37,161 nucleotides of DNA from Ignavibacteria bacterium (lineage in GTDB: Bacteria; Bacteroidota; Ignavibacteria; Ch128b): positions 1 to 37,161 of the forward strand of contig VGVX01000021.1 of assembly GCA_016873845.1 (NCBI GenBank), read 5' to 3'. The first letter of the stretch is position 1. Every line of letters begins with the position of its first letter. Both the position numbers and the translations under genes were made by a program. Positions 1 through 37,161 of the stretch are shown here, in pieces. Under the pieces are notes generated by a model. The model searched no databases and was not told the DNA's origin. It saw only the letters and a program-made list of their open reading frames with translations.

Positions 1-3000
1 GTGCCGAACCAACCGTTTTGTCCGACCCACCACATTGAGTTGTTCCAACCGTATTCAGTTCCGGCTTGAGTGAGCGATGTGGCTGAAGTCCAATTCAATC
101 CACCATTAGTTGTTTTCATTAGAGTCCATATTCCGCTTAACGGATCGCCTTGAAAATATCCGTTATTCGCATCAAACATTTCTACATGATTAAAGAATCC
201 GCCGGCTTGAGTATAAACCGCCTGCCAACTAGTTCCCCCGTTCGATGTACGATAGAGAACTGCATCAGTTGTACCATTTGAAATTGCAAACGCAATATTC
301 GCATCTGAACCAAATATGTTGTGAATATCTATTGCACGTGGACTTGTAACGGTAGTCCAGTTTGTTCCACCATTTGTAGTACGAATTACTACTCCACCAA
401 GACCACCTGCCCATGCGACTTGATCGCTTACAGCATGAACGGTATAGAGCGTGGCTGTTGTTCCACTCGTTTGGAGCGTCCAACCTTCGGTTGTTGGAGC
501 ACTAATCGTAAATGTATTATCACTTACGTCATTCGTTGCTGCATTTGCATTATCAGATACTCTGACTTTACATGAATTGGATGGCGTATTTGGAATTGTC
601 CAAGGATATGTACCCATTTCACCTTCGATGTAGCCTGCAGGATCTTTAGGATTATATCCATCTAATCTTGTCTTTGATGAAACAACTGCTGGAGCTGTGC
701 CAATGTTGATCCAGCTTGTACCATTATTGGTTGTATATTCTAACTTAACTGTTGCAATGCCGGTCGCAGTCCAAACTATATTTTGAGTTGAACCGACAGG
801 CCAATTTTCTCCGCCATTTGGAGAGACCAAAGTGACCGATGCAGGGGCTGCTGTATATGTTAATGTGATTTTGAGTTTTGATAACACACCTGGATTAGCA
901 ACTGTGTAAGTACCGGCACCAGACATTGCAACGTTAACTATAGTACCTGTAACGATATCTTGCAATAAACCGGTTACACTTGTAGGCAGATTCCAGAATA
1001 GTCTCAGTGAATCACCAGTTGAACCCATTTGATAAAATATTTCATGTATCTTATTTCCGGAAAATGCACTTGTTCCTTGTCGATAATCTTTCAATGAACC
1101 TTGTCCTAATCCCGGAACTCCAATGTCAGTCCCAATGAATCTTCCATCAAATACTCCTGTTGGAGGCACTGGAGGAAGTTCTGCTTCACCGAGAGCCGCA
1201 TCAATTCCATCTGTTGCAGCAGGATCAATTCCATATCGCATTAAGACCGAAGTTGTTCCGTCGGAAATTACAAATGGATTATCTTGGTAGATCGTCTGTG
1301 CACCACTTACAGTGAAATTAGCGTTACTTGCATCGTTCGTTGTTGGAGTTGTTGCACTTTCAACTCTAACGCGGTATTGAGTACCAGATAATGTTCCAGT
1401 ATTCCAGCCATAAACTCCGGAATTGGCAACATTTGATGCAATCGTAGTCGGATAAGTTGTTCCGCCATCAGCAGACAATTTAATATTAACATTCCCGCTG
1501 ACATTCAACGATTTCCAAGCAATTACCTGATGTGCATTTTGCTTAAATGACTCACCGCCATTCGGCGACAAAACTGTAATCGAGCTTGTAGTCGGAACAG
1601 TATATGTCAAAGTCATTTTCAGCTTGCTGTAGGTTGATGGATTTGCAACTAAGTATTTTCCATCACCGCTCATTGGAACATCAATCAAGGCGCCTGTTAC
1701 TAAATCTTGTAAACGCCCGGTAACATTTGCTGGCAAGCTCCAGTAAATTGTAATGTCTGTTGCGAGCAGCTTAGCTAATGGGCCCATTTGATATTTAAGT
1801 TCATGGATTTTATTCCCATCAAACGTTGAGGCACCCTGTCTGAAATCGCTCAACACTCCCTGTCCGAGCCCGATAATACCAATATCATCACCTATTAAAC
1901 GTCCATCAAAAACTGTAGATGGTGGTGTTGGCGGCAATTCAAACTCACCAAGTGCTGCATCAATTCCATCAGTTGCACTTGGATCAATACCAACTCTTAG
2001 TATTTGAGAGAAGAATTGATCGGAAACAACGACCGGAATATTCTTTAGCACCGTGCTCGCAGCAACAATACTGAATGAAGAATCACTCACATCAAAAATT
2101 GTAGTTGGTGCCGAGTTGCTCTGAACTTTGACTCTATAATTAGTCCCAAGAATAGTTGGTGCGGGAACTGCAGCAAAACCATTATTTGGAATGTTTGTAA
2201 ATACTGGACCGAATGTTGCTCCGCCATCTGTCGAGGCGAGAACATCAACATTTCCGGGCGAGCCAGTGGATTTCCATACAACGATCTGCTGTGCACCAGC
2301 ATTTAATTTCTCCCCTCCATTTGGTGATAGTACAGTAATTGTGCCGGACGGAGGAGTACTTATAGTAAATACAGCATCACTTTCATCTGCAGGAGTTCCA
2401 TCCGCAGCATCACTCACTTTAACTTTTGCTTGAGTAGTTGGAGTACTTGGCACTGTCCAAGCATAAGTTGCTGGAGTGGCAGGAACTGAAGCCGCAACTG
2501 TTGACCATGACGTTCCATTGTTAGTTGTATATTCCAACTTGACATTCGTTATGTTACTGCTTGTCCATGTAATATTTTTTGATGCACCCACGAACCAGTT
2601 CTCGCCGCCATTTGGTGAAGTTAATTGAACTGTCTCTGTTGTTCCGCCTAGGGCGTATGTAACTGTCATTTTGAGTTTATTCAGTACTCCTGGATTTGTA
2701 ACTGTATAATTTCCTGTCCCGCTCATCGCCACGTCAATGATTGATCCTGTGATTAAATCTTGAAGTCTGCCAGTTACTCCAGTCGGCATATTCCAATTAA
2801 ACGTAATCGTTGTTCCAGTTCCGACTTGATATTTAAACTCGTGTATCTTCTGTCCATTATGAGTCGTTGTTCCTTGACGATAATCTTTAGCGAGACCCTG
2901 CCCAATACTTATTCCAATATCATCTCCAATGAACCGAGCATCAAATACTCCCGTTGGAGGAGGCGGTGGTAATTCTTGTTCACCGAGTGAAGCATCAATT

Positions 3001-4769
3001 CCATCTGTTGCTGTTGGATCAAGGCCAAATTTTAGAGTTGCGGTTCCTCCAGCATTGTCTGTTACTGTTATTGGAATATCAACGGCAACTGTGGAAGCTG
3101 AACCGCCAATTTGAAAACCAATTAAACGATGCGGAGCACTTTGGTTCAAAGAACCAAGTGTAACCGTTCCGGTTTGATATTGGTTTGTCACAAATAAACC
3201 ACCACCAATCACCGTGGCCGGATGAAGTGAAGCAACATTAAAACTATCTACTCTCGCACCAGTTGTGGCATTCAATTTTACGATTGGTGAAGAAGTATTT
3301 GTTGATAAACCATCATCCCAGACCCATAAAAATGGACCGCCTGAACTTAGAGTATCATATGCATTACCCGCCATACCTGTTAAACCATGGACTGTTTGAG
3401 CTATCGAGCTTATAACAGTTCCAGTTCTGCTTACGAGGGAAATATTTCCAGACCATCCAGCTACATAGAAGGCATCCGCGGCTTTGTTATATGATATTCC
3501 TCGCACTGCGAATGGTGCTGTAAAAGCTGTCGTTGCTGCAAATGTAGTTTTGTCAATTTTATAAACAGTCGTAGTATTCGGGGCTCCATATAGGTCTGTA
3601 CCATCGAAAGCTAAATCTCTGAATCCAGATGATGCAGCTAAACCGCCTACTGTAAAGGAATCAATTGTGGTACCTGCTTTATTAACACGCCACATTTTGT
3701 TTTCATTCCACTTCGAAAGATAGAAGTATGTACCGTCGAATTCTGTACCATACCAGCTGACACCTGCCGGATACAGATTCGATGCATTAATATTATATTG
3801 AACATTAAATGCATTCCAAGCAAATGTGGTTACTTTTCCTGTATCATTCGATGGATTCGAGTCTCCAGTCAACATAGTAAATGCGGTAACTTGATAATTA
3901 CCACTAGTTGTAGGAGTCCAGTTTGCAAAATTGATTGAATCAACAGCACCAGGTGCTAATGAACTTACATTAACTGTTTGGAGATAACCTCCAGGATTAA
4001 TAGTCATCCTTGTTTGAAATGCGCCTGAAGCAGTTGAACCGAAGTTCTTAACTACAACCCTTGGAGTATAGGCAGTATTTACGTCAACAGTTGTTCCAGG
4101 TGTGACGATTGCCATAACGCCCACATCGTTTGCAGTCGGAACCTCAACAAACATACTATCCAAATACAATCTCCATTGATCAAGTTCATTGTATCTGAAT
4201 GCTAAATAAATGTTTTGCCCGGCAAGAGAGTTTAAAGAAACTTGGAATAATTCTGCAGTTGTACCTGCTGGCATTAATTTAGTCATCCGAGTATAACCTG
4301 ATGGCGGTGTTCCACCACTTGTTGAATAAAAAATCTCAACAGAATCAACATATGCAGTAGATTGCCTTTTGGCATAAAAATTTAATACGGCACCAGCACT
4401 AACTACGAATTGGTGAGTTCTGAGCCAATCATCATTCTGCAAAGTTGTACTTTCATAAGTAGCTGCGGCACTTGCTGTACCAAATATTGGGGTGGTGGTA
4501 TATCTAGTCCATTGTTGGGTACCTGCATCTAAATTATGGGAAGCCCAGCCGGTTGGAGGAAATGTTGTATTTTCAAATCCTTCAGACCAGGTTATCACAC
4601 CAAGTGGTTTATAATTTACGCTCGCAGGCAAGGATACAGGTGCGAAACCGCGTGCATCCATTTCTGCTCGATAGTTCGGATTCGAACTGATGTAACTCTC
4701 AGAATATTGTGCATAAACAGAAGTAAACCCGAACAAGATTAGTATTGCTAACAGTTTAATATTTTTCAT
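1..4769 (-). CDS. Giant secreted multidomain protein, C-terminus beyond the window
   Basis: The reading frame is open from an ATG at 4769 to the left edge, giving at least 1589 residues with no stop. Residues 1-20 are a signal peptide (hydrophobic core, then VYA before Gln). Residues about 55-210 carry a choice-of-anchor-J/cleaved-adhesin-like domain (GFENTTFPPTGW at 64-75). About 211-310 is CARDB-like and about 313-526 is propeller-like. Then come three copies of a roughly 150-residue module (near 560-705, 905-1056 and 1156-1303), each with GxDPxATDGID, ELPPxPP and GVFDxRxIG, interleaved with four Kre9/KNH-like Ig domains (SPNGGE motifs). The visible end (about 1425-1589) has YCF48/BNR-like repeats (NGGTNW, NGGTSW). 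The start is supported by AGGAGAG just upstream. An in-frame ATG at 4868 would add 33 residues ahead of the signal peptide and is less likely. The protein is probably exported and, by analogy with its neighbour, carries a T9SS tail outside the window. Substrate or partner is unknown. Confidence 0.88.
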   Translation of the reverse strand, partial: MKNIKLLAILILFGFTSVYAQYSESYISSNPNYRAEMDARGFAPVSLPASVNYKPLGVITWSEGFENTTFPPTGWASHNLDAGTQQWTRYTTTPIFGTASAAATYESTTLQNDDWLRTHQFVVSAGAVLNFYAKRQSTAYVDSVEIFYSTSGGTPPSGYTRMTKLMPAGTTAELFQVSLNSLAGQNIYLAFRYNELDQWRLYLDSMFVEVPTANDVGVMAIVTPGTTVDVNTAYTPRVVVKNFGSTASGAFQTRMTINPGGYLQTVNVSSLAPGAVDSINFANWTPTTSGNYQVTAFTMLTGDSNPSNDTGKVTTFAWNAFNVQYNINASNLYPAGVSWYGTEFDGTYFYLSKWNENKMWRVNKAGTTIDSFTVGGLAASSGFRDLAFDGTDLYGAPNTTTVYKIDKTTFAATTAFTAPFAVRGISYNKAADAFYVAGWSGNISLVSRTGTVISSIAQTVHGLTGMAGNAYDTLSSGGPFLWVWDDGLSTNTSSPIVKLNATTGARVDSFNVASLHPATVIGGGLFVTNQYQTGTVTLGSLNQSAPHRLIGFQIGGSASTVAVDIPITVTDNAGGTATLKFGLDPTATDGIDASLGEQELPPPPPTGVFDARFIGDDIGISIGQGLAKDYRQGTTTHNGQKIHEFKYQVGTGTTITFNWNMPTGVTGRLQDLITGSIIDVAMSGTGNYTVTNPGVLNKLKMTVTYALGGTTETVQLTSPNGGENWFVGASKNITWTSSNITNVKLEYTTNNGTSWSTVAASVPATPATYAWTVPSTPTTQAKVKVSDAADGTPADESDAVFTISTPPSGTITVLSPNGGEKLNAGAQQIVVWKSTGSPGNVDVLASTDGGATFGPVFTNIPNNGFAAVPAPTILGTNYRVKVQSNSAPTTIFDVSDSSFSIVAASTVLKNIPVVVSDQFFSQILRVGIDPSATDGIDAALGEFELPPTPPSTVFDGRLIGDDIGIIGLGQGVLSDFRQGASTFDGNKIHELKYQMGPLAKLLATDITIYWSLPANVTGRLQDLVTGALIDVPMSGDGKYLVANPSTYSKLKMTLTYTVPTTSSITVLSPNGGESFKQNAHQVIAWKSLNVSGNVNIKLSADGGTTYPTTIASNVANSGVYGWNTGTLSGTQYRVRVESATTPTTNDASNANFTVSGAQTIYQDNPFVISDGTTSVLMRYGIDPAATDGIDAALGEAELPPVPPTGVFDGRFIGTDIGVPGLGQGSLKDYRQGTSAFSGNKIHEIFYQMGSTGDSLRLFWNLPTSVTGLLQDIVTGTIVNVAMSGAGTYTVANPGVLSKLKITLTYTAAPASVTLVSPNGGENWPVGSTQNIVWTATGIATVKLEYTTNNGTSWINIGTAPAVVSSKTRLDGYNPKDPAGYIEGEMGTYPWTIPNTPSNSCKVRVSDNANAATNDVSDNTFTISAPTTEGWTLQTSGTTATLYTVHAVSDQVAWAGGLGGVVIRTTNGGTNWTTVTSPRAIDIHNIFGSDANIAFAISNGTTDAVLYRTSNGGTSWQAVYTQAGGFFNHVEMFDANNGYFQGDPLSGIWTLMKTTNGGLNWTSATSLTQAGTEYGWNNSMWWVGQNGWFG

Positions 4770-4810
4770 AAATACTAACTCTCCTTTATTGCTTTGGGAT
4801 GTTAATGATC

Positions 4811-4835
4811 CCGACGGTTCCTGAGGAACCGCCGG
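4811..4835 (-). terminator. Hairpin between the two giant secreted-protein genes
   Basis: The arms CCGACGGTTCC and GGAACCGCCGG surround a 3-base loop. The single A/C mismatch on the plus strand becomes a G-U pair in RNA read from the minus strand, so the 11-base-pair stem is complete only in the transcript of the flanking genes. It lies about 53 bases past the stop of the 2335-residue gene and about 40 bases before the start of the next gene. No U-run follows, so it may be a processing or attenuation hairpin rather than a strong intrinsic terminator. Confidence 0.45.
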
Positions 4836-4887
4836 AATATTGAAGTTATTAATTTCATTTCTTTTCATGACCTTATTCACCTATACC

Positions 4888-7800
4888 TTACTTCAAGAAC
4901 ATCATTTTCTTAACACTTGTAAATTTGGATGTTTGAATTCTATAGAAATAAACACCCGTACTTAATTTCGAAGCATCGAAGTTTATCGAATAGTAACCAG
5001 CTTCGAGTTCTTTATTGACTAATTCAGCAACACGTTCACCTAGAGTATTGTAAACTTCGAGCCTGACCTTCGCATCCTCCGGTAATCCAAAGCGGATAAC
5101 TGTACTTGGATTAAACGGATTAGGATAATTTTGACTCATTTCATAAACTGTTGGTATTACAACCTTTTCAAGTGTGAACGAGGATAAGGAGCTGTTAGCA
5201 ATAACAACTTCCTCATTATTTTTAATTCTTTCGTTGAGAACGATTCCACCAAGACCATCATTTATACTAAATGTAGTCTCATCGAAGTTTTCAAGTCTAA
5301 TTCTAACAGGATAAGCTGCAGAATTCAATGCAACTTGATATTTTCCAATACTTGCATCTTCAACATATTTATTATTTTGGAAACGAACATCAAATACACC
5401 GCTTGGTGGTACTGGAGGTAATTCGTATCTACCTTCAAATTGAACATTCGAACCAAAGTACAATTTGGTTTGATTCCCCGCAGCATCTGTAATTATCATT
5501 GTCGGCCAGATATTATCGACAACTTCTACGGGAACTTGGGAAGGATTCAGCTTCGGATAACTAGAAGCTAAATAAATCTTTCCATCATTATTGGTTTTTA
5601 CCCAATAACCTTTACCTTTTGTAACATCTGTCGCCTGCGAATAGCCTGCAGCGTACACGAAGAACGGTGAGGATATTATATTCGGTGGCGTTGAATAAAT
5701 TCCAGTCACTGGAATTGTAGTGTGAGATGCACCTATCATATTCCAACCTGACTTCACTGGAACTTCGAGTATCCAAGAAGGAGCAGCTGTGAAATTGTGA
5801 GTGCCAATTGCAGCAAATTTCAGCCAATATCCGACACCAAGTTTCAGCGTATCTTCCCTCGTATAACCAAGAGCCTCACTGAACGCGAACGCATTTGAAG
5901 TCGAAGCCGGGAAGAGTGAGGTCTTGCTCATATTCGCGACTTTAACAGGCATCGATAATAAATTCCATCCAACTGCAGTCGAGAAGCTGACAGCTACTGT
6001 ACTTGAAGTCGAAATGAATGAGAAATTGAGCCCAGTAATTGGACCAGTTCCGACAGTTGTATCGATGTTAACTACAGCAGGATAGAAATTCACTGGTGGT
6101 GTTGCTTGAATTCTATACGCACCAGCGTACAAAGCGCTGAATGTATAGTTACCAGTTGAATCAGTTGCGAAAGTTTCAACCAATGCCATGGTCGGAAGTT
6201 TGAATAATTTTACGGTCGCACCTGAATTATTCGGTTTTCCAGTTAAAGTAACTGTTCCTGCAAAACTGCCTGTAGGAGGTGGTTCTGCAGTTCTCAAATA
6301 ATTAGCAGTGTTTTGAATAAGTTTCTGTGCTATTGATAAATCTGAAATCATCGCTATATTAAACGAGAAGAAGATATTATCTGCACTAAGAGGATTAGGA
6401 TTCTTATCATGTACAATAACAGAACCGCTGTCGAGATGCGAAGACCATGTACCAGCATGATAGATCGACTTTGGTTCCCAATCTACCGCCATAGCATCAC
6501 GTGTGTAGATTGATGTACCTGTTAATAAAACATTATCTGGAATTAAATTAGGTATTGTAAATATTGGATGTCCTGGTATGTTAATTTTAATTGTACCTGC
6601 AGTTGCATCGCTTATCCATCGGCTCGTATGCAATATTTCTTTTCTGAAGAAAGAATCGGCAGTAGTGTTTGTATTTCTGAAGAAGTAACCGATTTCACCG
6701 CCTTCAGCCCAAGTCTTTGCATTCGGTCTTCGGGCATAATTTCTTAGTGCCAGTCGTTTACCAGCATCATTAAATATATTAGTAGATTTAGCTCCTGTTG
6801 AAAGAATGACAATGTCATAACCAGCAAGTTGATTTGTATCCAATGCGGCAAATGTTACTAAATCAGCATTATATCCTATTGAATCTAAAGTTGATTTGAA
6901 CAGGGTCGCAGCCGCACCTAACGGCATAGCTAAATTTGCTTCTCCCGGTTTATCCTCGGAGATACGATCAGTTTCAGAGACATCATCATCGATCACTAAA
7001 ACATTTCCTAATGTGGTTGGGAGTGTTCTGTTTAGCACCAGAGTACCGCCATTAGCTAAGAAAGTATCTATGAGAGTTGTCTTAAATCCACTCTTAGAGA
7101 ATTTAACCAGCACATTACCTGGTGCAACCGCTGAAATTGAATAAGCACCAGTGGATGAAGATGTGGCATTCTTACCCGGTTGATTTAAAATCTCAACTAA
7201 TACCCCGCTATGGTTAGTCTGACCAGCGAGTTGGACTGTCCCACTAATCGTACCATTCACCAGCACCTGGAATGTAAAGTTAATTCCACTTACTGTTCCA
7301 CCGGTTGTACTGGTATCTTTTGAAAGTGTATATGGGAAGTAACCAGTCGGGGCGACTGATGTTACTCTATAATTTCCATTGAATAATGAATCAAATGAAT
7401 AGGCGCCAGTGCTGGCTGTCACTGTAGATTTGATCTGTCCAGTACCGATATTTAAAAGATTCATCACAACACCGCCGTGATTTGTAGCACCGGTGAGAGT
7501 AACATCACCAGTGATCTTACCTGTGGCTGCACTTTCTTGTTTAAATATGAATTTAGCAGTATTCTCTAACATTTTCTTAGCTACTGATTGATCTGTAATT
7601 GCAGAAATATCAAAAGCAAATGTAATGTTATCTGCACTCGCAGGATCTGGAGTTCTATCTCGTACAATAATTGCCGATGAATCGGGGTATGTACTCCAGT
7701 TTGCAACGTTATACACTTGTAGGTCATTTGGTTTTAATAATACTACATCTCTCACTCCTGTCCCAGTACCAGTTAAAGGAATTGAGCTCGGAAGTGCATG

Positions 7801-10800
7801 CGGATCTGTATAGATAGGATGCGACACTCTCTTCGGGATAATATTGGCAGTGGATGTAGCGCTTGTAACCCATGTACCGGTGAAGAGAACTTGCTCTCTG
7901 AAATCTTTATCATACTCAGTAGTTTGAATTCGATAAATGTATGGAACTTGTCCACCTTCAACTAAAGTCTTTCCACCGAAATTTATATAATTTCTTATAG
8001 CATCTCTCTTTGGTTTATCGGCAAACATAGTTGTTGTACGCTGACCAGCAGAGAGGATGACTAATTGATAACTTCCAAGTGTATTAGTATCCAAAGCAGC
8101 AAAAGTGGTCAGTGTCGCGTCATATCCAAGAGAATCGAGTGTATTCTTAAATAATGTTGCAGATGGACCTGGCGTTGTAGTGAAGTCATCAACTATTAGA
8201 ACGACACCAAGTGTAGGAACTAAGGTCATGTTAACGATGGTAGTTCCACCGTTCGTGAGAGTAGTATCTTTCACTTTTGGTCCAAAACCTACTTTTGAGA
8301 ATTTAACTTGAATGTTACCTGGATTTACATTAGAAATTGAATATGTACCAGCTGTATTTGTGGTGGCTGTTTTACCAGCTTGACCAATTATTTCTACAAG
8401 CACACCGCCATTATTTGGTGCACCAGTTACAGTCACCGTACCCGAAACTGTACTTGGCAAAATTGGATTGAACGTGAAATTAATTCCGCTTACAGTTGTC
8501 GTACCGACAGTTGTATCTATATAAGCTGTATAGGGGAAATATCCGGTTGGAGCAACTGCCGTCACTCTATATGCACCTGAGTAAAGCGAATCAAATGAAT
8601 ATGTTCCATTTGAGGCAGTGGTAGTCGTTGCAGTTTTAACACCAGTTAAATTTATAACAACACCGCCGCTATTTGGAGCACCTGTAAGTGTTACTGTACC
8701 AGTAATTTTACCTGTTGGAGGTGCTTCAACTGCCATTAAATAATCTGCAGTGTTTTCAATTAATTTTCTAGCGGAAACTTGATCTACCATTACTCCGATA
8801 TTAAACGTATAGAATACATTATCCGCACTAACTGGATTCGGATTTTTATCATTCACAATTATGCCGCCACTATCGGGATGTGAAGACCAAGTGCTGACTG
8901 GGTAAACTTTCGCACCTGGTAATACTTTCATTGCATCCCTGACACCGATAGCAGTTCCTGTAAGAGTGAGGTTATCTGGAATAGTGTTCGGCGATGAATT
9001 GATTGGATGTCCAGTAAGTTTTCTATTTAAAATACCAGAAGATGCATCGCTCACCCAGGCTTCGGTAAATAGAACCTGCTGACGGAATACTTGATCATTA
9101 GTTCCGGTACTACGGAAGAAATAACCAACCTCCCCACCTTCTACCCAGGTTTTCTTGCCAGTTTGGCTAGCAAAATTGCGAATCGCATCTCGTTTACCTT
9201 GATCATTAAAAATAGCTGAGGTTTTTGAGCCAGCTGTGAGGATAACAATATCAAAATTTGCAAGGGTTGTGATATCAAATGCCGTAAATGTAACTAAATC
9301 TGCCAGGTATCCAACAGAATCTAATGCGGCTTTGAAAAGTGCTGCAGAAGCACCGAGTGGCGTAGTTAAATCGGCTTCAGCACCCGCTTTTTCAGTAGAG
9401 ATTCTGTCAAACTCAGTTGCATCGTCATCAATAACAAGTACGAGACCTTTTGTCTGAATGATTTTAAACTTATGATAACCGCTTGCAGGTGAATAAGTGA
9501 TATTCCGATTGGTGGACCTATCTCTTGCAGCAATTCTGTAAAAGATTGAATCTCCAAATGCAACTTGGTTAGTATCTGAATTGAACGCAGCTTCCCAATT
9601 GTCACCAGTCATTTTTGCAAGATTAAATCTCTTCCAATTACCAGTATTGTTTTTGTACCATTCAACCCAGACACTATCGACCATTAAATTATCAGTAGCC
9701 TGCGTCTTGACAACAGAGGGCCATCTAACTTTTGCCTGATCCCGAAGTGCAGTATGGGTAATAACCGGGAATTCTGTATCACCGATGATTAAGAAAGAGT
9801 TAAAAGTTGTTGCTGATGGGTGATAACCATAATTTCCAGCAGTCCCTTTATCGCGAGCTGTAATTCTATAATAAACAGTATCACCAACTGCTAATAATGT
9901 AGTATCGATATTAAAAACTCCGGACCAAGAATCACCAGATCCTTTTGTCATGTAAAATTGTCTTGGAGTACCATTCCATCTTACGCGATAATTAACTCGC
10001 ACAGAATCAACTCCAATATTATCAGTCACATTTGCGGTGACTGTCGGTGACCATGTTTCGCGATATTGATTTGGTAAAACTGTGTGAGTAACTGTAGGTG
10101 AAATATTATCAGCAGCAGCTTCGAATGAAAAAACACTCGAAGGTGCGCCGCCTGGCAAAGTAGCATATGAACCAGCATTATCCTGAGCATATAGATAATA
10201 ATTGTAAGTTGCTGGATTATTATTACCTGGAATATTCGCATAGAAGCTGTCGGTCGTTCCTATTCGAGTCATAGTTAATGAATCAAATGCACCGGTTGTA
10301 CCTCTTCTCCAATAAACTTTTGCATTTGTGATTGGGAGTGAAGCTGAAATCTTTGCACCAACATAATATGGTCCAGCAAGATTTTCAGTATTGCCAAGGG
10401 GTGGATGCTGAATTTGAATGAAGAAAACTTTTGCAGTATATGCATTGTGAGGACGATTTAATCGACGATCATTCCAGAATGGCCAGACTACTCCGTTCTT
10501 TGCTGCAATACCGATGTAGTCACCTTGATAACCTGTAGCTAAACCTGAAATTGACTGAGGTTTGTGCGGTGCGTCAGTTACTTTTATATCTTCGAAAGTA
10601 ACACCACCATCGACTGAACGAGACATGTAAACTTCTGCAGAATCATTTGCAGTAAAATTTCTGCTGTCATAGTAACAGATATTTACCGAACCATCTGCAG
10701 GATCGACTGCTAATGCAGGGAACCATTGATCACGATTTGTTAAAGCTGAATCAGCGTTAACTCGTTTCGGAGTTGTCCAAGTAGAACCGTTATTATCAGA

Positions 10801-11895
10801 CCAGCTGAGAAATACGTCTGGTGATTGACCAGATGCAGGGCGTGCTGCCCAAGTAACAAATATTCTACCTTTTCTTGGACCATTGCTTCTATCAACATCG
10901 ATGTAGGGAAATGAGTTAACTCGTATTGTATTTCCGCCTTTAGTTAAATTTCCGCGAATGTCGAAAATATTTTGTAGAATAAATTGCTGTGTGAACGTTA
11001 GTCCACCATCTGTCGATTTGGCGAAAGTAACATGACTGGACGTTAACACGGAAGTTGGATAATGTGTGAAAGCAGCAACAACATTTCCATTAGGAGCAAC
11101 AGCAAGGTTTACACCTTGATGCAAATAACCTGTTGTACCGCTCATATTGATTGGGGCAGAGTATGTCACCCCTCCATCAGTTGACCTTGAAAATTCGAGT
11201 TGTCTATAATTAGGACCAGTACTTTGAAATTCTGTATAAGCAGTATAAATATAATTTACATATGGTGAAGTTGGAGTTTTATCTACTGCTATCCAATTTT
11301 TATCTTCGTCTATTCCAGGATTTGGAACAGCAATAGGATTACCCCAGGTCAATCCATTATTAGTCGATTTAAGTGTGACTAAATCGCCAGCTGATGAACT
11401 GTATTCAAGCGTGTTGAAATACATATTTCCATTCAAATCGAAATCGACCACTGGGTCTGATCTATAATATCCAGAAGGCTTACCCGGTAATGAATCGCTT
11501 CCAAACCAGGTTTGACCTCCGTTTGTTGAAACATAGTAACCCTGATTTAAATAAGTAACTGCAGTATTCGCTGCGTTAGAGCCGCCCAGAATAATATTTG
11601 GATTATTCGGATTAACTGCAATATGCAGTTCTGATTGAGATCCACCATCTTGAGGCCAGACTCTTATATTGGGATAGACAGTATATGTCTTATCCGGGAA
11701 GACCGTTCGTAGTGGAGTTGGATTATAATTTAGATCAACTGGAGCTGCTTGCAGTTCAAAATTTTCAGGCGAAACTTGTGAACTGGGTTCCAGTCGTAAA
11801 AATGGTTTGCTCCAACGTTCTGGCTCTTGCGCAAAAATTGAAGCGGTTAAAACTAAGAAAACGAAAAGAGAGGTATAGATTCGAGACATTCTCAT
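4888..11895 (-). CDS. 2335-residue T9SS-exported protein with sialidase-like, Rossmann-like and regulatory-like domains
   Basis: Residues 1-22 are a signal peptide. About 60-500 form a sialidase/BNR-like region with Asp-box motifs (STNGGQTW 123-130, STNNGLTW 177-184, then STDGGVTY, STDGGLTF, SDNNGSTW and SVDGGVTF). About 505-810 hold Ig-like repeats (TDNIGVDSVRV, TDNLMVDSVWV). Three Rossmann/GATase-like domains begin with VLVIDDD or VLIVDDF near 816, 1228 and 1628. Carboxypeptidase-regulatory-like domains (GTVTLTG pattern) lie near 1058, 1147, 1457, 1548 and 1875. An ELPPVPPSGVFDVRF segment near 2160 matches the module of the adjacent giant protein. The end (about 2250-2335) is a type A T9SS sorting domain: NYPNPFNPSTVIRFGLP, GERVAEL, GVYFYRI and a basic KKMMFLK end. 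An AGGAGG box sits 5 bases before the chosen ATG; an ATG two codons later is also possible. Likely cell-surface or released. No intact sialidase active site was verified, so no enzymatic role is claimed. Confidence 0.93.
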   Translation of the reverse strand: MRMSRIYTSLFVFLVLTASIFAQEPERWSKPFLRLEPSSQVSPENFELQAAPVDLNYNPTPLRTVFPDKTYTVYPNIRVWPQDGGSQSELHIAVNPNNPNIILGGSNAANTAVTYLNQGYYVSTNGGQTWFGSDSLPGKPSGYYRSDPVVDFDLNGNMYFNTLEYSSSAGDLVTLKSTNNGLTWGNPIAVPNPGIDEDKNWIAVDKTPTSPYVNYIYTAYTEFQSTGPNYRQLEFSRSTDGGVTYSAPINMSGTTGYLHQGVNLAVAPNGNVVAAFTHYPTSVLTSSHVTFAKSTDGGLTFTQQFILQNIFDIRGNLTKGGNTIRVNSFPYIDVDRSNGPRKGRIFVTWAARPASGQSPDVFLSWSDNNGSTWTTPKRVNADSALTNRDQWFPALAVDPADGSVNICYYDSRNFTANDSAEVYMSRSVDGGVTFEDIKVTDAPHKPQSISGLATGYQGDYIGIAAKNGVVWPFWNDRRLNRPHNAYTAKVFFIQIQHPPLGNTENLAGPYYVGAKISASLPITNAKVYWRRGTTGAFDSLTMTRIGTTDSFYANIPGNNNPATYNYYLYAQDNAGSYATLPGGAPSSVFSFEAAADNISPTVTHTVLPNQYRETWSPTVTANVTDNIGVDSVRVNYRVRWNGTPRQFYMTKGSGDSWSGVFNIDTTLLAVGDTVYYRITARDKGTAGNYGYHPSATTFNSFLIIGDTEFPVITHTALRDQAKVRWPSVVKTQATDNLMVDSVWVEWYKNNTGNWKRFNLAKMTGDNWEAAFNSDTNQVAFGDSIFYRIAARDRSTNRNITYSPASGYHKFKIIQTKGLVLVIDDDATEFDRISTEKAGAEADLTTPLGASAALFKAALDSVGYLADLVTFTAFDITTLANFDIVILTAGSKTSAIFNDQGKRDAIRNFASQTGKKTWVEGGEVGYFFRSTGTNDQVFRQQVLFTEAWVSDASSGILNRKLTGHPINSSPNTIPDNLTLTGTAIGVRDAMKVLPGAKVYPVSTWSSHPDSGGIIVNDKNPNPVSADNVFYTFNIGVMVDQVSARKLIENTADYLMAVEAPPTGKITGTVTLTGAPNSGGVVINLTGVKTATTTTASNGTYSFDSLYSGAYRVTAVAPTGYFPYTAYIDTTVGTTTVSGINFTFNPILPSTVSGTVTVTGAPNNGGVLVEIIGQAGKTATTNTAGTYSISNVNPGNIQVKFSKVGFGPKVKDTTLTNGGTTIVNMTLVPTLGVVLIVDDFTTTPGPSATLFKNTLDSLGYDATLTTFAALDTNTLGSYQLVILSAGQRTTTMFADKPKRDAIRNYINFGGKTLVEGGQVPYIYRIQTTEYDKDFREQVLFTGTWVTSATSTANIIPKRVSHPIYTDPHALPSSIPLTGTGTGVRDVVLLKPNDLQVYNVANWSTYPDSSAIIVRDRTPDPASADNITFAFDISAITDQSVAKKMLENTAKFIFKQESAATGKITGDVTLTGATNHGGVVMNLLNIGTGQIKSTVTASTGAYSFDSLFNGNYRVTSVAPTGYFPYTLSKDTSTTGGTVSGINFTFQVLVNGTISGTVQLAGQTNHSGVLVEILNQPGKNATSSSTGAYSISAVAPGNVLVKFSKSGFKTTLIDTFLANGGTLVLNRTLPTTLGNVLVIDDDVSETDRISEDKPGEANLAMPLGAAATLFKSTLDSIGYNADLVTFAALDTNQLAGYDIVILSTGAKSTNIFNDAGKRLALRNYARRPNAKTWAEGGEIGYFFRNTNTTADSFFRKEILHTSRWISDATAGTIKINIPGHPIFTIPNLIPDNVLLTGTSIYTRDAMAVDWEPKSIYHAGTWSSHLDSGSVIVHDKNPNPLSADNIFFSFNIAMISDLSIAQKLIQNTANYLRTAEPPPTGSFAGTVTLTGKPNNSGATVKLFKLPTMALVETFATDSTGNYTFSALYAGAYRIQATPPVNFYPAVVNIDTTVGTGPITGLNFSFISTSSTVAVSFSTAVGWNLLSMPVKVANMSKTSLFPASTSNAFAFSEALGYTREDTLKLGVGYWLKFAAIGTHNFTAAPSWILEVPVKSGWNMIGASHTTIPVTGIYSTPPNIISSPFFVYAAGYSQATDVTKGKGYWVKTNNDGKIYLASSYPKLNPSQVPVEVVDNIWPTMIITDAAGNQTKLYFGSNVQFEGRYELPPVPPSGVFDVRFQNNKYVEDASIGKYQVALNSAAYPVRIRLENFDETTFSINDGLGGIVLNERIKNNEEVVIANSSLSSFTLEKVVIPTVYEMSQNYPNPFNPSTVIRFGLPEDAKVRLEVYNTLGERVAELVNKELEAGYYSINFDASKLSTGVYFYRIQTSKFTSVKKMMFLK

Positions 11896-12031
11896 TCACT
11901 CCTCCTATTGAGAAATTTATATTTAATTAATTTAATTTCTTTTTTCTATTTAAATATAGGTCTCTAATGCTGCACAACGACGACGCGCCCCTTATGTACA
12001 TCTAATCTCATTAGCCATTACTCGTACTGCG

Positions 12032-12060
12032 ATAATATGAATATGAGTAAACTAAGTCAA
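12032..12060 (-). promoter_or_regulatory. Candidate housekeeping promoter for the 2335-residue protein gene
   Basis: On the minus strand, TTGACT (12060-12055) and TATTAT (12037-12032) are separated by exactly 17 bases, each one base from the sigma-70 consensus. Transcription would start near 12025, leaving a leader of about 130 nucleotides. That leader contains a CTAATG...CATTAG pair and a GC-rich patch before a strong AGGAGG ribosome site. The inference assumes the group uses classical -35/-10 boxes. Confidence 0.5.
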
Positions 12061-12089
12061 GAAGAAATATTTATTGACTAATAAATTTT

Positions 12090-12626
12090 TTATGAAATTT
12101 CGTAATTGACTTCCACAGTTCTATTGACAATATTATTAAGTGACTCATTTAAGTTTTTTTTCTCCTCATCTGATATCCGATCGGTAAGAAGAACTCCATT
12201 TAGATGATCAATTTCATGTTGTAGAACTCTGCCGAACAAGCCTTCGAAATATTTTTCATGAATTATTAAATCAGTATCTTGAAATCTAAGTTTAATTCTT
12301 TCCGGTCGTTCAATATTTAATCTTATACCCGGTAGACTTAGACATCCTTCTTCATAAGATGAATTCCCCTCGCCCAAAATAATTTCAGGATTAATAATTA
12401 CTGTTGGTTTCGTATCTTCATATCCCTCAACCTGAGAAAGATCAGCCACAATAATTGAGTCTCTAACACCAACTTGATTCGCAGCCAATCCCACACCATC
12501 ACTTTCTCTCATCGTTTCAAACATGTCTTGGATTAGTTGTAAAGTTTTTTGATCAACATTTTGCACTTTTTTTGCTTTTTGTTTGAGAATTTTATCTCCA
12601 TAAACATTTATCGGTAAAACTGACAT
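12090..12626 (-). CDS. def: Peptide deformylase
   Basis: Removes the formyl group from the N-terminal methionine of new proteins in the cytoplasm; a metal-dependent hydrolase. All three family motifs are present: GVGLAANQ at 44-51, EGCLSLPG at 93-100 and QHEIDHLNG at 136-144. These give the metal ligands Cys95, His137 and His141 and the catalytic Glu138. At 178 residues it is the normal length for the family. The start is supported by AAAGGAATT directly before the ATG. It stands alone, divergent from the TonB-dependent receptor gene and upstream, on the same strand, of the 2335-residue protein gene. That gene seems to have its own promoter just past the end of def. Confidence 0.97.
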   Translation of the reverse strand: MSVLPINVYGDKILKQKAKKVQNVDQKTLQLIQDMFETMRESDGVGLAANQVGVRDSIIVADLSQVEGYEDTKPTVIINPEIILGEGNSSYEEGCLSLPGIRLNIERPERIKLRFQDTDLIIHEKYFEGLFGRVLQHEIDHLNGVLLTDRISDEEKKNLNESLNNIVNRTVEVNYEIS

Positions 12627-12741
12627 AATTCCTTTTGTTTAAGTTAAACTCTTATCAAGTTAATTAAATCAATCTGAAAACAAAATTGAAAATTCAATCC
12701 GATTTTTTCCGAGTTAGAACTTTATTTTAAAAATAACTTTC

Positions 12742-12770
12742 TTGACAATAAAAAAAATATGCTTGATATT
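12742..12770 (+). promoter_or_regulatory. Candidate promoter for the TonB-dependent receptor gene
   Basis: A perfect TTGACA (12742-12747) is followed after exactly 17 bases by GATATT (12765-12770, 4 of 6 consensus). The upstream in-frame ATG at 12759 falls between the two boxes, which argues against it as the start and for the ATG at 12804, preceded by TAGGAGAG. The start would be about 25 bases downstream of the expected transcription start. Confidence 0.48.
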
Positions 12771-12803
12771 TGCAAAGCATTAAAAAAAAATAGGAGAGCT
12801 CTC

Positions 12804-15800
12804 ATGCACAAACTCACCAAATTTTTTTCAAGAGATAATTCACCAAAGGGTAATTTTAATAAGATGTCCTTACTCTTCGGTGTAATTTTTTCTCTTGTGA
12901 CCTGTTCAAATATATTTGGTCAAGGTATAACATCTGCTGCTATTTACGGTTCGGTTACTGATAACAATGGTAATCCTCTTGTCGGCGCAAATGTTGTTGC
13001 CGTGCACCAACCAACCGGAACCATGTACGGAACGACGACACGTGCAAATGGTGATTACAACTTACCAAACTTACGTGTTGGAGGACCATATACTTTAACT
13101 TTCTCGTTTATTGGATATGTAAAACAAGAAAGAGTTGGTTTAACTCTATTACTATCCCAAAGTTTACGACAAGACTTTGTTGCATCGGAAGAAGTTTTTC
13201 AAGCCGGTGAAGTAGTAGTTACTGCTGAACGAAATCCAATTCTTAACGCATCAAGAATTGGTGCTGCTTCAAACGTCGTCCGAGACCAAATCGATCGACT
13301 TCCAACCATCACAAGAAACTTTGCTGATTACTACAAGTTATCACCATATTTCAACGGTGTAAATAGCAGTGCAGCAGGTCGAAATAATAGATATAATAAC
13401 ATTCAAATTGATGGAGTTAATTTTAACGATCTGTTCGGTTTGGGCGGTACAGGAACACCAGGCGGACAATCGAGTGTAACTCCAATAACCTTGGATGCAA
13501 TCGAAGAGTTTCAAATTGTAGTTTCGCCATTCGACGTTCGTCAAGCTAATTTCACAGGAGCTGGAATCAATGCGATCACGAGAAGTGGAACCAATAATTT
13601 CAATGGTTCTGCATATTATTATGGAAGGAACCAAGATCTCATTGGAGTCAGTCCAGATGACAAACAATTAAAAGTACCAAGCTTCACTGAATATTCAACC
13701 GGTTTCCGATTCGGAGGACCAATAATTGAAAATAAACTCTTCTTCTTTGTTGCTGGCGAACTTCTGAGAAAATCTTCACCGTTTGACCGTACTTTTAACG
13801 CTGATAAAGTTGGAACAAACACTTATACTGCTAAATCAGATTCATTAAAGCTGATTTCGGATTATGTGAAATCAAAATACGGATATGAAACTGGCTCATG
13901 GAACTCAGTTCCCTGGCTCGATGACAGTGACAAATTATTTGTCAGATTTGATTACAACTTGAGTCAAAATCACAAATTGACTGCGCGTTGGAATTATCTC
14001 AATTCACTTAACGATAATTCACCCTCAAGATTCAGAGGATCGAATGATATCTATGCAGAGAATGCTCGATATAAATTAGTGAATAAAACTCATACCTTTG
14101 CACTTCAATTCACAAGTTTATTAGGGAATTTTGCATCGAATGAGTTCACCCTCGGATACATAAATCAGTTCGATAATCCAAAGTATTATGGACAACCATT
14201 CCCGGTCGTTGAAATTAATACCAGTAATCCTGCAGCCAGTGACAAGAGCACTCAACGTCTTGTAATTGGTGCGGAACAATTCCGTCATCAAAATGAATTG
14301 GAACAGGATGTCTTTGAAATCACGAATAACTTATCTTTATATCTAGCAAACCATACCATAACGGTAGGAGCAAAATTGGATTTCATTAAGTTCCGTAACT
14401 TGTTTATTCCAACCAATTTTGGACTCTACAGGTATAACTCAATTGCAGACTTCTTAGCAGATAAAAAAGCTGCTTCTTACGAACATCGTTATTCAGCTAC
14501 AACTAATCCGACTCAAGATGCCAATTGGGGATATCAGCAATTTGGATTCTACATTCAAGATGAATGGACAATCAGTTCCAGATTGAAAATCACAGGCGGT
14601 GTTCGCTTAGATCTTCCGGTTTTCACGGACAAACCGAATTATAATAAAAGATTTGATTCCACCTTCTCTGCTCTTGGTTACAATTTGAGCACAAATCTTC
14701 TGCCATACACAAGTGCTGTCATTTCTCCAAGAATCGGTTTCAACTGGGCAGTGGATGAAGATCGCAATACACAGCTGCGTGGCGGTTTCGGTGTATTCTA
14801 TGGAAGATATCCAGCAGTGTGGGTTTCAAATCAATACAGTAATACTGGTGTTGATTTCTATACGCTTACTACTGTTCCAAATAATTTTATTGGTGATCCT
14901 TATGGTCAGCCAAAAACTGCAACTACACTTCCAACAGCTGAAGTGAATGTTACAGACCGTGACTTTAAAGCTCCGTCAGTAATGAGATTTAATTTCGCAG
15001 TCGATCAAAAACTTCCATATAATCTCATTGCTTCGGTTGAAGGTATTTTCTCAAGATCACTAAACGAAGTATACTATCAAAATATCAACCTCAAAGGAGT
15101 TCAGTCGAACGGCGATATTACTCCTGGTGGAAAAATCGTTGGTGAAAATCGCGATGTATGGGGAACACTTAATACAACAACAGGTGCTTACTCTACACGT
15201 GGCGTAAGAGTTAACAATAATTTTACTGCTGTTTATCTTGTTAAGAATACCGATCAAGGTTCGAACGCTAACGTTATTTTCCAACTTCAAAGATTAGCAA
15301 CTTTTGACGGCTTCTACGCAAATGTCGCTTACACCTGGGGTCTTGCTAAAGATATTGGCGGATCAAACAGCACTACTGCAAGTTCAGGTTGGAGATTCAA
15401 CCCGACACCAGGAAATCCAAATAATCCAGATCTCTCCTACGCTGATGCCGATAGAACACATAGAATATTCGGTACAGTTTCTTATCGTCATGATTGGGGC
15501 TGGAGAGGATTAGCAACAACAATCGGATTATTCTATAATGGATTATCGGGCAGACCATACTCATACATCATTGATGGAGACGTAAATGGTGACGGTTTAG
15601 CTGATAATGATTTAGCATATATTCCGAGAGATGCCAATGATATTATACTTGTCAGTTCTGCGGGTGCAGTACTTGCAAAAACAGATGCTGCATACGGCGA
15701 ATTAATGGCTTATATCGATAATAGTGATTACTTGAAAGACAGAAAAGGAATGATGGCAGAGAGAAATGGTGCAAGATCACCATGGAGTCATCAGATTGAT

Positions 15801-16070
15801 CTAAGAATCACTCAAGAAATTCCTTCATTGTTCGGTCACAAATTCGAAATCACTTTTGATATTCTTAATGTAATGAATTTAATTGATAAGGAAGCCGGCT
15901 GGATTAAGTTAGCCAATGATACCCGCTTGCTTAAATTCCACAGTATCGCACCTACAGGCGCGGACAAAGGGAAAGCACGATATCAATGGGCAGCATTTTC
16001 TGATCCAGATATTCCCAGCAACTTGTTATCACGCTGGCAAGCGCAATTCGGAATTAGATATACATTCTAA
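12804..16070 (+). CDS. TonB-dependent receptor, Oar-like, with N-terminal carboxypeptidase-regulatory-like domain
   Basis: A 1088-residue outer-membrane receptor. A long basic leader with a hydrophobic stretch ends near Gln40 (signal peptide). Residues about 46-127 are a carboxypeptidase-regulatory-like beta-sandwich (GSVTDNNGNPLVGANV, ANGDYNLPNL). EVVVTA at about 136-141 resembles a TonB box or the plug entry. A plug domain follows (about 150-270: NIQIDGVNFND, TGAGINAITRSGTNNFNGSAYYYGRN). The rest is beta-barrel and ends in QFGIRYTF with the terminal Phe typical of barrel proteins. Members transport large substrates across the outer membrane using TonB/ExbBD; the substrate here is unknown. 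I chose the ATG at 12804 over 12759 because a TAGGAGAG ribosome site precedes it and a promoter overlaps the earlier ATG. It is a single-gene unit ending in a strong terminator. Confidence 0.93.
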   Translation: MHKLTKFFSRDNSPKGNFNKMSLLFGVIFSLVTCSNIFGQGITSAAIYGSVTDNNGNPLVGANVVAVHQPTGTMYGTTTRANGDYNLPNLRVGGPYTLTFSFIGYVKQERVGLTLLLSQSLRQDFVASEEVFQAGEVVVTAERNPILNASRIGAASNVVRDQIDRLPTITRNFADYYKLSPYFNGVNSSAAGRNNRYNNIQIDGVNFNDLFGLGGTGTPGGQSSVTPITLDAIEEFQIVVSPFDVRQANFTGAGINAITRSGTNNFNGSAYYYGRNQDLIGVSPDDKQLKVPSFTEYSTGFRFGGPIIENKLFFFVAGELLRKSSPFDRTFNADKVGTNTYTAKSDSLKLISDYVKSKYGYETGSWNSVPWLDDSDKLFVRFDYNLSQNHKLTARWNYLNSLNDNSPSRFRGSNDIYAENARYKLVNKTHTFALQFTSLLGNFASNEFTLGYINQFDNPKYYGQPFPVVEINTSNPAASDKSTQRLVIGAEQFRHQNELEQDVFEITNNLSLYLANHTITVGAKLDFIKFRNLFIPTNFGLYRYNSIADFLADKKAASYEHRYSATTNPTQDANWGYQQFGFYIQDEWTISSRLKITGGVRLDLPVFTDKPNYNKRFDSTFSALGYNLSTNLLPYTSAVISPRIGFNWAVDEDRNTQLRGGFGVFYGRYPAVWVSNQYSNTGVDFYTLTTVPNNFIGDPYGQPKTATTLPTAEVNVTDRDFKAPSVMRFNFAVDQKLPYNLIASVEGIFSRSLNEVYYQNINLKGVQSNGDITPGGKIVGENRDVWGTLNTTTGAYSTRGVRVNNNFTAVYLVKNTDQGSNANVIFQLQRLATFDGFYANVAYTWGLAKDIGGSNSTTASSGWRFNPTPGNPNNPDLSYADADRTHRIFGTVSYRHDWGWRGLATTIGLFYNGLSGRPYSYIIDGDVNGDGLADNDLAYIPRDANDIILVSSAGAVLAKTDAAYGELMAYIDNSDYLKDRKGMMAERNGARSPWSHQIDLRITQEIPSLFGHKFEITFDILNVMNLIDKEAGWIKLANDTRLLKFHSIAPTGADKGKARYQWAAFSDPDIPSNLLSRWQAQFGIRYTF

Positions 16071-16088
16071 GCTGAATTTCTATATATA

Positions 16089-16120
16089 AAAAAAGGGCGG
16101 TAGAAATACTGCCCTTTTTT
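16089..16120. terminator. Bidirectional rho-independent terminator
   Basis: The stem GGGCGGTA / TACTGCCC (one G-U pair) has a GAAA loop and is flanked by A and T runs, so it can end transcripts from both directions. It lies 18 bases past the TonB-dependent receptor stop and about 95 bases past the end of the convergent small heat-shock gene. Confidence 0.88.
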
Positions 16121-16214
16121 ATTTACATCGAATCTTTACTTTTCAATACGTCACATTAATCTTAACATCTAATCTTTTTTTAATTTTCGATTGTTTCTAT
16201 TCGGGTAACAAAAT

Positions 16215-16604
16215 TTAATTTATCGAAATTTCTTTTGGTTTAATTCTATCATGCTTAGGAAGTATAATGTTCAATAAACCATTATCCAGCTTCGCACTAA
16301 TTTGCGTAGAATCTATTTTATCTGTGATGAAGAATTTTCGGAAGTAATGTCCATAGTTCTTCTCTCTTAGTATGAACCTCACTTCATCAGCATGATTCAA
16401 GTCCATTTTACCAAAAACTGACAGAACTTCATCATCAAGTTTAAGATAAATGTTTTCTTTCTGTACACCTGGCATATAAACTTTAATTTGAAAATCATTC
16501 TTCGATTCAATTATATCAATGATTGGTGGAACAGTTGGTTCCGTTTCGATTAAAGTTTCCCAATCAAATCCATTTTCTGCATTAATTTTTTGTTCGTTAT
16601 TCAT
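16215..16604 (-). CDS. Hsp20/alpha-crystallin family small heat-shock protein (distal copy)
   Basis: An ATP-independent holdase chaperone that binds unfolding proteins in the cytoplasm. The 129 residues carry an alpha-crystallin domain (IDIIESKNDFQIKVYMPGVQKENIYLKLDD) with the conserved NGLLNIILPK strand near the C-terminus, followed by a short KEISIN tail. The best start is the ATG at 16604, with AAAGGA six to seven bases upstream; a TTG two codons earlier is open but less likely. The gene lies 19 bases after dnaK on the same strand, so the two are probably cotranscribed. It is quite divergent from the other Hsp20 at 18630, suggesting an old duplication or distinct clients. Confidence 0.9.
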   Translation of the reverse strand: MNNEQKINAENGFDWETLIETEPTVPPIIDIIESKNDFQIKVYMPGVQKENIYLKLDDEVLSVFGKMDLNHADEVRFILREKNYGHYFRKFFITDKIDSTQISAKLDNGLLNIILPKHDRIKPKEISIN

Positions 16605-16623
16605 ATTCAATCCTTTGTGTTAT

Positions 16624-18540
16624 TTATTTTTTATCGTTATCGTCAATTACTTCGTAGCTTGCGTCTTCTACTTCTTTATCTTTTTTCGCTTCATCTTGTT
16701 TTGGCGGTTCTTGAGTTTGCTGTTCTGCTCCAGGACCAGTCGAGGAAGTTTGATACATCTGACTTGCAGCTTCATTCCAAATGTTGTTTAGATTATCCAT
16801 CTTAGTTTTGATCTCTGAAACGACTCCAGTTTTGTGTGCATCCTTTAGCTGATCTACGGCTGACTGCAGTCGAGATTTCAAGTCTTCTGAGATCTTATCA
16901 CCATAATCTTTCATTTGTTTTTCTGTTTGGAAGATTAAATTGTCGGCTTGATTTTTAATTTCCACTTCTTCTTTTCGCTTTTTATCTTCGGCAGAATGCT
17001 CTTGAGCATCTTTTTTCATCTTCTCAATCTCTTCCTTTGTGAGACCGCTTGAAGAAGTAATTCTTATACTTTGCTCTTTGTTCGTTCCTTTATCTTTTGC
17101 CAATACATGAAGGATTCCATTCGCATCGATATCAAAAGTTACTTCGATTTGCGGGATCCCCCTTGGCGCCGGTGGAATTCCATCCAGGTGAAATCTACCA
17201 AGTGTACGATTATCAACTGCCATTGGCCTTTCACCTTGAAGAATGTGAATTTCAACGGAAGTTTGGCTGTCTGCAGCAGTAGAGAAAATTTCACTTTTCT
17301 TAGTGGGAATTGTAGTGTTCGCTTGGATAAGTGTTGTCATCACGCCACCAAGAGTTTCAATTCCAAGAGAAAGCGGCGTAACATCAAGAAGCAAAACGTC
17401 TTTTACTTCGCCAGTTAATACAGCTCCCTGTATTGCAGCACCTACAGCAACAACTTCATCAGGATTTACACCCTTGTGCGGTTCTTTCCCAAAAAGTTCT
17501 TTAACAACTTGTTGTACTTTTGGAATTCTAGTTGATCCGCCGACTAAAATCACTTCATCAATTTGATTTGGCGAGAGACCAGAATCAGTTAGAGCTTTCT
17601 TACAAGGTTCAACCGTCCTCTTAATCAGATCGTCCACTAATTGCTCAAACTTTGCACGTGTAATATTTAAGTTCAAATGTTTCGGACCTTCAGCCGTTGC
17701 AGTGATGAATGGCAAGCTAACGTCAGTCTGAAGTTGGCCTGAAAGTTCGATCTTTGCTTTCTCGGCTGCTTCTTTTAATCTCTGCAAAGCCATCGGATCT
17801 TTTCTTAAATCAATGCTCTCCTGTTTCTTGAATTCATCGGCAATGAAGTCAATCAGTCTTTGATCAAAATCGTCGCCGCCAAGATGTCCATCACCATTTG
17901 TTGACTTAACTTCAAATACACCTTCACCGAGTTCAAGTATTGATATATCAAATGTTCCACCACCTAAATCATAGACTGCAATTTTTGCATCTTTATCTTT
18001 TTTATCTAATCCATAAGCTAGAGCAGCAGCTGTCGGTTCGTTGATAATCCTGCGGACAGTCAGCCCAGCAATTTCACCAGCATCTTTTGTAGCTTGACGT
18101 TGTGAATCGTTGAAGTAAGCCGGAACAGTGATAACTGCTTCTTTTACTTCTTGACCTAAATATTCTTCTGCAGTTTTTTTCATTTTCTGTAAAATCATTG
18201 CACTGATTTCCGGCGGAGAGTAAACTCTGTCATCTGCTTTAACACGAGCAATTCCGCCATCGTTGATCACATCGTAGGGAACTAATTTCATTTCATGTGT
18301 TACTTCATCGTATCTTCTTCCCATAAATCTTTTTATTGAGAAGATTGTATTCTGCGGATTTGTAACTGCCTGGCGTTTTGCTGCTTGACCCACCAGCCGA
18401 TCACCCGATTTCGCAAATGCAACAACCGAAGGAGTTGTTCTTCCTCCCTCTGCATTCGGAATGACAACAGGATCATTACCTTCAAGTACAGCAACACAGG
18501 AGTTTGTTGTCCCTAAGTCTATTCCTATAATTTTACTCAT
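16624..18540 (-). CDS. dnaK: Molecular chaperone DnaK (Hsp70)
   Basis: An ATP-driven cytoplasmic chaperone that normally works with DnaJ and GrpE. The 638 residues have the full Hsp70 layout. The ATPase domain shows [13 protein letters not shown] from residue 6, [23 protein letters not shown] (191-200) and [10 protein letters not shown]. An interdomain linker near 385-400 ([15 protein letters not shown]) leads to the substrate-binding domain, and an acidic low-complexity tail ends in IDDNDKK. AAAGGAAAT precedes the ATG. It sits between two small heat-shock genes. Neither grpE nor dnaJ is adjacent. A hairpin with a U-rich tail separates it from the upstream hsp20, so it may be partly attenuated or have its own promoter. 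Confidence 0.98.
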
Positions 18541-18570
18541 TAGTTATTTCCTTTCTTAATAATAAAATAA

Positions 18571-18600
18571 TACGAGATGAGAGTAATCTCCCATCCCGTA
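18571..18600 (-). terminator. Hairpin with U-rich tail between hsp20 and dnaK
   Basis: A 13-base-pair stem with a TAAT loop. Two A/C mismatches on the plus strand become G-U pairs on the minus strand, so the stem is complete only in RNA of the heat-shock genes. The minus-strand RNA continues with a U-rich run (TATTATTTTATTATT). It lies 30 bases past the hsp20 stop and could terminate or attenuate before dnaK. Confidence 0.6.
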
Positions 18601-18629
18601 CTTAAATTCGATTTTAATGAAAATGGCAA

Positions 18630-19070
18630 TTAGTTAATCTCGATCATCTTTTCTGCTTTAGGAGCAGGTTCGAGTTTCGGCAATTCGACATTTAATATTC
18701 CATTCTCATACTTGGCTTTTGTCTTATCTGCATTTACTTCTGCCGGCAAAGCCACTGTTCGGCAGAATGAACCATAAGTTCTTTCCATGCGGTAGAAATT
18801 TTTCTTTTCATCTTTGAGTTCAGTTTTCTTCTCTCCCTTGATTGTTAAGATGTTATTTTCGTGAACAGAAATTTTAACATCCTTTTTATCAATTCCGGGA
18901 AGTTCTACATTTACGAATACAGTTTTTTCGTCATCAGAAATATCGACTCGTGGATTGAAGTTTGACGAAACATCCATATTGAGTGAAGTTGGAAAATCGT
19001 CAAAAAAGTTTCTCATTCTGTCTTGGACTGAATCTAATTCTCTAAATGGGTTAAATCTTATTAATGTCAT
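18630..19070 (-). CDS. Hsp20/alpha-crystallin family small heat-shock protein (proximal copy)
   Basis: The first gene of the heat-shock cluster, 146 residues. The N-terminal arm begins MTLIRFNPFRELDSVQDRM, typical of bacterial class A small heat-shock proteins. The alpha-crystallin domain includes VNVELPGIDKKDVKISVHEN and YENGILNVELPK, and the short tail is EKMIEIN. The protein forms oligomers that hold unfolding proteins for DnaK to refold. AGGAGACAAA precedes the ATG. The upstream region (19071-19291) holds a possible sigma-54-type promoter and several TGTCA/TGACA half-sites, but no CIRCE element. A hairpin follows the stop. Confidence 0.95.
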   Translation of the reverse strand: MTLIRFNPFRELDSVQDRMRNFFDDFPTSLNMDVSSNFNPRVDISDDEKTVFVNVELPGIDKKDVKISVHENNILTIKGEKKTELKDEKKNFYRMERTYGSFCRTVALPAEVNADKTKAKYENGILNVELPKLEPAPKAEKMIEIN

Positions 19071-19105
19071 TTTGTCTCCTTTTATTATTTTGTTGTAACT
19101 ATAGC

Positions 19106-19121
19106 TTCAATGACCATGCCA
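19106..19121 (-). promoter_or_regulatory. Possible sigma-54-type -24/-12 promoter for the heat-shock cluster
   Basis: The minus strand reads TGGCATGGTCATTGAA. The GG and the -12 G are at the correct 12-base spacing of the sigma-54 consensus, but the -12 element has TTGAA where TTGCA/T is usual. Initiation would fall near 19095, about 25 bases before the hsp20 ATG, leaving room for its ribosome site. The match is imperfect and similar strings occur by chance (one lies inside the permease gene at 25859). Confidence 0.35.
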
Positions 19122-19163
19122 TGTAAAATTTCCAAAAAATTAAACGATTTGATAAAATACATA

Positions 19164-19238
19164 TGACAGCCTGACAAAATGATTGCCAGAAATCATTAAT
19201 CTTGAGAAATAGATGACAATTCTGTCATAGGCGTGACA
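19164..19238. promoter_or_regulatory. Cluster of TGTCA/TGACA half-sites, candidate activator or repressor sites
   Basis: Five TGACA or TGTCA pentamers occur in 75 bases: TGACA at 19164, 19172, 19214 and 19234, and TGTCA at 19223. They form a perfect dyad ATGACA-ATTC-TGTCAT (19213-19228) and a second dyad TGTCATAGGCGTGACA (19223-19238). The second dyad fits the TGT-N10-ACA pattern known for NifA-type activators. They lie 70-145 bases upstream of the expected hsp20 transcription start and up to about 130 bases before birA on the other strand, so either direction could be controlled. Confidence 0.4.
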
Positions 19239-19291
19239 AATAATGATAATCTTTTCTTTGTTAAAAATAGTTTCAATTTATATTTTCGACT

Positions 19292-20065
19292 GTGAAGTTT
19301 GAAGTTAAAAAATTTTCCAAAAGAATTGATGGGCTTATGTTCATCCATCAATTTGAGTACTTTGAGGAAATCGATTCGACTAACACTTACCTTCTAAAGA
19401 AAAAAAACTTAATCGATAAAACTCTGGTTTTAGCTGAATTTCAATCTAAGGGTAAGGGCCGGCTTGAAAGAAAATGGCTTGCTAATGCTTACGAGAATTT
19501 AACTTTTTCAATTGGATTGATTCCAAAATTACGAGCAAATGAACTTGGTTATTTAAATTTTTGCACTTCGGTCTCAATAGCAGAAGCGATTGAAGAAATT
19601 TCAAACTGCAAAGTAGAAACAAAGTGGCCCAATGATTTACTTTTAGATGGAAAAAAATTCTGCGGGACTCTGATTGAATCCCAATTCGAAACTGACCGTG
19701 TAGTAAAAAGTGTGATTGGAATTGGATTAAATGTTAATCAAACGATCTTTCAAGATGAATTTAAGGATAGAACAACATCTCTGCGGTTATTCTTTAATAA
19801 AATTTTTACTCGCGAAGAAGTTTTGTTTTCAATCATACAAAATTTTTTAAAAAACTATTCACATTTACTAGAAAATATCGATAGTTTAATGCGAAAATGG
19901 GAAATGAGATGCAAGAGTCTTGGGAAACAAATCACACTAACAGATAACAAAAATATTTTTTCTGGGATATTTGCGGGAGTTGAAATGGATGGCTCGCTTA
20001 TTTTAAATCAGAATGGTAAATTTATCAGGTTATTTTCAGGCGATGTAACCGTAATTAAGGAGTAA
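19292..20065 (+). CDS. birA: Biotin--[acetyl-CoA-carboxylase] ligase, no DNA-binding domain
   Basis: Joins biotin to the carrier lysine of biotin enzymes through biotinyl-AMP. The catalytic domain shows EEIDSTNTYL, the adenylate-binding loop as GKGRLERKW (54-62), KWPNDLLLDGKKFCGTLIE with the biotin-binding Lys112, and VIGIGLNVNQ. It has 257 residues and lacks the N-terminal helix-turn-helix, so it is a catalytic (group I) enzyme and not a repressor. The loop is usually GRGRxGRxW; here Leu-Glu-Arg replaces part of it. The chosen GTG start gives a roughly 20-residue leader that resembles related proteins. No clear ribosome site precedes it, so the ATG at 19337 remains possible. It is the first gene of a run with coaX one base downstream. 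Confidence 0.93.
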   Translation: MKFEVKKFSKRIDGLMFIHQFEYFEEIDSTNTYLLKKKNLIDKTLVLAEFQSKGKGRLERKWLANAYENLTFSIGLIPKLRANELGYLNFCTSVSIAEAIEEISNCKVETKWPNDLLLDGKKFCGTLIESQFETDRVVKSVIGIGLNVNQTIFQDEFKDRTTSLRLFFNKIFTREEVLFSIIQNFLKNYSHLLENIDSLMRKWEMRCKSLGKQITLTDNKNIFSGIFAGVEMDGSLILNQNGKFIRLFSGDVTVIKE

Positions 20066-20066
20066 A

Positions 20067-20846
20067 ATGTTTTTAGCAATTGATACAGGCAATACTCATA
20101 CTACCTTTGGAGTATTTGATAAGGAAAAATTAGTAACAACTTTTAGACTTGCGACAAACTTTGTTTGTGACGAAAAGATCTTCAAAGAGTTTTTAAGGGA
20201 TACTTTAGAATCTTTGAATTTTAAGCTGAGAGATTTCAAAAATGTTGGGATATCATCAGTTGTCCCAAGAGCTGACAAAATTTTGGCACTTGTCACAGAA
20301 AATATTTTCCAGTGTGCCCCATTGTTTATCTCACCTGAGATGGATTTGGGCTTCAGTCTTTTAGTCGATAATCCAAGTGAAGTCGGTGCGGACAGAATTT
20401 GCAATGTTGCAGCTGGATTCAAAAAATATGGCGGACCATTAGTTATAATCGACTTCGGCACTGCTACTACTTATGATGTAGTTTCAAAAGATGGGAATTT
20501 CATTGGAGGCGTGATTGCGCCAGGTGTAAAAACTTCAGCTCAAGCACTTTTCGATCTTGCAGCAAAATTACCTGAAGTGGAGTTGAATTTTCCGGGTAAA
20601 GTTATTGGAACCAATACAATTCATAATATGCAATCGGGAATAATGAATGCAGCACTCGATTCGATGGAAGGAATGATCAAGCGAATTTCGGATGAAATTG
20701 GAATTCAACCAAAAGTCATAGCAACTGGCGGATTTTCTAAGACGATTTTTCCGCATACAAAAATTATCAATGCCCTTGAATTTGATCTAGTTTTGGAAGG
20801 AATAAAGATTCTTTTTGAGAAGTCTCTAATTAGAACAGGTAAATAA
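20067..20846 (+). CDS. coaX: Type III pantothenate kinase
   Basis: Phosphorylates pantothenate, the first step of coenzyme A synthesis; the CoaX family needs a monovalent cation and is not inhibited by CoA. The 259 residues have the ASKHA-fold signatures: DTGNTHTTFGVF at 6-17 (phosphate 1, catalytic Asp6), GADRICN at 107-113 and DFGTATTYDV from 129 (phosphate 2), GGVIAPG at 147-153, and TGGFS in the C-terminal part. The gene starts one base after the birA stop, with AAGGAG overlapping the end of birA, so the two are translationally coupled. CoA and biotin both serve acetyl-CoA carboxylase, which may explain the pairing. Confidence 0.96.
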   Translation: MFLAIDTGNTHTTFGVFDKEKLVTTFRLATNFVCDEKIFKEFLRDTLESLNFKLRDFKNVGISSVVPRADKILALVTENIFQCAPLFISPEMDLGFSLLVDNPSEVGADRICNVAAGFKKYGGPLVIIDFGTATTYDVVSKDGNFIGGVIAPGVKTSAQALFDLAAKLPEVELNFPGKVIGTNTIHNMQSGIMNAALDSMEGMIKRISDEIGIQPKVIATGGFSKTIFPHTKIINALEFDLVLEGIKILFEKSLIRTGK

Positions 20847-20851
20847 ACATA

Positions 20852-22021
20852 ATGTTAATGAAGAATAAAGTATATCTTGATTACGCGGCGACTACTCCAA
20901 TTGATGAAGAAGTTTTGGATGTTATGCTCCCCTATCTCAAAGAAAAATTTGGAAACGCATCTTCTATTCATCAGTTTGGGCAGGTTACCAGAGCTGCGAT
21001 CGAATCATCCAGAGACACAATTTGTAAAATACTTAGAGCAAAGCCGAACGAAATTTATTTTACTTCCGGGGGGACTGAAGCTATTAACCTTGCTCTTTTC
21101 GGTTCAGCAAATGCAATTAGAAAAGAATCAGGTAAAAACCACATAATCACTTCTGCAGCTGAGCATCATGCGACTCTCGAAGTTTGTGAAAAGCTTGAAA
21201 AATCTGGTTTTGAAGTGAGCTATATTCATCCAACTGAAAATGGAAACATTGATGTTGTAAAAATCGAGAATGAAATTAAACCGACTACCGTACTGATCTC
21301 TTTAATGCACATCAATAATGAGGTCGGATCTGTCAACGACCTCAATCAAATAATAAATACATGCAAAAAACATTCGATCATATTGCACATAGATTCGGTT
21401 CAAAGTTTTGCTAAATATGATATTGATTTGTCGAATCTAGAGATTGATCTTCTGTCAGCATCCAGCCACAAAGTATTCGGTCCAAAAGGAGCCGGATTGC
21501 TTTTCATCAGGCAGGGAACTCCAATCGAACCCATCCTTTACGGAGGTTCTCAAGAACGGAAACGAAGAGGAGGCACTGAGAATACTCCCGCGATCGTGGG
21601 ATTTAGCAAAGCAGCAGAAATCTTTTATAAGAATCGAACCGAAAACTTCAATCATGTTAGCAAAATAAAAAACAGTTTCATGGAACTTATAAAATCATTT
21701 GACATTGATATCCTGCTTAACTCACCAGCCAATGAATGTTCCCCGTATATTTTAAATCTCTCTATAAATCCGGAAAGGTATTCAATTAATTCGGATTCAT
21801 TAATAATGAATCTCGACATGAATGGGATTGCTGTATCTAGCGGTTCAGCTTGTACGAGTGGTGTGATGGAGTCATCTCACGTTCTCAAAGCTATGAATTT
21901 ACCAAAAGAAAGAGCAGAGCGAGCTCTACGATTTTCATTCAGCCGATACACAACAATTGAAGAAATCGAAAAAGCGTTACAAGAATTGAAAGAAATTCTT
22001 TCCAAGTCAAAGACTAAATAA
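20852..22021 (+). CDS. Cysteine desulfurase (NifS/IscS family)
   Basis: A PLP enzyme that takes sulfur from cysteine and holds it as a persulfide for Fe-S cluster, thiamine or tRNA thiolation pathways. The 389 residues show YLDYAATTP (8-16), SGGTEAINLAL, His105 in AEHHAT, HIDSVQ with Asp181, the PLP lysine in SSHKVFGPKG (Lys207) and the catalytic loop SSGSACTSG with Cys334. The short loop with SGSAC and RYT close to the end suits the IscS/NifS class rather than SufS. No iscU, iscA or iscR is adjacent, so the sulfur acceptor cannot be named from context. It starts 5 bases after coaX; a second ATG lies two codons in. Confidence 0.95.
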   Translation: MLMKNKVYLDYAATTPIDEEVLDVMLPYLKEKFGNASSIHQFGQVTRAAIESSRDTICKILRAKPNEIYFTSGGTEAINLALFGSANAIRKESGKNHIITSAAEHHATLEVCEKLEKSGFEVSYIHPTENGNIDVVKIENEIKPTTVLISLMHINNEVGSVNDLNQIINTCKKHSIILHIDSVQSFAKYDIDLSNLEIDLLSASSHKVFGPKGAGLLFIRQGTPIEPILYGGSQERKRRGGTENTPAIVGFSKAAEIFYKNRTENFNHVSKIKNSFMELIKSFDIDILLNSPANECSPYILNLSINPERYSINSDSLIMNLDMNGIAVSSGSACTSGVMESSHVLKAMNLPKERAERALRFSFSRYTTIEEIEKALQELKEILSKSKTK

Positions 22022-22103
22022 TTTTCCTCGTTCCCATCAATTCGGAGAATGTTTGTTATTAAATTCTTATATTATTTCAAGAAAAAAAAAGAGAGGTGAT
22101 AGT

Positions 22104-22703
22104 GTGGAAGAAATAATTAGACCGCATCAAAAACTAATCGCAAAATATCTTTGGATCTTAATCACAATTTCAATTTCAATTTTAATCACTGCCGCGATTA
22201 TTCATTTCATCATTGCGGTTGCAGAAGGTGATATGCGTGTTCCTCCATATCTTTGGATGGTTGGATTAATAATTTGTGTATTGCTTCTTGGGATTGGCTA
22301 TCCAATTTCAATTCTTTGGGTGAAAAATCTGTCTTATATTATTCGTGAAGATAGAGTAAGCATCTACAAAGGGATTCTTACTAAAACTCAACAAAATATT
22401 CCTTTCAGAGCTGTGACCGATTTTGCATTGCAAAGAACTTTGTACGATCGGTTTCTTGAGATTGGTTCGATCCAAATCCAGACCGCAGGGCAAAAAATGA
22501 ATTCAACGTCAAGCTACGAAGGCGTTTTAAGCGGATTGGTTGAATACGAGAAATATCACAATCAAATGCGAGAAAAGATTAAAGTCCTACATCCAATTTC
22601 TGAAGCATTAGGAACTAATGAACCTGGAACATCTGGAGTTGATAACATTTTCAAAGATATACTCAATGAATTGAAGGCGATTAGAAAAAACACTGGGAAG
22701 TGA
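22104..22703 (+). CDS. Bacterial PH-domain (YdbS-like) membrane protein
   Basis: About 200 residues. A short N-terminal EEIIRPHQKLIAKYLW segment leads to two membrane helices (about residues 14-40 and 54-78). After them comes a bacterial PH-like (bPH2, YdbS-type) domain: YIIREDRVSIYKGILTKTQQNIPFRAV followed by LYDRFLEIGSIQIQTAG. Members lie in the inner membrane and their role is not settled. The GTG start at 22104 is chosen because AGAGGTGAT lies just upstream; the frame is open 17 codons further but that part is A-rich and has no ribosome site. The last 60 residues are hydrophilic. It follows the cysteine desulfurase by 82 bases and may be cotranscribed with it. Confidence 0.87.
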   Translation: MEEIIRPHQKLIAKYLWILITISISILITAAIIHFIIAVAEGDMRVPPYLWMVGLIICVLLLGIGYPISILWVKNLSYIIREDRVSIYKGILTKTQQNIPFRAVTDFALQRTLYDRFLEIGSIQIQTAGQKMNSTSSYEGVLSGLVEYEKYHNQMREKIKVLHPISEALGTNEPGTSGVDNIFKDILNELKAIRKNTGK

Positions 22704-22711
22704 TTTCTTAA

Positions 22712-22745
22712 TAAAAAAAGCCCGATTGAGCAGTTCAACCGGGCT
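22712..22745 (-). terminator. Rho-independent terminator of the lipoprotein gene
   Basis: AGCCCG...CGGGCT with an inner TTGA/TCAA pairing is followed on the minus strand by a run of seven U. It sits about 37 bases past the lipoprotein stop. It may also help end the plus-strand PH-domain gene, though it lacks a U-run in that direction. Confidence 0.85.
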
Positions 22746-22781
22746 GATAAGAGAGAAATAGTTGAAATCTAATTTTATCGA

Positions 22782-23855
22782 TTATGGGCATGTTAAAAAT
22801 GTTCCGGCAAACGTCCCATCAACAAAGTTTTCATTGATTGAACTCACTGCATTATTCAACATGCTGATTGAATAGAGAGTATATCCACCTCCAAGAGCAA
22901 TATAAGCTTCGTCTAATAACTGCTGGACCGTCCAATTTTCAAATGGACCATATGCGATCTTGAGATCTTTAAGATTCGTTGCCGACCTTCCAAAATTTAC
23001 ATCCCAAAGATCAAATCTGATATTTAATGCTAGTGCAAGAACTTGTCCAGTAAAAACATTATTCAGATCAACCGGATTCACATAACTGGAAGTTAAAACT
23101 GCAGGAGTTCCACCTTGTGGTAAAAACACTTCAATCGCAGACGCAGAAGTTAACTTCAGAGTAAATCCTGTCCCAATTGTTATCCCACTCGGAAAAGCTG
23201 ATGCGAAATTTCGTTTTAAATATGTCCCTGAATTATTTCCTTTTGGAGGCGCTCCCCACCCACCTTGTGTTTGAGTTCTAAAATCCCCTGGTTTAATATC
23301 GCAGTCAGGTGTTGGCGTACAGTCTTGGATGCAGTAAGTTGAATAAGTTGCCCAATTTCTACCTGGGAAATTATCACCCGCTCCCCATGCTGTTTCACTC
23401 TGAATTACATTTCCACCTTCATCTAATTTTACAACCGCTGCATGAGATGCGACAATGAAACATGAAGAAAGTAATTCAGCAAGAGGTATTGTATATGTAA
23501 ACACTTGAACACGTGGACTATGTGGATCAGTTTTATATGGGAATTGCCCAGGAATTGGATTACCGTTCGAAGTAGGCGCTCCTTCAAATGACCCAACATA
23601 TAAATGAGTTTGATCGAGATACCAACTTCCGGTTGTTGTGTATGTTACATAAAGAAAATCAGCGTCATTACCAATTGTGATGGTTCCGACATCGATTGTC
23701 TGACCGGCAAATAAAGTCACAATTTTTGGAATTCCGCAGTAATCTTTATTTAATAATTTTCCACCATGTCCGCCTTCTGGCGCAGTTAATTCTGCAACAT
23801 CCTGACAAGCGAAAAATGAGAAAGAAAGTAAGAGTAGAATTAAAAGCTTTTTCAT
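22782..23855 (-). CDS. Lipoprotein with conserved TQGGWG-type C-terminal region
   Basis: A 357-residue lipoprotein: the signal peptide ends in the lipobox FFAC with the lipid-bearing Cys17. The middle (about 30-165) is beta-rich with TTTGSWYLDQTHLYVGS and AWGAGDNFPGRNWATYSTY. A Cys-rich hinge (CIQDCTPTPDC) leads to a C-terminal region with FRTQTQGGWGAPPKGNNSGTYL and a stretch rich in LTSAS, LPQGGTPAVLT and GQVLALALN. I recall similar TQGGWG proteins among secreted bacterial proteins but cannot name a function. The ATG at 23855 with CAGGA before it is the start; the upstream in-frame ATG at 23930 would place 25 polar residues before the signal peptide. It has its own terminator and is likely monocistronic. 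Confidence 0.85.
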   Translation of the reverse strand: MKKLLILLLLSFSFFACQDVAELTAPEGGHGGKLLNKDYCGIPKIVTLFAGQTIDVGTITIGNDADFLYVTYTTTGSWYLDQTHLYVGSFEGAPTSNGNPIPGQFPYKTDPHSPRVQVFTYTIPLAELLSSCFIVASHAAVVKLDEGGNVIQSETAWGAGDNFPGRNWATYSTYCIQDCTPTPDCDIKPGDFRTQTQGGWGAPPKGNNSGTYLKRNFASAFPSGITIGTGFTLKLTSASAIEVFLPQGGTPAVLTSSYVNPVDLNNVFTGQVLALALNIRFDLWDVNFGRSATNLKDLKIAYGPFENWTVQQLLDEAYIALGGGYTLYSISMLNNAVSSINENFVDGTFAGTFLTCP

Positions 23856-24125
23856 AATAATTCCTGTTTTATTTTGAGATTTATTCATTGTTAATTGACT
23901 ATTTATTTCATTTTCTAGAACATCGCTCAATACTTGTGCCGAACCGTTTCATTCAAAATTCGAATGATTTAATACATTTTTGGTTAGAGATCAGCTCAAA
24001 ATGAGAATTCTTGATTGGTGCGTCTTATTTGGAGAAAACATAATTCGCGTAACTGGTAAGAAAAAATTTGAGTTTTACGATAGACTTTTTTAAGATGACA
24101 AAAGAAAACAAAAAAAAGGATTAAC

Positions 24126-24509
24126 ATGCCAAGAGTAATTCATTTTGAAGTACATGCAGAAAATCCTGAGAGAGCTGCAGAGTTTTACAGAAATGTGTTT
24201 GATTGGAAAATCAATAAATGGGAAGGTCCGGTTAAATACTGGTTGATTGAAACTGGTAGAGAAGCCATTCCAGGGATAAATGGCGGTATTATCGAACGCA
24301 GAGGTGAAATCGATGGACAAGCAGTTATCGCATATGTTTGTACTATCGATGTTCCGGATATTGATGAATACGCAAAACGAGTTGAAGCAAATAAAGGATT
24401 GATAGTCGTTCCAAAGAATGCAATTCCCGGAGTCGGCTGGCTAGTTTACTGTAAAGATACTGAAGGAAATATTTTCGGTATCCTGCAAGATGATAGAAAT
24501 GCAAAATAG
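24126..24509 (+). CDS. VOC (glyoxalase/bleomycin-resistance fold) family protein
   Basis: 127 residues with the paired beta-alpha-beta-beta-beta layout of the vicinal oxygen chelate fold. HFEVHAENPERAAEFYRNVFDWKINKW is the first repeat, and TIDVPDIDEYAKRVEANKGLIVVPKNAIPGVGWLVYCKDTEGNIFGILQDD is the second. The conserved DPEGN-like turn (DTEGN) precedes the last strand. Family members include glyoxalases, dioxygenases and resistance proteins; the substrate of this small stand-alone type cannot be read from sequence. AAGGATTAAC precedes the ATG. A long hairpin follows, so it is a single-gene unit. The 270 bases upstream (23856-24125) contain no other gene I can support. Confidence 0.88.
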   Translation: MPRVIHFEVHAENPERAAEFYRNVFDWKINKWEGPVKYWLIETGREAIPGINGGIIERRGEIDGQAVIAYVCTIDVPDIDEYAKRVEANKGLIVVPKNAIPGVGWLVYCKDTEGNIFGILQDDRNAK

Positions 24510-24541
24510 TTTTAATGGATCTTTATGTGTAGAGTGTTTTT

Positions 24542-24594
24542 AAAAAGATTCTTTCTTTTACATGGCATGTTCATCTAAAAAGATAGAATCTTTT
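24542..24594 (+). terminator. Long-stem terminator after the VOC gene
   Basis: An 18-base arm (24542-24559) pairs with 24577-24594 with a mismatch, around a 17-base loop. The A/T-rich ends supply the U-run. Its core (AAAAAGATTC...GAATCTTTT) matches that of the hairpin at 30156-30212. Confidence 0.7.
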
Positions 24595-24620
24595 AACGAA
24601 CAGCATAAAAAAATTAACAA

Positions 24621-26213
24621 ATGGATATCGAACAATCGAATAACCTTTCAATTTCCAGATTGGAAAAAATAACGAGAACAATCGGATTGTTTCTGGGTCC
24701 GATTTGTTTTCTCGTAGTCATGCTTCTTGATCCTCCACAGGCATTCGTTGAATTGGCGAAAAACTCCTTACCTGTCAATGCATCAGCCGAAGATATTCAC
24801 ACTTTAGTTTACGGAACAAAGGTTACTTTTGCACTTCTACTTCTAATGGTCTTTTGGTGGACTACGGAAGCAGTTCCAATTCCAATCACCGCACTCATGC
24901 CTGGATTAATTCTTCCTTTGTTTCATGTTTATGGTTCTTCGAATGAAAAGCTTTATGCATTTACTGGTAAAGCGATCCTCTCTAATTATGCTCATCCAAT
25001 TATTTTTCTTTTCCTAAGTGGATTTCTCCTCGCAGCGGCTATGCAAAAATGGTCGCTCGATAAGCGCCTAACTCTATTTATCCTCTCGCGTGGAAATCTG
25101 GCGAACAATTCAAAATTAGTTCTCCTTGGAATGATGACAGTCTCTGCAACACTTTCAATGTGGATTTCAAACACAGCAACAACAGCAATGCTGCTTCCAT
25201 TGGGATTGGGAATAATTGCAGAGTCTGGCGCCAGCAAATCAGATTCGAATTTCGGCAAATCAATAATGCTTGGAATTGCATACGCTGCCTCCATCGGAGG
25301 TGTAGGAACGATAATAGGATCACCACCGAATGGCATTTGTGTTTCTATTTTGAGTGCATCAAAAATCGCTGAAATAAATTTTCTTGATTGGATGAAATTC
25401 GGAATCCCATTTGTAATTCTTTTCATTCCAATCGCCTGGTTGATCTTGATAAAAGTTTTCCCTCCTGAAATAGAAAAACTCAAAGGCGGGAGAGAGATGA
25501 TACTCGAGCAGAAAAACCAGCTTGGGGAATTGAATCGTGGTGAAAGAATGACAATTGCAGTTTTTTCAATTGTCGTTTTTCTCTGGGTAATAAATCCATT
25601 TTGGGACATTTTACTGCCGGAAAATATTTCTGCAAAACTTTTATGGTTTGATGAGAGTCTAATAGCTATGTTCGGCGCAATTCTGCTGTTTCTGTTTCCA
25701 GTTGATTGGAAGGAAAAGAAGTTCATTCTCGAATGGTCAGATTCAAAAGTGGTGGACTGGGGAACACTTCTTCTATTTGGAGGAGGAATCGCTCTGTCGG
25801 ATGCGATGTTCAGAACTGGTTTAGCAGGTTGGATTGCAAACTCAACCGTTTCGATAGTTGGCACTCCTTCTGCAATCTTATTAATCCTAATAATTGTACC
25901 GCTCACAGTAATCTTATCAGAGATCACTTCAAACACTGCACAGATTACTATGATGATGCCGGTTCTAATATCAATTGCATATGGAACTGGAGTTGATCCA
26001 TTGGCAATAACAATTGCTGCCACTGTGGCAACATCAATGGGTTTTATGCTCCCTGTCGCAACTCCGCCAAATGCGCTTGTTTACGGTTCAGGCTACATCA
26101 GAATGAAAGATATGATTAAGGTAGGTTCAATATTGGATGTACTCGGATGGATTTTTTCTATTTTCGCTGTCGTAATTTTTGCAAATGTGATTTTTGGAAT
26201 TATCAAGTTGTAA
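24621..26213 (+). CDS. DASS/SLC13-family sodium:dicarboxylate symporter
   Basis: An inner-membrane carrier of 530 residues with about eleven to twelve hydrophobic helices. It has both SNT sodium/carboxylate motifs of the divalent anion:sodium symporter family: SNTATTAMLLPLG (183-195) and TSNTAQITMMMPV (about 435-447). GGVGTIIGSPPN and MLPVATPPNALVYGSG mark the two inverted-repeat halves. Related carriers import succinate, fumarate, malate or citrate together with sodium. The exact substrate is not set by the visible residues. No good ribosome site precedes the ATG. The neighbours are unrelated, so it probably stands alone. Confidence 0.93.
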   Translation: MDIEQSNNLSISRLEKITRTIGLFLGPICFLVVMLLDPPQAFVELAKNSLPVNASAEDIHTLVYGTKVTFALLLLMVFWWTTEAVPIPITALMPGLILPLFHVYGSSNEKLYAFTGKAILSNYAHPIIFLFLSGFLLAAAMQKWSLDKRLTLFILSRGNLANNSKLVLLGMMTVSATLSMWISNTATTAMLLPLGLGIIAESGASKSDSNFGKSIMLGIAYAASIGGVGTIIGSPPNGICVSILSASKIAEINFLDWMKFGIPFVILFIPIAWLILIKVFPPEIEKLKGGREMILEQKNQLGELNRGERMTIAVFSIVVFLWVINPFWDILLPENISAKLLWFDESLIAMFGAILLFLFPVDWKEKKFILEWSDSKVVDWGTLLLFGGGIALSDAMFRTGLAGWIANSTVSIVGTPSAILLILIIVPLTVILSEITSNTAQITMMMPVLISIAYGTGVDPLAITIAATVATSMGFMLPVATPPNALVYGSGYIRMKDMIKVGSILDVLGWIFSIFAVVIFANVIFGIIKL

Positions 26214-26311
26214 ACATTTTATCGCTTACCAAATTCCAAAATCGAATAGCTAAAAACTAAATAAATCCAACACTATATTAGGAATTCAAATTTTGTTCAC
26301 ACATTGCTTAA

Positions 26312-27022
26312 TTAAATTTTTCCCTTCAGGTAAGCTTGTCGTTTTTTTTCGGGGAATTTTTCGATTGCATATCTCAGCATTGTGCGGGGCATATGTTTGT
26401 AATGTTTTTTCAAAAATCTTTCTTCTGTTTCTAAATCTCTTTTCCCAATTTCACGAAGCATCCAGCCGACAGCTTTCTGGATTAAATCATGTTCATCGTT
26501 TAGGAGGATTTCAGAAATCTCAAGCGCAGTCTCGAACGATTCTTTTTTTATATAATGAAAACATGAAAGCATAGATATCCGCCGCCCCCAAAGATTTTCT
26601 GACTTTGCCAAATCGTATAGAATGCTTTTATCTTTATCCAAAAGATAAGCTCCGACAATATGTTCGGCAGTCAGGTCAATCAGATCCCAGTTATTAATAT
26701 GCTTTTTGCTTCGGAAATAGAAATTGTAAATTTTTTCCTTATGCGACTCATCTCCTTTTTTGTATTGATGTACTAATATTAAAAGTGCAGTCAATCGTTC
26801 TTCATGAATTTCTGAAGATATCAATCGTCGCAAATCTGATAGACTAAGATCAGAAAATTCTTTTGCTGTTAGTCTAATCTGCGGCACCATTACACCAATA
26901 AAGATGTCTCCTTCACCGTATTCTCCCGGGCCTGTTTTAAAAAATCTCTGCAGAGTATTCGCGTTATCTTTTCGAGCAAATTGCCGCAAGCGTTTCTTCA
27001 CTTCTTCAATTTTGTTTTTCAT
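26312..27022 (-). CDS. AlkD-like DNA alkylation repair glycosylase
   Basis: A 236-residue all-helical HEAT-like protein of the DNA alkylation repair (AlkD) family, which removes positively charged alkylpurines such as 7-methylguanine and 3-methyladenine without flipping the base. Visible family signatures are FFKTGPGEYGEGDIFIGV near the N-terminus, INNWDLID (109-116) holding the DNA-contacting Trp and the catalytic Asp region, LWGRRIS (144-150) and GWMLREIGKRD (186-196). The length matches AlkD of Bacillus. It is a single gene on the minus strand between unrelated plus-strand genes, with no adaptive-response genes nearby. Confidence 0.93.
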   Translation of the reverse strand: MKNKIEEVKKRLRQFARKDNANTLQRFFKTGPGEYGEGDIFIGVMVPQIRLTAKEFSDLSLSDLRRLISSEIHEERLTALLILVHQYKKGDESHKEKIYNFYFRSKKHINNWDLIDLTAEHIVGAYLLDKDKSILYDLAKSENLWGRRISMLSCFHYIKKESFETALEISEILLNDEHDLIQKAVGWMLREIGKRDLETEERFLKKHYKHMPRTMLRYAIEKFPEKKRQAYLKGKI

Positions 27023-27145
27023 AACTGGAATAATTCTAAGATGTTTTGTAAACTTTGTTAGTTAATGAGTAAATATACGAAATCTCTTGTAACATTCTAA
27101 TTTCATCTCCGTCTAAGTTAGAAAACAAACTTGCAGAGGTTAATG

Positions 27146-27598
27146 ATGAATCAAAAATTATATCGTTCCAGAACACAAAAAGTATTTGGTGGTGTTTGTG
27201 GAGGACTTGGAGAGTATTTCAATCTAGATCCAGTTCTAATTCGTGTTGTTTTCGTAATACTGGTATTCTTACATGGATTTGGATTATTAATGTATTTAAT
27301 AATGCTTATCATAGTTCCGCAAAAACCTATTGTGTGGCAAATGCCAGACGATGCACAGCCGCCGGAAAATCAACCAGAGACAGCGCAACCCAGTGAGCCA
27401 GCGGAAATACCATCTGAAACTTTTCAATTGAAAAAAGAACCCTCGAAAGGTAGAGTAATCGCTGGGATAGTTTTAATTGTCCTCGGCGTCGTGTTCTTGT
27501 TCGAAAATATCTGGCCTTTCTTTGATTTTGAAGATTTCTTTCCGCTAATTTTAGTCGGAATTGGAGTCGTAATTCTTTGGAACGCACTAAAAAAGTAA
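27146..27598 (+). CDS. PspC-domain membrane protein
   Basis: About 150 residues. The N-terminal PspC domain reads KLYRSRTQKVFGGVCGGLGEYFNLDPVLIRVVFVIL and includes the first membrane helices, followed by a Pro/Gln/Glu-rich linker and two further hydrophobic stretches (VIAGIVLIVLGVVFLFENIWPFF and FFPLILVGIGVVILWNALKK). The C-terminal part matches the LiaI/LiaF-type membrane hairpin also found in the next gene. PspC proteins sense or relay membrane stress in the phage-shock response. The ATG at 27146 (AGAGG six bases upstream) is preferred; the ATG at 27143 is possible. It is 13 bases from the LiaF-like gene, so they form an operon. Confidence 0.9.
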   Translation: MNQKLYRSRTQKVFGGVCGGLGEYFNLDPVLIRVVFVILVFLHGFGLLMYLIMLIIVPQKPIVWQMPDDAQPPENQPETAQPSEPAEIPSETFQLKKEPSKGRVIAGIVLIVLGVVFLFENIWPFFDFEDFFPLILVGIGVVILWNALKK

Positions 27599-27611
27599 AA
27601 GTGAGGATAAA

Positions 27612-28514
27612 ATGAAAAGTAAACAACTATTTTGGGGAATATTATTTTTAGTATTTGGTGGATTATTATTGTTAAATAATTTTAATCTTATCAATGTCTC
27701 TTTTTATAATCTCTGGAAATTTTGGCCCGCGATTTTGATTTTATTTGGTATCAGCCTCTTCATGAAAGACCCTAAGTTAAAAAATGTTTTTTCATCTCTT
27801 GCTGCGGTTTTTTTGGCAGTTGTGATATTCGCTTGGTTCCTTCGCTTTTCAGGATGTCATCATTTCAACTATGATGATTCTGAAATAGCTACAAAAGAAA
27901 TTGCTGAGCCGTATTCACCTACAATACTAAAAGCAAATCTCAATTTAGATATTGGTGCTGGCAAGTTTACGATTGAGGACACTACGGATCAATTACTCGA
28001 AGGCAAAGTCAAAAGCGGATGGGGAGATTATTCGATCGAACGATGGCATGATGAAAGTACCGAAAATCTAAAATTAAGACTAAAAGACGGTCATAAAATT
28101 TCCCTCGGAAAAGTTTTTAAAGGCAACAAACTGAATTTGAAACTTAACCCAAATCCAGAGTGGAATTTTGATTTTGACATGGGTGCAGCAGATATCGATT
28201 TTAACTTCGAGAAATATAAAGTGAAAAATTTGAAGGTCGATATGGGAGCCGCATCTTTAAAACTTAAAATCAGCGAACTTCAAGACACCTCTAATATTAC
28301 AATTGACGGCGGTGCTTCATCGATTAGAATTTATATTCCAAAAAATTCAGGGTGTGAAATTAATTCTGACATGGGACTTTCCAGCAAAGAATATGAAGAG
28401 TTCGTTAATGTTGGAGAAGATACTTATAGAACTGTAAACTACGAAACTGCTGAAAAGAAAATCTTCATATCACTTGATGGCGGCGTATCATCAGTGAAGG
28501 TAAAAAGATATTAA
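27612..28514 (+). CDS. LiaF-like (toastrack-domain) membrane stress protein
   Basis: 300 residues. The N-terminal 75 or so carry LiaI/LiaF-type helices (FWGILFLVFGGLLLLNNFNLI, LWKFWPAILILFGISLF, then AAVFLAVVIFAWFL). The rest is a repetitive beta-sheet region of the toastrack/adhesin-like type, with recurring LDIGAGKFTIED, DMGAADIDF, DMGAASLKL, DGGASSIRIYIP and DGGVSSVKV strands. LiaF proteins restrain the LiaRS cell-envelope stress system in Gram-positives; here the partner is the adjacent PspC protein. No psp or liaRS regulator lies nearby. GAGG before the ATG supports the start. Confidence 0.87.
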   Translation: MKSKQLFWGILFLVFGGLLLLNNFNLINVSFYNLWKFWPAILILFGISLFMKDPKLKNVFSSLAAVFLAVVIFAWFLRFSGCHHFNYDDSEIATKEIAEPYSPTILKANLNLDIGAGKFTIEDTTDQLLEGKVKSGWGDYSIERWHDESTENLKLRLKDGHKISLGKVFKGNKLNLKLNPNPEWNFDFDMGAADIDFNFEKYKVKNLKVDMGAASLKLKISELQDTSNITIDGGASSIRIYIPKNSGCEINSDMGLSSKEYEEFVNVGEDTYRTVNYETAEKKIFISLDGGVSSVKVKRY

Positions 28515-28641
28515 TTCTGATTTGTTTCTTAAAAAAATTCGATCGACCAGAATACTTAATAACTATTAATCATATTATCCATTTTTGATTGGATTACTGC
28601 CTGTTCATTCTTAATGTTGTAAAAAAATTTGGGAGTGTATC

Positions 28642-30144
28642 ATGAAATCTATTTTAATCATTCTTTTATCCATTTCTTTTTTTCATCAGAGTTTTTCGCA
28701 GGATAAATTTCCAAAAAGAGAATTCCGCGGTGCGTGGGTAGCAACTGTTGGAAATATTGATTGGCCCAGCGATCGAAATGCAACTCCGGGGAAGCAAATT
28801 TCCGAGCTCGTTTCAATTTTTGATAAACTTGAAGATGCAGGAATTAATGCAGTACTGTTTCAAATAAGGACAGAATGTGATGCCCTATATGAATCTGAAT
28901 TAGAACCTTGGTCGTATTGGCTGACAAGCGAACAAGGCAAAAAGCCAAAACCATTTTTCGATCCTCTTGAATTTGCTATTTCCGAAGCTCATGCCAGAGG
29001 AATGGAACTTCATGCGTGGTTTAATCCGTATCGTTCAGTAAAAACCATTGGTGAATATAAAAACGCTTTTAATCACATTTCCGAAACGAATCCAGATTGG
29101 ATACTCTCATTCAACAATTATAAAATGCTCGATCCTGGTCATCCGGAAGTTAGAGAGTTCGTTCTAAAGATCATGACGGATGTTTTGACACGCTACGATG
29201 TTGATGGAATTCATTTTGACGATTATTTTTATCCATACACACCGAAAGTTTCAAATGAAGATTCACTTACTTTCGTGAAGTATAACCGTGGAATAAAAGA
29301 TCTCGATGATTGGCGCCGTGATAATATTAACTCCCTTATGGCAAATATTTATGAAGTTATAAAAGCTGTTAAACCATACGTCAAATTCGGGATAAGTCCA
29401 TTTGGGATTGTTGAAAATAAGTTTACCGATACGAAAGGATTCAACTCTTATTCAATGATCTACTGCGATCCCTTAAATTGGATTGAAAATAAAATTGTTG
29501 ATTATATCAATCCGCAACTGTATTGGGCAATGGATCACGAACTTGCACCTTATGCAAAACTTCTTCCTTGGTGGGATTCAATTGTTGGAGATGTTCATCT
29601 ATATATTGGACTTTTTTCTTCAAGATTCCTGGCGAGAAATTACTCCGGTAGAAGTTCAGAGCTTGGTAACCAAATTCGAATGAATAGAAATCATTCCAAA
29701 GTAAACGGTGCTGTTTATTTCAGTGCAAAATCAATTTATAACAATATGAACGGATTTGCTGACTCGCTAAAAAATAATTTTTATAAATATCCTGCACTGC
29801 CGCCGACTATGTCATGGAAAGATTCTATTCCGCCGCTGCCACCAAAAAATTTAGTCATGCGGCTCGACAGCAATGGCGTATTTCTAACTTGGGATAAACC
29901 TGATATCGCGACGGATGGAGACGGCGCAAGAGGTTTTGTAATTTATAGTTTTGATAATTCTGATGAAATTAATCTCGACGATCCAAGTAAAATCGTGCAC
30001 ATCAATCCACAGGCAACAACAAAATTCAAGCACTTCATTTCGCCAATGAATAAAAAAGAGTTCGTATACGTTGTAACCTCTCTCGATAAACATTTTAATG
30101 AGAGTAAGGAATACGCTGTAGTGTCAATGGAGATTAATGAATAA
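28642..30144 (+). CDS. Secreted GHL10-type (DUF187) family glycoside hydrolase
   Basis: 500 residues with a signal peptide (MKSILIILLSISFFHQSFS). The GHL10/DUF187 domain covers about 25-390, opening with FRGAWVATVGNIDWPS. NAVLFQIRTECDALYESELEPWSYWLT follows, then LHAWFNPYRS, the acidic GIHFDDYFYPY strand near 187-197 and INPQLYWAMD. The C-terminal 100 residues form an FN3-like domain (PPKNLVMRLDSNGVFLTWDKP). Members act on bacterial cell-wall glycan or other polysaccharides in the envelope; activity is inferred from the family. GGGAG precedes the ATG. It ends in a strong bidirectional terminator shared with the convergent PAS gene. Confidence 0.92.
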   Translation: MKSILIILLSISFFHQSFSQDKFPKREFRGAWVATVGNIDWPSDRNATPGKQISELVSIFDKLEDAGINAVLFQIRTECDALYESELEPWSYWLTSEQGKKPKPFFDPLEFAISEAHARGMELHAWFNPYRSVKTIGEYKNAFNHISETNPDWILSFNNYKMLDPGHPEVREFVLKIMTDVLTRYDVDGIHFDDYFYPYTPKVSNEDSLTFVKYNRGIKDLDDWRRDNINSLMANIYEVIKAVKPYVKFGISPFGIVENKFTDTKGFNSYSMIYCDPLNWIENKIVDYINPQLYWAMDHELAPYAKLLPWWDSIVGDVHLYIGLFSSRFLARNYSGRSSELGNQIRMNRNHSKVNGAVYFSAKSIYNNMNGFADSLKNNFYKYPALPPTMSWKDSIPPLPPKNLVMRLDSNGVFLTWDKPDIATDGDGARGFVIYSFDNSDEINLDDPSKIVHINPQATTKFKHFISPMNKKEFVYVVTSLDKHFNESKEYAVVSMEINE

Positions 30145-30155
30145 CTAAGCAATGT

Positions 30156-30212
30156 AAAAAGATTCCATCTTTTCGAAATCTCATAGGAAGGTGAAAAGAT
30201 GGAATCTTTTTT
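30156..30212. terminator. Very long-stem bidirectional terminator
   Basis: A perfect 19-base arm (30156-30174) pairs with 30193-30211 around an 18-base loop. A-runs and T-runs at both ends allow termination of the hydrolase (plus) and the PAS gene (minus). Its core resembles the hairpin at 24542-24594. Confidence 0.88.
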
Positions 30213-30226
30213 GCATCTTGGCTCAA

Positions 30227-30568
30227 TTACCTCCTGACAAAGTGATCCATTTCAAATGGTATTTCAAATGAAAGTTCGATCAATCCTTTGTAATTTCCAT
30301 TCTCATAAACTGGTGACTGATAAATCAACTTTTTAATTCCATTTTTTTCGATTGTGTAAACATTAGTCTTCTGATTTAACAGCATATCTTTCAGCTGAGA
30401 TTTCGATGGCTCAGGGTGGCAGTCCAGAACGTTTGTTCCGATTAAGTCAATTCCACCATCCTTTTCGAAATCTTTAATAGATTTTTCGTTCATGTAATGA
30501 ATTATACCGTCAGGATCACAGATAGTAATCGCCGCCTGAAATTCTTTCTGCCAATTAAAGTTTTTCAT
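30227..30568 (-). CDS. Small stand-alone PAS-domain protein
   Basis: 113 residues that are almost entirely one PAS fold: QAAITICDPDGIIHYMNEKSIKDF, then GGIDLIGTNVLDCHPEPSKSQLKDML, KTNVYTIEKNGIKKLIYQSPVYENGNYKGLIELSFEIP. No output domain is attached. The HPEPS helix resembles PAS domains that bind heme or other small ligands in some families, but no ligand can be assigned. Its ATG overlaps the stop of the RidA gene by four bases (ATGA), so the two are translationally coupled. Sensing a metabolite linked to RidA is possible but unproven. Confidence 0.82.
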   Translation of the reverse strand: MKNFNWQKEFQAAITICDPDGIIHYMNEKSIKDFEKDGGIDLIGTNVLDCHPEPSKSQLKDMLLNQKTNVYTIEKNGIKKLIYQSPVYENGNYKGLIELSFEIPFEMDHFVRR

Positions 30569-31023
30569 TTCAGCTCAGCTACCATTTCAATTTCAACAGC
30601 GGCATTAATCGGAAGTGAAGGAACTCCGACAGCACTTCGGGCATGTTTGCCATTCTCTCCAAAAATTTTTAAAACCAATTCAGATGCACCATTTGCTACC
30701 ACGGGTTGCTTATAAAAATCTGCTGGCGAAGATACGAAGACAGTCAGTTTAACAATTCTTTTTATTTGATCGAGCTCACCGATGCACCCTTTAATTGCAC
30801 TGAGACAATTTAATAATGAGATCTCAGCCGCTTTTTTGCCATCTTCTTCTGAAAGATCTTTCCCAACTTGTCCAACATATTTTAATTCTCCGCCTACTAA
30901 AGGAAGCTGCCCCGCTGTGAACACAAAATTCCCGCTCTTCACACAAGGTACATAAGCAGCCAATGGTTTCGGTGCATCAGCTAATTCATAACCTAAATCT
31001 TTGATTTTTTGTTCAATTAACAT
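30565..31023 (-). CDS. RidA family (YjgF-like) enamine/imine deaminase
   Basis: 152 residues of the longer RidA-like branch: KDLGYELADAPKPLAAYVPCVKSGNFVFTAGQLPL at the N-terminus and KHARSAVGVPSLPINAAVEIEMVAEL at the C-terminus. Arg129, which binds the carboxylate in RidA, and the following hydrophobic trimer interface are present. RidA proteins hydrolyse reactive enamines or imines from amino-acid catabolism in the cytoplasm. This branch (often called RidA_like_1) is less studied. AGGAGATAAA precedes the ATG. It is followed, with four bases of overlap, by a PAS protein. Confidence 0.92.
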   Translation of the reverse strand: MLIEQKIKDLGYELADAPKPLAAYVPCVKSGNFVFTAGQLPLVGGELKYVGQVGKDLSEEDGKKAAEISLLNCLSAIKGCIGELDQIKRIVKLTVFVSSPADFYKQPVVANGASELVLKIFGENGKHARSAVGVPSLPINAAVEIEMVAELK

Positions 31024-31128
31024 TTTATCTCCTCAAATTATTTTATAATAATTAGTATTTTTTTATCAAATTGAATTACATTACAAACATTATAAACTTT
31101 ATGAACTTAACAAACTAAAAAATAAATT

Positions 31129-31890
31129 ATGGCAAAAGAAGAATTCGAAAAATTAGAACAGACTGTTAGAAAATTGCGTGTCGAATGCCCTTGGGATCGA
31201 CGGCAGACGAATGATTCAATTAAAGCATCCACACTCGAAGAAACTTATGAAGTGCTCGAAGCAATTGATCAAAAAGATTTCAATGAGCTGAAAATAGAAT
31301 TGGGTGATCTGCTTTTGCATGTCGTTTTTCATTCACTAATCGCTGAAGACAATGAACACTTTACCCTTTCAGAAGTTATTGAAAATATTACTGATAAATT
31401 AATTCGACGTCACCCGCATGTATTCGAAGGAAAGAAGGTTGAAGATCATCATGAAGTAAAGAAGAATTGGGAATTAATGAAATTAGCGGAAGGACGTGAT
31501 TCGGTTGTTGATGGTGTCCCAAAAGAGCTACCCGCCTTATTGCGTGCCTTTAGATTGCAGGAAAAGGCAGCGAAGTTCGGATTTGAGTGGGAAAATAAGG
31601 ATGATGCCTTTAAAAAGATTGAAGAGGAAATTAGAGAGATTAAATATCTGCCGGAAAATAAAAACTCCGAAGAGCTTGAGGGTGAATTCGGCGATCTGCT
31701 CTTCGCTTTAGTTAATTTTGGTAGGATGAATAATATCAATGCAGAAGACGCACTTAGAAAATGCAATGAAAAATTCATCAAAAGATTTCAATACGTTGAG
31801 AAAAAAATGAATCAGAATTCTGAAACTGATCAACCAAACAAATTAGAAATAATGTTAAAATATTGGGATGAGTCCAAAGAGAGGTCTTAA
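31129..31890 (+). CDS. mazG: Nucleoside triphosphate pyrophosphohydrolase MazG
   Basis: 253 residues in two MazG-fold halves. CPWDRRQT (20-27) and LEETYEVLEAIDQKD with IELGDLLLHVVFH form the first EExxE...ExxD metal site. FRLQEKAAKFGFEW and LEGEFGDLLFALVNFGRMNNINAEDALRKCNEKFIKRF form the second. It hydrolyses nucleoside triphosphates to monophosphates and pyrophosphate, cleaning abnormal nucleotides and affecting ppGpp levels. No mazEF toxin pair is adjacent, so the name reflects sequence family only. No obvious ribosome site was found; the start is set by the conserved N-terminus. The long antisense open frame inside it is not a gene. Confidence 0.95.
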   Translation: MAKEEFEKLEQTVRKLRVECPWDRRQTNDSIKASTLEETYEVLEAIDQKDFNELKIELGDLLLHVVFHSLIAEDNEHFTLSEVIENITDKLIRRHPHVFEGKKVEDHHEVKKNWELMKLAEGRDSVVDGVPKELPALLRAFRLQEKAAKFGFEWENKDDAFKKIEEEIREIKYLPENKNSEELEGEFGDLLFALVNFGRMNNINAEDALRKCNEKFIKRFQYVEKKMNQNSETDQPNKLEIMLKYWDESKERS

Positions 31891-32017
31891 TCGTAAATAA
31901 TCAGGAGATAAAAATAGAAATTAGACACTCACTCTGCGAAATTTTTTATCGGATGAACTATTGTATCTTGCCCATAGTATATTTTTTCATTTTGTCTCTT
32001 TTTTATGCAAAAAATAA

Positions 32018-32046
32018 TTGAAACTCAATTCATCTAATAGTAAATT
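32018..32046 (+). promoter_or_regulatory. Candidate promoter for the unrecognised secreted protein
   Basis: TTGAAA (32018-32023) and TAAATT (32041-32046) are 17 bases apart. Transcription would begin near 32053, just before an AGGAG ribosome site and the ATG at 32070. The -10 box is only 4 of 6. Confidence 0.3.
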
Positions 32047-32069
32047 GAACAAAAATTAGGAGTGCGGAA

Positions 32070-32522
32070 ATGAAAAAAATTCTGAGTTTATTCACTATTC
32101 TGATTTGTATTGGTAGCTTTACAAATCTTTTTGCATCTGAAAATCCATCATCAGCTGTTCGATATAAAATCGTCATCGACTTTGGAACTGATTCAGGAGA
32201 TCCTCTCTTCAGCGATTACACTCTTAGAGAATACATTAAAGAAAAAATGAATCAGCGGCTGCCTGAATATTACTATACTGAAACTGAGGAAGCCAATGTG
32301 ATCATCTCGGTTGGATTACTAACCAATACTGGTGATCAATTTAATTACAAGTACATTAGTGCTTTGAATATGCTGGTCACGAGTTATTTACACAATCCGT
32401 TAAACAAGTTAGTATTACTCACCGAAGATAGAGAAGAATCGGCTAAGGAAAAAATACGAGATTACATTGACAGATGGATCCTTGAATACTCGGCATTCGT
32501 TTACAAATCGTATTCAAGATGA
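32070..32522 (+). CDS. Unrecognised small secreted or periplasmic protein
   Basis: 150 residues that I do not recognise. Residues 1-22 are a good signal peptide (FTILICIGSFTNLFA). The mature part alternates beta strands and charged helices: YKIVIDFGTDSG, then LREYIKEKMNQRLPEYYYTETEEANVIISVGLLTN, and a helix LNKLVLLTEDREESAKEKIRDYIDRWILEY. No catalytic motif or repeats stand out, and there is no cysteine in the mature part. AGGAG precedes the ATG and a small hairpin lies past the stop. The neighbours mazG and the HU gene give no clue to function. Confidence 0.75.
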   Translation: MKKILSLFTILICIGSFTNLFASENPSSAVRYKIVIDFGTDSGDPLFSDYTLREYIKEKMNQRLPEYYYTETEEANVIISVGLLTNTGDQFNYKYISALNMLVTSYLHNPLNKLVLLTEDREESAKEKIRDYIDRWILEYSAFVYKSYSR

Positions 32523-32533
32523 CGTCAATAATT

Positions 32534-32557
32534 TGAAAAAAGGATTAAAAATCCTTT
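32534..32557 (+). terminator. Short hairpin after the unrecognised secreted protein
   Basis: AAAGGATT and AATCCTTT pair around a 3-base loop. No U-run follows, so termination is uncertain. Confidence 0.35.
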
Positions 32558-32619
32558 GTAAAACTTAAAAAAATCTTTATTTTCGCAACAGTTTATTTAT
32601 AACAAATAAAGGAAAAATC

Positions 32620-32910
32620 ATGGCGAAAGCTTTAACGAAGTCTCAAGTCATTGCCTCAATGTCTGAGAAAACTGAACTATCCAAAAAAACTGTAAAACTT
32701 TTTTTTGATGAACTAAATACCCTTGCATACAAGGAAGCAAAGAACACATTTACGTTACCAGGATTCGGAAAATTAGCACTTGTTGAAAGAAAAGAAAGAA
32801 TGGGTCGTAATCCTGCAACTGGTGAAACTATTCAAATTCCAGCAAAAACTGTTGTAAAATTTAAAATAGCAAAAGCCTGTAAAGACGCTGTTTTAGCGAA
32901 TAAAAAATAA
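32620..32910 (+). CDS. HU-family DNA-binding protein
   Basis: A 96-residue histone-like protein that bends and compacts DNA. The helical N-terminal dimer part is followed by FTLPGFGKLALVERKER and the DNA-inserting arm MGRNPATGETIQIPAKTVVKFK with the conserved proline at the arm tip. The slightly extended AKAL start and KACKDAVLANKK end are usual for the Bacteroidetes/Chlorobi group. AAAGGAAAAATC before the ATG supports the start. It is a single gene with an inverted repeat after its stop. Confidence 0.96.
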   Translation: MAKALTKSQVIASMSEKTELSKKTVKLFFDELNTLAYKEAKNTFTLPGFGKLALVERKERMGRNPATGETIQIPAKTVVKFKIAKACKDAVLANKK

Positions 32911-32920
32911 AGTTATGTAC

Positions 32921-32947
32921 GGAGTCAGATTTTAATTATCTGACTCC
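32921..32947. terminator. Perfect inverted repeat after the HU gene, likely terminator
   Basis: The 9-base arms GGAGTCAGA and TCTGACTCC pair around a 9-base A/T loop. There is only a weak U-run afterwards (TTCG), so it may protect the mRNA end rather than terminate by itself. Confidence 0.5.
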
Positions 32948-33000
32948 TTCGATGATCTGTTACTGAATAATTTTTGAAATAAAATTCACTTATGAAAAAA

Positions 33001-34191
33001 TTATTCACTTCGAACAATTGCTCCTGCTACAATATTTGCAATCGCCCTCCTCATTGGTAATACATCCCCTTTTCCATCAGGATGAACTCGATTTGTCAAT
33101 ATTATCAAAAATAATTCTTCTTTAGGAGAAATCAATATTGATGTTCCTGTAAAACCCGTGTGCCCATATGAACCAATTTCAAATATATCTCCGCGTTGCC
33201 CCATGTATGATGAATTCACATCCCAACCTAATCCTCTTCCGGCAAATTCCACTTTTGGATAAATATTCGTCATTAGATCAACAGTTTTTTCTCCCAAGAT
33301 TCTTACTCCGTTAAACTCCCCTTTATTCAGCATCATTTGTGCAAATATAGCAAGCTCCTCTGAATTCGAAAATAAGCCTGCATTACCTGAGATCCCGCCC
33401 TGTACTGCAGCAAGTGGATCGTGTACGAATCCGCAAGTCATTGCTCCATCTCGTGTCTCAGTTGGTGCGCATAATGCTTTTAATTTTTCATCAGGATTAA
33501 AAGTTGTGTTTTTCATTCCGAGAGGTTTGAAAATCTCTTTTTCAGAAAAGTCTGCTACTGTATGCCCAGAAACTCGCTTAATTATTTCTGCAAGAGTGAT
33601 AAAACCCAAACAACTGTATCTGAATTTTGTACCTGGAGGATTCAGTTTTGGCAAAGCCATGATTATTTTTATTGCTCCATCAGGTGCGGGAGAACCATAT
33701 TTATTTTTAATTGAATCTGCATTTGTATAATCCGGCAAACCTGAAGTATGTGTCAGCAGATGATAAATTTTTGAATGCTGGGTTTTATTTTCTTCGTCAA
33801 TGAAGCCGAAAAACTCAGGAATATATTTTCGGACTTCATCATCAAGACTTAACATTCCTCTTTCGAGTAAGATCATTATGGAAGTCGCCGTTGCAACAGG
33901 TTTCGTGATCGACGCAAGATCGAAAATAGTTTCGATTTTCATTGACTTCACTTCAGGAATTACGGATGAATTTCCAAAAGCTTTTTTGTAAAAGATTTTG
34001 TCCTTCCCCCCAATCAACACAACTGCCCCTGGAGTTTTTTTATTTGAAATGAATCTATGAACCACTGTGTCAATATATTTTAGCTTGTCCTGAGAAAACT
34101 GGATTTCGGTGGGCTTATAAATTATAGGAATTTGGGAAATTGAATATTTTGAGAGAAGTAAAATTAGAAATATTGTGAAAACTTTTTTCAT
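33001..34191 (-). CDS. Secreted beta-lactamase-family serine hydrolase
   Basis: 396 residues, signal peptide MKKVFTIFLILLLSKYSIS. The class C beta-lactamase/esterase fold is shown by the nucleophile motif SITK (Ser94, Lys97), YSC at 192-194 in the place of the usual YxN, and HTG at 344-346 in the place of KTG. Many family members are D-aminopeptidases, esterases or peptidoglycan hydrolases acting in the periplasm, and HTG is common in non-lactamase members. Cys194 instead of Asn makes beta-lactamase activity unlikely. TTGAGG precedes the ATG. It is separated from the next gene by 47 bases and could be cotranscribed with it. Confidence 0.92.
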   Translation of the reverse strand: MKKVFTIFLILLLSKYSISQIPIIYKPTEIQFSQDKLKYIDTVVHRFISNKKTPGAVVLIGGKDKIFYKKAFGNSSVIPEVKSMKIETIFDLASITKPVATATSIMILLERGMLSLDDEVRKYIPEFFGFIDEENKTQHSKIYHLLTHTSGLPDYTNADSIKNKYGSPAPDGAIKIIMALPKLNPPGTKFRYSCLGFITLAEIIKRVSGHTVADFSEKEIFKPLGMKNTTFNPDEKLKALCAPTETRDGAMTCGFVHDPLAAVQGGISGNAGLFSNSEELAIFAQMMLNKGEFNGVRILGEKTVDLMTNIYPKVEFAGRGLGWDVNSSYMGQRGDIFEIGSYGHTGFTGTSILISPKEELFLIILTNRVHPDGKGDVLPMRRAIANIVAGAIVRSE

Positions 34192-34238
34192 AATTACCTC
34201 AACTTACTTTGTTTGATTATTTTTAGATATCAGAATCA

Positions 34239-36080
34239 TTATTGCAATTTCTCTTGAATCGACTTTATGTAATTCTGATCTATGTTCATACCATAATGCA
34301 TAGCAGCTTGAGCATCTTGCAGTGCCCGAGTGAATTCTTCTTTCCTGAAGTAGCAAATTGATCTTCTGTAGTAAGCATTTGCATTACTAGGAACTAGATT
34401 TAGCGCGGAGGAAAAATCCTTAATTGCAGAATTTAATTGAGAGATGTTCATAAAAGCAATTCCGCGATTCACATACGCAGTTGGATTATTGACATCGAGC
34501 TCCACGCATCTATTAAAATCACTAAAAGCTTTTTCAAATTCTCCGACTGTTGCAAACGCAATTGCTCTGTTCTGCAATGCTTCAAGGGAATTCGGACTTA
34601 ATTGTAATGCTGTATTTAAATCGGCAATCGCTAGATCGAATTGCTTTCTCATACCGTAGACAATTGCTCGATTACTGTAAGCTTTAGAATATTCGGGATG
34701 ATACTTAATTGAAGTATTGTAATCTTCTAAAGCTTTGTCTAATTGCTTTAGTTCTTTGCTGTAAACATTTCCTCGATTATTTAATGCAACCGGCACATGA
34801 GGGAATTGGTCTAAAACATCACTCCAAAGCGTCACACTATCTTTCCAAATCTTAGTCCGGTTATAATTTTGTACCGCAAGTGCGCCAATATAAATTACAA
34901 GAATTGAAATTATAATATTTTTTGCTTTTGGTTTATTTGAAACTAAGTATTGATAACCGAATCCAATCAATAAGAAAAAACCAATTGATGGGATATAGAC
35001 ATACCTGTCAGCCATCATGGCATCACCAACAGGAATTATCTGAAGTACCAAAGAAATATTTATTAGAAAAAAAGAGTAAGCAAAGAAAAATTTTGGTGTG
35101 AACTTTAAACTGTAAACAATTATGATCGTTAAACAGACTGCAATTAAAAAATAGAACCAAAAGAACGTCGGAATTCCTCCGTCTGGATAAGGATAGAATG
35201 CTGAAAGATTAATTGGAAGAATTAATTTTATTAAGTATTGAATAAATCCATAAGAAGCTATAGCCAAACGTTCGTATAATGGATAAATATTTGCATCTCT
35301 AATTGACTCACTCGATTGCTGAGCAAAGATTGCGATTACTCCAAATATTAGCGCTAATGCAACGAAAGGAATTTTTTCAATAATGACTTTTTTATCAGTC
35401 AATTTTCTGCCAACTGCAAAATCTATTGCAGCAATAGTAATTGCAAACGATACTGCTTGAGCTTTAGATAAAAGCGAGAGAACAAATAACAATAAGCTGT
35501 ATATAAAATATTTTTTCTTCTCCTGTTTAATAAACTTAACGTAATAAACTGCAGCTATCAGATAAAAAAGAGTGCAAAGCACATCTTTCCTCTCAGAGAT
35601 CCAGGCAACTGATTCAACATGTAAAGGATGAACTCCGAAAATAATTGATGTAACAATTGCTAATTGTAAATTCTCGAATAAGTAAAAAACGAAAATGAAT
35701 ACAAGAAGAGTATTAAGCAAATGAAGCAAGATATTGCTCAAGTGATACACAAACGGATCTAATTGACCTATCGAATAATCAACGGCAAAACTTAATATTG
35801 TAAGTGGATGATAGTTACCCATTGAATATGTGCTGAAAATATTTTCAATATTTTCAAAAGATAAATTCGTAATCTTACTATTCTGGACAACATACTGTCC
35901 GTCATCCCAATTTGTAAATCCATTTTGAAGCGCGGGCAAGTAAGCGATGAATGTCAAAATGATAATTGCAGCCAGCCAATACCAATTTTTCTTTAATGTA
36001 AAAAAATTCTTGCCTGCTGGTAGTTTATTTTCCGTTGATCGATCTGTCTTATTCTTTTTTCTTTTTTGATACTTCTTCAT
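34239..36080 (-). CDS. TMTC-like membrane glycosyltransferase with C-terminal TPR repeats
   Basis: 613 residues. About ten to eleven membrane helices in the first 400 residues form a GT-C type core. NWDDGQYVV (57-65) carries the acidic pair in the first outer loop, and HPLHVESVAWISERKD (151-166) is the signature of TMTC/DUF1736-like proteins. From about residue 425 at least five tetratricopeptide repeats follow (ALNNRGNVY, AYSNRAIVYG, ALQNRAIAFA, AYVNRGIAFM, AYYRRSICYF). Eukaryotic TMTC proteins O-mannosylate substrates; the bacterial relatives are assumed to glycosylate exported proteins or lipids, unproven. No good ribosome site was found. Confidence 0.9.
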   Translation of the reverse strand: MKKYQKRKKNKTDRSTENKLPAGKNFFTLKKNWYWLAAIIILTFIAYLPALQNGFTNWDDGQYVVQNSKITNLSFENIENIFSTYSMGNYHPLTILSFAVDYSIGQLDPFVYHLSNILLHLLNTLLVFIFVFYLFENLQLAIVTSIIFGVHPLHVESVAWISERKDVLCTLFYLIAAVYYVKFIKQEKKKYFIYSLLLFVLSLLSKAQAVSFAITIAAIDFAVGRKLTDKKVIIEKIPFVALALIFGVIAIFAQQSSESIRDANIYPLYERLAIASYGFIQYLIKLILPINLSAFYPYPDGGIPTFFWFYFLIAVCLTIIIVYSLKFTPKFFFAYSFFLINISLVLQIIPVGDAMMADRYVYIPSIGFFLLIGFGYQYLVSNKPKAKNIIISILVIYIGALAVQNYNRTKIWKDSVTLWSDVLDQFPHVPVALNNRGNVYSKELKQLDKALEDYNTSIKYHPEYSKAYSNRAIVYGMRKQFDLAIADLNTALQLSPNSLEALQNRAIAFATVGEFEKAFSDFNRCVELDVNNPTAYVNRGIAFMNISQLNSAIKDFSSALNLVPSNANAYYRRSICYFRKEEFTRALQDAQAAMHYGMNIDQNYIKSIQEKLQ

Positions 36081-36153
36081 TATTAAATTTAATTTCGAAG
36101 TAGTTTTATTGAAATATAACTATTATGGACAGACAATTCTATTATTGAATTAA

Positions 36154-36183
36154 TTGCTGCCACCGACCGGTCGGTGACAGCAG
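36154..36183. repeat. Palindrome at the breakpoint of the hydrogenase remnant
   Basis: The centre CACCGACCGGTCGGTG is a perfect 16-base palindrome. It is extended by GCTG/CAGC arms, broken by one mismatched pair, to about 28 bases. It is much richer in G+C than its surroundings. The first hydrogenase-like codons begin immediately after it. The shape resembles operators of TetR-type regulators, but no such gene is adjacent. It might also mark a rearrangement or assembly joint. Confidence 0.75.
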
Positions 36184-36190
36184 TAAAATT

Positions 36191-36502
36191 GTGGAAGCTC
36201 CGCGAGGAACTTTGACTCATCACTACATTACAGATGAAAAAGGAATCTTGAAAAGAGCAAATTTAATTGTAGGAACGACAAACAATTACGCACCGATTTC
36301 AATGTCAATAAATAAAGCCGCTCGCGGTTTGATTAAAAAAGGTTCGGAAATTACAGATGGTGTTTTGAATAAAATTGAAATGGCATTTCGTGCTTACGAT
36401 CCTTGTTTCGGTTGCGCAACACATTCGTTGCCTGGGCAAATGCCAATGACAGTTCGTGTTTTCGATTTACAAGGAAATTTGCTTACTGAAAGATCACGTT
36501 AG
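36191..36502 (+). pseudogene. C-terminal remnant of a NiFe-hydrogenase large subunit
   Basis: 103 residues matching only the end of a group 3-like NiFe-hydrogenase large subunit, normally over 400 residues. EAPRGTLTHHY (2-12), NLIVGTTNN and the C-terminal metal motif DPCFGCATH (70-78, Cys72 and Cys75) are present, followed by an extension (SLPGQMPMTVRVFD...) that the maturation protease would cut after His78. The N-terminal RxCGxC-type metal motif and the whole catalytic core are absent. The frame is closed by a TGA at 36146, and upstream codons do not resemble the family. GTG at 36191 is a formal start with no ribosome site. The stop overlaps the GTG of the protease by one base, as in intact hydrogenase operons. 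Truncation by deletion or an assembly join are both possible. Confidence 0.88.
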
Positions 36503-36975
36503 TGAAAATCGCGATTGTCGGCATCGGTAATCCGATTCTTTCAGACGATGCCGTTGGTCTTATAGCAGCCGAGAGATTATTCGAAACTATTTCAAAATCT
36601 CTCGACTGTTCTTTAATTATTCATTCCGAAGATATGATGTCTCTCATCGAAAGACTTTCAGTTTATGATTTTGCGTTTATTATTGATTCATTTCGCGATG
36701 TTGAGCATGTAGGAGAAGTTTTTGAAGTAAAACTTGATGAAGCGAAACTTTCCCGATTTGTGTCTCCGCACACACTCTCTTTCGCAAATATGCTTTCCCT
36801 CTATAAAGCTTCGAATATAAAATTGCCGAAAATTACTTTGTGTGGCATTGCAGTTAAAGATGTTGATACGTTCAAGGAAGAACTTTCTGACGAAATCAAG
36901 ATCAAATTACCGACAAGTGTCGAATCACTGAGAAGATTTTTTTTAGGTGAGTTAAAAAAAATGGTTAATAAATGA
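36502..36975 (+). CDS. Hydrogenase maturation protease
   Basis: 157 residues of the HycI/HybD/HoxW family, which clips the C-terminal extension from the hydrogenase large subunit after nickel insertion. GIGNPILSDDAVG (7-19) is the opening motif. Asp16, Asp62 (FIIDS) and His90 (SPHTL) occupy the places of the nickel ligands Glu16, Asp62 and His93 of HybD. The GTG start overlaps the stop of the large-subunit remnant by one base. The protein looks intact although its substrate gene here is not, so it either serves another hydrogenase or is left over from a decaying operon. Confidence 0.92.
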   Translation: MKIAIVGIGNPILSDDAVGLIAAERLFETISKSLDCSLIIHSEDMMSLIERLSVYDFAFIIDSFRDVEHVGEVFEVKLDEAKLSRFVSPHTLSFANMLSLYKASNIKLPKITLCGIAVKDVDTFKEELSDEIKIKLPTSVESLRRFFLGELKKMVNK

Positions 36976-37000
36976 AAAAGCCAAGCGAATTTGCTTGGCT
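36975..37000 (-). terminator. Rho-independent terminator of the response regulator gene
   Basis: AGCCAAGC and GCTTGGCT pair around a 6-base loop and are followed on the minus strand by five U. It begins 29 bases past the response regulator stop and may also block transcripts from the protease gene. Confidence 0.82.
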
Positions 37001-37029
37001 AAAATACAAAGTGATTTATAAATTAATAC

Positions 37030-37161
37030 TTATGCTATCGCTTCCTCAGTAACTTTTGTTAATTCCTCAGGTGTAAATGGTTTTGAAATAAAATTGAATG
37101 CACCAAGTTTTGTTGCCTCGATTGCAGTTTCAATTGTTGCGTAACCTGTAATCATTATAAC
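37030..37161 (-). CDS. Response regulator receiver domain, C-terminal end only
   Basis: The frame is open from the right edge to a TAA at 37030-37032, giving the last 43 residues of a CheY-like receiver: VIMITGYATIETAIEATKLG, then AFNFISKPFTPEEL. The switch Thr (in MITGYA) and conserved Lys (in SKPF) are visible; the phosphorylated Asp lies beyond the window. The protein ends directly after the receiver's last helix, so any other domain must be N-terminal to it. The partner kinase is not visible. Confidence 0.88.
   Translation of the reverse strand, partial: VIMITGYATIETAIEATKLGAFNFISKPFTPEELTKVTEEAIA

Follow-up and report, generated by a model that had tools for sequence, protein, structure and literature searches.

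Near the right-hand end of the window, a 37,161-nt stretch of DNA that makes up the whole of contig C21, the 3′ end of an Mvh/Vhu-like [NiFe]-hydrogenase large-subunit gene (mvhA) stands without its head, bordered by a dispersed hairpin element on one side and an intact maturation protease gene on the other (Table 1). The locus is probably what remains of a duplicate Mvh-type operon, the ancestral copy of which was recently beheaded at the REP-like hairpin. Most likely this is ordinary recent gene loss rather than a new kind of gene. The host genome is a metagenome bin of 162 contigs with an estimated completeness of 98.2% and a contamination of 0.36%.

Table 1 Features at the right-hand end of the window (positions in the window).
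Feature	Position	Strand	Basis or remark
38-bp dispersed hairpin (REP-like) element, TTAATTGCTGYCACCGACCGGTCGGTGACAGCAGTAAA	36150..36187	+	Right edge coincides with the breakpoint
3′ fragment of an Mvh/Vhu-like [NiFe]-hydrogenase large-subunit gene	36188..36502	+	PF00374, profile positions 428-508 of 508, 31.8 bits (cut-off 25.8); homology to the C17 paralogue
Intact HycI/HupD-family hydrogenase maturation protease gene	36502..36975	+	TIGR00072, 85 bits, positions 5-145; PF01750
Terminator-like hairpin between the convergent protease and response-regulator genes	36979..37000	-	Consensus match only; ~1 expected in shuffled sequence
Two-receiver response-regulator gene, 3′ end	37032..37161	-	Continues in contig C111

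The reading frame of the tail (36191-36502) opens with a GTG codon and encodes 103 amino acids, the length given for the remnant in an earlier note made from the sequence of the window. It corresponds to the last ~104 of the ~487 large-subunit residues and ends with a TAG stop codon at 36500-36502. Also as described there, the remnant retains the C-terminal metal-ligand motif DPCxxCxxH, as DPCFGCATH at ~36401-36427, together with a C-terminal extension of 25 residues after the histidine, and its stop codon shares one nucleotide (36502) with the GTG start of the protease gene. The N-terminal RxCGxC ligands and the full-length fold of a functional large subunit are missing. Homology to the paralogue on contig C17 begins at an isoleucine codon (ATT, 36188), one codon ahead of the GTG, and the sequence after the junction shows neither a good start codon nor a Shine-Dalgarno site. 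A promoter scan of the locus returned matches at chance level only. There are no frameshifts, internal stops or lost conserved sites in the frame, which leaves the truncation as the sole mark of a pseudogene. By similarity, the tail is assigned to group 3c (Mvh/Vhu-like).

The protease adjoining the tail, already noted as intact, comprises 157 residues, and its family matches span the full length of the protein. It also matches the HybD structures 1cfz and 2kml, and the candidate metal-binding residues Asp16, Asp62 and His90, which correspond to the metal ligands known for HybD, are all in place. The protease may still be expressed, and the C17 protease, to which it is 58% identical, may make it redundant. 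The contig ends 186 bp past the protease gene. Its positions 37035-37161 are identical to positions 1-127 of contig C111 and no other overlap length fits; C111 carries, in this order and all on the minus strand, genes for the two-receiver response regulator, an NtrC-type regulator and a Cache histidine kinase.

At the DNA level the window resembles C17 from 36188 to about 36862, through the mvhA tail and into the protease gene (74% over 677 columns). Across the 36 nt to the left of 36188, the two sequences match at 9 positions, the level expected by chance. Position 36188 directly abuts the hairpin element, and the mvhA remnant starts at the element's edge or at most a few bases away from it. 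The earlier note had described a sharp break close to a 16-base palindrome. As that palindrome (36161-36176) is the core of the 38-bp element, and homology sets in right after the element, the break is sharper still than was stated.

The 16-bp core occurs in the genome in eight exact copies and in 23 copies when up to two mismatches are allowed. A reversed-sequence control of the core has no copies in the genome, and none of 196 other genomes in the class contains the exact core; the palindrome is thus not a chance occurrence. In an alignment of 21 copies of the element, similarity is confined to about 38 columns, outside of which the sequences are unrelated. Four of the 11 stem pairs are changed on both sides, a result reached by none of 500 shuffles, with the copies used in this comparison chosen partly by their core sequence. 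The other copies examined lie mostly between open reading frames, so that the element is a dispersed, mostly intergenic hairpin with covarying arms, as REP sequences are. Some 20 further copies are distributed over contigs C1, C3, C4, C11, C15, C20, C30, C36, C54, C55, C58, C71, C79 and C94, several of them clustered on C20, C71 and C1, and the central bases vary. An Rfam search returned nothing meaningful, the palindrome was not found in viral contigs, and a literature search for it yielded only the PaaR operator of Burkholderia. The PaaR-type operator of Burkholderia cenocepacia, ACCGACCGGTCGGT (PMC2770484), has a 14-bp core identical to that of the element. The identification of the element as such an operator was rejected, as ~20 copies with a variable centre and compensating changes in the arms fit a hairpin and not a fixed operator.

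An intact operon of the same type is present on contig C17 of the same genome, in the order MvhD-MvhG-MvhA-protease and with an MvhA of 487 residues. The best NCBIfam match of this MvhA is VhuA (396 bits, below the equivalog cut-off); the neighbouring genes match VhuG (236 bits, likewise below the equivalog cut-off) and FlpD/MvhD (127 bits). With VhuA/MvhA as the best match and MvhD and MvhG as neighbours, the C17 paralogue is assigned by similarity to group 3c (Mvh/Vhu). At the amino acid level the window tail is 88% identical to its C17 counterpart, and the best identities to genes in other genomes are at most 82% for the tail and at most 34% for the protease. A tree of the tail groups the window and C17 sequences with support of 99/95, which points to the two copies being sisters. 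The window branch is longer than that of C17 (0.20 vs 0.054), a difference that is derived from few columns, carries little weight and is equally compatible with relaxed constraint and with an older divergence.

MvhD starts at the end of C17 (L031 15167-15574). Contig C105 ends within an HdrA-like gene (L169 3-809), which is preceded by NuoF- and NuoE-like genes. Because C105 ends in an HdrA-like gene and C17 starts at MvhD, we infer that the two contigs probably belong to one operon. Approximately 1 kb of HdrA between them is missing from the bin. The N-terminal part of the beheaded subunit and its small subunit, for which the earlier note had looked to the rest of the genome, did not come to light there: searching the genome with PF00374 for the N-terminal half of mvhA retrieved only the full genes on C39 (group-1-like), C14 (3b-like) and C17, plus the window tail. 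MvhG is found on C17 only, with a distant relative on C14, and the genome contains a single close HdrA, the one at the end of C105. The ~2% of the genome absent from the assembly could hold the missing 5′ part.

The right flank of the locus is conserved. In Ignavibacteriae NC_groundwater_1713 (L096), a complete NuoF-HdrA-MvhD-MvhG-MvhA operon is followed by response-regulator, NtrC and histidine-kinase genes on the minus strand, which are 64, 68 and 63% identical to the C111 genes and have the same order and orientation. Since the C111 gene set stands beside a complete operon in this relative, the window tail appears to be the 3′ end of the operon in its ancestral place; the evidence, from one relative, is good but not broad. 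The C17 copy sits in a different neighbourhood. The comparison of synteny with relatives thus bore out the right flank, with a complete operon facing the same convergent genes, and gave no usable match for the left, where the neighbouring gene, encoding a 613-residue membrane/TPR protein, has only a 28% match within the taxonomic order and affords no empty-site comparison. No relative with an empty site or with the arrangement before the deletion occurs among the genomes compared, and the order of events, duplication before deletion, is therefore only an inferred one. The two-receiver response regulators of C111 (L153, 2-1153) and L096 (6717-8054) contain a repeated linker motif (IDVDMPF...). 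The gene set with the two-receiver regulator that adjoins Mvh operons may regulate the hydrogenase.

The preservation of the tail bears on the age of the break. Relative to the C17 paralogue, pS is 0.641 and pN is 0.067, with omega about 0.05, and of the 56 positions that are conserved at >90% among 109 relatives, none is changed in the window. When unconstrained point mutation of the 312-nt tail was simulated, six substitutions left these sites intact and introduced no stop codon in <4% of the trials, and eight did so in <1%. Hence, at most about 5-6 neutral substitutions would have accumulated since loss of function, and the tail had acquired almost all of its differences from C17 before the break, under selection as part of a complete gene. 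The tail is better preserved than would be expected of a long-standing pseudogene. This implies that the beheading happened very recently relative to the duplication, that the tail is still selected, or that the junction is not real.

The first of these is the preferred reading. The genome would formerly have carried two copies of the HdrA/MvhDGA-protease operon. Of these, the one in the ancestral neighbourhood, beside the convergent response-regulator/NtrC/histidine-kinase set, would recently have lost its 5′ part, comprising roughly four fifths of mvhA together with the genes upstream of it, through a break exactly at the edge of one of the dispersed 38-bp elements. A dead mvhA tail and a still intact protease gene would have been left over, and hydrogenase would be supplied by the paralogous operon on C17, which probably continues upstream on C105. 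Recent operon loss, one of four possibilities put forward when the fragment was first described, gains in this way from the intact paralogous operon, the ancestral neighbourhood and the undegraded coding sequence. It would represent an operon loss caught at so early a stage that the surviving frame is still undamaged, with the break tied to the exact edge of an element; if the element causes such breaks, this lineage is a clean example of gene loss associated with a repeat.

A junction created during assembly is unlikely, although several observations would suit it. A complete second operon would then stand at this place, with the 5′ neighbour on C21 mis-joined to it by way of the repeated hairpin. 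The junction coincides with a repeat that is present ~20 times in a fragmented metagenome bin, the tail shows no decay, and the assembly could have missed the 5′ part of a second operon, as it seems to have missed the middle of HdrA between C105 and C17. However, the exact 127-bp overlap of C21 and C111 indicates a de Bruijn assembly with a final k of 127, which far exceeds the 38-bp element. Moreover, a mis-join via the element would still need a real site at which the element abuts ATTGTGGAAGC inside mvhA: repeat-induced mis-joins keep local adjacency, so that some molecule had the element directly before ATTGTGGAAGC and mvhA was interrupted anyway. GC and GC3 are also alike on both sides of the junction. 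The suggestion of a mis-join is accordingly disfavoured.

It is improbable that the tail has been kept on purpose as a functional stand-alone C-terminal peptide, either a substrate or decoy for the neighbouring protease, which would bind or cut it, or a split subunit comparable to VhuU. The absence of change at the conserved sites, the low omega and the intact adjoining protease do favour such a peptide, but a recent break explains the conservation equally well, because the divergence is for the most part older than the break. Translation would have to begin without a good start codon or ribosome-binding site, the N-terminal ligands are absent, and the one other copy of this type is complete as it stands. 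VhuU is a split-off large-subunit C-terminus, as is reflected in its NCBIfam model. The split lies near the DPxxxC motif itself, whereas the break in the window precedes the motif by ~70 residues and falls far upstream of the VhuA/VhuU boundary; in addition, a complementary N-terminal gene is found neither in the locus nor orphaned elsewhere in the genome. The precedent is the separate selenocysteine-containing subunit VhuU of Methanococcus (PMC2933860).

A second MvhA tail that lacks its head, from a different family of the class (G040:C5; L179 7603-8001, minus strand), could be taken as a parallel, its preservation and that of the window tail then both reflecting selection. It is internal to a 148-kb contig and starts at GQVEAPRG, within about five codons of the window breakpoint. 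A frameshifted piece of HdrA is attached to this tail and no protease lies beside it; the case looks like decay by internal deletion, independent of the window tail. The near coincidence of the two starts is curious, but two cases noticed post hoc are not evidence. The G040 tail adjoins a tRNA-Phe gene. The proposal of a separately expressed peptide draws on conservation and has no conserved parallel.

A programmed or strain-variable rearrangement, in which recombination at the hairpin would switch the N-terminal part between an on and an off position, would account for a junction exactly at the edge of a multi-copy element, but it is highly improbable, as no orphan MvhA N-terminus, MvhG or HdrA end was found beside another copy of the element in the assembly, the copies examined avoid coding regions for the most part, and the neighbourhood contains no recombinase.

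Recent loss of the ancestral operon copy thus remains the preferred explanation, with the element playing a presumed role in the deletion and the tail presumably non-functional. Family matches to the hydrogenase C-terminus in metagenome bins may therefore be headless remnants and are not to be counted as extra hydrogenases. With the group 3c-like MvhA/VhuA subunits, the tail shares its C-terminal sequence, the DPCxxCxxH motif and the extension after the histidine. In contrast to those subunits, whose partners are MvhD, MvhG and HdrA-like and NuoF-like proteins, it adjoins neither MvhG nor MvhD. The protease resembles the HyaD/HybD/HycI endopeptidases in its full length, family match and candidate metal ligands, and differs from them in adjoining a headless substrate gene. 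The element shares with REP-like dispersed palindromic elements its short length, multiple copies, mostly intergenic location and compensated stem changes.
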